From: Bacteroidota bacterium
GTDB lineage: Bacteria; Bacteroidota; Ignavibacteria; UBA10030; UBA8401
Length of the DNA: 64,000 nt
Direction: 5' to 3'
Assembly: GCA_035506275.1 (NCBI GenBank)
Contig: DATJPT010000008.1
Span: forward strand, 1-64,000
In this document: piece by piece, positions 1-64,000 of the stretch
How positions within the stretch are numbered: position 1 is the first letter of the stretch
Layout of the letters: every line of letters begins with the position of its first letter
Made by a program: the position numbers and the translations under genes
Notes under the pieces: generated by a model
What the model saw: the letters and a program-made list of their open reading frames with translations, nothing else
What the model was told of the DNA's origin: nothing
Databases searched by the model: none

Positions 1-517
1 GCGCACAGACCGTACGATGAGTCTCGAACCCTGCAAACTGCGTTTTGCAGAAAAAACCATTGGAACCGAAGATTCCAGCGGATCCTTTGACGGTATAGTA
101 GTTGGCCAGTTCGATGGTCTTAAGGTCGAAACTGAATTCCAGCGTTTCACAGCGGGGATGGATATTGAGGCAGATTCCTTTTCGGGTGGTATCTATGAAG
201 AAGGTTGGATTCCTCCCTTTTCGCATCGAGCGGCGGACTTCACCGGTGTACTTCGTGTCAAAGAGGCGAAAATATCCGTTGCAGTCTCTTGATACCATCT
301 CGGGGAAAAATTCAATACCGTCTTTTTGCATGTCCTCCCGTTTCGGAATATACCCGTAACCGTATCCCCATGACGGATGGAACCTCCCTTTCAGTTTTTC
401 GTCGACGAGCCAGTGTTCCCATGATCGCTGCTCTGCGAAATATTTGAGCGTATCGATGAGATTATCGACTGCTTCCAAGCTTTTTGCTTTGCCACTGTAA
501 TGAATAGTGATGCCCAT
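1..517 (-). CDS. Hypothetical protein, C-terminus beyond left edge
   Basis: An open frame runs from ATG at 517 leftwards off the window (172 codons seen, no stop). An AGGAGG ribosome site at 526-531 lies 8 bases before the start, so the start is well supported. The protein begins MGITIHYSGKAKSLEA and is rich in aromatic residues (WGYGYGYIPKRE near residue 50). No signal peptide or membrane segment is visible. It resembles a family of uncharacterised soluble proteins with an MGITIHYSG-type start, but I cannot assign a function. It is transcribed in the same direction as the radical SAM operon, separated from it by about 310 bases. Its base composition is closer to the integrase and core genes than to the AT-rich operon. 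Confidence 0.75.
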   Translation of the reverse strand, partial: MGITIHYSGKAKSLEAVDNLIDTLKYFAEQRSWEHWLVDEKLKGRFHPSWGYGYGYIPKREDMQKDGIEFFPEMVSRDCNGYFRLFDTKYTGEVRRSMRKGRNPTFFIDTTRKGICLNIHPRCETLEFSFDLKTIELANYYTVKGSAGIFGSNGFFCKTQFAGFETHRTVCA

Positions 518-827
518 AGAAAATTCCTCCTATATGAATGATGAAATAATCTGATTTCATCATCATACGGTTTGAAATTTTCCCTAAGTAGGGTCTTTAT
601 GCCGAAAGGGGAAATTACGAGCTGGGCTTCACCACTTCCGTAAGGATTTTGCCATCAAGTGGCAACTCGTCGAGGCGGGCAGGACTCTCATTCTTCTGCA
701 ACATGATCATATCATTGTTCCAAAGAATAAGTGTACAAATCCTGGTAACCTAATTTCCTGGAAAGGCTATAGCTGCTGCCCTATAGTGGCTTTAGTTGAG
801 GAACCTAAAGCAGGTGGAGGTTAATGG
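518..827. other. Intergenic stretch, no convincing gene
   Basis: These 310 bases separate the left-edge hypothetical gene from the end of the exonuclease-like gene. The part next to 517 holds the ribosome site of the left gene. A short plus-strand frame (about 592-825) is open but has no credible start. It contains a stretch (LHHFRKDFA, then LVEAG) faintly like the HxxR region of tyrosine recombinases, which is too weak to call. I see no terminator or clear repeat. Confidence 0.5.
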
Positions 828-1577
828 CTAAAGCAATTCTTTGAATTCATCGCCCTTTACATAACTGAAGAGGCAAGATACATTGTTGAAAATTATCTTA
901 TTAACATTTATGGAGTTTTGAAGATTATGACCCTTTGAAAAAAGAAGATATAACAGGATCGAAGACAGACTATGTCTCAAATTTAATACCGTTAATTTCT
1001 CCTTTATCAATTCGGACCTGCTGGTATAAAAGTCGTTTTGCATTCTAGTCATAGATCCTTTCAGTTCAGGCTGAGTCACATTAAGTCGCCATTCCTGACA
1101 CACATCGACTAAGCGATGGCTTTTGCCTCTTATAGGTAGATCATACCTTGTATCAAATACCTCAATTTCTCCTTCTCTCCTCTTCCAATCTTCATGTCTA
1201 GATCTCCACTTAGAGCGAATTGATGCTAAGTGAGTGAGTTTCAAATTCTTGCGGTATGATAATAACACAGCCAAGTCGCTCGAAAATTGATGCCCGACGA
1301 AAATGTTATTCGGTGAAGTCAAAAAAATCTGCGCACATTTATTGGCTGCTTTGCACAAGAATTCAGCTTCACTTACCTTGTCTATGTAATACGAAAAAAA
1401 ACCGAAATCTAATTTAGTATCTGGGAAACTTAGATCCTCTCTATCGTCGACATATACAAAGGAGAAACAGAACGGCTTGTTGCCATGTTTCGCATGATAG
1501 TTTTTCGTCCACTCAACATCAAAACCAACGATGTATCTTTTTGCAGAGACGTTAATTTCCTTTTTGTAAATTTTCAT
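828..1577 (-). CDS. DEDD/DnaQ-like 3'-5' exonuclease-fold protein
   Basis: 249 residues, probably an RNase H-fold exonuclease. Visible motifs: ExoI-type GFDVEW (D20, E22); an ExoII-type stretch GHQFSSDL (D101); then DTRYDL (D142, D146) followed by SHRLVDVCQEW (D158), the usual layout before a family's third motif. A clear YxxxD or HxxxD ExoIII motif is not seen; the matching helix reads LNLRHSLSS (about 198-206), so activity is uncertain. It is the last gene of a three-gene operon, 13 bases after the radical SAM gene, and is AT-rich like its neighbours. No signal peptide or membrane segment. Members of this fold trim DNA or RNA 3' ends. A role in acting on invading nucleic acid is inference from the mobile context only. 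Confidence 0.7.
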   Translation of the reverse strand: MKIYKKEINVSAKRYIVGFDVEWTKNYHAKHGNKPFCFSFVYVDDREDLSFPDTKLDFGFFSYYIDKVSEAEFLCKAANKCAQIFLTSPNNIFVGHQFSSDLAVLLSYRKNLKLTHLASIRSKWRSRHEDWKRREGEIEVFDTRYDLPIRGKSHRLVDVCQEWRLNVTQPELKGSMTRMQNDFYTSRSELIKEKLTVLNLRHSLSSILLYLLFSKGHNLQNSINVNKIIFNNVSCLFSYVKGDEFKELL

Positions 1578-1590
1578 ACCAATGGATAAG

Positions 1591-2559
1591 TTATTGGACA
1601 GATCTTATGCTCTTACCAAGATATTTTGTCAAATGGTTTTTCTTAAATCTATATTTCTTCCAGATTTCTTGGATCGTCATAAACTTGATATTTCCAATAT
1701 GCTCCACTTTGTCTTCCGCGTCGTAAACTGGCCATGCAAACGTTTCTCCGTTTGGATAGATCAATATGGAATAACCCTCATTCTCGCGCGTCCATGTTGT
1801 CATTCTAAGTGAAGGGCGCCATTCAAAAGTTTTTCGGAGGTTTAGCAAATCGCTGAATAGGTTTCCTGCCTCTTCTTCGGATATAAACTCATTCTCAGGC
1901 AATAATTTCCCGTTCCCCTTGCGTATTGGCAATATGAGCTTCAGCTTCCCAGCTTGCAAAATATCCGCAATTTGAAATGTAAATGGAAGAGCCTGCATAA
2001 TACTGCGCATCACCACAGCCGTAAATGAAATCGGGATTCCGACATCTTTAAATTTATATACCCCCCTAAGAATGTTGTCAAAATCGCCTCTAACTCGATT
2101 AGTCGTAGCTCTAGGTCCTTCCAGTCCAATGTTGACAAACGATATCTTGCCCATAAGCTCATGAGCAATTTTTGAAGCCGGGGTAGAGTTGGTAGGCAAT
2201 CCAACTATATGGTCTTTAGAGAACATCCCAGCAATATCCACAAAGTCTTTTCTCAGTAATGGCTCCCCTCCAGACAGAAAGACGCGCTGGACTCCCTGAA
2301 GGTTTCCACAGATTACGTCTAACTCAAGCAATGTCGGATCATCAATTTGAACTGTTTCGCTACAGAATGAGCAATTAAAATTACACTTGCGAGTGATTTG
2401 TAGAATCACTGACAACGGCGCATTTATCTCATTTACCGCTTTTTCTAAATCGAAATCATCTAGCAACTCGAAATGGTGATGTTTGTCGTCATAAATAATA
2501 GGCATTGAGTTCGACGCCACGCAAACATTTTTCCGGTCCGCTTTTCCCTCTTGCATCAT
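1591..2559 (-). CDS. Radical SAM enzyme with cysteine-free SPASM-like tail
   Basis: 322 residues. The radical SAM cluster motif CNFNCSFC (C59, C63, C66; CxxxCxxC) should bind the [4Fe-4S] cluster, and SGGEPLL (96-102) is the SAM-binding GGE motif. About 46 residues precede the barrel. The C-terminus reads like the end of a SPASM or twitch region (YPNGETFAWPVYD, then HIGNIKFMTIQEIWKKYR) but has no auxiliary-cluster cysteines. It resembles MoaA/PqqE-type enzymes more than viperin, whose NxHxT..CNYxCxFC signature is not matched. It lies 18 bases after the kinase gene and 13 bases before the exonuclease-like gene, so the three are almost surely co-transcribed. The substrate is unknown. The neighbouring kinase makes a nucleoside or nucleotide substrate an attractive inference. 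Confidence 0.85.
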   Translation of the reverse strand: MMQEGKADRKNVCVASNSMPIIYDDKHHHFELLDDFDLEKAVNEINAPLSVILQITRKCNFNCSFCSETVQIDDPTLLELDVICGNLQGVQRVFLSGGEPLLRKDFVDIAGMFSKDHIVGLPTNSTPASKIAHELMGKISFVNIGLEGPRATTNRVRGDFDNILRGVYKFKDVGIPISFTAVVMRSIMQALPFTFQIADILQAGKLKLILPIRKGNGKLLPENEFISEEEAGNLFSDLLNLRKTFEWRPSLRMTTWTRENEGYSILIYPNGETFAWPVYDAEDKVEHIGNIKFMTIQEIWKKYRFKKNHLTKYLGKSIRSVQ

Positions 2560-2577
2560 TTTGCCATCCCCTTCAGT

Positions 2578-3219
2578 TCATCGCGAATCTATTAGATTTT
2601 CCAATAGAACGCCAAGCTTGAAAGTGGATCTATCTATTGAGCCATATTCATTTTCAAAGACGATCAATTGTGTGCTTCCTTTTTTGCATTCAACTTCAGC
2701 TGCTTTTAGCAAAACGTTTTGGAATAAAAAAGCATCGGGAAATACTCTTTCGAGATCTAATTGACGTTTTCTTGACATAATCAGTTTTTTCCAAGATATG
2801 AATGTTGCTTCAAAGAAAACCATGATATCTGCGGTCGGCAGATTGATATTGTCAGCCAACGCCATTTGATTTGTCAACTGAAAATATGGATCGTTCGGGT
2901 GCATCAGCCATTCCATGTTTGGTTCTTTGATATAATGAGTCATCAATTTGTCATAATAAGAATCTACCAAGACAATTTGTCCTTGCTGACGTAAAGAATC
3001 AGCAATAAAAAGATTTGGCACCCGCATTGCACGAAACCAAGTCAATGCCGTAAACGCGCCGGACGCCTCCTGCATCTTAACGGCCAAAGGCCAATCTGAT
3101 TCCTCTGGCTCACATAGATGTTTCCAATTTTTCTGATTACCTAATGCCTTAAAAATTGTGGATTTTCCTACCCCCGGCAGACCAACTCCGGCCACCATCA
3201 GACCTCGCTTAATCGACAT
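2578..3219 (-). CDS. P-loop kinase resembling deoxynucleoside kinases
   Basis: 213 residues. The Walker A motif GLPGVGKST (13-21) lies at the very N-terminus, as in dNK/thymidylate-kinase-like enzymes. VDSYYDKLM fits the position of the dNK DRS/DRY motif. A basic SRKRQLDLE segment in the C-terminal half fits the arginine-rich lid (RxRxxE). It differs strongly from the housekeeping dNK at 55712-56371. It is first in the operon with the radical SAM and exonuclease-like genes and divergent from the integrase. The proposed role is phosphorylation of a nucleoside or of a radical-SAM product. Nucleotide-binding P-loop kinases of other specificity cannot be excluded. No strong ribosome site precedes the ATG at 3219. 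Confidence 0.7.
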   Translation of the reverse strand: MSIKRGLMVAGVGLPGVGKSTIFKALGNQKNWKHLCEPEESDWPLAVKMQEASGAFTALTWFRAMRVPNLFIADSLRQQGQIVLVDSYYDKLMTHYIKEPNMEWLMHPNDPYFQLTNQMALADNINLPTADIMVFFEATFISWKKLIMSRKRQLDLERVFPDAFLFQNVLLKAAEVECKKGSTQLIVFENEYGSIDRSTFKLGVLLENLIDSR

Positions 3220-3365
3220 TGAGTTACTCGAATCTGATGTTCATGAGGACAGCTATTATCGACGCTTATGAATTTATCTGCATGGGTCTTTACTTTTTCT
3301 ATCTGTATTTATAGATTCCTCTACCTGTATAGATACTTTTTATTCGTTATTTTGGAGAATTTATT
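3220..3365. promoter_or_regulatory. Divergent promoter region between operon and integrase
   Basis: This 146-base AT-rich gap must carry promoters for both the minus-strand kinase operon and the plus-strand integrase. Two related motifs lie in tandem about 20 bases apart (CTATCTGTATTTATAG and CTACCTGTATAGATAC, about 3298-3332), each partly palindromic, as expected of an operator. A GGAG element at 3353-3356 is the likely ribosome site for the integrase GTG at 3366. No confident -35/-10 pair is assigned. Confidence 0.45.
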
Positions 3366-4865
3366 GTGGAAAAAAACAAATTAATAGGCATATGGATCCG
3401 CGTTTCTACGGAAGACCAGGCGAGAGGGGAAAGTCCGGAACATCACGAAAAGCGGGCGCGATATTACGCCGAATCCAAGGGATGGACCGTCAAAGAGGTT
3501 TACCACCTCGAAGCGGTGAGCGGAAAATCGGTGATGGATCATCCCGAAACGAAGCGGATGCTCGCGGATATCCACAAAGGGCATATCACCGGCATCATTT
3601 TCTCGAAACTCGCACGCCTCGCAAGAAACACGAAAGAGCTGCTGGAGTTCGCGGATATCTTCCGTTCCGACAATGCCGACCTTATATCGCTCCAGGAAGC
3701 GATTGACACCTCTAGCCCGGCCGGCCGCCTCTTCTACACTATGATCGCCGCCATGGCCCAATGGGAGCGGGAAGAGATTGCCGACCGCGTGGCCGCCTCC
3801 GTTCCGGTCCGGGCAAAACTGGGAAAATCTCTCGGAGGGGCGGCACCTTTTGGTTACCAATGGATTGACAAGAAACTTGTTCCCGACGTTAAGGAAGCAC
3901 CAGTCCGGAAGCTCATCTACGATCTTTTCCTCGAACACAAGCGAAAGAAAGCCGTCGCCCGCATTCTCAATACGTCCGGCTACCGTACCCGGAATGGATC
4001 GAAATTCAGCGATACCACGATCACGAGGCTTCTCCAGGACCCGAGCGCCAAGGGGCTCCGGCGAGCAAACTACACCAAAAGCCTGGGAGACAAAAAGCAC
4101 TGGGAGCTGAAACCATCCACCGACTGGGTATTCACCGAGATTGAACCGATTGTTTCGGAAGAGACATGGAATCATTGCAACAAGATTCTCGATGAACAGC
4201 ACAAGAACCACAAAGTGCCAGCCCGTCCCGTCGTCAATCTCTTTTCGGGAGTCGTCGTCTGCAATTGTGGAAGCAAGATGTACGTCCCCTCGAATTCTCC
4301 AAAATACACCTGCCCCAAATGTCGGAACAAGATAGGAGTCGAGGATCTTGAATCGATTTTCCACGAACAGCTCAAGAACTTCCTGTTCTCTCCCACGGAG
4401 ATTGAGAATTACCTCAAGGGAGCCGACCGGACAATCCATGAAAAGGAAGAGCTTGTTGAGGGACTCTATCAGCAGCAGAAAGACATCAAACAGGAGATGG
4501 ATAAGATGATGAGGCTCTATCTTGACGGGGAGATGCCCAAAGAAGGCTTTGGAAGGCACTACAAGCCCCTAGAAGACCGGCTAAAGCAGGTCGAGGCTCA
4601 GATACCCGAAGCCCAGGGAGAGATCGATTTCCTGAAGATTCAGCTCATGTCCGGCGACCAGATCATCAGCGAAGCCCGAGACCTGCACAGCCGTTGGACA
4701 ACCCTCGCCGCGGACGAAAAGCGCCGGATCGCCGAGACCATAACGGAACAGATCATCATTGGTCATGACGACGTTTCCATCAATCTTTGCTATCTCCCCT
4801 CATCCCCTGAAATGGCGGCAACTGGGCAACGCAACCCCAGGGATTCATCGCACACACAAGCATAA
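3366..4865 (+). CDS. Large serine recombinase (integrase)
   Basis: 499 residues with the full large-serine-integrase layout. The resolvase catalytic domain (about 5-145) has the nucleophile in RVSTEDQ (S14) and the helix [14 protein letters not shown] recombinase domain (about 155-260) follows, then a zinc ribbon with C299, C301, C316 and C319, then a charged coiled coil (about 350-430). It starts with GTG, with GGAG 10 bases upstream. Such enzymes integrate and excise elements at short att sites. Here the 3' end runs straight into the disrupted comM gene, so this is very likely the enzyme that inserted the element there. The last eight or so codons and the stop lie in comM-derived sequence, so the C-terminus would differ in the excised form. 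Confidence 0.95.
4836..4850. other. Attachment-site junction inside comM
   Basis: Read on the minus strand, the ComM sequence is conserved up to [10 protein letters not shown]. After that the family expects CPCG, but the frame reads WGCVAQLPP and soon stops. The switch lies at about 4838-4842, next to the 3' end of the serine integrase. This is where an attL/attR-type core of a serine-integrase element is expected. The shared core probably includes AATCCCTG (minus strand). The partner junction lies outside the window to the left, so the exact crossover dinucleotide cannot be read. Confidence 0.75.
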
Positions 4866-5892
4866 AATTCGCGGGAAAATCGAGCGACATCTTCGACCGG
4901 CTAATCGTCACTCTCCCATCCTCGAGCGGCTGGCGCATCACTTCAAGAACATTCCTTGCGAATTCCGGAAGTTCGTCCAGGAAAAGAACGCCGTGATGTG
5001 AAAGCGATATTTCGCCCGGGCGGGGAATCGTACCTCCCCCGACAAGTGCGCTGTCGGAGATCGTGTGATGAGGGGATCGGAACGGCCGTGTTGCCACCAA
5101 CGCAGAATTGGGGGGGAGCAATCCGGCGACAGAATGGATCTTGGTCGTCTCAATACTTTCGTCGAACGTCAGCGGCGGAAGAATGCTTGGCAGCCGCCGG
5201 GCGAGCATGGTCTTCCCCGAGCCGGGGGGACCGATCATAATGATATTGTGTCCGCCGGCCGCGGCGACTTCCAAGGCGCGCTTCACATTTTCCTGCCCTT
5301 TCACGTCAGCAAAATCGAGCGGATATTTTTGCGAGACGGCGAAGACTTCGTCGACATTGATTTTGAGCGGCTGGATCGCCAGCTCGTCGTTTAGAAGTGA
5401 AACGGTCTCGGAAAGATTCTCAACGCCGAAGACGTCGAGCCCTTCAACCATTGCCGCTTCTCGGGCGTTCTCCTTAGGAAGGATGATCCCGCAAAATCCT
5501 TTCTTCTTGATTTCCACCGAGATCGGAAGAATCCCATGAACCGGACGAAGGCTCCCATCAAGCGCAAGTTCGCCGAGAATGACATATTTTTTCAACAGAT
5601 CCTCACGCGCTTGACCGCTCGAAGCAAGCATCCCCACCGCGATAGGCAGGTCGTAGGATGAACCTTCTTTCTTCACATCCGCCGGCGCTAAATTGATCGT
5701 AATACGTTTGTTCGGGTATTCGAGCCCCGAATTTTTTATTGCCGTGGCGACACGCTCCCGGCTTTCTTTGACGGCGTTGTCCGGCAACCCGACCATGAAG
5801 AAGTTCGGGATGGTATTCTCGATGTTGGTCTCTATTTCAATGAGGTAGGCGTTGATACCGTAGGTTGCACTGCTGAGAACGACTGATAACAT
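4840..5892 (-). pseudogene. comM: comM/YifB-like AAA+ ATPase, 3' part lost by insertion
   Basis: The N-terminal Lon-protease-like domain (about 20-125, [19 protein letters not shown]) and the Mg-chelatase-type AAA+ core with Walker [10 protein letters not shown] (221-229) and Walker B-like [11 protein letters not shown] (301-311) are intact. Homology ends at residue 351 (AMNP). The family is about 500 residues long, so roughly 150 residues are missing. The reading frame continues 19 codons into the element and stops at 4780. ComM is a helicase that aids branch migration of incoming DNA in natural transformation and is a known insertion target for genomic islands. The remainder of the gene should be found at the other end of the element. 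Confidence 0.93.
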
Positions 5893-6006
5893 GAAGGCCC
5901 CCCTTCGGAAAGGAAATTAAAAATGAAAAATAAAAGATTAAAAATCAGGAATTAAACATTGAGCGGATCCCCCTTAGTGCAGTAACGAAACAATGATGAA
6001 TCAACT

Positions 6007-6504
6007 TCAACGATGAGCGCGGAGAAAGTCGAGACGATCCTGAACTTTTTCGATCGGCGTCAGCAGCCGGTCCTTCCCGAACAAGGCATCTTTCTGATTT
6101 GAGAAGGCAAGCTCGTATTCCTTGCTCATGATGATCGCCTCCTCGGGACACACCTCCTCGCAGAATCCACAGAAGATACAGCGGAGCATATTGATCTCGA
6201 ATTTTTCCGGGTACCGTTCCTTTTCGTCCTTCGTTTCAGCCGCCTGCACCTCAATAGCCAGCGACGGGCACACTCTGCTGCACAAACCGCAGGCCACGCA
6301 ACGCTCGGTGCCGTTCTCTTCCACAAGGATCGGCCGCCCACGGAACGATGCAGAGGGAGCAAATTTCTTTTCGGGGTACTGAACAGTGAACTTTGGCCTG
6401 AACATTTGGGCAACGGTCAGCCTCAGCCCCTTCACAATTTCCGGGATATACATCTTCTCCAGAACCGTTAGATCCTTTTTCCGAACAACCTTGCTGTGTT
6501 CCAT
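6007..6504 (-). CDS. nuoI: NADH-quinone oxidoreductase subunit I
   Basis: 165 residues with two classical 4Fe-4S motifs: CVACGLCSRVCP (C69, C72, C75, C79) and CIFCGFCEEVCP (C109, C112, C115, C119). These carry clusters N6a and N6b, which pass electrons from the peripheral arm towards quinone in complex I. The length is normal for the family. It follows nuoH by 26 bases in the order nuoG-nuoH-nuoI on the minus strand. The other nuo genes are not in this window on this side: the next gene downstream is the comM remnant. Confidence 0.95.
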   Translation of the reverse strand: MEHSKVVRKKDLTVLEKMYIPEIVKGLRLTVAQMFRPKFTVQYPEKKFAPSASFRGRPILVEENGTERCVACGLCSRVCPSLAIEVQAAETKDEKERYPEKFEINMLRCIFCGFCEEVCPEEAIIMSKEYELAFSNQKDALFGKDRLLTPIEKVQDRLDFLRAHR

Positions 6505-6530
6505 CTCGCCATTATCCTTTGATTTTCATT

Positions 6531-7544
6531 TCATCGTAGCACAAAATACAGACCCGTCACCAGGATGTTTGCGAGCGAAAGCGGAAGCATGACCTTCCAT
6601 CCTATATTCATCAGCTGGTCATAACGGAATCGAGGAATCGTCCAGCGGACAAGAATAAAGAAGAGGAGGACAAGCCCAACCTTCACCGCGAAGGAGGCAA
6701 CCTGAAGCAGGCTTACCGCGAGGTCCGAAAATCCCAGGTGCCCGACAAACGGCAGCTGCCATCCGCCCAGATATAATGTTGTGATAACGGCTGAGGCTGT
6801 TATCATGTTCGCGTACTCTGCCAGGAAGAACAGGCCGAATTTCATTCCCGAGTATTCGGTGTGGTAACCGCCGACCAGTTCCGGCTCAGCCTCGGGCAGG
6901 TCGAAGGGAAGGCGGTTCGTTTCCGCGAACGATGCGACAACGAACGTGATGAAGCTGACGGGCGTTCTCCAGAAGAACCACATCCCGTGCGCCTGGGCTT
7001 CGACGATCTTGTTCAACTGCAGCGTCCCCGCTATCATCAGCACACCGATGATGGAGAGGCCCATTGAAAGTTCGTAACTGATCATCTGCGCCGATGAACG
7101 AAGTCCGCCGAGGAGCGAATACTTATTGTTGGACGACCATCCACTGAGGGTGATGCCATAGACTCCGAGCGATGAAAGCGCCAGAAGATACAGTATCCCG
7201 ACATTCACGTCCGCGATCATCAACTTGAAATCGCGGCCGAACAGGTGGATCGAATTGCCGAACGGAATGACGGCGAATGTCGTCATCGCGACAACGAGCG
7301 AAATGATCGGGGCGAGGCTGTGGACGAATTTGTTTGCCGCTTTCGGAACGATATCCTCTTTCAAAAACAACTTTATGATATCGGCAACAGGCTGAAACAT
7401 TCCGGCCGGACCGACCCGGTTGGGACCGATGCGGTTTTGAATGAAGGCGCTCACTCTCCGTTCAACCAGCACGAGATACGCGACAACTGTCAGGTTGACC
7501 AGGAAGACGAAAACGATTTTTACTAACGGTTCAATGATGTTCAT
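6531..7544 (-). CDS. nuoH: NADH-quinone oxidoreductase subunit H
   Basis: 337 residues, about eight membrane helices. It shows the conserved NuoH/ND1 features: ERRVSAFIQNRIGPNRVGP near residue 28, FRYDQLMNIGWK close to the C-terminus, and ETNRLPFDLPEAEPELVGG in the quinone-site loop. It forms part of the quinone chamber of complex I. It lies between nuoG (29 bases upstream) and nuoI. Confidence 0.96.
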   Translation of the reverse strand: MNIIEPLVKIVFVFLVNLTVVAYLVLVERRVSAFIQNRIGPNRVGPAGMFQPVADIIKLFLKEDIVPKAANKFVHSLAPIISLVVAMTTFAVIPFGNSIHLFGRDFKLMIADVNVGILYLLALSSLGVYGITLSGWSSNNKYSLLGGLRSSAQMISYELSMGLSIIGVLMIAGTLQLNKIVEAQAHGMWFFWRTPVSFITFVVASFAETNRLPFDLPEAEPELVGGYHTEYSGMKFGLFFLAEYANMITASAVITTLYLGGWQLPFVGHLGFSDLAVSLLQVASFAVKVGLVLLFFILVRWTIPRFRYDQLMNIGWKVMLPLSLANILVTGLYFVLR

Positions 7545-7573
7545 ATAGTATATTTCTGGTCGAATGATAATAC

Positions 7574-9247
7574 TTACGCCGTCACACCCGCTTTTGCCTT
7601 CATCACCATCCCTTTGGTTCCGATCTTCGGGTAGGTGAGCCCCTTAAAGCCGTCGACCTTTTGCGCAATATCGGCAAAGACTTCGTCGGATGAATTGTAT
7701 TTGAATTTCGCTCCCATCAACGCAGCAAGGATCGTAATGATTTTCCACGAAGGGCGCGCATCGCGGCGCGGCCCTTTTCCCCAGCTGTCGTTCGGGGCAG
7801 CAAATCGATCCCACCTGCTCATTTCAAATCCATCGAGGGCCCGGTCCTGTTCAAGCGTTGTGACGGCGGGACGAATACGCTGAACACGTTCCTGGAAATT
7901 TGTCACTGTCCCGTTTTTTTCCGCATACGTCGAGCTTGCGAGGACAACATCGGCGAAATCGGTTGTCGCCGACTTATTTGAAGCGTGAACCGCGAAGAAC
8001 TCAAGCTTGGAGAGCGCGTCCGCGACATCAGGGCTCATCGCGATATTGTCTTCCAGGGCATACAGCGCTTTGATTTTTCCTTCTTTGACCGCCTGAATGA
8101 TCTCCTGGAATGCCATCCCTCCTTCCGCCGGAGCGACGCCGACTGCTTTTGCACCCGTGCTGTTCGGTGTCTTGTCGGCCCGGATCAAGATATTGTCTTC
8201 ATCCCCTTCAACAATGTGGCGCATGAAATCGACGTTCTTGGTTCCCAATACTTCCTTTGCCAGCCGCTGTACAGCGAAATTATCCTCGTTGGTCGCAAAG
8301 GCCGAACCGAGAACGGCGATCTCCGATTTCTTAAACGACTTCAACTCCGAAGCAACTTTTGCGATCGCTTCATCCCAATCGACGTCAACAAGGCCAGCGT
8401 CTCTTCGTACCATCGGAGCCTTGATGCGTGTGTCCGCGTTGACGGATTTGAATGTTTCCATCCTTCCATGGTCGCACATCCAATAGCTGTTGACATCTTC
8501 ATTGCGTCGTGGTGTAAGGCGGAGAATCTCGTTGTTGCGTACACCGATCTCAATATTGCATCCACGCGCGCAACCCTGACAGACGCTATCCGTGAACGAC
8601 ATTTCCCATACCCGGGATCTGAATCTGAAATCGCGATTCGTCAGCGCGCCGACCGGGCAGATGTCCACGACGTTCATCGAATACGGGTTGTCGAGTTTCT
8701 CGCCGGGGAACGTTTCAATGACGGTGTGATCCCCCCGCTCCACAAATTGAAGCTGGTGAACCCCTGCGACCTCATCGCAAAACCGAATGCACCGGGAACA
8801 AAGAATGCATCGCTCGGCATCGAACATGACCCGCGGACCGATCTCAACGCGCTTCGGTTTGTGAACTTTATCTTCCTGAAACCTGCTGAAACCTGCGCTG
8901 TGTTTGTACGCATAATCCTGAAGCTTGCATTCCCCCGCTTCATCGCAGATCGGACAATCAAGAGGGTGATTGATCAGCAAGAATTCCATGACCGCGTTCC
9001 GCGCGTGAAGGACGCGTTCATTGTTCGTATGAACAACCATCCCGTCCGCGACCTGCGTCGAACAGGCGATGGCAAGCTTCGGCATTTTCTCCACCTCGAC
9101 AAGACACATACGGCAATTCCCGGACACCGAGAGTTTCGGATGCCAGCAGAAGTGCGGAATGGAAATGCCGTTTTCACGAGCCGCCTCAATGATCGTCCGC
9201 TTGTTGTCAACCTCGAATTGATTTCCGTCGATTGTTATTTTTGCCAT
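7574..9247 (-). CDS. nuoG: NADH-quinone oxidoreductase subunit G (short form)
   Basis: 557 residues. An N-terminal [2Fe-2S] ferredoxin domain (HFCWHPKLSVSGNCRMC) is followed by the His-Cys cluster region (HPLDCPICDEAGECKLQ) and the two-cluster segment CILCSRCIRFC. A molybdopterin-type 4Fe-4S domain start (CQGCARGC..CDHGR) leads into a reduced molybdopterin-like domain. Many NuoG proteins are 700-900 residues, so the C-terminal part is shortened. The frame is intact to its stop. The start is 20 bases after the end of the aminotransferase gene. Confidence 0.93.
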   Translation of the reverse strand: MAKITIDGNQFEVDNKRTIIEAARENGISIPHFCWHPKLSVSGNCRMCLVEVEKMPKLAIACSTQVADGMVVHTNNERVLHARNAVMEFLLINHPLDCPICDEAGECKLQDYAYKHSAGFSRFQEDKVHKPKRVEIGPRVMFDAERCILCSRCIRFCDEVAGVHQLQFVERGDHTVIETFPGEKLDNPYSMNVVDICPVGALTNRDFRFRSRVWEMSFTDSVCQGCARGCNIEIGVRNNEILRLTPRRNEDVNSYWMCDHGRMETFKSVNADTRIKAPMVRRDAGLVDVDWDEAIAKVASELKSFKKSEIAVLGSAFATNEDNFAVQRLAKEVLGTKNVDFMRHIVEGDEDNILIRADKTPNSTGAKAVGVAPAEGGMAFQEIIQAVKEGKIKALYALEDNIAMSPDVADALSKLEFFAVHASNKSATTDFADVVLASSTYAEKNGTVTNFQERVQRIRPAVTTLEQDRALDGFEMSRWDRFAAPNDSWGKGPRRDARPSWKIITILAALMGAKFKYNSSDEVFADIAQKVDGFKGLTYPKIGTKGMVMKAKAGVTA

Positions 9248-9267
9248 AGACCTGAACGTTTAATCCG

Positions 9268-10716
9268 TTAAGAAACAACTTTTTCTTCGGCGCGGGATAT
9301 TCTCTCGCAATACGATTCGTGAAACTCCTTCAACCTGATGACAACCTGCTCGATCTCTTCCTTCGGCGGGAGAAAGGTCGTTCTGAAATGGAGCGTGCCG
9401 GAGACCTGACCGAATCCCGATCCGGGCACGACACAGATGCCGGTCTCTTCGAGGAGCGCCAGGCAGTATTCCGTGTCCCGTTTTGCCTCGTATTCCCGCC
9501 TTTGTTCCTCCGACATTGACTGCACATCGACATGAGGCTCGGGGGGGAGCTCAAATTTGACGAACGCATACATCGCACCGTCAGGAATTGTCACCGACAT
9601 TCCTCTGATGTTGTTGATCCGGGTCCCAAGCAATTCAGCCTTCGACTTCAACTCGGCGTACACCGAATTCAATTCGTTACGATACTGTTCGTAACTTTCT
9701 TCTCCTTTGCGGGGAGGAGAAACCATGACGTAGGTTGCGATCTGCCCCGGCACATTGGCGCACAAACTGATCGACTGCAGCTTGATCAATTCGGCCATCA
9801 CATCGTCGGGAATATTCCTGAACTCGGCATATCCACCGCGATGGCCGCACTCTCCCAGCAATCCCTTTGAGATCGAATGAAAGCTGAAAAGAGAAATATC
9901 GTTCTCGCCAAGGTCGTGCATGACTTTTGCGAAAGAATAAAACTTGCACCCTTTTCCGTACACATTTTCCTGATAGACCTCGTCGGCCAGGATCGAGAGA
10001 CGATGCTTGCGCGCAAAGCCGATGATCATCCTGATGTTGTCGTATGAGAGAACGGAGCCCGTCGGGTTTCCGGGATTGATCACTGCAATGGCGACCGGAT
10101 GAGTGCCAGACCGCATTGCCTCTGTTATGCTTTCCGTCAAGGCTTTCTCATTTAGCTGCCATCGATTCTCTTCATCAAGATAGTAGCCGATTTGCTTGCC
10201 GCCGTACAATGCAATGGTCGCGCTATACAGGGGGTATTGAGGGATCGGAATCATCACCCCGTCATTCGGGCTCCTGAGAAGCGCAAGAAGCGCGGACTGA
10301 ACTCCCTTGCTTGCTCCGTCCGTCAAAATGATGTGATCTTTGTCGGAAAGAATTCCGTCCCGCCGCTGAATGAATTCGGCGACGGCATTTCGAATGAACG
10401 GAATTCCCGCACTTTGCGTGTATGCGCCCGTGCCGGACGGATGCCGGGAAAGAATTGATCTGGCTTTCACCAGAACGTCGGCGGGATAAAGCCGGGCAGC
10501 TTCATTGTTGTCCAGCAATTCCGGATATTCAACGAGGCTGAGAATTTGACGAAGGTAGGTCAACGGCTTTTGTTTCAGCGCTTGCGGGTTTCCGATATTG
10601 CAATAAATGATCTTCTTCCCCTGCTCTTCCAATTGCTGAGCGCGGGAGACTATCGGTCCGCGGACGGCATATTCCGCCGACAACAAATCTGCATTCAAAT
10701 CCCGGATCGAAATCAT
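9268..10716 (-). CDS. Alanine-aminotransferase-like PLP enzyme
   Basis: 482 residues, fold-type I aminotransferase. It has the substrate and cofactor segment NPGNPTG (214-220) and the PLP lysine in SFHSISKGLLGECGHRGGY (K284). The N-terminus (YCNIGNPQALKQKPLTYLRQ) and length match the eukaryote-like alanine or glutamate-pyruvate transaminase group rather than AspC. Predicted reaction: alanine plus 2-oxoglutarate to pyruvate plus glutamate. It lies between the M16 peptidase and nuoG on the same strand (26- and 20-base gaps), probably in one transcript. The link to complex I looks positional. Confidence 0.88.
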   Translation of the reverse strand: MISIRDLNADLLSAEYAVRGPIVSRAQQLEEQGKKIIYCNIGNPQALKQKPLTYLRQILSLVEYPELLDNNEAARLYPADVLVKARSILSRHPSGTGAYTQSAGIPFIRNAVAEFIQRRDGILSDKDHIILTDGASKGVQSALLALLRSPNDGVMIPIPQYPLYSATIALYGGKQIGYYLDEENRWQLNEKALTESITEAMRSGTHPVAIAVINPGNPTGSVLSYDNIRMIIGFARKHRLSILADEVYQENVYGKGCKFYSFAKVMHDLGENDISLFSFHSISKGLLGECGHRGGYAEFRNIPDDVMAELIKLQSISLCANVPGQIATYVMVSPPRKGEESYEQYRNELNSVYAELKSKAELLGTRINNIRGMSVTIPDGAMYAFVKFELPPEPHVDVQSMSEEQRREYEAKRDTEYCLALLEETGICVVPGSGFGQVSGTLHFRTTFLPPKEEIEQVVIRLKEFHESYCERISRAEEKVVS

Positions 10717-10741
10717 TCTGACCGTCTCGAAACAAAAAAAC

Positions 10742-12016
10742 CTAGTTAGCCGCCGGTGAAAAAATTATTGTCGAAAACGAATCTTCCTTCAAGAGAAGCT
10801 GTGCAACGTCGGTGACATCACCCACATTTACCGAATCGATCTCCTTTGAGATCGTTTCCAGATCGGTAAACTCTCCAAAATACAATTCTCCCGTTCCCAA
10901 TCGCATCATCCGAGCCGACGTGCTTTCAAGCCCGAGCAGCATGCTTCCTTTCAGCTGCGCTTTGGTTCGCTGCAATTCGGCCTTGGAAATCGGCTTGGTT
11001 CTCAGGGAATGCAATTCCGCGAAGACCAAATCAAGAGATTGCTGAACGTGCTTCTTGTCTGTCCCTAAATACACTCCGAACGAGCCCGTATCCCGCAGCA
11101 TATTCAGAAACGAATAGACCGTATACGCAAACCCATACCGTTCGCGGATATTCTGGAAAAGCCGTGAACTCATGCCGTCGCCGAGGAGCGTATTCATCAC
11201 AAGTGACGGAAAGCGGTTCTTACTGTGGACGCTGAACCCGATAGTGCCGGTGCAAACGTGCGCCTGCTGGATCGGCTTTTCAAATTCTTGTGTTTGTTTC
11301 TTGGTCCGTGTCAATTTCGACCGGACCGCCCTCCCCGAGGATTTCCGATGAAGTCTGAAATATTTTTCAATGAGTTCGACGAACTTCTCGTGGGGAATAT
11401 TCCCGGCAGCCGCAACGACGATGTTGTCGGCAGTATAGCGATCCCGCACATAACCGATGAGATCTTTTCTCCCGAATAATGAGACATTCTTCGCTGAGCC
11501 CAGGACAGGAAACCGAAGCGTATGCCCGGAATAGATATTCGTTTCAAAATAATCGTGGATCAGGTCGTCGGGATCGTCCTCCGCATTTTTTAATTCCTCC
11601 AGCACGACAAGCTTTTCTTTTTCGATCTCCTTCTCAGGAAACAGCGGAAACTGCACAAGGTCGGACAGGACGTCGACGGCGAGTTCCGTAAACTCATCGA
11701 GCACTCTGGCATAGTAACAGGTGTGCTCTTTGGTCGTAAACGCGTTCAGGTAGCCGCCGACCGATTCTAGGCTGCGGGCAATTTGTTGCGTCGACCGGTG
11801 TTCCGTCCCCTTGAACACCATGTGCTCGAGAAAATGGGAGATCCCGTTGGTCGATTCGGTTTCGTTTTGGGAGCCGGTGTCGATCCAGATACCGATGGAA
11901 ACAGATTTTACGTGGGGAATTTCCTCGCTGACAATCCTTATGCCGTTGGGGAGAACAGTCTTTTGATACGTCGCAGAGATCTCTTTTGAAGGGATTTTGT
12001 GGATTCGATTCGGCAT
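10742..12016 (-). CDS. M16 family zinc peptidase (processing-peptidase type)
   Basis: 424 residues. The inverted zinc motif HFLEH (H61, E64, H65) is followed by an acidic helix (EELKNAEDDPDDLIHDYF) that supplies the distal glutamate. A C-terminal inactive half (from about 180) ends in a beta-rich domain. This is the usual layout of mitochondrial-processing-peptidase-like bacterial enzymes such as YmxG/PqqL relatives. No signal peptide is seen, so a cytoplasmic location is likely. It is first in a minus-strand run with the aminotransferase and nuo genes. Confidence 0.92.
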   Translation of the reverse strand: MPNRIHKIPSKEISATYQKTVLPNGIRIVSEEIPHVKSVSIGIWIDTGSQNETESTNGISHFLEHMVFKGTEHRSTQQIARSLESVGGYLNAFTTKEHTCYYARVLDEFTELAVDVLSDLVQFPLFPEKEIEKEKLVVLEELKNAEDDPDDLIHDYFETNIYSGHTLRFPVLGSAKNVSLFGRKDLIGYVRDRYTADNIVVAAAGNIPHEKFVELIEKYFRLHRKSSGRAVRSKLTRTKKQTQEFEKPIQQAHVCTGTIGFSVHSKNRFPSLVMNTLLGDGMSSRLFQNIRERYGFAYTVYSFLNMLRDTGSFGVYLGTDKKHVQQSLDLVFAELHSLRTKPISKAELQRTKAQLKGSMLLGLESTSARMMRLGTGELYFGEFTDLETISKEIDSVNVGDVTDVAQLLLKEDSFSTIIFSPAAN

Positions 12017-12084
12017 TCGATTGTAACCATGGTGGAAGACGTAAAACTAACCAAATATAATCGGTTCCGCGGAGATAATCAACA

Positions 12085-12116
12085 CGGCCCGACACGCGAA
12101 CATTCGCGTCGGGCCG
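12085..12116. terminator. Strong GC-rich hairpin between BNR gene and M16 gene
   Basis: CGGCCCGAC at 12085-12093 pairs exactly with GTCGGGCCG at 12108-12116, and the loop adds further CGCGAA/TTCGCG pairing. It lies just past the 3' end of the minus-strand BNR-repeat gene, so it can end or protect that transcript. There is no strong T-tract. Confidence 0.6.
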
Positions 12117-12141
12117 TTGATGTCACAGTCGTTGGGTACGA

Positions 12142-13230
12142 TCAGACGACCGCAGTGCGAACTGAATAGATCGCCGGCAGCCAATCGGCCAACTGATGCC
12201 AGGAATCGCCTTCGTTCCTGCTGTAGAGAATTTGCCCGCCGCTCGTCCCGATGTAGACTCCGCTTGTATCGCAGGAATCGGCTCCCATCGCTTGACGATG
12301 AACGTGAGCGTACATGTTTTTCGTCGGCAGGCCTTTGGTCAGCTTCTTCCACCGCCCGCCCCGGTTCGTGCTGCGATAGACGCCGAATTTTCCGTCGACC
12401 GGTCCGCGGAACTCCGCCCCCTGTTCAGGAAGAACATAAATGGTGTCGGGATCATTGGGATGAACCTGAAGAGGAAAACCAAACCGGGATGGAAGTCCTT
12501 CGCTGATATCGATCCAGTTCCTGCCTTCGTTGTCGCTCCTGTACACGCCGCAATGATTCTGCTGGTAGAGAACGTTCGGCTTGGCAGGATGAAAATCAAG
12601 GTGATGCGTACATTGACCGACCTCAGGATATTTGTCGGGTTGAAAATCGGCCCGCACCCCCTTGTTTCTCGGTTCCCAGGTTGCTCCCCCGTCTTCACTG
12701 CAAAAAACCCCCGCAGCTGATATCCCAACGAACATTTTCTTCGAATCGTTCGGATCGATGCAGGTGCAATGGACCATGAGACCTCCCGCTCCGGGGTTCC
12801 ATTTTTGTCTCGTGGGGTGGTTGGTCAAACTTTGGATCTCTTTCCAATTTTTTCCGCCATCGTCGGAACGAAACAAAGCGCCGGGATCTACTCCGGCGTA
12901 AAGAACATTCGGCTCACTCGCTCGGCCGGGAGCAACGTGCCACGCGCGAGCAACAGCCTTGCCTGACTTTTCGTCGAACTTGATCCCCGATTCCGATTGC
13001 TGCCAGGTTTTTCCGAGGTCTTTGCTGATGTGAACGTTCGAACCCCACCAATACGAATTGACGCAGGCGTAGAGTGTCGGTTCGCCTCTCGTGTCAAGGA
13101 TGATCTCGTTGACATCTGCTCCTTTCAGAAGAGGTCCCTTCAAACTCCACTTCTTCCTCTTTTCATCGCTCGAATAAATAAATGCCCCTTTATGCGTTCC
13201 CACAAGCAGGTAAACCTTCTTCTTTGCCAT
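12142..13230 (-). CDS. BNR/Asp-box repeat protein (sialidase-like propeller)
   Basis: 362 residues. Several repeats of the S-x-D-x-G-x-x-W type are visible (STNRGGRWKK, SDNEGRNWID, SEDGGATWEP, SDDGGKNWKE, SKDLGKTWQQ), as expected of a BNR/VPS10-like beta-propeller. No signal peptide precedes MAKKKVYLLVGTHKGAF, so it is probably cytoplasmic. Related proteins are annotated as glycosyl hydrolases, but no sialidase catalytic residues can be pointed to. The function is unknown. It stands alone between hairpins and the membrane-protein gene. Confidence 0.8.
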   Translation of the reverse strand: MAKKKVYLLVGTHKGAFIYSSDEKRKKWSLKGPLLKGADVNEIILDTRGEPTLYACVNSYWWGSNVHISKDLGKTWQQSESGIKFDEKSGKAVARAWHVAPGRASEPNVLYAGVDPGALFRSDDGGKNWKEIQSLTNHPTRQKWNPGAGGLMVHCTCIDPNDSKKMFVGISAAGVFCSEDGGATWEPRNKGVRADFQPDKYPEVGQCTHHLDFHPAKPNVLYQQNHCGVYRSDNEGRNWIDISEGLPSRFGFPLQVHPNDPDTIYVLPEQGAEFRGPVDGKFGVYRSTNRGGRWKKLTKGLPTKNMYAHVHRQAMGADSCDTSGVYIGTSGGQILYSRNEGDSWHQLADWLPAIYSVRTAVV

Positions 13231-13304
13231 GCTGAACCTCCAAAAACTTTATTAGGATTTTGGTTTGGCAGAGCGTGCTACTGCGTCTTCACCAGGGGAA
13301 AAAA

Positions 13305-14087
13305 TTACGCCTGCGCTTCTTTCGATTCCTTGGCAAGCTGGTACCGCTCGCCGAGCCAGGCACCAAGGAGCGTTAGGAGAAATCCTTCAACAACTCCAAA
13401 AGCAATGTACCCTACCGGGACCGGCAATTGGATTCCGTATTGGATAAAGAGCCAATCTCCGATTACGGCGATCACGCCCGCAACGGCCGGTTCTTTTATC
13501 GTGACCCCCGGAGATTTGTAGCCGATGATGAAGCCGAGGATAACGAAGCTAACGGAGAATGCGACATGAATAAGGTTCAAATTGATGTTGAAGAGCGGGG
13601 CAAGAAGAAAAACGAACAGAACGTTAAGAACCAATCCGAGCGCGAGCCCGGCAAGAACCCATTTCCATTGAAAACCGACATCGTCTTTTGCTGTCCCGTC
13701 CTTCTTCTCAAAACTTCCCTGCAGCTTCTCTCCCATCCAGGCACCTGCCTGGGCAAGAATCCCGCTGAATACGAGGAGAAGGTACACCAGCGTTTTGCTC
13801 AGTCCTTCGCCGAGCGGGGTCGCGCCCAGAAGAAAGGCGAAGATGAACATCAAAATGAGTCCGGCAAAAAATGCTTCTTTGATGGTTATGCCGGGGGAAA
13901 AGTATCCCACAACCGCACCCGTCACCACGAAACCGATCAACAACACCAGCGATTGAATCGCCGTACTGTGAAACGTGGGAGCGACGATGAAAAACGACCC
14001 GCCGATAATGATAATGCCGGCGACGACTCCAATGATGACCCATTTCCACTGAGTCGGTGATGCAGTTTTCGTGACCTCATCTGACAT
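13305..14087 (-). CDS. Membrane protein with internal duplication
   Basis: 260 residues, about eight hydrophobic segments in two homologous halves. Each half starts with QWKWV and contains a GY(F/K)SPG(I/V)TIKE motif (about residues 63-73 and 189-199). Between the halves lies a charged linker (GSFEKKDGTAKDD). Two-fold pseudo-repeats of this type suggest an integral membrane bundle, but I do not recognise the family. It lies 24 bases from the uridine kinase gene. Confidence 0.75.
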   Translation of the reverse strand: MSDEVTKTASPTQWKWVIIGVVAGIIIIGGSFFIVAPTFHSTAIQSLVLLIGFVVTGAVVGYFSPGITIKEAFFAGLILMFIFAFLLGATPLGEGLSKTLVYLLLVFSGILAQAGAWMGEKLQGSFEKKDGTAKDDVGFQWKWVLAGLALGLVLNVLFVFLLAPLFNINLNLIHVAFSVSFVILGFIIGYKSPGVTIKEPAVAGVIAVIGDWLFIQYGIQLPVPVGYIAFGVVEGFLLTLLGAWLGERYQLAKESKEAQA

Positions 14088-14110
14088 AGGTTTCTCCTTG
14101 CATGAAATGT

Positions 14111-14746
14111 TTAAGAGGGATTGTGTTTATTTCGCAGCATTGTCTCTATTTTGACGGCGACCATATCGATTGCAACATGGTTATCTCCCCCGCGGGGGAC
14201 GATAATGTCCGCCCAGTGTTTGCTCGGCTCCACAAATTCGAGATGCATCGGCTTGACGGTGGAAACGTATTGGTTCATGACGGAATCGATCGACCGGCCC
14301 CGATCCATGATGTCGCGTCGAATGCGCCGCAACAGACGTTCATCGGCATCGGTATCGACGAAAATCTTGATGTCCATCAGGTCACGCAGCTCTTTATCGA
14401 CAAAAATCAGAATGCCTTCAATGATGATGATATCCTTTGGCGAAAGCCGGAGCGAATCCTTCATCCGGGAATGCGTCGTAAAGTTGTAGATCGGCTGGTC
14501 CACCGGAATTTCTCGTTTCAAATCACGAACGTGGCGGATTAAAAGCGACGTTTCAAGAGAATCCGGGTGGTCAAAGTTTATTTTTTCCGGCGTCAAACCA
14601 GGATAAGCGGAAATATCCTTGTAATACGAGTCGTGCTGGATAACGACAACTTTATCCTGTACTCGGAGCCGCTCCAGAACCTTCTGCGTCACAGTCGTTT
14701 TTCCCGAACCTGTGCCGCCGGCAATTCCGATAACGAGGTGATCCAT
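14111..14746 (-). CDS. udk: Uridine kinase
   Basis: About 211 residues from ATG at 14746. Walker A GIAGGTGSGKTT lies at the N-terminus, followed by QHDSYYKD (substrate-binding), INFDHPDSLE and DTDADERLLRRIRRDI, all typical of uridine/cytidine kinase in pyrimidine salvage. The frame is open further upstream to 14863. Those 39 codons are not family-like, and the first ones lie inside the transposon beyond its target duplication at 14803, so the short start is preferred. Before the insertion this gene faced the glycosyltransferase cluster across an intergenic region of only about 110 bases. Confidence 0.95.
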   Translation of the reverse strand: MDHLVIGIAGGTGSGKTTVTQKVLERLRVQDKVVVIQHDSYYKDISAYPGLTPEKINFDHPDSLETSLLIRHVRDLKREIPVDQPIYNFTTHSRMKDSLRLSPKDIIIIEGILIFVDKELRDLMDIKIFVDTDADERLLRRIRRDIMDRGRSIDSVMNQYVSTVKPMHLEFVEPSKHWADIIVPRGGDNHVAIDMVAVKIETMLRNKHNPS

Positions 14747-14802
14747 TGAAGTGTGGAAAGTTTTGGAAATATACTCGAATTCTGCTGTAGATGCAAGGCA
14801 AA

Positions 14803-14810
14803 CGCCGGTG
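14803..14810. repeat. Target site duplication, left copy
   Basis: CGCCGGTG directly abuts the left terminal inverted repeat. The identical eight bases occur at 18453-18460 directly after the right inverted repeat. Eight to nine base duplications are typical of IS1-family transposition. Confidence 0.92.
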
Positions 14811-14825
14811 GGTAGTGCCTGAATT
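14811..14825 (+). repeat. Left terminal inverted repeat
   Basis: GGTAGTGCCTGAATT, identical over 15 bases to the complement of 18438-18452. It begins with GG, as IS1-family ends do. A small hairpin (GGGAA/TTCCC, 14826-14842) follows directly inside the element. Confidence 0.92.
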
Positions 14826-14959
14826 GGGAATACGTTGTTCCCTGTATTTTCGCGGTTAGCCATTGACTTTGATTTTCCTACCGATTTTACCTACCTTTGA
14901 ATCGGGGTTGGGGGATTCCCACCTCTTAAAACTTCCCATCTCAAGCTACTGGAGGATTT

Positions 14960-15277
14960 ATGCCATTGCTTTCAATTACCGCTTCTTTTGCTGGCCCAAG
15001 GAATAATTTCGAGCACTATTTTCATACTACGTTTGGCGAAAAAAATATAACTTGGCTCGATATGAACAGCTACTTGCTATTTACGGATAAATCGCCCGCA
15101 GAGGTTCTAAAAAAGATGGTAGACGACAAGGCAATAGACTTAACCGTAGATACGGCAAGTATATTTACACTTTCTCTCCCGTTTGAGCTATCAACCCTTC
15201 CAAGGTCGATTGATCGCCACCTATTGCAGAGTCGTATTTATCGTACTCTAACAGACGAGCTTCTTCAAAAGAAATAG
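14960..15277 (+). CDS. Hypothetical passenger protein
   Basis: 105 residues, with GGAGG about 10 bases before the ATG. No signal peptide, membrane segment or known motif is visible. The C-terminal half (IFTLSLPFELSTLPRSIDR) is moderately hydrophobic. It is the first gene inside the left end of the IS1-like transposon. Its 3' end overlaps, in antisense, a weaker candidate gene at 15165-15425. I do not recognise the family. Confidence 0.6.
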   Translation: MPLLSITASFAGPRNNFEHYFHTTFGEKNITWLDMNSYLLFTDKSPAEVLKKMVDDKAIDLTVDTASIFTLSLPFELSTLPRSIDRHLLQSRIYRTLTDELLQKK

Positions 15278-15425
15278 ATGGGGAGAACTGCGAGACTACA
15301 GAAGCCTGTCCGCGCATATTAGACTCAAATTGGCACACAATCTTTAGAAGCCAGCGCATTCTCCCCATACGCTCCGATGGAATATCGCTGACAAGAAAGA
15401 CACCGTTTTTCTCAATTACTATCAT
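15165..15425 (-). CDS. Candidate small hypothetical protein, antisense overlap
   Basis: An 86-residue frame starting MIVIEKNGVFLVSDIP, overlapping the 3' end of the plus-strand gene at 14960-15277 by 113 bases. The non-overlapping first 50 residues look protein-like (RMGRMRWLLKIVCQFES). The ribosome site is weak. Either or both of the two overlapping frames may be real. The overlap and the lack of a known family keep confidence low. Confidence 0.35.
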   Translation of the reverse strand: MIVIEKNGVFLVSDIPSERMGRMRWLLKIVCQFESNMRGQASVVSQFSPSISFEEARLLEYDKYDSAIGGDQSTLEGLIAQTGEKV

Positions 15426-15447
15426 GCCTAAAAATAACCGCTAACAC

Positions 15448-15906
15448 ATGGCAAAGCAATCTAAAGGTGGGGTAACCACAAGGAAGCCGGTTTTTGAAGA
15501 AGATGAGAACGTGAGGAATGCCACGAAGAATATTATGAATCAGGTAAGAACATCTCGTCTATTGGAGGACAATTACTCTGATTATTTAGAGAAGGTTTTG
15601 TCTTATTGGGTAACAGAGTATTACTCAATCATATTCCCGCTTATCTCATATGGAACGCTCAAATTTGTTTACAAAGATGGAAAGAGTATGATTGAGTTTA
15701 CGGAGAAAGAAATTGTTAGGATTGCTAAACAGAAATACACAAAGAAACATTTTCAAGAAGTAGATAGGCTAATTAAGAAGGGCTACAAGACGGAAAAAGC
15801 ATACCAAGAGGTAGCAGACAAATATACCTTCTCAAGCTGGGAGGGTTTTGGAAAACAGTATCAGAAGCGGTATTTAGACAAGAAAATAACCCCTAAAAAG
15901 AAATAG
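15448..15906 (+). CDS. Hypothetical lysine-rich passenger protein
   Basis: 152 residues, strongly basic (ends KKITPKKK) and predicted mostly helical. A moderately hydrophobic stretch (YWVTEYYSIIFPLISYGTL, about 51-69) is not a clear membrane helix. No known motif. The stop codon abuts a block of 22-base repeats, so its 3' end is tied to that noncoding structure. No good ribosome site is seen at this ATG. A DNA- or RNA-binding role is only a guess from charge. Confidence 0.6.
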   Translation: MAKQSKGGVTTRKPVFEEDENVRNATKNIMNQVRTSRLLEDNYSDYLEKVLSYWVTEYYSIIFPLISYGTLKFVYKDGKSMIEFTEKEIVRIAKQKYTKKHFQEVDRLIKKGYKTEKAYQEVADKYTFSSWEGFGKQYQKRYLDKKITPKKK

Positions 15907-15990
15907 CGGAACAGTACTTCCGCTATACCCGAACAGTAGTTCCGCTCAAACCGAATAGTTGTTCCGATCTACAGAACAGCACTTCCTTCC
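15906..15990. repeat. Four iteron-like 21-22 base direct repeats
   Basis: Units begin at 15909, 15931, 15953 and 15974 with the core GAACAGTANTTCC (the third and fourth diverge: GAATAGTTGTTCC, GAACAGCACTTCC). Each unit is also a small dyad; the first is the perfect GCGGAA-CAGTAC-TTCCGC (15906-15923). Spacing is close to two helical turns. Such arrays bind replication initiators, transposases or repressors. No spacer sequences are present, so it is not a CRISPR. Confidence 0.75.
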
Positions 15991-16277
15991 TATTTTTCGA
16001 TTCCAGAAGTATCTTGTAAATGCAAAAGGGCAACCCCCTTTGGGAATTGCCCTTGAGCAAAGTCAACTGATTTTTCCACTATCAGAAGATGGGTCAAGCA
16101 TCTTCAGAAACGGAGGTGAATATGTTTTACCGAGTTTTCCCTGGCACTACTCACAAAGCCAGGGACATACCATAGCTCCGTACCCCAAAAAGGTACGGTT
16201 AATTTCACCCAATAGTCAAGGGCAAACAAAGATAAAATAATACTTGACAATTGATACAGTATGTATTATATTGCACC
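15907..16277. other. Structured noncoding segment within the transposon
   Basis: 371 bases without a credible gene. After the iteron-like repeats come four perfect hairpins: 16026-16054 (AAGGGCAA/TTGCCCTT), 16085-16105 (GAAGATG/CATCTTC), 16138-16165 (TCCCTGGC/GCCAGGGA) and 16178-16198 (CCGTACC/GGTACGG). A strong promoter for the HTH gene closes the segment at 16244-16272. Four perfect 7-8 bp stems within 175 bases suggest a folded RNA or single-strand DNA signals rather than chance. None has a strong T-tract in the plus direction. Confidence 0.6.
16244..16272 (+). promoter_or_regulatory. Sigma-70-type promoter of the HTH gene
   Basis: TTGACA (16244-16249), a 17-base spacer and TATATT (16267-16272). 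The expected transcription start (about 16279) falls on the ATG at 16278, so the message would be leaderless, or translation may start at the second ATG (16287). Confidence 0.8.
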
Positions 16278-16475
16278 ATGACAAAGATGAAAGAACTAAA
16301 AATAGTGGATGGCTCAGAGTTCTTTACGATCAAGGAAACGGCTAAGATTTTAGGAATTGAACCCAATTCGATCCGCAATTACTTGTCTTGGGGCAAAATC
16401 ACGGCCTACAAATTCAAAAGCCTAACCCTGATTAGCAGAGAAGAAATAGAGCGCTGGAAGGGATTGCAGAAGTAG
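16278..16475 (+). CDS. Excisionase/MerR-like helix-turn-helix protein
   Basis: 65 residues. FFTIKETAKILGIEPNSIRNY (in part a helix-turn-helix of the excisionase/MerR type) is followed by a wing and LISREEIERWKGLQK, matching DNA-binding proteins of the Xis/helix_turn_helix_17 type. It probably controls the transposon's promoters or assists strand exchange. A frame start at 16251 exists but lies between the -35 and -10 elements, so 16278 is chosen. It is followed by a hairpin at 16487-16519. Confidence 0.85.
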   Translation: MTKMKELKIVDGSEFFTIKETAKILGIEPNSIRNYLSWGKITAYKFKSLTLISREEIERWKGLQK

Positions 16476-16486
16476 TATAAATAGCG

Positions 16487-16519
16487 AAGCCGCAAGTGCT
16501 GATAACACCTACGGCTTCT
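16487..16519 (+). terminator. Inverted repeat after the HTH gene
   Basis: GAAGCCG (16487-16493) pairs with CGGCTTC (16513-16519), 12 bases after the HTH stop codon. A short T run follows. It is a possible terminator between the HTH gene and the transposase gene. Confidence 0.45.
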
Positions 16520-16614
16520 TAAATCGCTTGCCCGCTTGAACGAGCAAACAACCCTAATACAAATATACGTTCAGGTAGGGCAAAAATCAACCCCAAATTA
16601 AAGGAGATTTTGCC

Positions 16615-17442
16615 ATGAACGTATTGCCAATCGAAAAGAAAGCCCTCGTTTTAACCCTCCTCACAGAAGGTCAATCAATCCGAGCTACTCAGCGAATTAC
16701 AGGCGTAGATCAAAATACCATTATGAGCTTGCTCGTCAAAGCCGGAGCGAAAGCCCAAGAAATTCTCGACCGCGAAATGGTTAATATCAAATCCAATCAC
16801 GTAGAAGTTGACGAAATCTGGGGATACGTTGGGAAAAAACAAAAGCAATTAAAGCCCTTCGATAGCGAAGAGTTGGGCGACCAATATATTTTTGTTGCTA
16901 TGGATGCGGAAACTAAACTTGTCCCCGCGTTCTTAGTGGGGAAGCGCAATCAGATTAATTGCGTTGCGCTTATGAAAGAATTGCAGTATAGAATTTCTAC
17001 ACGGTTTCAGTTATCAACGGATTCTTTTGCTCCGTACTTCAATGCCGTAGATTCTGTTTTCGGTACCGATGTTGACTATGGACAAATTCACAAAGAGTAC
17101 CGAGAAGATAACAAGGGCGAAAGAAGATATTCCCCCGCTCAGATCGTGAGGGTAATAATAAATCCGTTAATCGGAAATCCTGATAGAAAACATATTTCTA
17201 CCAGTAAAATCGAAAGACAGAACTTGACTATGAGGATGGGCATGAGAAGGCTGACGCGGCTCACTAATGCGTTTAGTAAGAAATTAGAGAACCTTAAAGC
17301 GGCAACGGCATTGCATTTCTACTTTTACAATTTTATGAGGATTCATCAATCATTGAGGGTTACGCCTGCTATGGAGGCGAAGATCACAAACAGAATTTGG
17401 GGATGGGATGACTTACTTTTGGATATAGCAAAGGCGGCGTGA
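16615..17442 (+). CDS. IS1-family transposase
   Basis: 275 residues in one frame. An N-terminal helix-turn-helix (about 20-42, GQSIRATQRITGVDQNTI) is followed by an IS1-type DDE core: D66 in HVEVDEIWGYVG, D136 in LSTDSFAPYF and E200 in STSKIERQNLTMRMGMRRLTR. The C-terminal HFYFYNFMRIHQSLRVTPAMEA is typical of this group. No frameshift is needed, unlike classical IS1 InsAB'. AAAGGAG lies 6 bases before the ATG. It is the only transposase in the element and its likely mobiliser. Confidence 0.95.
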   Translation: MNVLPIEKKALVLTLLTEGQSIRATQRITGVDQNTIMSLLVKAGAKAQEILDREMVNIKSNHVEVDEIWGYVGKKQKQLKPFDSEELGDQYIFVAMDAETKLVPAFLVGKRNQINCVALMKELQYRISTRFQLSTDSFAPYFNAVDSVFGTDVDYGQIHKEYREDNKGERRYSPAQIVRVIINPLIGNPDRKHISTSKIERQNLTMRMGMRRLTRLTNAFSKKLENLKAATALHFYFYNFMRIHQSLRVTPAMEAKITNRIWGWDDLLLDIAKAA

Positions 17443-17445
17443 ATG

Positions 17446-17706
17446 TTACTTAATAATAAGCGGAATGTGTTCGGCTGGAATGAATCCCCAAAATTCGGCG
17501 CCCGACATCGGCGTTATCATTATTCTCATATTGTCGCCAAATCTTGCCCTTATACCTTCTCCTAATTGCTGTGCATTCAACGATGTATTTTCAAAAATAC
17601 AATTCTCAAAACTATAGAACCATTTATCGTGTCCAGGCAACGTCCCCAAAAACTCAAGAAGCTGGTCTCGGTCGATTCCCGAAAAGACAATCATAAATGT
17701 CTTCAT
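17446..17706 (-). CDS. Small Cas2/SinR-like fold protein (tentative)
   Basis: 86 residues. The pattern MIVFSGIDRDQLLEFLGTL, then WFYSFENCIFENTSLNAQQL, then a strand and WGFIPAEHIP resembles the ferredoxin-like SinR/VapD/Cas2-type small proteins (beta strand, helix, W-type strand, TxLSA-type turn, short helix). The usual Cas2 catalytic aspartate after the first strand is not clear. It is convergent with the transposase gene, 3 bases from its end. It overlaps the next upstream gene by 4 bases, so translation is probably coupled. The assignment rests on the pattern only. Confidence 0.65.
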   Translation of the reverse strand: MKTFMIVFSGIDRDQLLEFLGTLPGHDKWFYSFENCIFENTSLNAQQLGEGIRARFGDNMRIMITPMSGAEFWGFIPAEHIPLIIK

Positions 17707-18146
17707 CGAGGTGTCCTTCTTCCACGTGTGAGCAATTTGGTACCTTCAATTGGAGAAACGTCTTCAATTTTTTTTGGTATTTCTCCCTGACTTGCCATTA
17801 ACTCTATCCCTTGTTTCGCAATCAAGTATTCTTCACTGTGTAAATCTTCTGGACGATTCTTTCTGAACCACAAATAATTAAGCGCGTAAAATAGCAGAAG
17901 GACTACGACAATCAACAGTCCAACAGCTTTTACCCACCATTCGTTTGAGGATTGCGTGTACCAAAGAACTAAGCCGCCCATTCCCCACACAAGCCAATTA
18001 AGGGGTGTTAATACGCTGTTTCTTCTCCACTTTTCGCTCTTAGAACCGAACCTATTTAAGGGTAGCCCTGGAATCATATGCGCAAAGATATGCCTTCTTA
18101 TTCTCTTAATCAACAATTTTATTTTGGCAAATCTTCTTTTTAGCAT
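17703..18146 (-). CDS. Two-helix membrane protein, passenger gene
   Basis: About 147 residues from ATG at 18146, which has GAGG about 10 bases upstream. A longer frame to 18173 lacks such a site. A very basic N-terminus (KRRFAKIKLLIKRIRRH) precedes two adjacent membrane helices (about 50-65 and 75-95). A charged C-terminal tail of about 50 residues follows. It overlaps its neighbours at both ends (a few bases each), so the three minus-strand genes form a coupled unit. Function unknown. A small membrane protein beside a small enzyme-like protein recalls toxin or defence modules, which is speculation. Confidence 0.65.
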   Translation of the reverse strand: MLKRRFAKIKLLIKRIRRHIFAHMIPGLPLNRFGSKSEKWRRNSVLTPLNWLVWGMGGLVLWYTQSSNEWWVKAVGLLIVVVLLLFYALNYLWFRKNRPEDLHSEEYLIAKQGIELMASQGEIPKKIEDVSPIEGTKLLTRGRRTPR

Positions 18147-18406
18147 GGGAGTAATTCCTCTTTCCCGCACCAAAACGCATAACCCCCGATAACATTCTCT
18201 CCCTTGCGAGGATAACGAACTACGATATACCGTTCCTTCTTAGCCGTAGTCCTGGCGTTGGCGTTCTCCCATACCCGAACTAAGAACTTGGGTTCATCCA
18301 CTGTGAGGCTTCGGGCAAAGCACACAGCTTCGCTCTTACTCATAGCGTTGCTGATTGCGAACATGAGTTCTTTCTTCTTCATCTTCTTTTGACTATTATT
18401 TCGCAT
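18140..18406 (-). CDS. Hypothetical basic passenger protein
   Basis: 88 residues, basic and soluble; MKKKELMFAISNAMSKSE is followed by a probable beta-rich half (RYIVVRYPRKGENVIGGY). The start may be the ATG eight codons in. It is the first gene of the coupled three-gene minus-strand unit, overlapping the membrane-protein start by 7 bases, and lies 31 bases inside the right inverted repeat. I do not recognise the family. Confidence 0.6.
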   Translation of the reverse strand: MRNNSQKKMKKKELMFAISNAMSKSEAVCFARSLTVDEPKFLVRVWENANARTTAKKERYIVVRYPRKGENVIGGYAFWCGKEELLPC

Positions 18407-18437
18407 TAAAGTTCACCCATGTTTAGAAGTAAATTCA

Positions 18438-18452
18438 AATTCAGGCACTACC
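18438..18452 (-). repeat. Right terminal inverted repeat
   Basis: AATTCAGGCACTACC on the plus strand, the exact complement of the left end at 14811-14825. It is followed directly by the second CGCCGGTG copy. Confidence 0.92.
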
Positions 18453-18460
18453 CGCCGGTG
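18453..18460. repeat. Target site duplication, right copy
   Basis: CGCCGGTG, identical to 14803-14810. Removing the element and one copy restores a short divergent intergenic region between udk and the GT2 gene at 18503. Confidence 0.92.
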
Positions 18461-18502
18461 GGGCTGCTTGCTTCGGAATTGTGATTTGCGTATTTTCTCA
18501 TT

Positions 18503-19636
18503 ATGAATGTTGAATTCTGCTTCACCCTCCTTTTGGGTCTACTATTTCTCAGCTATTGCACCCTGAACTCCTTTATCATTTTTGGACTAAAAAAGCTTCT
18601 GCGCCTTCAACAAAACACCTCAGCGGAAAAACCGAATATTTCCGTTATCGTCGCGGCTAGGAATGAAGAGGCAAACATCGGACGATGCCTCCAATCGCTC
18701 GTCCGGCAAAATTATCCGCCGCATCTTTTCGAAATCATCGTCGCCGACGACCGTTCCACCGACGGAACTGCCGCGATCGTAAAAAACTATCAGCGGCGAT
18801 ATCCCAATATCACTTTGGTCACTATCGGCGAAATCGCGTCCGGCCTCCCACCAAAGAAAAATGCGTTGAATGAAGCGATCAAGAAGAGCCGGTTTGACAT
18901 CCTTGCTTTCACCGATGCCGATTGTGCTCCCCCCGACATTTGGCTGACGTCGATCGCGAGAGAATTCCTTCCCGACGTAGGCGCCGTCGCAGGCTATTGT
19001 CCTCTGGAACAGCAATTCCCCGAGACCCTGTTCGGCCGCTGGTTCAATCTTTTTCTCCGTTATCTTGAAATTAAGAAAACTGCGGGCGCTGCCGCCGGTG
19101 TCGGACTGGGCCATGCGTATCTTGCATCGGGAGGAAATTTCGCATACCGCAAGGCCGTGTTTCATGAAGTGAATGGTTTTGAGAAAATAAAGCATTCCGT
19201 CAGCGGCGACGATGATCTTTTCCTTCAGGTCGTCCAGAGGGACACCCGGTGGAAAATCCGGTATATGACCTCGAGAGAATGCGGCGTGGAAACCGTCCCG
19301 CCCCGGTCGCTCGGTCATTTCATCAAACAAAAGCGGAGACATATTTCCGCAGCCCGTCATTATACTCTTCGGATGAAAATCGAGTTCGGCCTGATCCATT
19401 CGTTCAACGCTCTGGCTGTCCTTTCTCTGGTGTTTTTTCCCTGGATCGGCCTGATATCCCTTGCAGCGAAATTCATCATCGATACGCTGGTTTTTCACCG
19501 GGCCACCTCCCTCTTTGGCGACGCGGGATTGCGCCGGTCGGTCGTTCCGCTGGAGATCGCATCGGTTATCTACAACTCATTGATCGGCCCGCTCGGCCTT
19601 GTCGGAACCGTGAACTGGAAAGGGGGCAAAACATAG
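18503..19636 (+). CDS. GT2 glycosyltransferase with membrane anchor
   Basis: 377 residues. An N-terminal membrane helix precedes a GT-A domain with VAARNEEANIGRC, VADDRSTDGT, FTDADCAPPD (DxD-type metal site) and a later SGDDDLFLQ plus QKRRH segment (QxxRW-like). Two or three C-terminal membrane helices follow. It probably transfers a sugar to a lipid carrier or membrane lipid. It is the first gene of a cluster whose members overlap or nearly touch. The transposon lies only 43 bases upstream, so the native promoter may have been separated or replaced. Confidence 0.93.
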   Translation: MNVEFCFTLLLGLLFLSYCTLNSFIIFGLKKLLRLQQNTSAEKPNISVIVAARNEEANIGRCLQSLVRQNYPPHLFEIIVADDRSTDGTAAIVKNYQRRYPNITLVTIGEIASGLPPKKNALNEAIKKSRFDILAFTDADCAPPDIWLTSIAREFLPDVGAVAGYCPLEQQFPETLFGRWFNLFLRYLEIKKTAGAAAGVGLGHAYLASGGNFAYRKAVFHEVNGFEKIKHSVSGDDDLFLQVVQRDTRWKIRYMTSRECGVETVPPRSLGHFIKQKRRHISAARHYTLRMKIEFGLIHSFNALAVLSLVFFPWIGLISLAAKFIIDTLVFHRATSLFGDAGLRRSVVPLEIASVIYNSLIGPLGLVGTVNWKGGKT

Positions 19637-20616
19637 TAGGAACGATAGAAAAAATCAGGAATATTCGCGTTCACCCCAGGATTGCGGTCGTCCTTAAAGT
19701 CGTCGTCGGCGTCGGCCTGCTTGTTGCCCTCGTTCTTTATATTGACATCGGTACTTTGCGCCAATCGATTCTTCACGCCAATGTCGTGTATTTGATCGTC
19801 GGTATAGGAATGGCATTCGCAAATGCAGGAATCCAGTTTGTTCGCTGGCGCTATGTTATGAGATTAATCTCCAGCACTGTCTCTAACGAAGAGATCTTTT
19901 CTTCTCTTTTTATCGGATTCTCGGCCGGTTTTTTTACGCCCGGACAAGTGGGCGAACACGGCGGCAGAATGGTAACGCTCTCTTCTCTGCCGGCGGTTCA
20001 GGTGCTGGCCGTCAGCCTTATCGATAAATTGTATATGTTGGCGTTGACGGTGATCGCGGGAGTCATCGGGGCATGGCTCTTTTTTATCTTCTACTTGCCG
20101 CAATATTGGACTCCGTGGATGACAGTGCTTGTCGGGTTGATCGTGCTTTCGTCGCTGGCTGTCGTCCTCTATCCGGATGTATTGAAAAATATTTTGCGGA
20201 TGTTTCTTCACCGCATTCGTAGATACAGAGCTGTCTCAGCCTTCCTTTTCATGAAGGACGTCTTCCATCGGCGCCAGGCACGGGTCATGCTTCTGCTGAC
20301 AATCGTATTCTACGTCATTATCATCGCGCAGTATCATTTCTTTGTCCGTGCATTCGAGCCGGTTTCGTTCAGTGTCTCTGCGATCTGCGCCTCGAGCATG
20401 TTATTTACAAAGTCGGTCATTCTCCCCATTTCATTCAGCGATTTGGGGATTCGGGAATCGACCGCCATTTTCTTTTTCTCACGGGCTGGTATATCCGCCG
20501 CTTCGGCCTTTAACGCATCGATGTGTGTTTTCTTTGTGAATATTTTTTTTCCGAGTCTTCTCGGCTCGCTCCTGATCTTCAGGCTTAAATCGGTGAAAGA
20601 AAAGGCATCGGCGTGA
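19633..20616 (+). CDS. UPF0104/LPG-synthase-TM-like membrane protein
   Basis: About 327 residues with roughly eight membrane helices. Motifs such as FIGFSAGFFTPGQVGEHGGR and SVILPISFSDLGIRESTAIFFF match the lysylphosphatidylglycerol synthase transmembrane/UPF0104 family, often found with lipid-linked glycan genes. The frame is open back to 19249, but that part is the shadow of the GT2 gene. No ATG, GTG or TTG occurs before the first helix. The best candidate is ATA at 19633, six bases after AGGGGG (19621-19626), overlapping the upstream TAG. The start is therefore uncertain. Confidence 0.85.
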   Translation: MVGTIEKIRNIRVHPRIAVVLKVVVGVGLLVALVLYIDIGTLRQSILHANVVYLIVGIGMAFANAGIQFVRWRYVMRLISSTVSNEEIFSSLFIGFSAGFFTPGQVGEHGGRMVTLSSLPAVQVLAVSLIDKLYMLALTVIAGVIGAWLFFIFYLPQYWTPWMTVLVGLIVLSSLAVVLYPDVLKNILRMFLHRIRRYRAVSAFLFMKDVFHRRQARVMLLLTIVFYVIIIAQYHFFVRAFEPVSFSVSAICASSMLFTKSVILPISFSDLGIRESTAIFFFSRAGISAASAFNASMCVFFVNIFFPSLLGSLLIFRLKSVKEKASA

Positions 20617-21767
20617 ACGATTTTCTCTCTATATTTTGGCTTGTGATGCTCGCGCTCACGGCTATCTATGCGGGACAACTTCTTGTATTTTATGTGGGAC
20701 TATCGCGATTGCGCCCCGGGAGAAACGAACGTTTGTACACAGTTTCAGTCGTCATCGCTGCAAGGAACGAGGAACATCATATTGAACGGTGCGTCGCCTC
20801 GCTTCTGGACCAGGATTATCCAGCGGAGAAATACACAATAACAGTCGTGGATGATCAATCGACTGACCGAACCGGCGACATTATCAATGAATTAGCGAGG
20901 AGGAACCGGAACCTCAGGCTTTTGCAGCTCCGCGGCCATCCGTTCGGCGTTTCGCCGATCATCGATGGGATCAACGAGGCAATAAAGAGCACTTCGGGCG
21001 AAATCATTCTTCGCACCGACGCCGACTGCGTTGTCGGGCCGCATTGGATTTCGTCGATGGTACGACATTTCAACGATGATGTGGGCGTCATCTCAGGGCT
21101 GACGCTCATTGAAAAAACCAAGGATATTTCCTCCTTATTGTTTGGCTTCCAATTCATCGATTTATTTTCACAGACAACGTGCGGCGCGGGGGCGATTGCC
21201 ATGAACGCTCCCGTCAATTGCAACGGCAGTAATTTAGGGATCCGGCGTAAAGCATTTGAAGACGTCGGAGGCTTTGAATCGATGCTCACGGTGAATTCTG
21301 GGAGCGATTCTTTGCTTGCACAGAGAATCGCTGCGACACCCCAGTGGAGAATGCGATTCGCGTATGAACCCGAGTCACATGCAACGACCCTACCCGTTCT
21401 CAGCTGGCGGCAGCTCCTTCATCAACGTATGAGGTGGGCCGGGCATACTTCGCATTATCGTTTTTCAACGCTGGTATTTCTCGGCGCTTCGTTTTTCCTT
21501 TACTTGCTGCTGTTTTTTTTATTGCCTGTTTCCCTTTTCTATTTTTACCCCGTACCATACATTATTTTGGCGTTCAAGTTCGCAATCGATTATCGGATCA
21601 TCTCACGATTCGCCCGGCTGACCCGTGTTGACGGTGTGATGAAATATTTCTTTGTTTCAGAGCTCATCCATATTCCGATTATCCTTGCAGCAGTTTTCGG
21701 AAGTGTTTTTGGAAGCTTTGAGTGGAAGGGGAGACGGATGAAACGCGAAATTGCCCAGCACGCCTAG
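20613..21767 (+). CDS. GT2 glycosyltransferase with membrane anchor
   Basis: 384 residues, GTG start overlapping the preceding stop. One N-terminal helix, then GT-A motifs VIAARNEEHHIERC, VDDQSTDRTGD and RTDADCVVGP (DxD), followed by LLHQRMRWAGH (QxxRW-type) and three C-terminal helices. It is homologous to the GT2 proteins at 18503 and 22407, so the three probably arose by duplication and add successive sugars to a membrane substrate. Confidence 0.93.
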   Translation: MNDFLSIFWLVMLALTAIYAGQLLVFYVGLSRLRPGRNERLYTVSVVIAARNEEHHIERCVASLLDQDYPAEKYTITVVDDQSTDRTGDIINELARRNRNLRLLQLRGHPFGVSPIIDGINEAIKSTSGEIILRTDADCVVGPHWISSMVRHFNDDVGVISGLTLIEKTKDISSLLFGFQFIDLFSQTTCGAGAIAMNAPVNCNGSNLGIRRKAFEDVGGFESMLTVNSGSDSLLAQRIAATPQWRMRFAYEPESHATTLPVLSWRQLLHQRMRWAGHTSHYRFSTLVFLGASFFLYLLLFFLLPVSLFYFYPVPYIILAFKFAIDYRIISRFARLTRVDGVMKYFFVSELIHIPIILAAVFGSVFGSFEWKGRRMKREIAQHA

Positions 21768-21786
21768 TACTTACTTTTTGAACACG

Positions 21787-22410
21787 ATGATCTCGCACAA
21801 AAATCGTATCCATCGGATCCTCTTTCCGTGGTTCGTCTGGAAAATGGATTCCCCCGATATTTTCCTAACGTTTGACGATGGGCCGCATCCCGTTGCCACG
21901 CCGATAGTGCTGAACATCTTGCAGAAGCGTAGAATCAAGGCAACTTTTTTTCTGAGCGGAAGGGCTGCGAAGGAACATCAATCTCTGGTGAAAGAAGTTG
22001 AATCGGAAGGACACAGCATCGGTGTGCACGGGTTCAATCATACCCGGTCGATGGCGTGGTCCAAGCAGATCACGCTCACGGAAATTCAACAGACGGAAGA
22101 AGCAATTGCACTTTCCGGAGCCCGCGCCGCGAACATCTTCCGTCCTCCCTACGGTTTCTTCACATGGAACACTATCTCGGCGATACGAGAACTGCACTAT
22201 CGGCTGATTATGTGGACGACGTCGTCCGGTGATTTTCGAAAGAACTGGACCGACGAGCGTGTCCGTGTAACCGCGATGACAAAGCTCTCGGCCGGGACGA
22301 TCCTTCTTATGCACGACAACGAATTAACAAAATCCAGAGTTCAGAATGTGCTGCCGCGGGTCATTTCAAACATTCAGGAACGCGGCTTTACCTTCCAACC
22401 GATCCATTGA
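21787..22410 (+). CDS. Polysaccharide deacetylase (NodB domain)
   Basis: About 207 residues from ATG at 21787; a TTG-initiated frame from 21751 is also possible. NodB motifs are TFDDGPHP (catalytic base and metal Asp), HSIGVHGFNH (metal His pair), RPPYGFFTWNT and a C-terminal LLMHDN. No signal peptide is seen, so it may act on a cytoplasmic or inner-leaflet amino-sugar intermediate. It lies between two GT2 genes in the cluster. Confidence 0.93.
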   Translation: MISHKNRIHRILFPWFVWKMDSPDIFLTFDDGPHPVATPIVLNILQKRRIKATFFLSGRAAKEHQSLVKEVESEGHSIGVHGFNHTRSMAWSKQITLTEIQQTEEAIALSGARAANIFRPPYGFFTWNTISAIRELHYRLIMWTTSSGDFRKNWTDERVRVTAMTKLSAGTILLMHDNELTKSRVQNVLPRVISNIQERGFTFQPIH

Positions 22411-23510
22411 CGACTGAGAGCACGCTTTTCATCATTGTTGCGGGATTGTACTGCGCGCAATGTCTTTTCTTCATCTTCGGCTTGACGAGAGAACGGTTTG
22501 AGAAAAGGATTTTTTTTGAACCTACAATTTCGATCGTCACCGCCGCAAGAAACGAAGAGGACAACATCGGCGCCTGCCTCAATTCGCTTACCCGGCTCGA
22601 CTATCCTATCGATAAGCTTGAAATTATTATTGTTGACGACCGTTCTACGGACGAAACGCTGAGCATTATCCGTGATTTCGCCGGTAAGCATCCTCACGTC
22701 AAAGCGATTGAGGGAAAACGATCTTCAGACCATCTTCGCGGCAAAGCGAATGCCATCGCGCAAGGGATCGATGCTTCCACGGGAGAAATTATTCTCATGA
22801 CCGATGCGGATTGCATTGTGCCGGCGACATGGGCTCGGTCAACAGTTCAGCACTACGCAGAGGATACAGGCGTCGTTGCCGGGTTGACATTGCTTCGTCC
22901 GGAAGGATGGTTCGCCGGAATGCAATCGCTCGATTGGGCCTATATTCTCGCTGTCGCCTCCGCGTCGATGGGTTTGAAGAATCCGCTCAGCTGCATCGGC
23001 AATAATTTCTCATTCAGAAAAAAAGCGTATGACGAGGTCGGCGGTTACCGGGGGATTCCATTCAGCGTCACGGAGGATTTTGCCCTCTTCAAAGCCATCA
23101 CTCGCAGCGGTCGATGGGGCTACCGATATCCATTGGAGGAGGGGAGCCTCGTCTTCAGTAGAGCATGCAGAACAGTTCCGGAACTCTACAGACAGAAGCG
23201 GCGATGGGGTGTGGGCGGCAAAGCTATGCCGGTGAGCGGCCTGTCGATCATGGCAATTGCATTCTGCATGCACGTCTATTTGCTCACGGGCTTCTTCTTT
23301 CACCCGTTCCATTCGTTCTTCATTTCGGGAATCATTTTAAAACTTGCTTGTGATTATATCCTCCTCAGAATACCGCTGCAAAGGACACGCCAACTCGGCC
23401 AACTGAAATATTTCTGGCTTTTCGAACTCTACTATTTGTTGTATGTCATCATCCTCCCTTTTGCCGTTTTTCTCGGGGGTAAAGTAGTATGGAAAGGGAG
23501 AACGTATTAG
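22407..23510 (+). CDS. GT2 glycosyltransferase with membrane anchor
   Basis: 367 residues, TTG start overlapping the deacetylase stop (TTGA). GT-A motifs are TAARNEEDNIGAC, VDDRSTDET, MTDADCIVPA (DxD), TEDFALF and YRQKRRWGVGG (QxxRW). There is an N-terminal helix and about three C-terminal helices. It is a close paralogue of the GT2 genes at 18503 and 20613. Confidence 0.93.
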   Translation: MTTESTLFIIVAGLYCAQCLFFIFGLTRERFEKRIFFEPTISIVTAARNEEDNIGACLNSLTRLDYPIDKLEIIIVDDRSTDETLSIIRDFAGKHPHVKAIEGKRSSDHLRGKANAIAQGIDASTGEIILMTDADCIVPATWARSTVQHYAEDTGVVAGLTLLRPEGWFAGMQSLDWAYILAVASASMGLKNPLSCIGNNFSFRKKAYDEVGGYRGIPFSVTEDFALFKAITRSGRWGYRYPLEEGSLVFSRACRTVPELYRQKRRWGVGGKAMPVSGLSIMAIAFCMHVYLLTGFFFHPFHSFFISGIILKLACDYILLRIPLQRTRQLGQLKYFWLFELYYLLYVIILPFAVFLGGKVVWKGRTY

Positions 23511-23511
23511 C

Positions 23512-24618
23512 GTGAGTGAGCGTAAAAAAATATTAGTGGCGCCGTTGAACTGGGGCTTAGGACACGCCACTCGCTGCATCCCGATTATCAAAGGGCTGAC
23601 CGACCAAGGGGCCGAGGTCATTATCGCAGCCGACGGACGACCGTATGATTTATTGAAACGAGAATTTCCGACGCATACCTTCGTGCGATTTCCTGGTTTC
23701 TTGGCAACCTATCCTCCGGACGACCGCATCGTTTCCACAATCATCCGGCAAATTCCGAAGCTGGTTCGATCTTTTTTCCGAGAGCACCGGGAATTGAAAA
23801 AGATCATCCACAGTTTGAAGATCGATGCCGTAATTTCCGACAATCGGTTCGGATTGTTTACGAAGAAGATCCCCTGCATCTATATCTCCCATCAGATCAG
23901 CATCATGATGCCGAAGGGTCTTCAATGGGCGTCGTATATCGTATATCATCTCAATAAAGGACTTATAGAACGATACAGCGAATGCTGGATACCCGATTAT
24001 GCGGACGAGAACAATCTTTCGGGAAAGCTGTCACACCGTTATTCTCCCCCGAAAAATGCGCGCTACATTGGGCCGTTAACCCGGTTCAAACAAAAATCAA
24101 ACGTTCAAAAAGAATACGACATTCTCGCTCTTCTCTCTGGCCCGGAACCGCAGCGAACGATTTTGGAAAACATTTTACTGGAAGAGCTGAAAAAGGTTCG
24201 TTGTAAATCGTTGGTGGTAAGGGGGATCCCGGAAAAGACACAGCGCATTAAACTATCGGAATCAATTTCCGTCATTTCTTCGCTTGATTCTGAAGGACTC
24301 AACAACGCTATCCTTGCTTCCGACATCGTCATTTCTCGTCCGGGTTACAGCACGCTCATGGATCTTGATGCGCTGGGGAAGAATGCGATCCTTATACCGA
24401 CACCGGGGCAAACAGAACAGGTGTATCTTGCCGCGCGATTAAAAGATACTGGAACGTTCTGTGTTTCCGATCAGGAAAATTTTTCACTAAGCAATGCATT
24501 GGATGAAGCACATCGCTATCGAGGATATCCGCCACGAGAATCTCATACTTCTTCGCTTGGTGTTTCTATAGAGAGGTTATTAAGGCAAATTAAGAGCATA
24601 CCGGAGGATAGCGAATGA
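23512..24618 (+). CDS. MGT/GT28-like glycosyltransferase
   Basis: 368 residues, GTG start one base after the upstream stop. The N-terminus ILVAPLNWGLGHATRC is the glycine-rich acceptor loop of GT-B enzymes related to MurG/MGT. The C-terminal donor half contains SRPGYSTLMDLDALGKNAILIPTPGQTEQ, the classical nucleotide-sugar site of this superfamily. It probably glycosylates a lipid made or modified by the neighbouring GT2 enzymes. Confidence 0.9.
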   Translation: MSERKKILVAPLNWGLGHATRCIPIIKGLTDQGAEVIIAADGRPYDLLKREFPTHTFVRFPGFLATYPPDDRIVSTIIRQIPKLVRSFFREHRELKKIIHSLKIDAVISDNRFGLFTKKIPCIYISHQISIMMPKGLQWASYIVYHLNKGLIERYSECWIPDYADENNLSGKLSHRYSPPKNARYIGPLTRFKQKSNVQKEYDILALLSGPEPQRTILENILLEELKKVRCKSLVVRGIPEKTQRIKLSESISVISSLDSEGLNNAILASDIVISRPGYSTLMDLDALGKNAILIPTPGQTEQVYLAARLKDTGTFCVSDQENFSLSNALDEAHRYRGYPPRESHTSSLGVSIERLLRQIKSIPEDSE

Positions 24619-26240
24619 TGCCGTTCCCGGTCGTTTCCTTTCCGTTGTTGTATGCCGAAACCCATTACCGGTTCAAATATTTTTTCAGCTACCTCAAGCA
24701 GTCCGAACCTGAAATCCTTGCGGATATTCCGCACCGCCTTGAACCGAGCTCCCCTCTCCCGATCCTCCTGCTCATCAAAGACAGCGATCGTTTTCCAATA
24801 ACATTAGACTCGGTGAAAATTGAGCTCCGCCAAAACGCCAGCATTGTTCACACGAGTGACCATGCACTCTATACCCGGATAACGGATAAGATCTGGTGGA
24901 AAGTTCTTGCTATTCCTTTTGATAACGAAATACGCGAAATATTCGGACATATCGATGTGGATGTGCACATTCGCTATACGATCGGCGGAGTTCAGTATTC
25001 GTCAAAAAACGACAATCACAAAACCTCTTCGAAAAAGAGTCTGCGCTTTTACCGGTCCGAACAGGCACTGCCTACTTTGGCGGGATGGATTCAGGGAGAC
25101 ACTCACACTCACTCGTCGTATACTGATGATCAAGTCGAATTTGGTGCACCGATTGGTGCATCTGTGGAGCTTTCCAAAGCGATGGGTCTAACCTATTTTT
25201 GCGTCACCGACCATTCGTACGACCTAGATGACCGTGTGGACAATTTTCTCATCAACGATCCCGAACTGCCAAAATGGAAACTGCAGCAAAAAGAAATAGA
25301 AGAAATAAATCTCGAGAATGAGCACTTTGCAGTCGTGCGCGGTGAGGAGGTTTCATGCTTTAATTCTGCCAACCGGAATGTTCATTTGCTGTTATGGGGA
25401 ACGAAGAAGTTTTTTGCCGGATCCGGAGACGGGGCAGAAAAGTGGTTCCGTACAAAAGCTGAACATACGATCCGCGACATTCTAGTCAAAAAAGAGAGAA
25501 GTGTCGTCGCCTATGCCGGTCACCCTACGGAGCCGGCTCCCTTTTTCCAGTGGCTGCTAATTAAGCGGGGCACGTGGGGCCTCGATGACATGGACCATGA
25601 TGGATTAGCCGGCGTTCAAGTGCTCAACGGTGAGATCAATCATGCATTTTTCAAGGGCATGGAATACTGGGTTACGCTTCTCCTTCGCGGAAAAAGAATT
25701 TTCATTGCAGCGGGAAACGACGCACATGGGAATTTCAACCGCTTCAAGCAGATCGGCATCCCCTTCTTCACCATTCGCGAACATGACCGCCAGCTCTTTG
25801 GAAAAATGAGGACAGCATTGCAAGTTCCATCGACCACAGAAGCGGCAATCCTTGAATCGCTCCAACTCGGGCACTCGGTCATCACCAGCGGGCCCTTGGT
25901 GATCTTTTCAGTCATCAATGAATCGAGTGAAAAAGCGGCGATCGGAGAACGCATTCGAGGGGCTCGCCTCAAGATTCACATTCAGGGCACGACGACGAAT
26001 GAGTTCGGGGCGTTTAGCGAACTCAGGATAATTGCCGGAACGATCGGGACTACCCAGGAGACTGTGAGAATCAAAAGGGAATTCTTAGGATCCTTTGCTA
26101 TCGATTCGACATATAACATTGAAATACTTCGTTCAAAGAGCTTATCGTATCTCCGCATAGAAGCCTGTACCTTCCAGGCTCACATTAATGGGGCATTCGG
26201 ATTTTGTTACACAAACCCAATATGGATTCAGCATTTATGA
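24615..26240 (+). CDS. PHP-domain (CehA/McbA-like) metallohydrolase
   Basis: 541 residues, overlapping the previous gene by 4 bases (ATGA). About 155 residues of unassigned N-terminal beta-rich sequence precede a PHP core: GDTHTHSSYTDDQ (metal HxH), FCVTDHSYD, YAGHPTEPAPF and AAGNDAHGNFNR. The family includes phosphoesterases and CehA/McbA-type hydrolases. No clear signal peptide. Its place at the end of a glycan cluster suggests hydrolysis of a phosphorylated glycan or lipid intermediate, which is inference. Confidence 0.88.
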   Translation: MMPFPVVSFPLLYAETHYRFKYFFSYLKQSEPEILADIPHRLEPSSPLPILLLIKDSDRFPITLDSVKIELRQNASIVHTSDHALYTRITDKIWWKVLAIPFDNEIREIFGHIDVDVHIRYTIGGVQYSSKNDNHKTSSKKSLRFYRSEQALPTLAGWIQGDTHTHSSYTDDQVEFGAPIGASVELSKAMGLTYFCVTDHSYDLDDRVDNFLINDPELPKWKLQQKEIEEINLENEHFAVVRGEEVSCFNSANRNVHLLLWGTKKFFAGSGDGAEKWFRTKAEHTIRDILVKKERSVVAYAGHPTEPAPFFQWLLIKRGTWGLDDMDHDGLAGVQVLNGEINHAFFKGMEYWVTLLLRGKRIFIAAGNDAHGNFNRFKQIGIPFFTIREHDRQLFGKMRTALQVPSTTEAAILESLQLGHSVITSGPLVIFSVINESSEKAAIGERIRGARLKIHIQGTTTNEFGAFSELRIIAGTIGTTQETVRIKREFLGSFAIDSTYNIEILRSKSLSYLRIEACTFQAHINGAFGFCYTNPIWIQHL

Positions 26241-27112
26241 ACAAAAAGAAACTCTTAGTAATATTTTTTGCGGTTGTATCTCTTCCTTATTTGACACTGT
26301 TCTCAGCGGAAAAAAGGGACAGCTCTTCCGCAAATCAACTTACGTTTGTGTCGTCCGGCCTCCTCTTCAAACCTCTTGTAGCCAACACCTACGAGCCCCG
26401 AGACGGCATGCTCGCTGAGGCCGGAAAAAACAGGCTCAGGCTCGACATCGGCAACTCAGTTGACCTGCTTCAATACCGGTTTGCAAATGACAGTTCTCTG
26501 CTCACAATGGGTTCCGATTTCTTTACATATACCTTGCTCCGCGGAGAGCAGCATTTTCACTTTCCGGTCGACGCCTCGGATTATTTTTTTGGAGTCAATT
26601 TCAACTATAAAAAGGACCTTGATGGAGGGATATTCTCATCCCGTCTTCGCATCAGCCATATCAGCTCTCATTTTGTGGACGGCCATTATGACAATACTGT
26701 TGGAGCGTGGAAGGATTCGCGTCCGCCAGTTGTGTACAGCAGAGAATTTCTCGACGGTGTAGCGGCATTTGAGCCGGCATCGATGAACAACAACGTTCGT
26801 GTGTATGCAGGATTAACGTATCTTTTCCATGTTGATCCTAAAAACCTAGCTCGGTTTATCGCCGAAGGGGGTGCGGAATACCATAATTCCTTGTGGAGCA
26901 GTGTGAATCTCTACGCGGCATACCAGGCAACGCTTCTAAAGATCCTGGAAACCTCGGTCCGGCACAATGTTCAGATCGGGGGAAAATTCGGCCAGTGGGA
27001 TGGAAGGGGGTTGAACCTGTATGCGAGTTACTTTTCCGGCTACAGCATCCATGGAGAGTATTACAACGTCAAAGACAATTATTTTGCTCTCGGATTCCTG
27101 ATCGAATTTTGA
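26237..27112 (+). CDS. DUF1207-like outer-membrane/periplasmic protein
   Basis: About 291 residues from ATG at 26237, which overlaps the preceding stop. MNKKKLLVIFFAVVSLPYLTLFSAE is a signal peptide. Strand-rich sequence with FKPLVANTYEPRDGM and RLDIGNSVDLLQY near the N-terminus and a C-terminal aromatic residue (GFLIEF) suggest an outer-membrane barrel of the DUF1207 type. It closes the plus-strand glycan cluster, before the terminator at 27120-27140. Confidence 0.8.
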   Translation: MNKKKLLVIFFAVVSLPYLTLFSAEKRDSSSANQLTFVSSGLLFKPLVANTYEPRDGMLAEAGKNRLRLDIGNSVDLLQYRFANDSSLLTMGSDFFTYTLLRGEQHFHFPVDASDYFFGVNFNYKKDLDGGIFSSRLRISHISSHFVDGHYDNTVGAWKDSRPPVVYSREFLDGVAAFEPASMNNNVRVYAGLTYLFHVDPKNLARFIAEGGAEYHNSLWSSVNLYAAYQATLLKILETSVRHNVQIGGKFGQWDGRGLNLYASYFSGYSIHGEYYNVKDNYFALGFLIEF

Positions 27113-27119
27113 AAAAAAA

Positions 27120-27140
27120 ATCCCGTCGCCAGGACGGGAT
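27120..27140 (-). terminator. Rho-independent terminator
   Basis: ATCCCGTC (27120-27127) pairs with GACGGGAT (27133-27140) around a 5-base loop. Read on the minus strand the stem is followed by nine T residues, so it strongly ends the transcript of the regulator gene at 27163. It can also act weakly for the plus-strand cluster. Confidence 0.88.
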
Positions 27141-27162
27141 TTGCAGGGTCAACATACCCTTT

Positions 27163-28176
27163 TCAGACTCTTTGGTGGGAACTTGCTATCCCTAGTCTTC
27201 GAAGTTTGTACCGCAGCGTTTGCTCCGTCATCCCGAGAAATTGGGCTGCTTTCGATTGGTTGAGTGAGAAGCGATCCAGGGCCCTCTCAATAATTCCCTT
27301 CTCGATTGTGTCCAGCGACCGGTCCAGGACAAATTCCTGACCCGCAATAATATTGTTGATCATCTTCACTACCTCGGTCTTCTCATCCACCAGCTCAGGA
27401 GGCAGCGTAAATCTGCCGCCTTGGGAGAACAGGACCGATTTATCGACAACCGCTTTTAACTCACGGATATTTTCCCTCCAGGTTTGCCGCACGAGGACGT
27501 CGATAGCGTTGATGTCGATAACGATATCGCCCAAGCCGAGCTCTTTGCTGATTTCCCCGATGAAGTACTTAACGAGCAGCGGTATATCCTCAGCGCGCTC
27601 TCGGAGAGGCGTCACATAAATTATTTCAAACTCGGCAAGCTTCTCGTACAATTCCGGGATAATTTTTCTTCGCTCGAATAAATTTTTGAGTCCATCTTTA
27701 AGAGTGATGATCAGACGGATATCGACTGCTGCTGATTTCATGCCGCCGATGCGCCGAGTTTTCCGCTCGTTCAAGAGCGTCATGATCTTCATTTGATTGC
27801 GGAACGACGCTTCTTCAAGCTCCTCGATAAGAACCGTGCCGCCATTGGCAATTTCAAAGATACCCCTCTTCGAGGTGTACGGCAATCGTTCTGCACCTCT
27901 TTCAAATCCGAAGAGAACGGCCTCCATTTCTTTATCGTCGATAACCGAAAGATTCACTGAGACAAATGGCTGCTCGTCATTACCATCCGTATTCTGGTAA
28001 TGAATATTCTTGGCAATCGCCCCCTTCCCCACGCCGCCTTCACCGACGATGATAATATCATTCCGTGTTCGAGCGAGCTTTGCGATAAGCTTGCGAACAT
28101 TCTCAACAGCTTTGCTCTTGCCGATAATAGGATAATGATTTGATACCGGTGTTTCGGGCATAGTGAGACTCTTCAT
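27163..28176 (-). CDS. NtrC-type AAA+/Fis transcription regulator lacking GAFTGA
   Basis: 337 residues, no receiver domain. An AAA+ domain with Walker A GEGGVGKG (about 43-50), an acidic Walker B region (GGTVLIEELEEA) and sensor regions is followed by a Fis-type helix-turn-helix (ALDRFSLNQSKAAQFLGM). Where sigma-54 activators carry GAFTGA, this protein reads GAERLP within FERGAERLPYTSKRG. Contact with sigma-54 is therefore doubtful, and it may act on sigma-70 promoters, as TyrR-like proteins do. It follows the membrane-protein gene at 28244 and may respond to it. Confidence 0.88.
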   Translation of the reverse strand: MKSLTMPETPVSNHYPIIGKSKAVENVRKLIAKLARTRNDIIIVGEGGVGKGAIAKNIHYQNTDGNDEQPFVSVNLSVIDDKEMEAVLFGFERGAERLPYTSKRGIFEIANGGTVLIEELEEASFRNQMKIMTLLNERKTRRIGGMKSAAVDIRLIITLKDGLKNLFERRKIIPELYEKLAEFEIIYVTPLRERAEDIPLLVKYFIGEISKELGLGDIVIDINAIDVLVRQTWRENIRELKAVVDKSVLFSQGGRFTLPPELVDEKTEVVKMINNIIAGQEFVLDRSLDTIEKGIIERALDRFSLNQSKAAQFLGMTEQTLRYKLRRLGIASSHQRV

Positions 28177-28194
28177 AGGATCTTGTTTCCCCCG

Positions 28195-28377
28195 CTATCG
28201 CAGTCGAAAAAAATTCAACAGCTGCACAATAAAAACACTTGCTTTAGTTTTTGGCTCGTTGTGAAAAAAATACTCCCTTAACCGCTTTCGGGTTAAAAAA
28301 ATAATGTAGAATAAAATTATCAAGCCAATCACGCCAACGAGTAATATGTTGAGCGCTATGAACCAATTCATTCTCAT
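28195..28377 (-). CDS. Candidate small membrane protein overlapping the sensor gene
   Basis: A 60-residue frame: one strong membrane helix (IALNILLVGVIGLIILFYII) and a basic tail. GGAGAG sits just before the ATG at 28377. It overlaps the 3' end of the gene at 28244-29383 in another frame by 134 bases. The longer protein's own C-terminus looks genuine (RWRDWLDNFILHYFF), so this may be a shadow or a true overlapping gene. Confidence 0.3.
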   Translation of the reverse strand: MRMNWFIALNILLVGVIGLIILFYIIFLTRKRLREYFFHNEPKTKASVFIVQLLNFFRLR

Positions 28378-29383
28378 AAAACTCTCCAGCTACCGAAGTC
28401 ACAAAACGCAATCGCAGCGCAAAGAACATTGCAATCAACAACAGAATAAATATAGTAACATATTGGCCAATAACAAAGAGCTGAATAAACTCTTCCCATT
28501 CTATTGCGTGAATGTAGCTCCAAGCATGGAAAATTTCCATGGAACAATAAAGGATCAAAAGGAACATGATTTTGTCGACGTATGCTCCTTGAGGAGGGTC
28601 TTTACGGTACTGGTAGCCGAAGAACAAAATGATAAAGAAGCAGGCGACGACGTTCATCTTGATGACGTACAAGTTAATCGGCTTATACAACAGGATGAGG
28701 TAGTTCTCGCCGTCGAGATATGGCAATATTTCCCTTATTCGCAAAATATTATTTTCAGGAAACAACTTGCCTACGGATTGGTTGTCACGCCACGCTGGAA
28801 GCGTGATTGTCGCTGCAATCTCTTCTGCGCTGGGTGCTTTTCCAGTCTTTTTTTCAAGCAGGGAAAATGCATGGTCCACAACACGGAAGTCCTGGATATC
28901 CGCAGTCGAATAACTGAATTTAGGGTTGACGATAATGTCACCAAAATACATGACGAAAAAAACGCCAACAATGGCGAATGCCGCCAGATATTTAAGGCGC
29001 ACACCGAGTTCGCGGAAGAGCGAGTCTAATACGAGGTAGACAACCGCGAATGCTAGCATAAGATAATTGGCCCCTTTAATCCATTGGACGAGAACAAATG
29101 GAGCGTACTGATCTATTCGGGAAAGAATCGGGGCGAGCAAATTCACCGTTAATGAAAAAAATCCTAGGAAGAAGAAAAGGGCAAAGTTCACAAAAAGAAA
29201 TTTGTTTTTCTTGTTCGGCTCGTGAAAAATAAGAAACACCGATATAATTCCAATGAGGAGCGTAGCAGATGTCATTATTAAAGTTGCGTATCCCAACTGC
29301 GGCGCTGAACGGACCAGTGACGACAACCCGATTAAACTGGAGCCCGCGCCCCACAGCCACAATATTTTTGAGCTTTTTCTCAT
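28244..29383 (-). CDS. Multi-pass membrane protein, possible sensor
   Basis: 379 residues with about eight membrane helices. Between helices five and six lies an extracytoplasmic segment of some 90 residues, and after helix eight a cytoplasmic tail (RWRDWLDNFILHYFFNP). No kinase or other catalytic domain is present. It is transcribed with the downstream AAA+/Fis regulator. Its promoter at 29390-29418 would give a leaderless message. A role in sensing for that regulator is inferred from position only. Confidence 0.75.
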   Translation of the reverse strand: MRKSSKILWLWGAGSSLIGLSSLVRSAPQLGYATLIMTSATLLIGIISVFLIFHEPNKKNKFLFVNFALFFFLGFFSLTVNLLAPILSRIDQYAPFVLVQWIKGANYLMLAFAVVYLVLDSLFRELGVRLKYLAAFAIVGVFFVMYFGDIIVNPKFSYSTADIQDFRVVDHAFSLLEKKTGKAPSAEEIAATITLPAWRDNQSVGKLFPENNILRIREILPYLDGENYLILLYKPINLYVIKMNVVACFFIILFFGYQYRKDPPQGAYVDKIMFLLILYCSMEIFHAWSYIHAIEWEEFIQLFVIGQYVTIFILLLIAMFFALRLRFVTSVAGEFYENELVHSAQHITRWRDWLDNFILHYFFNPKAVKGVFFSQRAKN

Positions 29384-29389
29384 GGTTCA

Positions 29390-29418
29390 ATATTAAGTCT
29401 TTTTTCTTTCTTTGTCAA
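29390..29418 (-). promoter_or_regulatory. Sigma-70-type promoter, leaderless
   Basis: On the minus strand TTGACA (29418-29413), a 17-base spacer and TAATAT (29395-29390). The start codon is at 29383, so transcription should begin at or within a base or two of the ATG. Confidence 0.8.
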
Positions 29419-29497
29419 GAAATTTGTCAGCTATTCAAAAGCAGTGAACCCGAAAAGGCGCATTTTTCCGCTAAAATCGAGGAATTTTACTTTCTGC

Positions 29498-29526
29498 TTG
29501 ACAAACCTTCTTAATTTCGTTATTTT
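29498..29526 (+). promoter_or_regulatory. Sigma-70-type promoter of the repeat-protein gene
   Basis: TTGACA (29498-29503), a 17-base spacer and TATTTT (29521-29526). The predicted start near 29533 leaves a leader of about 200 bases before the gene at 29732. Confidence 0.6.
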
Positions 29527-29532
29527 TTTGCG

Positions 29533-29731
29533 AATAAGTAGGTGACATGGATCACTCACTTCCTTGAAAAAGATTTCTCGACAGTATTACATCCGTACTG
29601 TTACCTAGTAACTTCAATGTAGGTGGAGCACGTAATGGTTAAGTATTTTTTGAGGATTCCGAAATTATATTCCTAAGCTTATTAATAATAAACCTACCCA
29701 ACACACTTACACACTCAAAGGAGTAATAAAA
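29533..29731 (+). promoter_or_regulatory. Long structured leader of the repeat-protein gene
   Basis: The leader contains a perfect dyad ACAGTA/TACTGT (29581-29586 and 29596-29601), followed at once by ACCTA/TAGGT (29603-29607 and about 29619-29623). It ends with the ribosome site AAAGGAG (29717-29723). I recognise no known riboswitch. The dyads could be operator sites or RNA stems. Confidence 0.4.
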
Positions 29732-30166
29732 ATGCAAAATAGGGTTAATGCAAAGAAAGCACGCGCTGTCGTAGTGACTATCGCGCTGATAGTAGCGACA
29801 AATTTTGCAATTTCGCGAGCAGAATCGATCTTGGTCAGCAACACTCTAGCTGCTGGTAATGAATGCATAGCGCCTGATGCTGCAGGCTTGCAGCAATCGA
29901 CGTCAAATGCAAGTTTCGCCGCCGATGCCGTCATATTCCAACCAGCTCCGCGACCAAGCAAGACTTTTGCTGCGGATGCGGTCATATTCCAACCAGCTCC
30001 GCGACCAAGCAAGACTTTTGCTGCGGATGCGGTCATATTCCAACCAGCTCCGCGACCAAGCAAGACTTTTGCTGCGGATGCGGTCATATTTCAACCAGCT
30101 CCGCGACCAAGCAAGACTTTTGCTGCGGATGCGGTCATATTTCAACCAGCTCCGCGGCCATCCTGA
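29732..30166 (+). CDS. Secreted protein of five 17-residue tandem repeats
   Basis: 144 residues. A signal peptide (about 1-30, ending AISRA) and a 31-residue linker with one cysteine (C45) lead into FAADAVIFQPAPRPSKT, repeated at 62-78, 79-95, 96-112, 113-129 and 130-144 (the last copy stops after PRPS). An AAAGGAG ribosome site supports the start. The repeats carry alternating Ala/Asp, a hydrophobic VIFQ and Pro/Arg-rich PAPRPSK. No known family. Possibilities are a precursor cut into identical short peptides or an extended surface protein. Neighbours are a membrane protein and regulator pair on the other strand. Confidence 0.75.
   Translation: MQNRVNAKKARAVVVTIALIVATNFAISRAESILVSNTLAAGNECIAPDAAGLQQSTSNASFAADAVIFQPAPRPSKTFAADAVIFQPAPRPSKTFAADAVIFQPAPRPSKTFAADAVIFQPAPRPSKTFAADAVIFQPAPRPS
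29915..30163 (+). repeat. 51-bp tandem repeat array within the secreted-protein gene
   Basis: Five 51-bp units, the last truncated. Units 2-5 are almost identical; the last two differ by a C-to-T change in the VIF codons. Unit 1 is more diverged. Such near-identity implies recent slippage, so copy number may vary between strains. The unit is a multiple of three and keeps all three forward frames open. Confidence 0.92.
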
Positions 30167-30564
30167 TCTCTGGCAAAAAAATAGACGATCAGTGGTATTG
30201 TTGTCCAAGTATTAGAGTACGGTTGCAGATGCTTACCCAATGCACTGCGGTTGGTCTCTAGGCTATGATTATTCTTTGTGTGTTTGCGTTGGAGTAATTT
30301 ACGCGCGCTCTCCAATCGAGTATTTTTCGGGTCTTAACTTAATAAGAACCGCTTTGAAGCCTGCCTCGTGGGCTCACTCACCAATTCGAATTATCGCCAT
30401 ATGCCCTTCGAATTTTTAGAAGGGCATATGGCAGTCGCAGTATTACTCGGCATTCTTTCCTTGTTCCTTAATTCCCTCCTATTCCTTTTCATGGAAAAAT
30501 AAGCTACCTTTCTTATGCAACGGCCCTTTAGGCTACGCCGGCAAGAAACCACTTCGATTTCCCC
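30167..30564. other. Noncoding 398 bases with a 14-bp perfect hairpin
   Basis: No gene is supported here. The main feature is the dyad GCCATATGCCCTTC (30396-30409) and its exact complement (30419-30432) around a 9-base loop. It has no T-tract, so it is not a classical terminator, although it would form a very stable RNA end for the repeat-protein transcript. The rest, up to the GTG of the M50 protease, shows nothing I can name. Confidence 0.6.
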
Positions 30565-31503
30565 GTGAAATTCTCAAAAATTATCATCCATTTGGTTCTT
30601 TTTGTTGTCTGTTTTTTTACGATCACCGTCGCCGGAGTCCAGTGGCTGAACCGCGACCCGTTCGACTTAGCAAACTTTTCTAGCGGGATCCCCTATTCAC
30701 TCTGCATTCTCTTTATTCTCGCCTGCCATGAGTTCGGCCACTACTTTGCAGCCCGAATTCACGGGGTCGACGCAACACTCCCATATTTTATCCCTTTCCC
30801 AACTCTTCCGAGCGTCGTCAATTTCGGAACTCTCGGTGCGGTCATCAGAACAAGATCAGCCGTACCATCGAAAAAAATCATGTTCGACATCGGCGTTGCC
30901 GGACCTATAGCGGGATTCATGGCAACGCTCATCGTATTGTCATATGGATTCCTTGCACTCCCTGGAAAAGAATTTATCCTCTCAATCCATCCCCAATATT
31001 TCTCTCAGGTTCAACCCGAGGGGGGCGTCGACTTGACCTTCGGCAGTCCCCTGCTCTATCAATTGCTATCATTCGTATTTACGAATCCTACGAGACAATT
31101 CGTTCCGCCTATGACCGAAATGTATCATTATCCGTATCTTTGTGCCGGCTGGTTCGGTCTGTTTGTGACTGCGATGAATTTGCTCCCCGTCGGCCAACTA
31201 GACGGCGGACATGCGGCATACACAATGTTTGGAACAAAGCATAAGGTCATTGCGCGCGCAGCCTTCGTCGTCATTGTCGTCATCGGTCTCCTTGGACTCC
31301 TTCCGGTCATCAATGTCCATGTATCATTTGGTTGGATAGGCTGGCTCTTCTGGGCACTCATCCTTCTGCTTGTGGTTAAGCTTGATCATCCTCCGGTGCT
31401 TGATGAAACTCCGCTGGATCCAACCAGAAGAAATATTGGTTGGATCACTTTCGGCATTCTTTGCCTTTCATTTGTTCCGACCCCGTTCACGATCTCCCTG
31501 TAA
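30565..31503 (+). CDS. Site-2-type (M50) membrane metalloprotease
   Basis: 312 residues, GTG start. The zinc motif HEFGH (H55, E56, H59) lies in a membrane helix, and LLPVGQLDGGH in a later helix supplies the third metal ligand. About seven hydrophobic segments, no PDZ domain. The layout is that of the sterol-sensitive/EGY1-like M50 group, which cleave within membranes. The substrate is unknown. It could process membrane proteins of the neighbouring loci, which is only inferred from position. Confidence 0.92.
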   Translation: MKFSKIIIHLVLFVVCFFTITVAGVQWLNRDPFDLANFSSGIPYSLCILFILACHEFGHYFAARIHGVDATLPYFIPFPTLPSVVNFGTLGAVIRTRSAVPSKKIMFDIGVAGPIAGFMATLIVLSYGFLALPGKEFILSIHPQYFSQVQPEGGVDLTFGSPLLYQLLSFVFTNPTRQFVPPMTEMYHYPYLCAGWFGLFVTAMNLLPVGQLDGGHAAYTMFGTKHKVIARAAFVVIVVIGLLGLLPVINVHVSFGWIGWLFWALILLLVVKLDHPPVLDETPLDPTRRNIGWITFGILCLSFVPTPFTISL

Positions 31504-31567
31504 ATACACAATTGACATTGATGCCAACTTTTGGTACACTTCTACTAGAGCTTAATATACTCGCACT

Positions 31568-31680
31568 CTCTTATTGATTAGATTGATACTCTTTTATTGT
31601 GTTGTAATGTCTGAAGATTAATCAATAAATAAGAGACTGCGTACGATAACCGAGTGGCTGACGCAGTCCTCGGTTTTTTT
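31568..31680 (+). promoter_or_regulatory. Structured leader with alternative stems and T-tract
   Basis: Stem P1 pairs 31568-31580 with 31619-31635 (a 4-base bulge). GACTGCGT (31635-31642) pairs with ACGCAGTC (31661-31668). AACCGAG (31648-31654) pairs with CTCGGTT (31669-31675), followed by a T7 tract. The last two stems interlock (order A-B-A'-B'), so they form either a compact pseudoknot or mutually exclusive antiterminator and terminator hairpins. The lipoprotein start codon lies only seven bases after the T-tract. This is the layout of an attenuator or small riboswitch. I cannot match it to a known class. Confidence 0.6.
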
Positions 31681-31686
31681 GTGACC

Positions 31687-32511
31687 ATGAAAATGAAGAG
31701 ATACTTTTGCGTTTTCCTTGTGTCCTTGGCAGCCGGATGCAAGCTTCCCGACAAGGGATTGATCGATTCGGAGACTCCGCCGTTCCTCAGTCAGGCGAGC
31801 GCATCCCCAAGCCTTATCGATGTGACAAATATCGCAAGCCAACCCACCGACCCTGTCGATACAACAATCCTCTTCTCGGCCGTTGTTAACGATGCAGGGT
31901 CATCGACCGTAGTAACATTTACTTTGCTGGACCCTTCAGCAAATGTTCTCGTATCGGGAAATTTGAACAGCAACGGCAGCGGTAAGTTCTCGTCCACTAT
32001 TCACTTCCATATCCTCAAAGAGGATGTCGGAATTTATACTGTTCAACTTCAAGCTGTAAATGATCCCGAAGCTCAAAGCAACATTGTCGCTCAGACCATC
32101 ATCGTAAAAAACACTAATCATGCACCCGTCGTATCCAACCTGGCGATGCCCGATACTGTCGCTCTCCCCACGCCAGGTGATACAGCGTTCGTAAAGGTCA
32201 CTATCGCGGCAGCAGATTCCGACGGACAAACAGATATTGTCTCGGTTACGTTAACTTCTCAAAAGCCGAACGGAAGTTCTGCCGGCGTGTTTTATCTTTA
32301 TGATGACGGAAGTCAGAACGTCAATACTCAATTTGGTGCTCCCTTTACAAGCGGAGATGCAGTCGCAAACGACGGCATTTATACAATTGTCATTCCCCTA
32401 ACAACGGTCTCCGATCCGCTTCCGACATACCGTATTTTCTCGTTCAAGGCAACTGACCGAACCGGCGCTTTCTCCAACGTTATTTCAAGGCAAATTACAA
32501 TCATCAGATGA
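31687..32511 (+). CDS. Lipoprotein with Ig-like domains
   Basis: About 274 residues from ATG at 31687; a frame from 31654 is rejected because it starts inside the terminator-like stem. A signal peptide ends in the lipobox LAAGC (C17 or so), so the mature protein is lipid-anchored. Two Ig-like beta-sandwich domains follow, the second with ADSDGQTDIVSVTLTSQ and DDGSQ..GDAVANDGIYT, of the choice-of-anchor/PKD-like type. It overlaps the propeller gene by 4 bases and probably acts with it at the cell surface. Confidence 0.82.
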   Translation: MKMKRYFCVFLVSLAAGCKLPDKGLIDSETPPFLSQASASPSLIDVTNIASQPTDPVDTTILFSAVVNDAGSSTVVTFTLLDPSANVLVSGNLNSNGSGKFSSTIHFHILKEDVGIYTVQLQAVNDPEAQSNIVAQTIIVKNTNHAPVVSNLAMPDTVALPTPGDTAFVKVTIAAADSDGQTDIVSVTLTSQKPNGSSAGVFYLYDDGSQNVNTQFGAPFTSGDAVANDGIYTIVIPLTTVSDPLPTYRIFSFKATDRTGAFSNVISRQITIIR

Positions 32512-34079
32512 ACGTGACCGTTCGTACCATACTTTGTCCCATTGTGATGGTTTCCCTGAGTTTGACCGAAGCATACGCACAATTGCTCAATCAAAATTCC
32601 TACCGGCTTGAAAGTACCAAAGCCGTGTCGACGTCGAATGCGCCATTGAGCAACAGCGTTACGGACATTGTCATTTCCGGTAACACTGTGTGGCTCGGCA
32701 CTGGCAAAGGACTTAGCCGATCGACGGACGGCGGCCAAACCTGGACAAACTATTTTGGGAGACCCGAGTTCGGGCAGGAAGATATCTCTGCAGTTGCGAT
32801 CCATAACTCTGAAGTGTGGGTCGCGACCGCCCACGATACCACAAGCGAAGGGAGCGACCTTCCGGTAGGAAGCGGTCTACGCTATTCTTCCGACGGAGGA
32901 GAAACTTGGACGGTGATTCCTCAACCGAGGGACAGCAAGGATGTCGACACGCTCTTCTATAATTCTAAGAGTACTATTCTTGCCCTTGGCGTGAAAACCG
33001 ACGTTAACAATATAACATACGATATTGCCGCCACAGACAGCGCCGTTTGGATTTCGTCATACGCAGGAATGGCGCGCAAGTCAACAGATAAAGGAAAAAC
33101 ATGGCAGGTTGTCATAATTCCTCCCGATGGTCTTGACAGCATTTCACCGACAGACTCGCTTGCGTTTGACATGTCCCCTGTCTCAGGAAACCTCGGACTC
33201 ATCGGCAACCTCAATCATCGGGCATTTTCCGTGTATGCAGAGGATTGGTCTCATGTCTGGATCGGAACAGCCGGCGGCATCAACAAAACAACCGATGGCG
33301 GAAAATCGTGGGTAAAATACAATCACACCGATGAAGCGCTGCCGGTTTCCGGAAATTTTGTCGTGGCACTCAATAAACAAACTTTCGGGGGACGAGCTAT
33401 AATGTGGGCGGCGACCGTGAATGCCGATGATCCAAACGAGAAACGGGGCGTAAGTTTTTCTGCGGACAGCGGACAGACATGGAGCACAACGCTCCTCGGC
33501 GAGTTTTGCCACAATATCGGCTTCAAGGATTCATTGGTTTATGCCGTAACTGATAATGGGATCTTTCGTTCATCCGATGTCGGGAATTCATGGATGGAAA
33601 CTGGAACAATCTACGACGATTCCACAAAGCAGCGCGTCACGACAGCGGCATTTTATTCGGTCAATGTCTTAGGGGAGACTGTTTGGTTCGGCGGTGAGGA
33701 CGGTGTTGTGCAAACGGAGGACGATAATGCTCACTTGTTCGGATCGTCCTGGCGCCTTCTCCATGCCGCCCAGGGCCTTTCTTCCGCTCGATCAACATAC
33801 GCCTTCCCGAACCCTTTTTCACCGGCGAACCAAAGCGTGCGGCTCCACTATTATGTCGACAAAGCATCCGCAAATGTCACGATCCGTATATTTGATTTCG
33901 GGATGAACTTGGTGCGGACCGTCGTTTCTGATGCAAGCCGCAGCGGCGTTTCAGAACATGATGAAATCTGGGATGGAAGGAACGACAAGGGTCGCCAAGT
34001 CTCCAACGGCCCTTATTTCTATCAAGTCGTGGTCGGTTCTGAAAAACCTGTGTGGGGAAAAATCCTTGTCCTTCAATAA
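32508..34079 (+). CDS. Secreted BNR/propeller protein with FlgD-like C-terminal domain
   Basis: 523 residues. A signal peptide (about 1-25) precedes a beta-propeller built of repeats such as LSRSTDGGQTWTNY, YSSDGGETWTV, KSTDKGKTWQV, KTTDGGKSWVKY and SADSGQTWS. It ends in a FlgD-Ig-like domain (YAFPNPFSPANQSVRLHYY, then NGPYFYQVVVG), which in this phylum often marks proteins exported and retained at the cell surface. The gene overlaps the lipoprotein gene and abuts a PorV-like gene. Confidence 0.85.
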   Translation: MNVTVRTILCPIVMVSLSLTEAYAQLLNQNSYRLESTKAVSTSNAPLSNSVTDIVISGNTVWLGTGKGLSRSTDGGQTWTNYFGRPEFGQEDISAVAIHNSEVWVATAHDTTSEGSDLPVGSGLRYSSDGGETWTVIPQPRDSKDVDTLFYNSKSTILALGVKTDVNNITYDIAATDSAVWISSYAGMARKSTDKGKTWQVVIIPPDGLDSISPTDSLAFDMSPVSGNLGLIGNLNHRAFSVYAEDWSHVWIGTAGGINKTTDGGKSWVKYNHTDEALPVSGNFVVALNKQTFGGRAIMWAATVNADDPNEKRGVSFSADSGQTWSTTLLGEFCHNIGFKDSLVYAVTDNGIFRSSDVGNSWMETGTIYDDSTKQRVTTAAFYSVNVLGETVWFGGEDGVVQTEDDNAHLFGSSWRLLHAAQGLSSARSTYAFPNPFSPANQSVRLHYYVDKASANVTIRIFDFGMNLVRTVVSDASRSGVSEHDEIWDGRNDKGRQVSNGPYFYQVVVGSEKPVWGKILVLQ

Positions 34080-34080
34080 G

Positions 34081-35031
34081 ATGACTAAGAAATTTCTATT
34101 TTTCATTCCGCTTTTGATTCTGATTGTGGTTTTGCCTGTGCAAAGCCAGATTGCCGGAACACCGGGCGCTTTTTCTCGGCTCGGTTTCGGCGGACGGGGC
34201 ATGGGAATGGCCAATGCACTCACTTCGGTGATCGATGGAGATATTTCGAGCTACTACAATCCTGCGGTCACTCCTTTCTTGACGGACAGGGTCGCTGCTC
34301 TTTCGTACGGGCTCCTCTCTCTCGACCGGTCGCTGAACACCCTTTCGTATTCTCAGGCAATAAAACCAACCGCGGGCTTTTCCGTTGGCATCATCAATGC
34401 CGGCGTAAGTAAAATCGACGGCCGGGATAATGACGGATTTCAAACAGGAGATCTGTTCACATCGGAGAATCAGTTTTCGTTTGCGTTCGCCAACAGGATG
34501 TCGAGGTTTATTTCGCTTGGCATCGCCTTCAAGATCTACTATTGCCGCCTTTACGAGAACATTTCATCAACCGATCTCGGGATCGATGTTGGCGGGATCG
34601 CGCGTCTTTCCGAAAACCTTACCCTCGGTGTCGTTCTGAAAGATCTGGGAGCAAAATATAAATGGGACACCTCGAACCTTTACGGCGATCAAGGAAACAC
34701 CACCACGGAACCTTTTCCCCTTCTCCGAAGGGTCGGTTTAAGCTATGCGTTCAACGACAACGTTGGTCTGATCTCGGTGGATTTTGAGAACAGCAATCAG
34801 AACACAAACATTATTCGCGTGGGCGGAGAACTGGTCTTGAGCGATTACTTCACCGTCCGAGCCGGACTTGATCATTGGCAGACCGACGACCCGGCCCAGG
34901 CAGCTCCAACATTCGGATTCACCGTGCTAACGAGTACAAGCCCATTGACGCCAGTAATAACATATGCGTATGTGATTGAGCCGTATGGACTTTTCGGAAT
35001 GCACCTCCTTTCCCTCTCGACAAGATTTTAG
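34081..35031 (+). CDS. PorV/PorQ-family outer-membrane protein
   Basis: About 316 residues from ATG at 34081, one base after the propeller gene's stop; a longer frame into that gene is rejected. A signal peptide (FLFFIPLLILIVVLPVQSQ) is followed by the family start FSRLGFGGRGMGMANA and SSYYNPAVTPF, then beta-barrel sequence. PorV-type barrels bring type IX secretion substrates to the surface or act as related FadL-like barrels. It is paired with a second family member 8 bases downstream. Confidence 0.88.
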   Translation: MTKKFLFFIPLLILIVVLPVQSQIAGTPGAFSRLGFGGRGMGMANALTSVIDGDISSYYNPAVTPFLTDRVAALSYGLLSLDRSLNTLSYSQAIKPTAGFSVGIINAGVSKIDGRDNDGFQTGDLFTSENQFSFAFANRMSRFISLGIAFKIYYCRLYENISSTDLGIDVGGIARLSENLTLGVVLKDLGAKYKWDTSNLYGDQGNTTTEPFPLLRRVGLSYAFNDNVGLISVDFENSNQNTNIIRVGGELVLSDYFTVRAGLDHWQTDDPAQAAPTFGFTVLTSTSPLTPVITYAYVIEPYGLFGMHLLSLSTRF

Positions 35032-35039
35032 GATCGATC

Positions 35040-35942
35040 ATGACAAGAGCACACGTTACGCTTCTCATTATCAGCTTATGCTCATTTTCGCTCTGCGCCC
35101 AAACAGAAAATGCTTCGACCGGACTTGCATTTTTGAAATTAGGAGTCGGCGCGCGTGCCATCGGCATGGGTGAAGCATACAGCGCCCTTTCCAGCGACGC
35201 CTCCGGCGTCTATTATAATCCGGCGGGAATTTCTTTCGGGTCGGACGATGAAATCACCCTCATGCACAAGCAGTGGGTCTTCGGCACAACGTCAGAATTT
35301 CTTGGAGCCGCGGTTCACTCACAGCATTTTGCGTTCGGCTTCGGGTTCAATTCAACAAACGTGGACGATATCGAAATCCGCCAGCAGCCCGGACCGCCCG
35401 AGGGAACATTCGGACTGCACGACCTTGCAATCTCCGCCACCGCCAGCTGGCGCATCGACACCTCGCTCAGCATCGGAGCGACGGGTAAATTCCTCTATGA
35501 AAAAATCTATGTCAACGAATCCGACGGCGCAGATCTCGATATCGGCGCCCGGTATCAATACGATCGACATTTTGCGTTCGCTGCCGTGTTGACGAACATC
35601 GGCTCAATGAGCAACTTGCTGACGGAGCCGATCATTCTTCCCGCAGGCGCTCGGTTCGGAGCTTCATTCCAAAGCACTCCCGTGGATTACCTCGCATTTA
35701 CGCTGGCCGGAGACGCGTTAAAGACTTTTAAGGACGACGGAACACGCATCGACATCGGAGGCGAGCTGGCGTACAATTCCTTCATCGCTTTTCGGACGGG
35801 TTATCAATTCGGTTACGACGCAAAAGGATTCTCCGCCGGATTCGGCCTTCGGTACGGCTTGCTCCAGCTCGATTATGCCTACGTCCCGTTTCTGGATCAA
35901 TTGGGAGACACTCATACCTTTTCGCTGACGTTCCGATTGTAA
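35040..35942 (+). CDS. PorV/PorQ-family outer-membrane protein, second copy
   Basis: 300 residues with a signal peptide (VTLLIISLCSFSLCAQ). The family signature is FLKLGVGARAIGMGEAYSAL, followed by SGVYYNPAGIS. The protein is barrel-like with a C-terminal TFSLTFRL. It resembles the PorV/PorQ proteins more closely than the previous gene does. The pair follows the propeller protein, which supports a link between the barrels and export of that protein. Confidence 0.92.
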   Translation: MTRAHVTLLIISLCSFSLCAQTENASTGLAFLKLGVGARAIGMGEAYSALSSDASGVYYNPAGISFGSDDEITLMHKQWVFGTTSEFLGAAVHSQHFAFGFGFNSTNVDDIEIRQQPGPPEGTFGLHDLAISATASWRIDTSLSIGATGKFLYEKIYVNESDGADLDIGARYQYDRHFAFAAVLTNIGSMSNLLTEPIILPAGARFGASFQSTPVDYLAFTLAGDALKTFKDDGTRIDIGGELAYNSFIAFRTGYQFGYDAKGFSAGFGLRYGLLQLDYAYVPFLDQLGDTHTFSLTFRL

Positions 35943-35960
35943 ATTCAGGAATGATATCTG

Positions 35961-36944
35961 TTGGCTGACCAACCTCACATACTGTTCACGTCAACATTCC
36001 ATTCTTCGTTCATCGACGAAGACATCCGGCTTCTCCAAAAGAATTTTCATGTCACTACAGCCATCACAAAAGGGTGGGTGGCGCCATTCGTGCTCCTCCG
36101 AAACCTTTTTTCCGCAGACCTCACCTTTTCATGGTTTGCTTCTACGTATGCCTCCTTCCTGGTTTTCTTCGCGCATCTCCTTGGGAAAAAGTCGATCCTT
36201 GTCCTCGGCGGAGCCGATGTCGCAAAGGAAATTGAACTGGGGTACGGCATTTGGAATAGCCGGTGGAAATCGTACATCGTCCGGTACGGCATCAGTCATG
36301 CCACAGCCGTTCTTGCGGTCGACCAATTCTTGAAGCAAGAGGCGATTCGCTTGGCCAAATACTCCGGCGATAACATCACCGTCGCCCCCACGGGCTATGA
36401 TCCGGAATATTGGACCGCAGACGGCGCCAAAGAACAGCTTGTCCTGACGATCGCTTCGTGCCCGGATGTGATGAGGGTTAAACTTAAAGGAATTGATATC
36501 TTTATTGCCGCCGCGGAAAAAATGCCCGACATCCGATTCGTATTAATCGGTTTGAATGCAAACGTTGCTTCTTCATTGAGCATTCCATCCAATGTTCAAT
36601 GCCTCTCTTTTATGCCGCAAGAAGAGATAAAAAAATGGTACCAGCGGGCAAAAGTGTACTGTCAACTTTCGCTTCGTGAGGGATTACCAAATACCGTGTG
36701 CGAGGCAATGCTGTGCGAGTGCATTCCGGTGGGAACAAACGTCGGCGGGATTCCAACGGCCATTGGGGATGCCGGCTTCCTCGTCAGCTACAACAGCATC
36801 TCAGAGACAGTAGAAGCGATCCGTTCGGCACTGCTCCGACCGCCGGATGACGGCGTCCGTGCGCGAGCAAGAATTTCAGAGCGATTTGCCCTCGCCAAAA
36901 GAGAACGTACCTTGCAGGAAACGGTCGCAAAATTGGCGCCATGA
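35961..36944 (+). CDS. GT4 glycosyltransferase
   Basis: 327 residues, TTG start. A GT-B fold with VAPTGYDPEYW in the hinge and a donor half containing YCQLSLREGLPNTVCEAMLCECIPVGTNVGGIP, the EX7E-type nucleotide-sugar site. It opens a second surface-polysaccharide block and overlaps the flippase gene by 4 bases (ATGA). Confidence 0.9.
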   Translation: MADQPHILFTSTFHSSFIDEDIRLLQKNFHVTTAITKGWVAPFVLLRNLFSADLTFSWFASTYASFLVFFAHLLGKKSILVLGGADVAKEIELGYGIWNSRWKSYIVRYGISHATAVLAVDQFLKQEAIRLAKYSGDNITVAPTGYDPEYWTADGAKEQLVLTIASCPDVMRVKLKGIDIFIAAAEKMPDIRFVLIGLNANVASSLSIPSNVQCLSFMPQEEIKKWYQRAKVYCQLSLREGLPNTVCEAMLCECIPVGTNVGGIPTAIGDAGFLVSYNSISETVEAIRSALLRPPDDGVRARARISERFALAKRERTLQETVAKLAP

Positions 36945-38359
36945 AACCGCACGCAAGAAATATTCTCTCCCTTTTCGGGTTTGACGCCCTCGGGCGCTTT
37001 CTCGGTTTTGTTTCGACAACATACTTAGCGAGAACGCTTGGCAATGGAGCGTTTGGAGTAATGAATTTAGGCTTGGCGGTTCTTTCGTATGGATTGATCT
37101 TCGCAAGCCCCGGCGTGCACATTATCGGAACAAGAATGGTTTCTCAACACACATCCGATGATTCGACGATTCTCAAGCAAGTGACAACACTGCGCTTCGT
37201 CCTGGCTCTCTGTACTACGGCGGTCATGACCGCCGGAACAGTTATTCTCGTTCGCGATGTGACCACAGCATACGTCGTCATTTTCTATTTGGCTTCTTTA
37301 CTCCCGTTTGCCCTTCAGCTTGAGTGGTTTTTTCAGGGCACGCAACGGATCGCCGCTTTAGGAGCGAGCCGTGCGGCAGGGCTTCTCGTCTTTGTCCTTC
37401 TTGTCATCTTCATCGTGAAATCCGAGGCCGATATCATTCTGGTCCCTGCAGCGTACTTCGTGAGCGCGGCCGTGAACGCAATTGTCCTTTATTTTGCAAA
37501 TCAAAAAAAGAGGACCGAGGACCGCGCTCTGATCAAAAATACGCCTTCGGCAACCGTCCGCTGGAGCTCAATCCTTCGACAATCCTTGCCTGTCGGCGCC
37601 GCGGTCATTATCGGGCAAGCCGTCCTCAACCTTCCGGTTCTCCTTCTGGGCGTTTTTGCGACAACGGCGGATATCGGAAATTTCAGCGCCGCATCGAAGC
37701 TGATATTTTTCCTGCTCGCGATCGACAGGGCAATCTACGTACTGTTCTACCCGCTCGTGGCAAAGTCGATCAAGTCGGCGCCCATGGGGGTCGGAAAACA
37801 AGTGAGCCGAATCCTCAATTATGTCCTCATCGTTGTGTTACCGATTTGCACCGGCGGGCTGGTCCTTGCGCGTCCCATTATCGTTCTCATTTTTGGGCCA
37901 GCCTACGAAAATTCGAGCCTCCTCCTTCAGATTCTCCTTTTTTATTTCCTCTTTACGATATTAAATAGTATTTTTGCGTTTATCGTGATTGCAGCGGGCA
38001 ACGAAAAACGATATTCAGCGATCATGGTCACCGTGTCGAGCGCGCTGATCGTTGCCCTGGTTCCGCTGACATATTATTGGAAGGCCGCCGGCGCTTCATG
38101 CGGAATGGCCGCTGGAGAATGCTTCATGATGGTTCTGATGTTCCGCGAATGCCGCGCATCAATTTCTCCGCGATTGCAATTCCAATCGATCAAACCCGCG
38201 GTTTCTGCCTTATGTATGGGGTTGGTCATCGTTTCTCTGCCGTTCACGGCACTCTATGTTTTGATCCCCCTTGGCATGATCATTTACTTTGTTTCAATGA
38301 TTGTGTTGCGGGGAATAGGAAAAGAAGATCTCATCTTTCTTAAAGAGCGTTTCCTTTGA
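36941..38359 (+). CDS. Oligosaccharide flippase (Wzx/MOP family)
   Basis: 472 residues with 12-14 membrane helices. The N-terminus GFDALGRFLGFVSTTYLARTLG is typical of polysaccharide-export MOP flippases, which move undecaprenyl-linked oligosaccharides across the inner membrane. Genes on both sides overlap it by four bases. It is the central transport function of the block from 35961 to 41967. Confidence 0.92.
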   Translation: MKPHARNILSLFGFDALGRFLGFVSTTYLARTLGNGAFGVMNLGLAVLSYGLIFASPGVHIIGTRMVSQHTSDDSTILKQVTTLRFVLALCTTAVMTAGTVILVRDVTTAYVVIFYLASLLPFALQLEWFFQGTQRIAALGASRAAGLLVFVLLVIFIVKSEADIILVPAAYFVSAAVNAIVLYFANQKKRTEDRALIKNTPSATVRWSSILRQSLPVGAAVIIGQAVLNLPVLLLGVFATTADIGNFSAASKLIFFLLAIDRAIYVLFYPLVAKSIKSAPMGVGKQVSRILNYVLIVVLPICTGGLVLARPIIVLIFGPAYENSSLLLQILLFYFLFTILNSIFAFIVIAAGNEKRYSAIMVTVSSALIVALVPLTYYWKAAGASCGMAAGECFMMVLMFRECRASISPRLQFQSIKPAVSALCMGLVIVSLPFTALYVLIPLGMIIYFVSMIVLRGIGKEDLIFLKERFL

Positions 38360-39903
38360 AGATCTCAATCGGTATCATTCATGATGAACCTGGCTGGGAA
38401 ATTCTTTTCAGCCAGATCGGCCTCAGCTGGAAAGCTATTTCGGCTTCGGACGAAATTACACCGGAGACCTTTTCGGCTGTTGTGGTCAATGCCTCGCCAA
38501 GCTCACTCCAGGAAAAAGTCCTGGCAGATTATCTTGCCAGCGGAGGAGCAATTCTCGCGGTCAAAAATTACGCACACCCCTTAACCCGTGCAAAATCAAA
38601 GAGCAAATATTTTACCTCTCTCCCCCCTTCAATGTTTGATGGCTTTCATCAGGGATCGATGATGGACATCTATGCATCGGGCTTCACCGACGCGGACTCG
38701 TCGAAAAGCCGGCACCCTCTTCCAATAATCTATCGGGTTGGGAAGGGAATCATAGCCACAATTCCTTTTGATATAAATGCCCTGATCCTCGACGGACGGT
38801 CAAAGAGGAAAAATTTCTATTTCGAAAAGGACCGCCTGCCCAACGAGATCGTCGCCACCGTCTCGAAGGGAGCACTCCGTAAGTTTGTGACGGAGGTGCT
38901 GCAATTTCTTCATCACGCCAGGAATATTCCCTTCATCCACAAATGGTATTTTCCCGAGGACCGGCAGACTATTTTTACCTTTCGCGTCGATTCCGATCAA
39001 GGCTCTCCCGGCGAGGTCGACGAATTGTATGCGTTGTGCAGGGATCACGGCATCCAGACGATGTGGTTTATTGATACAAAAAGCCATGAAAAGTGGCTGT
39101 CGCATTTCAATAACTTCGACAGGCAGGAAATCGGCATTCATTGTTACGAGCATATGACGTTCCCGACCGAGGAGAAAAATCTTCAGAATATTCTAAAAGC
39201 ATTGTCACTTCTCAACGCACAGGGGCTGCATCCAAAAGGGGCCGCGGCCCCGTACGGTACGTGGAACATCTTCATCGCTTCGGTTTTTGAGCACATCGGT
39301 GCGGGTTTTTCGTCCGAATTCGGCCTGGACTACGACGACCTCCCGTTTTTTCCATATGTTAACGGTAAATTCTCCCCCGTCTTGCAGCTCCCGATCCATC
39401 CGATTTGTGTCGGAAGCATGAGAAGGGTCGGGTATACAGCGGATGACATGAAGAACTATTTTTTGCAACTGGTCGATACGAGGCTCGCGGACCGGGAACC
39501 GCTTTGCCTTTATCATCATCCGACTCATCACCATTTGGACCTATTTGCGGACGTGTTCAAGTACATCCGTTCCAAAAAGATCGACAATTATTCGTATTCC
39601 GAGTACGCCTCATGGTGGCGAATACGCAACCAGACTCGCTGGATGCACGATTTCGACAACGCAAAGAATGATGTCATTGCGGAATGCAGCGACGGCAACG
39701 CAGGGGTCCACTGGCGCATTGTTTTCCCCTCCGGAGAAGAGTCCATCACGAATGCGGAAGGGACAGTTCATTTGCAATCGCTCCCCCATCGGCCTCCAAC
39801 GGCCAAACCGGATCCTCCGAAGGATATCGCCCGTTCTCGGACGTTCGACGTTCGCCACCTGGTGGTCAATTTACTTGACGCGTGGTACAAGAGGACGCAA
39901 TGA
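38356..39903 (+). CDS. Polysaccharide-deacetylase-like protein with extra N-terminal domain
   Basis: 515 residues, TTG start overlapping the flippase stop (TTGA). About 190 residues of glutamine-amidotransferase-like alpha/beta sequence (VVVNASPSSLQEKVLADYLASGG in part) precede a NodB-like core: FTFRVDSDQGS (metal Asp pair region), QEIGIHCYEH (metal His) and AAPYGTWN. The Asp-Asp motif is changed from FDDG to RVDSD, as in other bacterial heparinase-linked deacetylase-like proteins. No signal peptide, so the substrate may be cytoplasmic. Confidence 0.8.
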   Translation: MKISIGIIHDEPGWEILFSQIGLSWKAISASDEITPETFSAVVVNASPSSLQEKVLADYLASGGAILAVKNYAHPLTRAKSKSKYFTSLPPSMFDGFHQGSMMDIYASGFTDADSSKSRHPLPIIYRVGKGIIATIPFDINALILDGRSKRKNFYFEKDRLPNEIVATVSKGALRKFVTEVLQFLHHARNIPFIHKWYFPEDRQTIFTFRVDSDQGSPGEVDELYALCRDHGIQTMWFIDTKSHEKWLSHFNNFDRQEIGIHCYEHMTFPTEEKNLQNILKALSLLNAQGLHPKGAAAPYGTWNIFIASVFEHIGAGFSSEFGLDYDDLPFFPYVNGKFSPVLQLPIHPICVGSMRRVGYTADDMKNYFLQLVDTRLADREPLCLYHHPTHHHLDLFADVFKYIRSKKIDNYSYSEYASWWRIRNQTRWMHDFDNAKNDVIAECSDGNAGVHWRIVFPSGEESITNAEGTVHLQSLPHRPPTAKPDPPKDIARSRTFDVRHLVVNLLDAWYKRTQ

Positions 39904-40925
39904 AAATTACGATGGCCTGTTATCAATCGGTGTCTCTTATTCGCGGCGGCCCGCGCGTGCAAATCTTGCAAACAAAGAGCGAGCTTGAAAAACTCGGCGT
40001 CGACGTGTCGCTCTTCCAAACTTGGGATTCCGCTTCCGGTTTCCACCCCGACATTTTTCATCTCTTTTCGGCCAACCTTGGGACATTCCACCTTGCAAGG
40101 AATATTGAGCCCCTCGGAATTCCGCTCGTGACCTCGCCGATCTTTTTCACACGGCACTCAGCGCGGTCAATTCGTCTTGCACTCGGGCTCGAACATACGT
40201 TAAAACGCGTTCGCACCGGCATCTGGACCGACTATGGCTACACGGAACAAATATGCAAATGGTCCCGGGCTGTTCTCCCGAATACGACGGATGAAGCTCG
40301 CTTAATCGAAGACGGCCTCAGCATCCCGTCGCAAAAGATCTCTGTCATACCGAACGGAGTCGATGCCCGGTTTGAGTCCGGCGATCCATCGTTGTTCAGG
40401 AAAAAGTACGGACTGGACAATTTCATCCTCAACGTCGGCCACATCGGGCCGGCGCGCAAGAATGTTCTTGGGCTTATCCGAGCGCTGCGAACCATCGATC
40501 ATCCTGCTGTTATCATCGGAACAATTATCGGCAAGGAGGGAGAACGGTGCGTTAAGGAAGCGGCAGAGAACAAGAGGATACTTCTTATCCCTGGATTGGA
40601 AAACGATTCTGAAATGCTCGCGTCAGCTTATGCCGGTTGCGACGTCTTTGCGCTCCCGTCGTTATTTGAGACACCGGGCATTGCCGCTCTTGAGGCTGCT
40701 CTCGCCGGCGCAAAAATTGTCATTACTCCGGTCGGCGGAACACGCGAATATTTTGGTACGATGGCACAGTATGTCGACCCGTACTCAGTTGAATCAATCC
40801 GCGCCGGAATTCTTGCCGCATTGAATAGGAATCGTTCGCCGGAATTGAAGCATCACATCAAACAGGAATATTTGTGGAACAAAGTCGCCGAAAAGACTTT
40901 GGCGCTGTATAAAAAAATCTTGTAA
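39900..40925 (+). CDS. GT4 glycosyltransferase
   Basis: About 341 residues from ATG at 39900, which overlaps the deacetylase stop. The GT-B C-terminal half has NVGHIGPARKNVLGLIRAL, DVFALPSLFETPGIAALEAALAGAKIV (EX7E) and TPVGGTREYFG. It probably adds a hexose to the growing lipid-linked glycan in the same block. Confidence 0.92.
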   Translation: MKITMACYQSVSLIRGGPRVQILQTKSELEKLGVDVSLFQTWDSASGFHPDIFHLFSANLGTFHLARNIEPLGIPLVTSPIFFTRHSARSIRLALGLEHTLKRVRTGIWTDYGYTEQICKWSRAVLPNTTDEARLIEDGLSIPSQKISVIPNGVDARFESGDPSLFRKKYGLDNFILNVGHIGPARKNVLGLIRALRTIDHPAVIIGTIIGKEGERCVKEAAENKRILLIPGLENDSEMLASAYAGCDVFALPSLFETPGIAALEAALAGAKIVITPVGGTREYFGTMAQYVDPYSVESIRAGILAALNRNRSPELKHHIKQEYLWNKVAEKTLALYKKIL

Positions 40926-40935
40926 GCGTGCGCCC

Positions 40936-41967
40936 GTGAAGAACCAACGAATTCTCATTATTCGCCCCGACAGGATCGGCGATGTCGTACTGGCGACTCC
41001 GCTTATCAAGTCGGTGCGACAAGCGTTTCCACAGGCGTTCATCGCGGTCATGGTGCATCCGTCGAACGTATCGTTGCTTGAGAATAATCCCCATATCAGC
41101 CGGATATTAACCGATGACCCGAAAGGGGCCGACGCGGGGACGCTGGGGTTTTGGAGACAGGTAGGGCAACTCAGGAAGTTGAAGTTTGATACAGGATTGA
41201 TGCCGTTCCCCCGCGAACGGCACGCTTGGATGATGTTCCTTGCGGGGATTCCAACGCGAATCGGCGTTGGAAAAAAAATATATCAATTATTGACCTTCAC
41301 AAAGAGCACGAGCCGGCACAAGTATATTCCTCTGAGGCATGAAGCCGACTACATGCTGGACCTGGGGGTGAAAATCGGCGCACCTCCGCGCGAGATGAAA
41401 CCGGAGCTCTTCCTCACCAACGATGAGAAAAAACATGCGCGGGATCATCTTTCATCGCTCGGAGTTTCATTTACCAGGCCGGTCATCGGCGTGAATCCTC
41501 TTTCACGCAGTTCGTCGCCTAATTGGAAGCCCGATCGATATTCTGAATTGATCGAGCGGCTTCTATTGCGATTCAACGTTATCATCAATCTTGGACCCCA
41601 CGAATTGCAGCAGCGGCACCTGTTCGAACCGCTCGAACAGAACGGAGCAATCATCCTCGCTCAACCGTTACGGCAACACATGGCAAGCGTGTCGCAACTG
41701 TCGGTCCTTGTCTCTTCATCGACGGGTTCGATGCATATTGCAGCTGCGCTCGGTATCCCGACAGTCTCTCTCTTTTGTCCCCTGACTGCCTGTTCGCCGA
41801 AGCTCTGGGGACCGCGCGGAAACAGAGCCGAGGTCATCCTTCCTCAAGAACATTATTGCCAGACTCGCTGTCCGGGGGACCCGAAAATATGTCCGCTCGA
41901 TGATATTGAAATCCCCCAGGTGATCGATCGTATTGAACTGATTTTGCAAGAAAAGAAAAATCCGTAA
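40936..41967 (+). CDS. GT9 glycosyltransferase (heptosyltransferase-like)
   Basis: 343 residues, GTG start. The N-terminus RILIIRPDRIGDVVLATPLIKSV is the GT9 signature, and the donor half has VLVSSSTGSMHIAAALGIPTVSLFCP. A C-terminal cysteine group (HYCQTRCPGDPKIC) is present, as in its relatives at 42536 and 43707. It probably acts on LPS-core-like or other surface sugars. Confidence 0.9.
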   Translation: MKNQRILIIRPDRIGDVVLATPLIKSVRQAFPQAFIAVMVHPSNVSLLENNPHISRILTDDPKGADAGTLGFWRQVGQLRKLKFDTGLMPFPRERHAWMMFLAGIPTRIGVGKKIYQLLTFTKSTSRHKYIPLRHEADYMLDLGVKIGAPPREMKPELFLTNDEKKHARDHLSSLGVSFTRPVIGVNPLSRSSSPNWKPDRYSELIERLLLRFNVIINLGPHELQQRHLFEPLEQNGAIILAQPLRQHMASVSQLSVLVSSSTGSMHIAAALGIPTVSLFCPLTACSPKLWGPRGNRAEVILPQEHYCQTRCPGDPKICPLDDIEIPQVIDRIELILQEKKNP

Positions 41968-42024
41968 TTGGAACGAGTGTCGCGGCATGCATGTTGTATA
42001 CAGTAATTTATTTACGGAGAATTC

Positions 42025-42528
42025 ATGAAATATCTCGTAGTTGCTCTTATCCTTTCGGCCGCGCTGATGAACGGGGTTCTTTCCGCGCAATCAAGACAAT
42101 CCGCCATGCATTGGAATTCTTTTGATGCCGGGATGGAGGAAGCCAAGGCGAGTCACAAAAAGGTTTTGGTGGACATTTACACCGACTGGTGCGGCTGGTG
42201 CAAGAAAATGGACAGCGATGTCTACACCGACCCAGGGGTGAAGGACTATCTGTTCAAGAATTATGTCATCATCAAGATGAATGCTGAAGGGAGCGGGAAA
42301 GTACATTACAAAGGGCAGGAATATTCCCCCGCGCAGCTTGCCGCGGCATTCGGCGTGAACGGCTACCCATCAACCTTATTCATGAGGGATAACGCCGAAC
42401 CTATCACATTGCTTCCAGGATACGCTGAAGCCCCGATGTTTCTCCTCGTGCTTTCTTTTATCGCCGAGGACCAGTATCAGAAAAAACAGTTCAGCGATTA
42501 CCTCAAAGAAAAAGGGGTCAAAGAGTGA
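42025..42528 (+). CDS. Secreted thioredoxin-fold protein
   Basis: 167 residues with a signal peptide (MKYLVVALILSAALMNGVLSA). A thioredoxin fold of the DUF255/thioredoxin_7 type follows, with active site DWCGWCKKMD (CGWC) and the cis-proline loop GYPSTLF. Such proteins reduce or isomerise disulfides, or supply reductant, in the periplasm. It stands alone between two GT9 genes and is convergent with the one at 42536, with a 7-base gap. Confidence 0.9.
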   Translation: MKYLVVALILSAALMNGVLSAQSRQSAMHWNSFDAGMEEAKASHKKVLVDIYTDWCGWCKKMDSDVYTDPGVKDYLFKNYVIIKMNAEGSGKVHYKGQEYSPAQLAAAFGVNGYPSTLFMRDNAEPITLLPGYAEAPMFLLVLSFIAEDQYQKKQFSDYLKEKGVKE

Positions 42529-42535
42529 CTCCGCT

Positions 42536-43699
42536 TCATTGCACCTGAAGTTTCTTCTGCACAAATCCTTCGACGGCGCGAACGATGCCGTCCAGATCGA
42601 TCATCTGAATGCATTCGAGGTTGTACGGGCATGCTTTTTTCCAGCATGGCGCGCATTGCAATCCCTCGGGGATAAATTTTATTCCGCGCTCATATAGATC
42701 GATCTCGTTCCAACAACTGAGCCCAAACCAGGCGATCACGTATTTTTTCAGGCCGATCGCCACGTGCATGCCGAATGAATCTCCAGTAATGATAACGTCG
42801 CAAATATTCTCATAGCAGATCCCCCGCCGCACCCCCTCCGTGGTAGGCGTGTTGATGACCTTCTTCCCCGCACGCCTGGCAATTTCCGCGTTGCGCTCGG
42901 TGTCTTCCGGACCGCCGACCAGGACGAGTGCGACCCCCTCTATCTCCGATAATTTTTCAATCAGGATCACGTGTTGTTCAATTGTCATTTTTTTGTTCGG
43001 ATAGAGGTATGAACATCCCGTGTTGAATCCGACCACCACTTTTCCTGCAGTCAGGCCGATGTCTTTCGCATACTGAGCGCAATACCCCTTCTCCTCATCA
43101 GAGAGGTTTAAGGAATAATCATCGCGGCGAAACTTCAGCTTCATCGCTTCCTGCAAAATTTCCGTTCCGTATTTCTTGTTCCTCCTGAATTTGAGGTCAT
43201 CGTCGAGGCCGAGCAGGTAGCTGTATTCAGCTTCTTTATTCAGCGGGATAATGACTCCGTCCTTATTCAATCCGAAGCCGATCTTCTCCCTCGCTTTCAG
43301 GGTGTTACAGAAGGCACAGGATCGCTGTGTTTTGTCGGTGCTGTACACGATATCGAATTCAATGCTTTGGAGGATCAGCCAGTTTTCCGGCTCCCAGGTG
43401 TACACTGCATCGACGTATGGATTGTTTTCAAGAAGCCGGTACGCATTTTTCAGCGTGATCCATGAAATATGGCTTTGAGGGTACTTCCTTTTGATCGCCG
43501 GCAGCATCGCCGTTGTTTGAAGGACCGCTCCCATTGCATCGAGGTTGATGATCAGGATCCTTCTCCCGATCGGATCCGGGTCAGCACATTCTTCATAGCA
43601 TATCGTTCCCGGGAAACACGGCTTGTAGCCGGTGAACCTTTTGCAATCGGGAATTCGAACCTTCTGCTGCCGCTTCTTCGACGCGGACCTCTTCTTCAT
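42536..43699 (-). CDS. GT9 glycosyltransferase with N-terminal cysteine cluster
   Basis: About 387 residues from ATG at 43699; a frame to 43753 is open but overlaps the preceding gene. A lysine-rich start and a cysteine group (CKRFTGYKPC, then CYEEC) precede the GT9 core RRILIINLDAMGAVLQTTAML. The donor half reads DVIITGDSFGMHVAIGLKKYVI, and CAPCWKKACPYNLEC follows near the C-terminus. The N- and C-terminal cysteines could together bind a metal. The catalytic Asp after the first glycine loop (usually GD) reads GA here, so activity may differ from standard heptosyltransferases. Confidence 0.85.
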   Translation of the reverse strand: MKKRSASKKRQQKVRIPDCKRFTGYKPCFPGTICYEECADPDPIGRRILIINLDAMGAVLQTTAMLPAIKRKYPQSHISWITLKNAYRLLENNPYVDAVYTWEPENWLILQSIEFDIVYSTDKTQRSCAFCNTLKAREKIGFGLNKDGVIIPLNKEAEYSYLLGLDDDLKFRRNKKYGTEILQEAMKLKFRRDDYSLNLSDEEKGYCAQYAKDIGLTAGKVVVGFNTGCSYLYPNKKMTIEQHVILIEKLSEIEGVALVLVGGPEDTERNAEIARRAGKKVINTPTTEGVRRGICYENICDVIITGDSFGMHVAIGLKKYVIAWFGLSCWNEIDLYERGIKFIPEGLQCAPCWKKACPYNLECIQMIDLDGIVRAVEGFVQKKLQVQ

Positions 43700-43706
43700 G
43701 CTTTTT

Positions 43707-44732
43707 TCAAGTCGTTGGAGTGAATTGCTCGTTGTTTTGTGATTTGCCGACAAGAAGCGTAAACGCTTCCATAACGCGGTCGACTTCCAATCTAGTCATG
43801 CAAACATTTCCAATGGGACAGGACGTAAGGGCGCATTCGAGGCAGTCAAGCTCTTCGTTCCTTACCCATCTATTCTTATCACCGAATGGTCCTTGCTGAC
43901 GCGGATTTGTCGGTCCGAAAATTCCGAGGGTTGGAATCCCAAGCGCCGCTGCAATGTGCATTGGGCCCGAATCATTGCTTACCACGAACGAACATTTCTG
44001 AATGAGCGCTCCAAGTTCGGAGAGCGTCGTCCTGGGGATGACATGCGGCGGTGATTTCATCTTTTCAGCGATGACACGAACGTCTTTCTCTTCTCCCGGT
44101 CCCCAAAGCAAGGCGATATTGGCTCCGCAACGTTCACTAATGAGGTCACCGAGATGAGCATAATGTTCTAGCCCCCAACGTTTAGTATACCAACCTCCGC
44201 TCGGATTTACACCAACCACGACTTTTCCGTCCAAACCCTCCGCGCTAAACCATTGGGCCGCTTTCTTTTTTGCCGGTTCCGGCACTGGAAAATAAGGCTG
44301 CGAATGGAGCACCGGAATATCGAGCCTCCGTAATGCATCCAAGTTAAAATCTATATTATGGGTGTTTCCGGTCCGAGGGGAAACGATAATATTGAACGCA
44401 TACTTTCGCCAACGGAACGGGAATCCCACGCGCCATCGAGCGCCGCTCAGCCGGGTTATGATCGCCGACCGAGGGTTCGAAAATAGATCAATGACGAGGT
44501 CGTATTTCCTCTCCCTCACCTGCCGTATCATACCTGCGCTTGAATCTTTTTTTCGTTCGAACGTTAGCACACTCGACAACCAGGGATTCCCAACGACAGC
44601 CTCCGCGGCAAACTTGTCGGTCAAAAAATCGATCTGGGCAAGCGGATATTGTCCACGCAAATTCTGGACGACCGGAGTAGATAACAAAACATCTCCGATG
44701 GCGCGAAGTTTGATAACAAGTATTCGATTGAT
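43707..44732 (-). CDS. GT9 glycosyltransferase with non-standard start
   Basis: About 342 residues. The GT9 N-terminus RILVIKLRAIGDVLLSTPVVQN is encoded, but its first codons lie upstream of every ATG, GTG or TTG in this frame. The first standard codon is TTG at 44687, inside GDVLLS. The frame is open back to a stop near 44790, so translation must begin at a near-cognate codon (ATC at 44732 or ATA at 44723 are candidates), or a base is miscalled. The donor half has CSFVVSNDSGPMHIAAALGIPTLG, and a cysteine group (CLECALTSC) lies near the end. Confidence 0.85.
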   Translation of the reverse strand: MNRILVIKLRAIGDVLLSTPVVQNLRGQYPLAQIDFLTDKFAAEAVVGNPWLSSVLTFERKKDSSAGMIRQVRERKYDLVIDLFSNPRSAIITRLSGARWRVGFPFRWRKYAFNIIVSPRTGNTHNIDFNLDALRRLDIPVLHSQPYFPVPEPAKKKAAQWFSAEGLDGKVVVGVNPSGGWYTKRWGLEHYAHLGDLISERCGANIALLWGPGEEKDVRVIAEKMKSPPHVIPRTTLSELGALIQKCSFVVSNDSGPMHIAAALGIPTLGIFGPTNPRQQGPFGDKNRWVRNEELDCLECALTSCPIGNVCMTRLEVDRVMEAFTLLVGKSQNNEQFTPTT

Positions 44733-44842
44733 ATGTTCTGGCTGAAGAAGGATACGAAAAGCGCCTGATTGAACGGGTTCGTGTTGATGACGGCTGAAAA
44801 ATACGAAAATTCAGAAGGGATGTCAACGAAAGCTGTGGACGG

Positions 44843-45580
44843 CTAAATTGCATCCAAAAGCATGAAATTTGCATTTTGACGCTTTGAAACTGGAGGTTCC
44901 TCGGAAGAGAATTTCTCTTTGTCGTGAAACGTACATTCGTCATAGAGCGGACATTGACCGCACCGAGGACGTTGAGCGAGGCAGACCGTCCTTCCAAACC
45001 GTATGAGGTTTGTATGGAAGGAATACGATTTCCCGCTGGGAACAAGCGGCCTCATCGCAGCGAATGTTTGATCCGGATTTTTCGTTTTGACCAGACCGAG
45101 ACGGTTACAAATTCTGTGAATATGGGTGTCAACGGGAAATACTTCCCGCCGAAGGGAAAAGAGAAGAACGCAGGCAGCGGTCTTGAATCCAATTCCGTGG
45201 TACGACGTGAGCGTTGATATAACTTCGTCATCCTTCATCGTTTCAATTCCACGCAGCCGGTATGATCCGTATTCATCATGGACCTTTTGGAGCAGTGCCT
45301 TGATTCGCCGGCTTTTCTGATTCTTCATCCCCCCCACCTTGATCGCAGAAGCGATCGCACCAACCGGAGCTTCGGCCACTTTTCTCCATGTTGGAAATTT
45401 CTTTCGCAATTCAACGTACGCCCGGTGGCTGTTCCGGTCATTGGTATTCTGAGACAGCAGCGTCCCTATCAGCATGTCGAGTGGGGCGCTGCGTTCCTTT
45501 TTTTGACGTGGAACGCCAAAATGATTTTCGAGGATCCGAATACAACGAATTGCGTTCTGTTTTTTCTTCATTGATTGCAT
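44843..45580 (-). CDS. nth: Endonuclease III-like DNA glycosylase
   Basis: About 245 residues from ATG at 45580; the frame is open to 45637 but the added residues are not family-like. The helix-hairpin-helix YHGIGFKTAACVL carries the lysine and is followed by VDTHIHRICNRLGL with the catalytic Asp. The [4Fe-4S] motif C-X6-C-X2-C-X5-C (CLAQRPRCGQCPLYDEC) is complete. It excises oxidised pyrimidines. The C-terminus runs about 30 residues past the cluster. The gene is convergent to no neighbour and stands 110 bases from the GT9 gene. Confidence 0.92.
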   Translation of the reverse strand: MQSMKKKQNAIRCIRILENHFGVPRQKKERSAPLDMLIGTLLSQNTNDRNSHRAYVELRKKFPTWRKVAEAPVGAIASAIKVGGMKNQKSRRIKALLQKVHDEYGSYRLRGIETMKDDEVISTLTSYHGIGFKTAACVLLFSLRREVFPVDTHIHRICNRLGLVKTKNPDQTFAAMRPLVPSGKSYSFHTNLIRFGRTVCLAQRPRCGQCPLYDECTFHDKEKFSSEEPPVSKRQNANFMLLDAI

Positions 45581-45808
45581 AGGCCGATGGTATGAAAATA
45601 CAATACAAGCGATTGAATTCCAAACGGTTATGAGCATTGATGGTGTTACAGTTTGAGAATTTCCCCTCTCGCTTCCAAACTCAGTTTGGGAACGGCTTCG
45701 GCAAATTGTTTAGCGGCTGAACCTATTCACTTCGTTCCCGATAGGAGATTGGGAATAAAAGAGCCTTGCCCTACCCTTGGAATGTGGAGCCGTGGCACTG
45801 CCTGAGCA

Positions 45809-45837
45809 TTGATTTGCGATGAAAAGAAGCATATATT
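45809..45837 (+). promoter_or_regulatory. Sigma-70-type promoter upstream of lysC
   Basis: TTGATT (45809-45814), a 17-base spacer and TATATT (45832-45837), giving a leader of about 40 bases. The wider gap 45581-45885 also has a palindrome CCAAACT/AGTTTGG (about 45675-45689). No lysine riboswitch is recognised. Confidence 0.5.
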
Positions 45838-45885
45838 GAAAGCAATTGAGATGCAGTATTTGTCAATGCAGTGCACCGTTATTCT

Positions 45886-47280
45886 ATGATTGTCATGAAG
45901 TTCGGCGGAACGTCCGTCGAGGATGCCCGCGCGATCGACAACGCCATCACCCTTGTCGCACGACAAAAGAAACAAGGCCCGGTTGTCGTCCTCTCCGCTA
46001 TCGCAGGTGCCACCGATACACTGTTGAAAGCCGCTGAACTCTCGGTGGCCGAAAAGCTCGACGATGCGACGCTTCTATTAAATAACCTCCTTGAACGGCA
46101 CGTTCTTATTGCTGAAAACCTCATCGATTCCCGTTCTACAGTTCAGCAGCTTATCTTCCAGCTTCGAACCAGATTTGAGGAATTGAGGAACCTTTCGCAG
46201 AGCATCGCCATTCTTGGAGAACTGACCAAGCGCTCCCTCGACACGATTGCCTCGATGGGTGAATTGATGTCCTCGCTGATCTTCGCCGAAGGCATGAAGG
46301 CGAAAAATGAGTACGTCGCGTGGGTCGATGCGCGCACCTTCATGATGACCGACGATCATTTTGGGAACGCAACTCCCCTTTTTACAGAGATCGACAAGAA
46401 GACGCAGGAGATCATCACACCCCTTCTCGATGATGAAGCCGTCGTCGTCACGCAAGGGTACATCGGTTCAACAGTTAAAAGAATTACCACAACGCTGGGA
46501 CGAGGCGGGTCCGACTACTCAGCGGCGATTATCGGGGCAGCCTTAAACGCGGAAGAGATACAAATCTGGACTGACGTTGACGGCATTCTCACCGCAGACC
46601 CGAACATCACTCCAAAGGCGAAAAAGCTAAGAACGATTTCGTATAAAGAAGCCTCCGAGCTGGCGTACTTCGGGGCAAAGGTCCTCCATCCAAGCACCAT
46701 TCGCCCTGCGGTGCAGAAAAATATCCCGGTGGTCGTGCTGAATTCTCGGCGGCCACGTTCGACGGGAACGCGCGTTGTCGCGAATCCTCCGGAGTCGAAC
46801 ATTTCAGTAAAGTCGATCGCAAACAAAAAAGGGATCACCGTCGTCAATCTCCAGGCATCCCGCTTTCTTTCAGCGAACCGATTTATCGAGTCTATTTTCG
46901 AGGTATTTGACAGGCACCATACCCTTGTCGACCTGGTGAACACTTCTGTAGCATCCGCATCTCTCACATTGAGCAATGCCGAAGTGCTCGATGCCATCGT
47001 GCCCGAACTTGAAGAATTCTCGGACGTCGTCGTCTTCAGGAACAAAGCGATCGTCAGCATCATTGGGGAACGGCTTCATTCAACGGTCGGAATCGCCGAC
47101 AGAATTTTTCAATCACTCGGCGACATCGACGTGATGATGATCTCACAAGGGGCATCGGAGTTGAATGTCAGCGTAGTTATCGACAACGACAATGTCACTG
47201 AAGCTGTACGCCGTCTGCACAAGGAATTTTTCGAGCCTCTCCCTCAAGAGGCTCTTTTCGAAAATATCGCCACATCATGA
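45886..47280 (+). CDS. lysC: Aspartate kinase (monofunctional)
   Basis: About 464 residues from ATG at 45886. Kinase motifs are MKFGGTSVEDARA, TLGRGGSDYSAAI and WTDVDGILTADPNI, followed by two ACT domains from about residue 300 (KSIANKKGITVVNLQASR and SIIGERLHSTVGIADRIFQ). It makes aspartyl phosphate, the first step to lysine, threonine and methionine. No homoserine dehydrogenase domain is attached. dapA follows 58 bases downstream, so the pair serves lysine and diaminopimelate synthesis. Confidence 0.96.
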   Translation: MIVMKFGGTSVEDARAIDNAITLVARQKKQGPVVVLSAIAGATDTLLKAAELSVAEKLDDATLLLNNLLERHVLIAENLIDSRSTVQQLIFQLRTRFEELRNLSQSIAILGELTKRSLDTIASMGELMSSLIFAEGMKAKNEYVAWVDARTFMMTDDHFGNATPLFTEIDKKTQEIITPLLDDEAVVVTQGYIGSTVKRITTTLGRGGSDYSAAIIGAALNAEEIQIWTDVDGILTADPNITPKAKKLRTISYKEASELAYFGAKVLHPSTIRPAVQKNIPVVVLNSRRPRSTGTRVVANPPESNISVKSIANKKGITVVNLQASRFLSANRFIESIFEVFDRHHTLVDLVNTSVASASLTLSNAEVLDAIVPELEEFSDVVVFRNKAIVSIIGERLHSTVGIADRIFQSLGDIDVMMISQGASELNVSVVIDNDNVTEAVRRLHKEFFEPLPQEALFENIATS

Positions 47281-47338
47281 ACCACGATCTTCTGTGCGAC
47301 CGTAAAACACATCCAACCGAAAACACTATTGTAACACT

Positions 47339-48232
47339 ATGGCACGCCTAAAGAAATTCCGCGGGACAGGAACTGCGCTCGTCACTCCTTTCAAGAACAA
47401 CGGTGCCGTCGATTACGACGCGCTTCGAAGATTGATAGATTTTCAGATCGCCGGGGGCGTTGAAGCCATCATCCCGATCGGCACAACGGGAGAAAGCCCC
47501 AGCATTTCTCCGGAAGAACATCGCCGCATATTGGAGACGGTTATCGAACGATCCCACGGCCGCGCAAAAATCTTTGCGGGAAGCGGGAGCAACTATACCA
47601 CCAAAGCGATCGAACTGACCCGTTTGGCAAAGCAGCTTGGAGCTGATGCAGCCATTCTTGTCGCTCCGTATTACAATAAGCCCACACAAGAAGGTTATTT
47701 TCAGCATTACAGAGCCGTTGCAGAAGCGGTCGATATCCCGTTGATCGTCTATAACGTTCCGGGGCGGACGGGGGGCAACATCATGGCGTCGACAACCTTG
47801 AGGATGGCAGAAGAAATTCCTTCGGTCATCGCTGTGAAAGAGGCTTCCGGGAACATCGCGCAAATCATGGAGATCGCACGCAACAGACCGAAACATTTTT
47901 CGCTTCTCTCAGGCGACGATGCGATCACCCTGCCGATTTTATCCGTTGGAGGAGACGGCTGCATCTCCGTTGTCTCAAACCAACTGCCGAAGGATTTTTC
48001 CGGTATGGTACGCGCCGGATTGGCCGGCAATTGGAAGAAAGCGCTGCAGCTCCATAACAGACTTCTGCCGTTGATGAATGCAAATTTCATCGAGACAAAC
48101 CCGATTCCCGTCAAAGCTTCCCTCGCCATGATGGGAATGATCAACGAGGTTTACCGGCTGCCGCTTGTTCCGATCGGAGCGAAAAACAGAAAAGTCCTCA
48201 AAAAAATCCTGCACGACCTGGGCCTGGTTTAG
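47339..48232 (+). CDS. dapA: 4-hydroxy-tetrahydrodipicolinate synthase
   Basis: 297 residues, normal length. Substrate-binding residues lie in IGTTGESPSI (T49-T50); the catalytic tyrosine is Y138 in VYNVPGRTGGN, and the Schiff-base lysine is K167 in AVKEASGN. It condenses aspartate semialdehyde and pyruvate in the diaminopimelate pathway. A terminator follows at 48268-48296. Confidence 0.97.
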   Translation: MARLKKFRGTGTALVTPFKNNGAVDYDALRRLIDFQIAGGVEAIIPIGTTGESPSISPEEHRRILETVIERSHGRAKIFAGSGSNYTTKAIELTRLAKQLGADAAILVAPYYNKPTQEGYFQHYRAVAEAVDIPLIVYNVPGRTGGNIMASTTLRMAEEIPSVIAVKEASGNIAQIMEIARNRPKHFSLLSGDDAITLPILSVGGDGCISVVSNQLPKDFSGMVRAGLAGNWKKALQLHNRLLPLMNANFIETNPIPVKASLAMMGMINEVYRLPLVPIGAKNRKVLKKILHDLGLV

Positions 48233-48267
48233 CGCAGAGTTCGGGTCATTTTCATCGTACGGTACAG

Positions 48268-48296
48268 CAAAAAGCCCCGACGGCGGGGCTTTTTTA
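48268..48296 (+). terminator. Rho-independent terminator after dapA
   Basis: AAAAGCCCCG pairs with CGGGGCTTTT around a 4-base loop (ACGG), followed by further T residues. It lies 36 bases after the dapA stop codon. Confidence 0.93.
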
Positions 48297-48315
48297 CTTT
48301 GCAAATTCAATCGTC

Positions 48316-48924
48316 TTACCATGTCCTTTCTTCTTTCCACGGATCGGCGGTGTTGCTATATCCGTTCTGCTCCCAGAAGCCGGGACGATCGTCCTTCATG
48401 AATTCCAACCCGTTCACCCACTTGGCCCCCTTCCAGGCGTATCGCCGTGGGGTGAAGACCCGCATCGGACCGCCATGCTCCCTCTCGAGCGGTTTGCCGT
48501 TCACGGTATGGACGAACATGACCTCCTCATTCAACATCCATTCCAACGGAAGGTTTGTCGTATAGCCGCCGTAAGCGTGTTGCATAACATATCTGGCGTC
48601 GGGTTTCGCTCTAATCGTACCCATCAAATCCGAGAACATCACTCCCTCCCACTCGTCGCCATATCTGCTCCAGGTGGTCACGCAATGGAAATCCGCGGTG
48701 AGTTTCCTCTGCGGCAGTTTCAAGAATTCATCCCAACTGAAAGTGACAATCTCTTCGACAAGCCCCCATAACTTCAGCCGCCAATCGGCTGTCGAAATTT
48801 TAGGAGTTACGCCGTATGTCAGAACGGGGAATTTTTCCGTGGTATATTGCCCCGGAGGAAATTTCGGCTTGCCGAAATAATTCAGCTCGCTTGAACCAGT
48901 TACCTTTGAACGAAAGATTCCCAT
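48316..48924 (-). CDS. Sulfite-oxidase-like molybdopterin oxidoreductase
   Basis: About 202 residues from ATG at 48924; the open frame to 48975 adds residues unlike the family. It is a cytoplasmic-type sulfite oxidase catalytic domain. FHCVTTWSRYGDEWEGV supplies the Mo-ligating cysteine, and GGYTTNLPLEW and HGGPMRVFTPRRYAWKGAKWV complete the cofactor pocket. There is no Tat signal and no YedZ-like partner beside it, so it belongs with the small YuiH-like group rather than MsrP. The physiological substrate is unknown. Confidence 0.88.
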   Translation of the reverse strand: MGIFRSKVTGSSELNYFGKPKFPPGQYTTEKFPVLTYGVTPKISTADWRLKLWGLVEEIVTFSWDEFLKLPQRKLTADFHCVTTWSRYGDEWEGVMFSDLMGTIRAKPDARYVMQHAYGGYTTNLPLEWMLNEEVMFVHTVNGKPLEREHGGPMRVFTPRRYAWKGAKWVNGLEFMKDDRPGFWEQNGYSNTADPWKEERTW

Positions 48925-48996
48925 ACCGCGTCCCTTGAATTTTCTACCTTCATTCAACACAGACAGAGAACACAAAGTTCGGCGCGCAAATAGGGT

Positions 48997-49494
48997 TCAA
49001 TAGAAATAGTAGTGGCAGGCGATCTGGGGCATAGGGGCAATGTCTCCGTTCGAAAAATAGACAAAGACTCCCTCGAGAGAAACGTTGATGGCTTCTTGCA
49101 CATTCAATTCACCTCCCACCCCAATACCGAGCCGAAAAGGAGCAGCAAAACTGTTGCTTCCAGATCCGTTGTAAAAATAGCTTGCCGACGGTCCGAAGTA
49201 TAGACGTGTCGAACGGGCGCGAACCAGGTCATATTGGAACTCACCCCCAATCGATGCAGATGTCTGTCCCCCGCTTTTGATGATACCGCCAATAATCTGA
49301 TATGATACTTTGGATGGAAGATGATTCCGGAAGCTGATTCCAACACCCGACGCGGGTCCGGCGGAAAGGCCGAGGCCGTAAACATTCTTTCCCAGATTTT
49401 CAGCCTGCTGGCTTCCCTGGACGCTCACCTGCGGGTATACCAATGAAGGGACAACAATGAGTATGAGTACCAAAGCATATAAAGAAATTTTCAC
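48997..49494 (-). CDS. Hypothetical secreted beta-barrel protein
   Basis: 165 residues with a signal peptide (MKISLYALVLILIVVPSLVYPQ) and alternating glycine/aromatic strand sequence (GLGLSAGPASGVGISFRNHL, GPSASYFYNGS). The end, ACHYYFY, carries a C-terminal aromatic residue typical of outer-membrane barrels. No family is recognised. It precedes the convergently placed oxidoreductase, and the ABC exporter genes lie upstream on the same strand, 15 bases away. Confidence 0.75.
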   Translation of the reverse strand: MKISLYALVLILIVVPSLVYPQVSVQGSQQAENLGKNVYGLGLSAGPASGVGISFRNHLPSKVSYQIIGGIIKSGGQTSASIGGEFQYDLVRARSTRLYFGPSASYFYNGSGSNSFAAPFRLGIGVGGELNVQEAINVSLEGVFVYFSNGDIAPMPQIACHYYFY

Positions 49495-49509
49495 TCTCGC
49501 CTCCTTGAA

Positions 49510-50760
49510 TCATACATTCGTGGTAATCCAGCGATACATTTCTTTGAAATTCGGCCGTTTGCCGGTAAGCAAGATCCCGATGCGAAAAACCTTCCCTGCC
49601 ACCCACATCATTCCCACGATCGACGCGGACAAGGTAACGAGCGAGAGGGCAATCTCCCAGAGGTCGGGAGCCTGAATTGAAAGCCGGAGCGCCATCATCG
49701 TCGGGGTCAAAAGCGGTATCTGTGACAACACTTTGACCATCAGTGAGTCCGGATTTTGCATCGCAGGAACTGCCAGAGCGATCGGGAACATCACCAGCAG
49801 GGTGACGTACGCCGTCATTTGCTGCGCTTCCTGTTCTGTTGAGACAGGCGCCCCTGCGGTAACAAAGATCGCAACGTAGAGAAGATAGCCGAGCACAAAA
49901 TAGAGAAGCAGAAGCGCGATGTGATCAAAGGAGACGAATGGCGTCTGCATGGTAAAGTTCACTCCAACTAAAATCAAAAGCCAGAATGAGATCGTGGTCA
50001 GTCCAAGGAGCGACAGACCCAATATCTTACCCATCAGCAATTCACTCGGGGAACAGGACGACATCAATACCTCGACGATCCTGTTCGATTTCTCTTCGAT
50101 AAGGCTTCGGATCAGCATCTGGCCGCTCGTCATCACCAGCATGAAGAGCATCATAATGAAAATATAGCCGGTGAAAAATGTTTCGAGGAAGCCGGATTCC
50201 TTTTCCTCTCCTTTGGATGAGACCTTGATCGTTTTTACATCGACATCCGTCGAGAGGCCCCGTATCTCTCTGGAGTTATAGCCTTTGGCCTCAAGCCTAC
50301 GTTCGATGATGACATCTTCGAGAATCTTTGAGAACCGCTCCTGATCCCTGATATTGCCCACATTTTCCGAACGGTATTCGATCTTCCCCTTCTCCATAAC
50401 GTCCGACGGGAGAAGAAAATATCCTTCGATCTCGTTGTCCAGGATTTTCGCGGTTGCAAGTATCTTCAGGTGATCGCGCGATGAGTCATCGTCGGTGATC
50501 TTCACAAGCTCATAATTTGCCGAGCTGTCGGGAAGCTTGAATTTCGCGATGCGTTGGCTGAGATACGGAAGGAGCGAATCTGTTTCGTCGATCACACCGA
50601 TCTTCCGTACTTTCTCATCGGCTTTTGACGCGAGGAAACTTGGAATAATTGTGAACACGGCGATGATCGTCGGCATCATGAACAGACCGATGATGAACGC
50701 CTTGGTCTTTACACGTTCCAAATATTCCCACTTGGCGATCCGAAAGGATTTATTTTGCAT
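49510..50760 (-). CDS. ABC-2 type transporter permease (NatB-like)
   Basis: About 416 residues from ATG at 50760, overlapping the ATPase stop by a few bases. One N-terminal helix, a periplasmic domain of about 150 residues, then five or six C-terminal helices including SGQMLIRSLIEEKSNRIVEVLMSS, the ABC-2/NatB signature. It forms the membrane part of an exporter with the ATPase at 50750. Substrates of this group include Na+, antibiotics and lipids, and none can be assigned here. Confidence 0.9.
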   Translation of the reverse strand: MQNKSFRIAKWEYLERVKTKAFIIGLFMMPTIIAVFTIIPSFLASKADEKVRKIGVIDETDSLLPYLSQRIAKFKLPDSSANYELVKITDDDSSRDHLKILATAKILDNEIEGYFLLPSDVMEKGKIEYRSENVGNIRDQERFSKILEDVIIERRLEAKGYNSREIRGLSTDVDVKTIKVSSKGEEKESGFLETFFTGYIFIMMLFMLVMTSGQMLIRSLIEEKSNRIVEVLMSSCSPSELLMGKILGLSLLGLTTISFWLLILVGVNFTMQTPFVSFDHIALLLLYFVLGYLLYVAIFVTAGAPVSTEQEAQQMTAYVTLLVMFPIALAVPAMQNPDSLMVKVLSQIPLLTPTMMALRLSIQAPDLWEIALSLVTLSASIVGMMWVAGKVFRIGILLTGKRPNFKEMYRWITTNV

Positions 50761-51919
50761 TGGCTGTCTCCTCTCCGGTTCGCTGCAGTTCGGCAGTAAC
50801 AAGTTTTCTGGCCTTCAAATACCTCATGAACGAAAAGAGAGAAACAGCCAGAAGGACCATCGGAGCATCCCACGATGCCTCTCCTTTCTTCAACGTGATG
50901 ACACCCAAGACCAACGTTCCGACAAGCGCGAAGATAAAGAGAAGCATCGCCTTCCTTACGCGCGCGTCGCCCGAAACTGTTTTCGTTCTCACCGCAGCCG
51001 GTTTGGTCTCCTCGCGCTCTGCCGACTCATCAGGAACTCCTACCACATCGAGGAAGATCGAATTCAGCGACGGCTCGACAAATTCAAATTTTCTGATATC
51101 GACTTTCGGGACGATGGAAGAAAGGAGCTCGCGGGATGATACACTGCCGTTGAGCTGCAGTTCTGCATAATTTTCATAGATCGTCGCTTTCTTTACCTGT
51201 GGCAGCGATGAGAGAAACGAACCGTCGCCGGCAAACTCCACATGAACGGAATTTTTCCCAAACTTTTGTTTGACCTCCTTCATGCTTCCTTCGAGCACAA
51301 TCTTGCCATGGTTGACCAGGCAGATCTCATCGCACAACTTTTCTGCCGAATCCATCTGATGGGTCGAAAAAATAATCGCCTTCCCCTGCTGCTTCAATTC
51401 CTGGAGGATATCTTTCAGAATGATCTGATTGACCGGATCGAGCCCCGAAAATGGTTCGTCAAGCACGATGTAGGAAGGATCATGAAGGATAGAGATAATG
51501 AACTGGACTTTTTGCTGGTTGCCCTTCGAAAGCTCTTCGACCTTGCTTTTCGCATACCCTTCAAGGTCAAACCGCCTGAGCCACTCAAGAGCCTTTTGTT
51601 TGACCCCCGGCCCGGTCATTCCCCGCAAGCCGGCAAAGTAAAGGATGGTGTCCAGAAGCTTATTTTTCTTGTACAATCCCCTTTCTTCGGGAAGATATCC
51701 AATGCGATTTTGGATATTCCCGTCAAACGGCGCGCCGTCAAACGTCACAGTTCCTTTATCCGGCGTCGTGATGTTGAGGATCATGCGGATCGAAGTGCTT
51801 TTCCCCGCTCCGTTCGGACCAATAAGGCCGAAAATTTTTCCGGGCTCTACTTGAAGAGAGACATCGTCAACGGCCAGAACATTGACATACTGTTTCCGAA
51901 GGTGCTCCGCGATAATCAT
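50750..51919 (-). CDS. ABC transporter ATPase with C-terminal membrane extension
   Basis: 389 residues. Walker A is GPNGAGKST, signature EELSKGNQQKV and Walker B YIVLDEPFSGLDP, so it is a NatA-like ATPase. After the ABC domain (about 1-300) come about 90 residues with two membrane helices (LLFIFALVGTLVLGVI and APMVLLAVSLFSFMRYL), which is not usual for soluble ABC subunits. It is coupled to the ABC-2 permease downstream. Confidence 0.92.
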   Translation of the reverse strand: MIIAEHLRKQYVNVLAVDDVSLQVEPGKIFGLIGPNGAGKSTSIRMILNITTPDKGTVTFDGAPFDGNIQNRIGYLPEERGLYKKNKLLDTILYFAGLRGMTGPGVKQKALEWLRRFDLEGYAKSKVEELSKGNQQKVQFIISILHDPSYIVLDEPFSGLDPVNQIILKDILQELKQQGKAIIFSTHQMDSAEKLCDEICLVNHGKIVLEGSMKEVKQKFGKNSVHVEFAGDGSFLSSLPQVKKATIYENYAELQLNGSVSSRELLSSIVPKVDIRKFEFVEPSLNSIFLDVVGVPDESAEREETKPAAVRTKTVSGDARVRKAMLLFIFALVGTLVLGVITLKKGEASWDAPMVLLAVSLFSFMRYLKARKLVTAELQRTGEETANAK

Positions 51920-51942
51920 AAATTTTCAGATATGAGGGAAGT

Positions 51943-53241
51943 TTATGGTGTCAGCCGATAGATCATTCGTGCAAACGGAATAGTCTCGCGAACATGGTCC
52001 AGGCCGCAGATCCATGAGACGGTCCGCTCCACGCCGAGGCCGAATCCGGCGTGCGGCACCGAACCGAAGCGGCGTAAATCAAGATACCACTCAAATGCCG
52101 ATTGCGGGAGATTGTGCTCTTTTAAGCGCGCAAGCAGCGTATCGTAATCGTCCTCGCGCTGGCTGCCGCCGATAATCTCGCCGTATCCCTCCGGCGCAAG
52201 CACATCGACAGCGAGCGCGAGCTTGTCGTTTTTGGGGTCGCGCTTCATATAGAACGCCTTCACCTGCGACGGATATCGATGCACCATCACCGGACGGTCG
52301 AACTGCTCGGAAATCACTGTTTCATCAGTCCCCCCGAGGTCGTTTCCCCATTCAAACGGAACTCCTTTTTTATGAATGATCTCGACTGCTTCATCATACG
52401 TGATACGCGGCAGCGGGCGTTTTACATTTTCCAAGAACTTCGTGTTGCGCTCGAGGGTTTTCAATTCGGGCATACGGTTCTTCAACACGTTCGTCACGAT
52501 ATGTTCGAGGAATTCCTCAGCCAAATCCATATCATCATCCAGATCGTTGAAGGCGACCTCCGGCTCGACCATCCAGAATTCTGTCAGATGGCGGCGGGTT
52601 TTCGATTTCTCCGCCCGGAAGGTCGGGCCAAAGACGTAGACTTTCCCGAAGGACATGGCGCCGGCTTCGCCGTACAATTGACCCGATTGGGTCAGGTACG
52701 CTTTGCCTAGATCGAAATAGTTGGTCTCGAAAAGAGTGCTTGTCCCTTCGCAGGCGGCCGGGGTGAAAATCGGAGCGTCCAGAAGAAGGAATCCTCGCCC
52801 GTCGAAAAATTCTCGTATCGAACGAATGATCTCGTGGCGAACACGCAGGATGGCATGCTGGCGTTCGGAACGAAGCCAGAGATGGCGGCGGTCCATGAGA
52901 AACTCGACGCCATGTTCTTTGGGGGTGATGGGATATTCCTTCGCCACGGAAATTATGTCCAGGCCGGCGAGGTCCATTTCATATCCCCCCGGCGCACGGT
53001 CTTCTTTGCGAATTTTCCCCGTCACGCGAAGGGACGTTTCCTGGGTCAATTCATCAAACCGACTAAAGATATCTTCGCTTACGTTCGCTTTCACGATCAC
53101 AGCTTGCATCAATCCGGTGCCATCGCGAATGACGATGAAGCGTATTTTCCCGCTTGAACGTTTGTTATAGACCCAACCCGAGATGGTAACTGTTTCACCG
53201 ACGCATCGAGCAAGATCTTCAATATATATTCGAGTACCCAT
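51943..53241 (-). CDS. asnS: Asparaginyl-tRNA synthetase
   Basis: About 432 residues from ATG at 53241; the frame to 53295 adds a non-conserved leader. An N-terminal OB-fold anticodon domain (about 1-100; [17 protein letters not shown]) precedes a class II core with motif 2 [21 protein letters not shown] and motif 3 [15 protein letters not shown]. Residues around YPITPKEHG agree with AsnRS rather than AspRS. It charges tRNA-Asn directly. Confidence 0.95.
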
Positions 53242-53308
53242 GTAAAGCCGAATCCTTTCAAAAAATAACGCCAATATACAAAACTTAAGAGACATCTACA
53301 AACACGAA

Positions 53309-53328
53309 ATCCCGCAGCGACGCGGGAT
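53309..53328. terminator. Hairpin between nadA and asnS
   Basis: ATCCCGC (53309-53315) pairs with GCGGGAT (53322-53328). It lies after the nadA stop and before the asnS start on the minus strand. Only a short T run follows in either direction, so termination may be partial. Confidence 0.55.
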
Positions 53329-53375
53329 CTCTTTTGCTCCTTATTGCGTACAACTCGTTATCAACTCTCTACTCT

Positions 53376-54341
53376 CTAGCTCATCGCGAGCATCCTTTGA
53401 ATCGGCACCAGTGCCTGCTGCAAGAGGTCCGGAGTCATCGTTATCTCCGGCGATCTGTTCTTCATGCAGAGATAGAGCTTTTCCATCGTGTTCCGTTTCA
53501 TATGCGGGCATTCGTTGCAGGCACAATTAGCATCGGGGGGAGCGGGAATGAATTCCTTCTCAGACGCGCTCCGCTGCATTTGATGGATGATCCCGACCTC
53601 CGTGGCGACGATGAATTTCTTAGCCGGGTTCGACTGGACGAATTTCAACAAGGCACTCGTCGAACCGATGAAATCGGCGCGCGACAGAAGAGATTCTTCG
53701 CATTCAGGATGAGCAATCAGTTTTGCGTCTGGATGCTCCATTTGCAAACCGATGATCTTGCGCTCGCTGAAAGTCTCATGTACGATGCAGCTTCCATTCC
53801 ACAGGAGCATCTGCCTCCCTGTTTTCTTTGCAAGATATGCGCCGAGGTTCTTATCGGGCGAAAAAAGGATCGGCTTATCTATTGGAATCTGGTTAATGAT
53901 CTTTTCAGCGCTGCTTGACGTGCAGATGATATCGCTGAGCGCCTTGACCTCAGCCGAACAATTGATATAGGTGACCGCGACATGGTCCGAATGCATCTCT
54001 CGAAAACGCCTGAAATCGGCCGCCGGACAGCCTTCTGCTAGAGAACAGCCGGCCTCAAGGTCCGGAAGCAGCACCAATTTATGGGGGTTAAGAATTTTTG
54101 CAGTTTCGGCCATAAAATGCACGCCTGCGAAGACGATGACGTCGGCGTCAGTTTCTGCCGCGCGCCGGGCCAGCTCCAGGCTGTCGCCGACATAGTCCGC
54201 GAGGTCCTGGATCTCCGATTCCTGGTAATAATGCGCAAGAAGAACCGCGTTCAGATCCTTCTTCAGGCGAAGGATCTCCGATTCGAGGTTGAGAGGAATC
54301 TCTGTCCTTGGTGACGCATTATGTTCTAAAGCTGCGATCAT
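53376..54341 (-). CDS. nadA: Quinolinate synthase A
   Basis: 321 residues. [21 protein letters not shown] at the N-terminus and the cysteine positions in [20 protein letters not shown] and CACNECPHM provide the three [4Fe-4S] ligands. It condenses iminoaspartate with dihydroxyacetone phosphate in NAD synthesis. nadB and nadC are not in the window. It follows the GT9 gene by 34 bases on the same strand. Confidence 0.96.
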
Positions 54342-54375
54342 TTCCTATGAAACTTAACAATCGTTTGGAGTACAA

Positions 54376-55488
54376 TCAAACCAAAGACTTTCCGGCATAT
54401 TTATTCATCGCTAAGATCACAGCCTCCTTCACCTGTTCGACGGTGATCGACGTGATCAGCGCGTCATCGGCCCTGACGGCAATATGGCGCGGATGCGGCG
54501 GCTTCCATATTGAAGGATCGCTCAGCGAATGAAAGGAGATCGTTGGTACACGCTGCGACGCGGCAATATGCAGCGTCCCGGTGTCGTTGCACATGAGCAA
54601 ATTCAAATGCCGTAAAAAGGCCGCCATGATCCGCAACGGCATGACCGGCGCCGAATGAACGTTGTGATGCAGCGATGATTCGATGATTCTTTTGCGGTCA
54701 ACTTCATTCGGGCTGACGATGAGAACCGCTTCCGCCCTGTACCTCTCGATCGTCCAATCAATCACCGCAGCCAATTTATCGAGCGGGAAGCACTTCGAAG
54801 GATTTAAGGCTCCAAAATGCACTCCAACAACAATTGCCTTGGGAGCGATTCCCAGTATTTGATAGACCCTTTCCGCTTCATACACTTCTGCATCTGTTAA
54901 AACAAGATCATACTCCAAATCGTTCTCATCCGCCCCAAGACCACGGACGATATCCAGATTGCGCTGGATTTCATGTTTTTGTCCTTGAGGGCGATGAACC
55001 TGGACGTTGTAAATCTTCTCCGGGATGGACGGATCGAGCTTCAGATGGTCAGGACCAACAATATATTTTGCCCCGCTCAGCAGGGCGATGAGGTCGGAAG
55101 AAAGCGAGCGGGAAATGGTGTTCAGGAGGATGACGCACTCGAACTTATTCCGCACCGATTTCCAGAATGAAACGAACTTACGAATATTCCATCGGCCTAA
55201 TTTTTCATAGAAGACGATCACTTCGTCCACGTATGGATTGTGTTCGATGACCGGAGCGGTGTATTCCCGGACGACCACGGCGATGAAGGCTTTTGGAAAC
55301 TTTCTGCGTAACGCACGAATTGCCGGCGTCGCAATCATCAAATCGCCAAGCTGGTCGTGCTGGCGGATGATCAGAATACGATTAAATGACTCGAGAGGAA
55401 GCTGCTGCGGGGAATATCGGATACCGGGACGAAATGAATTGACAAGGCGGAAGAGAGATCGTTTTAGAAATTGTTCAAGCGACTGCAT
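54376..55488 (-). CDS. GT9 glycosyltransferase
   Basis: 370 residues. The GT9 core starts at about residue 36 (FNRILIIRQHDQLGDLMIATPAIRAL), with donor motif LLMCNDTGTLHIAASQRVPTISF. The first 35 residues are basic and may sit at the membrane. It lies between DUF4834 and nadA in a long minus-strand run, away from the other glycan genes. It probably takes part in LPS-core-like assembly. Confidence 0.9.
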   Translation of the reverse strand: MQSLEQFLKRSLFRLVNSFRPGIRYSPQQLPLESFNRILIIRQHDQLGDLMIATPAIRALRRKFPKAFIAVVVREYTAPVIEHNPYVDEVIVFYEKLGRWNIRKFVSFWKSVRNKFECVILLNTISRSLSSDLIALLSGAKYIVGPDHLKLDPSIPEKIYNVQVHRPQGQKHEIQRNLDIVRGLGADENDLEYDLVLTDAEVYEAERVYQILGIAPKAIVVGVHFGALNPSKCFPLDKLAAVIDWTIERYRAEAVLIVSPNEVDRKRIIESSLHHNVHSAPVMPLRIMAAFLRHLNLLMCNDTGTLHIAASQRVPTISFHSLSDPSIWKPPHPRHIAVRADDALITSITVEQVKEAVILAMNKYAGKSLV

Positions 55489-55511
55489 CGAGCGAGATGA
55501 TGGTGGGTGAA

Positions 55512-55703
55512 TTACTTTTTATCTGTAATATCCTCGAAATCGGCATCCTGCACATTGTCAAACTGGTGGTGTGTCTCTTTCTCCCGGACGGTCGGTTCCT
55601 TCTTACGAGGCGGCTCGAAGAACGGGCGGACCACCTGCAGCAGTGCCCCGAGCATTTTGGCAAGGATATAAACGCACACAACCCAGATGATGAGCTCAAA
55701 CAT
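55512..55703 (-). CDS. DUF4834-like small membrane protein
   Basis: 63 residues: one N-terminal membrane helix (ELIIWVVCVYILAKMLGALLQVV) followed by a charged cytoplasmic tail rich in Lys, Glu and Asp. It matches the DUF4834 pattern known from Bacteroidota. It follows the dNK gene by 8 bases. Function unknown. Confidence 0.75.
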   Translation of the reverse strand: MFELIIWVVCVYILAKMLGALLQVVRPFFEPPRKKEPTVREKETHHQFDNVQDADFEDITDKK

Positions 55704-55711
55704 ACCGGCGC

Positions 55712-56371
55712 TTACACTTTCTTCGAGCGCGGATTATAGTATTCCACGGCTGCTCTGTTCGGGCGGAGAATTTCGTTGTAGAGTTCTTCAAAATCGGACT
55801 GGTCTCCGACAAAATCGATCTCAGTGGCATTAACGATCAAAAGCGGAGCGGTCTTATACCGGAAGAAAAAATAATTATACGCTTCGTTCAGATCTTTGAT
55901 GTAATCTTCCGAAATGTTCTCCTCTATCTTCCTGCCGCGGTCCTTAATATTTGACATCAGCCGATCGACGCTGGATTGAAGGTAGACGACCAAATCAGGG
56001 ACCGGGATATTTTTTTCGATCGAGCCGACCAGCGTCTCATACAATTTCAATTCATCGTCGCGCAGGTTCAGATACGCGAAGATCTTGTCCTTCTCGAAAA
56101 TGTAATCGGTCACCAGGACGTTCTGAAAGAGGTCGGCCTGAAACAACGCCTGCTGCTGCTTGTACCGGCTCAATAAAAAGAAAATCTGAGTCTGAAAGGC
56201 ATAGTGCACGGAGTCCTCATAAAAACGTTCGAGGAACGGATTCTCTTCAAACTGCTCAAGGACAAGGCGGCCGTTGAGGCGTTCGGAGATCTTTCGTGCG
56301 AGCGAGGTCTTTCCCGCCCCGATGACTCCTTCTATGGCGATATAGCGAACATCAGCGTGTCGAACCGGCAA
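55712..56371 (-). CDS. Deoxynucleoside kinase
   Basis: 219 residues. Walker A is IEGVIGAGKTS; EQFEENPFLERFYED holds the substrate-binding glutamate region, TDYIFEKDKIFA fits the DRS-like motif, and the lid NIKDRGRKIEENIS has the RGRxxE arginines. It salvages deoxynucleosides (dGK/dAK type in related genomes). It is only 3 bases after folK, in a run of folate, tRNA-synthetase and nucleotide genes. Confidence 0.93.
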   Translation of the reverse strand: MPVRHADVRYIAIEGVIGAGKTSLARKISERLNGRLVLEQFEENPFLERFYEDSVHYAFQTQIFFLLSRYKQQQALFQADLFQNVLVTDYIFEKDKIFAYLNLRDDELKLYETLVGSIEKNIPVPDLVVYLQSSVDRLMSNIKDRGRKIEENISEDYIKDLNEAYNYFFFRYKTAPLLIVNATEIDFVGDQSDFEELYNEILRPNRAAVEYYNPRSKKV

Positions 56372-56374
56372 TCC

Positions 56375-56896
56375 TTACTCCTGCAGTGCTGTAAAAAATG
56401 TTTGAGTCATTTCGGGGGACTTGCGCACGAGATTCGAGTCTTTACATTCGGCGATCAGCTCTTCAATCGTCTTGTGAGTTAACGGATGAACCGTGCTCGG
56501 CCCAATCTCGGCAAGAGGCTGAAGAACGAATCTGCGGTTCAGCATCTCCCTGTGGGGAATGACGATCGTCGGTGTATCAATCACGCGATCCCCGAACAAC
56601 AAAATATCGATATCGATTTCCCGCGGTCCCCAGCGGGCTCTCCCCACCCGGCCGATCGCCTTTTCTATGAACTTGATGTGTGCGTAAAGCTCTTCTGCGC
56701 CAATAGCTGTCTGCACGGCGACGGCCGCATTGAGAAAATCACTCTGATTCTTTATTCCAACGGGCTCTGTTTCATACACGCTTGAAACTTTTACCACTCT
56801 CGTCGCAGGAACCGACCGCAACTTGAGCACCGCATCACCAAGGAAACGGAGCCTGTCGCCGACATTTGAGCCGATTCCCAGAAACACATGTTCCAT
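56375..56896 (-). CDS. folK: HPPK, folate pathway pyrophosphokinase
   Basis: 173 residues. LGIGSNVGDRLRFL is the family N-terminus and GRVGRARWGPREIDIDILLFGD contains the catalytic Arg/Trp and metal-binding DxD. It transfers pyrophosphate to 6-hydroxymethyl-dihydropterin. folB lies 8 bases upstream, so the two are co-transcribed. Confidence 0.96.
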   Translation of the reverse strand: MEHVFLGIGSNVGDRLRFLGDAVLKLRSVPATRVVKVSSVYETEPVGIKNQSDFLNAAVAVQTAIGAEELYAHIKFIEKAIGRVGRARWGPREIDIDILLFGDRVIDTPTIVIPHREMLNRRFVLQPLAEIGPSTVHPLTHKTIEELIAECKDSNLVRKSPEMTQTFFTALQE

Positions 56897-56904
56897 GCGG
56901 GCCC

Positions 56905-57285
56905 CTATGGTCGTTCATCCCTGGAGGACTCTACCTCTACTTCCACGTGGTCGATGATCCCGTGCACCGCGGCCCCCGGTTTTCTGATACGGACGACGGT
57001 TTTGTGAACCGCCGGAAACTCGCTGAAAATCCCTTTCGCGATCGAATGCGCCAAAGCTTCTATGAGAAAGAATTTCTTTCCAACAACGGTCTGCTTCATG
57101 ACGGCATAGACTTTTTCATAGTTGACCGTCGCAAGCAGATCATCCTTTTCCTTTGCTTCCGAGAGGTCGCAGTAGAGTTCAACATCGACTTCGAACTTGC
57201 CCCCGAGATTTTGCTCGTCGGACATCACGCCGTGATAAGCATAAAAAACGGCGTTATGAAGACGAATGATATCCAGCTTTTTCAT
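56905..57285 (-). CDS. folB: Dihydroneopterin aldolase
   Basis: 126 residues. NAVFYAYHGVMSDEQNLGGKFEVDVEL is the conserved N-terminus with the substrate-binding Tyr and His, and the catalytic glutamate and lysine lie in EALAHSIAKGIF and VRIRKPGAAV. It makes 6-hydroxymethyl-dihydropterin, the substrate of the FolK enzyme downstream. It follows glnS by 13 bases. Confidence 0.95.
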   Translation of the reverse strand: MKKLDIIRLHNAVFYAYHGVMSDEQNLGGKFEVDVELYCDLSEAKEKDDLLATVNYEKVYAVMKQTVVGKKFFLIEALAHSIAKGIFSEFPAVHKTVVRIRKPGAAVHGIIDHVEVEVESSRDERP

Positions 57286-57298
57286 CGGCGTATGGTCG

Positions 57299-59011
57299 TC
57301 ACAATTTCTTTATCTTCTCCCATGTATCCCGCAGCGTCACGGCGCGGTTGAACACGAGCGCGTCCTTTTTCGAATCCGTATCAACACAGAAATAACCGAG
57401 CCGTTCAAACTGGAACCGGTCCTGAGGAGCAGACGAAGCGAGTCCGGGCTCAAGCTTGCACGATCTCAATACCTGCAGAGAATTCGGGTTAATAAATTGC
57501 TTCCACTTCTCCGCATCCGGATATTCTTCCAGGAACAGCCGGTCGTACAAACGGACCTCCGCTTCGATCGCATGTGGCGCCGAGACCCAATGAATGGTGC
57601 CTTTCACCTTTCTAGTGCTTTGCGCTGAACCGCTTTTTGTCTCCGCATCATACGTGCAACGCAATTCGGCGACCTCCCCCGTCTTCGGGTCCTTGATCAC
57701 TCCGGTGCACCTTATGATATAGGCGTAGCGGAGTCGAACTTCATTTCCCGGAGAAAGCCGGAAGAATTTTTTAGGAGGATTCTCTTGAAAGTCATCCCGT
57801 TCGATGTAAAGAATTTTGGAGAAGGGAATTTTCCTCGTTCCCATCGAGGCATCTTCAGGATTATTAACGGCCTCGAGCTCTTCGACGACGCCGTCGGGAT
57901 AGTTCTCGATCACCACTTTGAGAGGCCGAAGGACCGCCATCACGCGCAGAGCGTGCCTATTTAGATCGTCGCGAAGACAATCTTCCAGCCACAACGCATC
58001 CGATGTATTCTCCCGTCGCGCAACTCCGACACGCTCCGCGAATGCGCGTACCGACGCCGGCGTATATCCGCGCCGTCGAATTCCAGAGATCGTCGGCATT
58101 CGCGGATCGTCCCAGCCGTTGACGTGTCCTTCTTCGACCAGCTGCAAAAGTTTTCTCTTGCTCATGACGGTGTACGTCATGTTCAACCGCGCAAACTCGA
58201 TTTGCTGAGGATGATGAAGGTTCAACTCCTCAAGAAACCAATCGTACAACGGCCGGTGATTTTCAAACTCAAGGGTGCAAATTGAATGAGTGATCCCTTC
58301 GATAGAATCGCTTTGGCCGTGGGCCCAATCGTACATCGGATAAATACACCATGCATCCCCGGTGCGATGATGAGTAGCGAAAAGTATCCGGTACATGACG
58401 GGGTCACGGAGATTAATGTTCGGCGACGCCATGTCGATCTTGGCCCGAAGGGTTCTGGAGCCGTTCGGAAATTCTCCGTTGCGCATGCGTTTGAACAGAT
58501 CAAGATTTTCCTCGACCGTGCGATTGCGATACGGACTTTCTTTTCCCGGCTCGGTCAGCGTCCCTCGGTATTCGCGGATCTCGTCGGCGCTGAGGTCGCA
58601 GACATAGGCCTTCCCTTTTTGTATCAGCCGAACAGCGTATTCGTGGAGCTGTTCAAAATAATCGGAGGCATAAAATAATCTGTCTTCCCAATCGAAGCCG
58701 AGCCATCGGACATCTCTTTTGATCGATTCGACAAACTCTTGCTCCTCTTTTGCCGGATTCGTATCGTCGAACCGCAGGTTGCAGAAGCCGTTGTAATCTC
58801 TTGCCAGTCCGAAATTGAGGCAGATCGATTTTGCATGGCCGATGTGAAGATATCCGTTTGGCTCGGGGGGAAAACGGGTATGCACCTTCCCCCCGAATTT
58901 ATTGGTCTTCAGGTCGTCGTCGATGATGTCCCGGACAAAATTCCTCCGGTCAGGCATCTCTCCGTTGTCTTTTTGCTCTTTGATGTCTTTTTGTTTCTCA
59001 ATCATGGTCAT
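57299..59011 (-). CDS. glnS: Glutaminyl-tRNA synthetase
   Basis: 570 residues. The class I signature is [18 protein letters not shown], with MSKRKL as the KMSKS-type loop. The C-terminal half is the two-barrel anticodon-binding domain typical of GlnRS (about 340-570). The ATG overlaps the gltX stop by 4 bases (ATGA), so translation of the two synthetases is coupled. Confidence 0.96.
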
Positions 59012-60456
59012 TGTAATCTTTCAACCGCTGAATGAATTCTTGCCACGGTCTCTTCCTTGCCGAGGATGAAAAGAATATCAAACAAACCCGGACCAGAACC
59101 GACGCCGGAGACTGCGAGCCGAAGAGGATGAATCAGATCGCTATTGTCAACCTTCAAGAATTCCGCGGTTCGGTGGAGGGCGGCTTCAAAATCTTCTTTC
59201 TTTTGACTGTTTAGCGCGGAAAATTGGCCGGCAAGATCCTTCAGGTGAGCCGTTGACTCCTTCTTCCAACGTTTTTTGATAGTATCCTCATCATACTGGA
59301 TTGGGGCCCGGAAAAAGTACGGGCTCTTCTCAACGAAATCCTTCACGAATGTCACCCTCTCGCGCATCGCGTTGATGACGCGCATCAAATAAACATCGCC
59401 AAATTGCCGTTCATCGTAACCTGCAACCTTCAACTGTTCCCTCAGGTTCTGGATTAATTCTGCGTCCGGCTTCTTCCTGAGGTATTCAAAATTGAGCCAG
59501 TCAAGCTTTTCAATATTAAAGACAGCGCCGGAGTTCCCCACCCGTTCAAGCGAGAACTCCTTCGTCAACTCATCAAGCGTGAATAACTCCCGGTCGTCTC
59601 CCGGGTTCCAGCCAAGAAATGCAACAAAGTTAACGAGCGCTTCTCTGAAATATCCCTTTTGCCGGTAATCTTCAACTGCCACATCCCCCTGACGTTTGCT
59701 CAGTTTCGATTTGTCGGGATTAAGGAGCAGCGGCAAATGAGCGAACCGGGGCAGATCCCATCCAAAATGGTTGAATAATATCACATGCTTTGGCGTGCTC
59801 GAGAGCCATTCTTCGCCCCGGATCACGTGCGAGATCTTCATAAAATGATCGTCGACGACGACCGCCAAATGATACGTCGGATAACCATCCGATTTCAATA
59901 TCACCTGGTCGTCCAGCACCTTGTGTGAAATCGTGATGTCGCCGCGAATCATGTCTGTGAACGTCAGCTCACCGTCAAGCGGGACCTTCATCCGAATGAC
60001 ATGCGGTTCGCCCCGTTTCAATCTCTCGGAAATTTCCTGTTCGGAGAGATTCCTGCAGCGGCGATCGTATGATGTCGTCAACTTCGCGGCCGATTGTCTC
60101 TCCCGGACTTCCTTGAGCCTTTCGGGAGTGCAAAAACAAAAGTACGCTTTCTTTTCTATGACCAATTGGTTTGCGTACTTTTGATACAGGTTGATCCGCT
60201 GCGATTGGATGTACGGACCGTAGTCGCCTTCACGATCCGGTCCTTCGTCATATTCGATGCCGGCCCATCCAAGCGTATCGATAATATTTTGCACGGCCCC
60301 TTCGACTTTGCGCGATTGGTCGGTGTCTTCGATGCGAAGGACGAACGATCCCCCCTCCTTCTTCGCCAGCAAATAATTATAAAGCGCGGTTCGCAAACCT
60401 CCAACATGCAGGAATCCCGTTGGGCTCGGAGCAAACCGCGTTCGCAGGGCTTTCAT
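59008..60456 (-). CDS. gltX: Glutamyl-tRNA synthetase
   Basis: 482 residues. [21 protein letters not shown] contains the HIGH-type motif and KLSKRQ is the KMSKS-type loop; an alpha-helical bacterial anticodon domain follows. It is first in the minus-strand run gltX-glnS-folB-folK-dNK and is served by the promoter at 60479-60507. Confidence 0.96.
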
Positions 60457-60478
60457 GCGTCAAGTCTATGGAAGCAGC

Positions 60479-60507
60479 ACATTAACACTCGTCACCCAGT
60501 TCGTCAA
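60479..60507 (-). promoter_or_regulatory. Sigma-70-type promoter of gltX
   Basis: On the minus strand TTGACG (60507-60502), a 17-base spacer and TAATGT (60484-60479), 22 bases before the gltX ATG. Confidence 0.6.
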
Positions 60508-60585
60508 TAAATTGAACAGTGATTAAAAAGATAGCAAACTTTTGATGGGAACGCAACCGGAGGCCAAGCGTGCAAAATCGCGTCG

Positions 60586-62049
60586 TCACTCTTTTGATTT
60601 CGCCTGCTGCATAAGAAACGTCATCAACCGCGAGGCGGGCACGCGGGGACTGAACGAGGTATTGTCGCTGAGGTATGAAACAAATTTCCCCTCGCGATAC
60701 AGCGAAGGGGGGCTCGGACAACTCTTGTTGAACGGGCTAAACACTCCTTTTAACCCTCCGTATGGACAGTTCGGATTAAAAATACTGGTGGGAGAGCCCT
60801 CAAACCCGTATTGCCCCCATGGATTGACGATCGAGTGCGGATGGGAGGTATCAGCCCAGACCAAACCCAGATATGCACCGTCGGAGGCAATAATTCGGCA
60901 CCCGAGGAATTGAAAAAGATCCTCATTGATGCCATGAGTCTCCGACGTATCCGGCTGAACGTAATCTGCCTGGATACTCGAATCCGGAAACTCCGGGTTT
61001 GTCTCGGAGGAATATTTCTCGTACAAATACTTCTGGAGGGTCTTCGGCTCATTCACCTGGTCGAATACGATCCATTCTTTCTTGTTCCCTTTGCGGTCAT
61101 ATTTGTAGATGCTCTTGAAGGGGCGCTCTTTCTCAACACCCGATTCCTCAACAAGATCCCCCCGTTTGTTGTAGATATATGCAGCGCTATAGTTGACATG
61201 CCCGTCCCCGGAGTAATCCACCTCAGAAACCAAATTCCCTCTTCGGTCATACGTAAAGGTGGATCTCGCCTTCAGGCTGCTGTCCGGCTTATAGACATAC
61301 TCGCTCGATAAATTTCCGAGACTGTCATAGACAAAGGCAACCCTATCCGCCAAATTATAGACCGCCGAATCGACGTTATTAAAATCCCTTCCGTACTTGA
61401 TCATTTCGGTCATATTGCCGTCATCGTCATAGGCATAGGTGAAGCGGGAAATGCTGTTGAGCTGCTCGACGACATTGCCGGTTGAATCATACGTGAACAG
61501 GTCTTTCGAGAAAATTCTCCCGTCGGAAAGATATCCCCTGTTTTCAACCATATTGTTTTCACTGTCGTAAAAATAGACGCTTTTCCGGTCAACCGTTCCA
61601 TCCTGTTTGTACGCAACCGTCTCCTTCTTGTTTCCGGCTGAATCATAACGATAGATGATTTTGGTTTTCGCATCCCCCTTGGTCGTCGTCTCTTCGATTA
61701 GCTTCCCGCCCTCGTTGTACCGGTAATTCGTCTTTACAAGAACCGATCCGTCATTCGGATTGTAGACTGTTTCTTCGGTCTTATATCCGTCGGGGTTGTA
61801 CCTGGAGGAGGAGATTTCGAACCCTTTCTTATCGGGTTTCCCAAAACTGTACGTGTACTTCCACACCGACATCAAGAGAATGCCCGAGGCCTTTATTCGA
61901 TTGCGCTCTTTTTGCTCCTGACGCTCTTCCTTCAACTCCTCTTTTTTGCTTTTTTGGGATAGTCCACCATCGGCCCATCCTTCACGTGCAACGAGAAGAG
62001 CGGAGAGCATAAGAATGATGCTGGAATACAAGCGCGGCCGACTATTCAT
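60586..62049 (-). CDS. Secreted YD-repeat-like protein with C-terminal NPxGxYG domain
   Basis: 487 residues. A signal peptide (about 1-26, ending REGWA) and a highly charged segment (KKEELKEERQEQKER) lead into about 12 imperfect 20-25-residue repeats of the type YxYDSxGNxxExxxY (FTYDSTGNVVEQL, FVYDSLGNLSSEY, FTYDRRGNLVSEV), like RHS/YD repeats but without an RHS core. A separate C-terminal region (about 380-450) has GAYLGLV, SIVNPWGQYG and SIFNPNCPYG. I recognise this as a recurring domain of unknown function in bacteria. It is probably exported. Role unknown. Confidence 0.8.
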   Translation of the reverse strand: MNSRPRLYSSIILMLSALLVAREGWADGGLSQKSKKEELKEERQEQKERNRIKASGILLMSVWKYTYSFGKPDKKGFEISSSRYNPDGYKTEETVYNPNDGSVLVKTNYRYNEGGKLIEETTTKGDAKTKIIYRYDSAGNKKETVAYKQDGTVDRKSVYFYDSENNMVENRGYLSDGRIFSKDLFTYDSTGNVVEQLNSISRFTYAYDDDGNMTEMIKYGRDFNNVDSAVYNLADRVAFVYDSLGNLSSEYVYKPDSSLKARSTFTYDRRGNLVSEVDYSGDGHVNYSAAYIYNKRGDLVEESGVEKERPFKSIYKYDRKGNKKEWIVFDQVNEPKTLQKYLYEKYSSETNPEFPDSSIQADYVQPDTSETHGINEDLFQFLGCRIIASDGAYLGLVWADTSHPHSIVNPWGQYGFEGSPTSIFNPNCPYGGLKGVFSPFNKSCPSPPSLYREGKFVSYLSDNTSFSPRVPASRLMTFLMQQAKSKE

Positions 62050-62439
62050 CCAAACAATCGTGGATACTTAAAAAAGTCAAATGCGGGATAGAGTGTAATG
62101 AGAACTACCTATCACTGCCAAAATTGAGGCTGGCACTCAAGGTACTAACCAGATAGTTACGATTCAACCTTATTTTTCTCTGGGATTTTGGAGGGAGAAC
62201 AGATTCGAAGCCAACCAAGGGAACGTTTTCGGCCAGCGATAGAATTCAGGTCTCAACGATTATCGCTTTTTGCCGGAGTTTCTACAATCATCAATTACTT
62301 AGGGCGAAAGCCCGACAGAAGGAAATAGGCGAATTACGATGAAATAAAGCAATTTCGTTCTTCAGCTCGACGTTCATCACCGAGCTGACTGCCGCACCCC
62401 TTTTCCAATAAGCACGAATTGATCCGCCAATATCAGATA
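62050..62439. other. Intergenic 390 bases, nothing recognised
   Basis: No credible frame, tRNA, terminator or repeat was found. It must hold the promoter of the YD-repeat gene (minus strand), but no confident promoter can be picked out. Confidence 0.5.
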
Positions 62440-64000
62440 TCAGTTCAACCGCTTGATAAGATCAATCAGAGCTTTCGCTCTCGCTTCAACCCTAACGGAA
62501 TCTTCTTTGATTCCTTTCACGAAACTGTTGCCGTCGTACGTCCCGCGAACAGCGGAAAAATCCGCATCCCGTACGGATGCGCCGCCGTCGATTCCATAGC
62601 TAATTTTTGACTGGACATCGAACTCCTTTCGGGCATCATCAAGGACCATCACATTGTATTTGTCGGATGCCGCCTTCCATTCTTCGATGAGAGAGACGAG
62701 TGTGGCGGCTGTCATCTCCCTCATCGAGATATGAGACCGGGTTTCGATCAGTCGGGCGCACCAGTTCCATTCATATTCATCGTACTTTGCATGAATCTTC
62801 AACAGCTCATCATCGAAACTCTTGATATCGTTGATCTTCCCGCCGGCAACGTTGCCAACAAATTCGGCAATGACCGATTCCGGCGCCATGAGGCCGTTGA
62901 CATCAACCCATTTTACCAGATCGTTGTCAACGGTCCGGGAAAGCGCGCTGCGGACCTCGTTGAGCGTCGTGCAATTTTTCAGCTCGTCAAGTTTCCTGCC
63001 TAGGCAATCGCCGATAAACATTCTAATAGCCGTTTCGTAACACTCGCAAGCAGTGTTTACAACTTTCTTCTGAATGAGAACACCGCCGAAGTTCAGCGTC
63101 TCCTGGCCGTCTGAAGCACTTTTTGCGAGGTCGTTCAGCAACTGGATCCCGCGGAGCATTTTCCCGATCACAAACGGGGAAAGAACTTGAAAATGTATAA
63201 GATCGCGTTTCGCGTCTTTTCGGCCGTCGCGGCCCGGCCATTTCATGCCGTCCCGCTTTACGCCGACCGTGAAGAAACTCCACCCCGGGATGCACACGGT
63301 TTTTCCTCCGCTCTCCCTGATAAGAGAAAACGGAAGGTCGGTGGTATCGAAATTTGCGTAATTCTTGCCGATCACGGTGCTGAACGCGCCGACGCGGTTC
63401 TCCCATGACAAATAACTGAACGAACCTGTCTTCGATCCCCGTTCAAGAACTCCTTGATGAACCGGACCGAGTTTATACATGTGGTTACTTTGATTCGATC
63501 CGCTGCCGGCATTATAGAACGAAAAGAAACCTGCGATCAAAAGGGTCGACTTATGGTGTGAAACGGTGTAAGGGCCGGCAAAGGCAGAGCATCCTTCGCC
63601 GTGAAATAGTTCCGAATTGCAAAAGAACGCAGAGTTCTCAGCAGAAAATTGTTTGCCGACTTTTACGCTTTGGCCGACAAAGCATTTTTCCAGAATAGCG
63701 GACTGATCTGCTTTCGAGCCGGACAGAACAATGAATTTTTTCGCTATGACGCCGGTTCCTATGTACACCGGAGCCAGGGCTGAACTTTGGACGGTTCCCT
63801 CTTCGAGCGTCAGTGCTCCGTCGATGATCGCGAACGGCCCAACCGCGACGTTTGTTATCCTTCCCGCGCCGCTAATCCGAGCGCCCGTTCCGATCGTTCC
63901 CCTTGACGCCGTCCTTGTTTTGGTGTAGCCGTCGATAATTTCATTGAGCTTGTCGATCAGCGCTGAATGGTGTCTGTAGAAGACAATGAAGTACGCCATT
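62440..64000 (-). CDS. DUF4954 family protein, N-terminus beyond right edge
   Basis: At least 520 residues are seen. The frame has a methionine at 63999, but the family is longer, so the true start probably lies outside the window. The first 150 visible residues show left-handed-beta-helix-like sequence (TIGTGARISGAGRITN, AVGPFAIIDGALTLEEG) as in acyl- or nucleotidyl-transferases. A conserved block follows (LIAGFFSFYNAGSGSNQSNHMYKLGP, in part), then a helical C-terminal half. DUF4954 proteins are known from Bacteroidota and spirochaetes and are of unknown function. Confidence 0.88.
   Translation of the reverse strand, partial: MAYFIVFYRHHSALIDKLNEIIDGYTKTRTASRGTIGTGARISGAGRITNVAVGPFAIIDGALTLEEGTVQSSALAPVYIGTGVIAKKFIVLSGSKADQSAILEKCFVGQSVKVGKQFSAENSAFFCNSELFHGEGCSAFAGPYTVSHHKSTLLIAGFFSFYNAGSGSNQSNHMYKLGPVHQGVLERGSKTGSFSYLSWENRVGAFSTVIGKNYANFDTTDLPFSLIRESGGKTVCIPGWSFFTVGVKRDGMKWPGRDGRKDAKRDLIHFQVLSPFVIGKMLRGIQLLNDLAKSASDGQETLNFGGVLIQKKVVNTACECYETAIRMFIGDCLGRKLDELKNCTTLNEVRSALSRTVDNDLVKWVDVNGLMAPESVIAEFVGNVAGGKINDIKSFDDELLKIHAKYDEYEWNWCARLIETRSHISMREMTAATLVSLIEEWKAASDKYNVMVLDDARKEFDVQSKISYGIDGGASVRDADFSAVRGTYDGNSFVKGIKEDSVRVEARAKALIDLIKRLN

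Follow-up and report, generated by a model that had tools for sequence, protein, structure and literature searches.

The window, by which we mean the whole stretch of 64,000 nt analysed here (contig DATJPT010000008.1 of a Bacteroidota bacterium), begins within an integrative element. Since window position 1 is also the first base of the contig, the element is visible only from comM up to there. The following features lie in this part:

2..517, minus strand: partial ORF at the contig start, on the strand of the operon, without a Pfam match; probably the gene following the operon in the element
828..1577, minus strand: DnaQ/PolB-type 3'-5' exonuclease-fold protein, 249 aa, with ExoI D20-x-E22, ExoII D101 and, at ExoIII, L198-x3-H202
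1591..2559, minus strand: radical SAM enzyme, 322 aa, with one Cx3Cx2C motif and a viperin-like fold, without SPASM cysteines
2578..3219, minus strand: P-loop kinase-like protein, 213 aa, dNK/TMPK-like by motif; first gene of the operon
3366..4865, plus strand: large serine integrase of 499 aa, pointing away from the operon, CcrB-like (Pfam Resolvase, 4.2e-30; Recombinase, 7e-20)
4780..5892, minus strand: 5' part of comM, interrupted by the element within the Mg_chelatase domain (domain profile)

An earlier note on this DNA had described three tightly packed minus-strand genes, AT-rich compared with the core genes. This is confirmed by the ORF coordinates, with gaps of 13 bases between the exonuclease and radical SAM genes and 18 bases between the radical SAM and kinase genes, and by their GC content of 37–41% versus about 50%. 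The exact values are 0.367, 0.413 and 0.402 for the ORFs 828–1577, 1591–2559 and 2578–3219, compared to 0.495 for positions 5000–64000 of the window and 0.531 for the serine integrase gene. Thus, the base composition of the cargo differs from that of the integrase as well as from that of the core. The placement of the operon beside a serine integrase, in an element inserted into comM, also held, judged by the resolvase- and recombinase-family matches and by the broken comM ORF, which ends at position 162 of the 207 positions of the Mg_chelatase profile. The C-terminal domain of ComM (PF13335) is absent from the whole 20-contig assembly in a profile search. Within the portion of the element left by the contig end, we saw neither a NUDIX gene nor a paralogue of the exonuclease. 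Farther into the window, an IS-type transposase-like ORF (16615–17442) was noticed by eye in an AT-rich patch at about 15–18 kb.

Relatives of the module in bacteria and phages

Single-protein searches with the exonuclease and the kinase yielded no relatives in plasmids and viral contigs, and the exonuclease yielded none in 395 genomes of the phylum. The first relative of the module came from a tblastn search of phages and is located in Streptomyces phage Gilgamesh. Its gene 39 encodes a radical SAM enzyme 51% identical to that of the window and gene 41 an exonuclease-fold protein (33% identical), with one gene (40) between them, followed by the thymidylate-kinase-like gene 42 and the MutT-like gene 43. 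This is the same module, but it consists of five genes rather than three, and the annotation is restricted to hypothetical proteins, thymidylate kinase and MutT-like. With alignments seeded by the Gilgamesh relatives, viral contigs and genome loci were added, raising the family to at least 33 other loci with a radical SAM enzyme 51–65% identical to that of the window: at least 27 genome loci (L023–L049, a lower bound), five viral contigs (L013–L016 and L020/L022) and phage Gilgamesh. The genome loci belong to Dictyobacter (Chloroflexota, two loci), Micromonosporaceae, Frankiaceae, Streptomyces, Kitasatospora and metagenome-assembled Actinobacteria. A clade-specific scan of viral sequences with the radical SAM enzymes of the window and of Dictyobacter gave no matches. 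The weak viral loci L003–L008 and L017–L019 as well as the loci L050–L077 encode generic radical SAM enzymes and were excluded from the family.

In Actinobacteria and phages the full gene order is radical SAM enzyme, gene40-like, exonuclease, kinase and NUDIX. At most loci adjacent reading frames abut or overlap (for instance, −8 between the radical SAM gene and gene40 at many of them), some of the gene starts being placed by homology. Among the matches listed, a module gene is adjacent to the radical SAM gene in 33 out of 33 homologues; the exonuclease is found in 24 of these loci, the kinase and NUDIX each in about 30. Mostly single and unlinked homologues, the outcome which the earlier note had named as speaking against its proposal, were therefore not found. 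Furthermore, the distance matrices of the proteins correlate with r between 0.66 and 0.94 (all permutation p about 0.0005), for instance with 0.86 for radical SAM enzyme and exonuclease and 0.94 for exonuclease and kinase. Since the linkage of radical SAM enzyme and exonuclease is kept across three phyla and in phages, it is more than chance, and the view of the window genes (kinase, radical SAM enzyme and exonuclease) as a functional unit on mobile DNA is borne out by this linkage.

The composition of the module varies. In eight loci (Frankiaceae, L048 and L049) the exonuclease is not detectable, while gene40, kinase and NUDIX are retained. The NUDIX gene is 4.5 kb off in L036 and on the opposite strand in L045 and L048; in L049, 1.4 kb separate gene40 from a radical SAM ORF which looks incomplete, and the module of L044 runs to the contig edge. 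In Dictyobacter the module is reduced to radical SAM enzyme and exonuclease, and both copies look decayed: in L025 the radical SAM enzyme is without its N-terminus and has an in-frame stop upstream, and in L023 the exonuclease ORF is shortened to 179 aa. The latter locus, from Dictyobacter arantiisoli, also has a HAD-like domain in frame with the radical SAM enzyme (L023:2–1279), cut by the contig start.

The distribution of the module is rare, patchy and linked. The radical SAM enzyme occurs in 4 of 296 Streptomyces genomes, in 2 of 47 genomes of the Dictyobacter class and in 1 of 395 genomes sampled from the phylum of the window, this one being the window's own genome. The exonuclease is likewise present in 4 of the 296 Streptomyces genomes, three of which are also carriers of the radical SAM enzyme. 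In the fourth radical SAM genome a contig end cuts the module, with the start of the exonuclease still visible; the fourth exonuclease genome has exonuclease, kinase and NUDIX, but no radical SAM enzyme or gene40. This partial module, at L089:8365–10258, is the one exception to the linkage and may be either a product of decay or an immunity-only remnant.

A location in defence islands, which the earlier note had raised, is not borne out. Integrases, Replic_Relax and replication proteins of the nicking type are encoded in the flanks of 18 loci, whereas only 2 of 139 flanking proteins gave strong PADLOC defence matches (Cas3 beside one locus, a JetD-like protein in one). The flanks thus indicate mobility, not defence islands. 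In Micromonospora thermarum the Cas3 gene (L024:4144–6417) is about 3.5 kb upstream of the module. The module proteins themselves have weak matches in PADLOC 2023 (pVip, 2.7e-10; PDC-M51B, 3.8e-4; PDC-S07, by the NUDIX protein, 3.2e-9). No module-specific family was found in NCBIfam, PADLOC or PHROG, and the publications searched do not describe the module, although absence there is no proof.

The radical SAM enzyme and its partners

The window enzyme matches Pfam PF04055 (E 8.7e-16) and, by its sequence, certainly contains a radical SAM domain. In the family alignment C59, C63 and C66 are the only conserved cysteines and form a single Cx3Cx2C motif. An AlphaFold2 model (pLDDT 82.7, pTM 0.85) was compared to known structures with VIA-align. 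The fold comparison with viperin, suggested earlier, gave viperins with CTP or UTP as the best matches (9dfn and 6q2q; Z 23.0, 254–255 aligned residues, 2.5 Å), tied with SuiB (22.7) and followed by SkfB (21.9), PqqE (20.3), BlsE and MoaA (both 19.2). Because SuiB is tied with viperin, the fold alone neither distinguishes a viperin nor proves a nucleotide substrate.

Family tests lead away from viperin proper. For the viperin model of NCBIfam (NF038283) the window enzyme scores 27.8 bits, below the curated cut-off of 180. The viperin signature, which we take to be N-hydrophobic-H-x4-C-x3-C-x2-C-F, reads N-Y-H-x4-C...C-F in mouse viperin (PDB 5vsl, 288 residues aligned) and is not present in the aligned module family. 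Its members instead have I/V-x-Q-x4-C-x3-C-x2-C-S-E, in which Q54 and S67-E68 do not vary across 27 members. The lack of a viperin signature, already remarked upon from the window sequence, is hence a property of the whole family, in which Q and CSE replace it. Judged by the model, the enzyme has a viperin-like scaffold that extends to the C-terminal part, yet it is not a viperin by these family tests. The likeness to viperin (RSAD2) with CMPK2 and to the prokaryotic pVips comprises the single Cx3Cx2C motif, the fold over 254 residues, the linkage to a TMPK-like kinase in Actinobacteria and the mobile setting. In contrast, viperin modules are not defined by an exonuclease-fold partner, a stripped paralogue and a NUDIX protein, all of which are conserved here.

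The matches to SuiB, SkfB and PqqE could also point to modification of a peptide or protein, as in the maturation of RiPPs, with the nucleotide enzymes serving a separate role. A sequence-profile search of the PDB indeed ranks SkfB and PqqE, together with MoaA, highest. However, the Pfam SPASM domain reaches 15.2 bits, short of its cut-off of 21.5, and no auxiliary-cluster (SPASM/twitch) cysteines were found, as no cysteine beyond the three is conserved. Among ORFs of at least 70 aa, none next to the module genes or between them is a conserved candidate for a small precursor, and every conserved partner has a nucleotide- or nucleic-acid-type fold. We therefore regard this explanation as highly improbable.

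The blasticidin enzyme BlsE among the structural matches fits another explanation, in which the module makes a small nucleoside-like secondary metabolite or signal unconnected to phage. The carriers are mostly Actinobacteria rich in secondary metabolites, and in two of them a second cluster with radical SAM enzyme, kinase, QueD, QueE and phosphoribosyltransferase adjoins the module. Yet the surroundings of the module hold no conserved gene for transport, resistance or tailoring, distant carriers share no flanks, and the module exists also in phages and in the unrelated host of the window, making a metabolite of this kind unlikely.

The exonuclease protein of the window has neither a Pfam match nor a sequence match in the PDB, and its fold was established by structure prediction (pLDDT 88.6, pTM 0.90). 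Foldseek matched this model to RNase T (E 1.3e-3), DNA polymerase delta, a Vibrio phage family A polymerase and TREX, none below 0.001, and VIA to the proofreading domains of B-family polymerases (Z 13.6–15.0). The exonuclease fold proposed earlier, and its comparison with DnaQ, are thus in agreement with the model. As in RNase T, TREX1, Pol II and KOD, the order of elements is ExoI DxE, ExoII D and ExoIII, and D20, E22 and D101 are invariant in the family. The ExoIII element differs. In place of Y-x3-D or H-x4-D the window protein has L198-x3-H202; the fourth metal-binding Asp is replaced by a His in every member (invariant in 18 and in 23 aligned sequences), and an invariant DTR follows the strand preceding this element. 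With His as the fourth ligand throughout, nuclease activity may be absent, although this His could still bind metal. Some families hold a DnaQ-like fold without activity, for example DNA polymerase alpha. By hhalign (E 8.7e-18) the gene40 product is a paralogue of the exonuclease that has diverged from it; the DxE and His motifs are missing.

The pairing of radical SAM enzyme and nucleotide kinase recurs in Actinobacteria, where the linked kinases are thymidylate-kinase-like. They match Thymidylate_kin and AAA_28 and share P-loop and EP motif with the TMPK/deoxynucleoside kinase superfamily, but stay below all equivalog cut-offs. The window kinase is a separate branch: it has a clear P-loop, scores 14.3 bits (E 0.034) with Pfam dNK versus a cut-off of 27, exceeds the cut-off of no family and is a single sequence without relatives. 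It was not found in six module-carrier genomes, and the 395 genomes of the phylum contain no relative beyond one weak match, a housekeeping dNK beside glnS. In hhalign comparisons with the actinobacterial kinase family the P-loop alone aligns. Therefore, the equivalence of both kinases is a functional guess, and since homology of the window kinase is not demonstrable, what other loci share with the three-gene set is the kinds of enzyme, rather than common ancestry of all three genes. The window itself has a deoxynucleoside-kinase-like gene near glnS (55712–56371), apparently a housekeeping copy, whose relative in another genome of the same order is the only other match to the window kinase.

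A putative route to a modified nucleotide

Human viperin is encoded beside CMPK2, an NMP kinase with the alias TMPK2, which supplies CTP for the synthesis of ddhCTP (PMC10058120), and the nsp14 exonuclease of SARS-CoV-2 can excise ddhCMP from RNA 3' ends (PMC9415739). By analogy with this pair and this excision we propose a scheme for kinase, radical SAM enzyme and exonuclease/NUDIX. The kinase would supply or complete the phosphorylation of a nucleotide, which the viperin-fold enzyme would turn into a modified or chain-terminating form via 5'-deoxyadenosyl radical chemistry. This analogue may then poison an invading phage or a competing element at the level of its replication or transcription. 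The exonuclease-fold protein would strip it from 3' ends, clear it from the nucleotide pool or sense it, and so protect the carrier; in Actinobacteria it would act beside its catalytically stripped paralogue and the NUDIX hydrolase.

Our preferred, though tentative, reading is a horizontally transferred nucleotide-chemistry module, most likely a viperin/CMPK2-like factory for a modified nucleotide with added partners for immunity or control. What was observed are the folds, the motifs, the conservation of the linkage and the location on mobile DNA and in phages. The linkage, the matrix correlations, the viperin-like fold, the TMPK-like kinase, the exonuclease fold and the rarity and mobility of the module argue for such a factory. 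It is weakened by the missing viperin motif and the low NCBIfam score, the tie with SuiB, the His of ExoIII, the few flanking defence genes, the homology gap of the window kinase, the lack of NUDIX and paralogue in the window and the Streptomyces module without radical SAM enzyme. What the module acts on and what it makes, which way the kinase step runs, the role in immunity and the use against viruses are inferred. The module probably makes an unusual nucleotide, and perhaps this is used as an antiviral weapon.

The phage carriers suggest one more explanation, by which a modified (deoxy)nucleotide is built into the DNA of the phage or element to evade restriction. The radical SAM enzyme would modify a dNMP, the TMPK-like kinase phosphorylate it, the NUDIX protein clear the competing normal dNTP and the exonuclease-fold pair edit or protect ends. 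Temperate Streptomyces phages do carry the full cassette, and thymidylate kinase and NUDIX are typical enzymes of the nucleotide pool. But the carriers identified here are for the most part bacterial contigs, and not every one of these can be recognised as a prophage; the module is also without its own DNA polymerase or a base-modification enzyme acting on DNA, so that we consider this explanation unlikely. DNA base modification is, like secondary metabolism and RiPP maturation, ranked below the modified-nucleotide factory.

The factory may be specified further. It is possible, albeit doubtful, that the module is a mobile, phage-borne and self-protected weapon used between phages, elements and hosts, combining a viperin-fold radical SAM enzyme of new signature, a nucleotide analogue, an exonuclease pair (one with DED-His, one stripped) for immunity or sensing, a kinase and a NUDIX protein. 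The component folds are known, and there is a substantial chance of new chemistry. To our knowledge, natural chain terminators made from nucleotides in response to viruses are so far exemplified mainly by viperins. If the proposal is true, a second radical SAM lineage with the viperin fold and another binding signature, stably associated with a kinase, a NUDIX protein and a proofreading-type fold and present in bacteria as well as in their phages, would be a new natural source of nucleotide analogues, and would let one ask how a producer keeps its polymerases safe from the chain terminator it makes.

The second cluster adjoining the module lies at L030:1–5915 in Frankia nepalensis and at L048:1426–9668 in a metagenome-assembled actinobacterium. 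It is built from the enzyme classes also present in the module and consists of a further radical SAM enzyme (pVip model, E 7e-13), a TMPK-like kinase, QueD, QueE, a phosphoribosyltransferase and PIG-L, in L048 additionally of a DnaQ-type exonuclease, NUDIX, WbqC and an aminotransferase. Its radical SAM enzyme is present in 4 of 13 module carriers.
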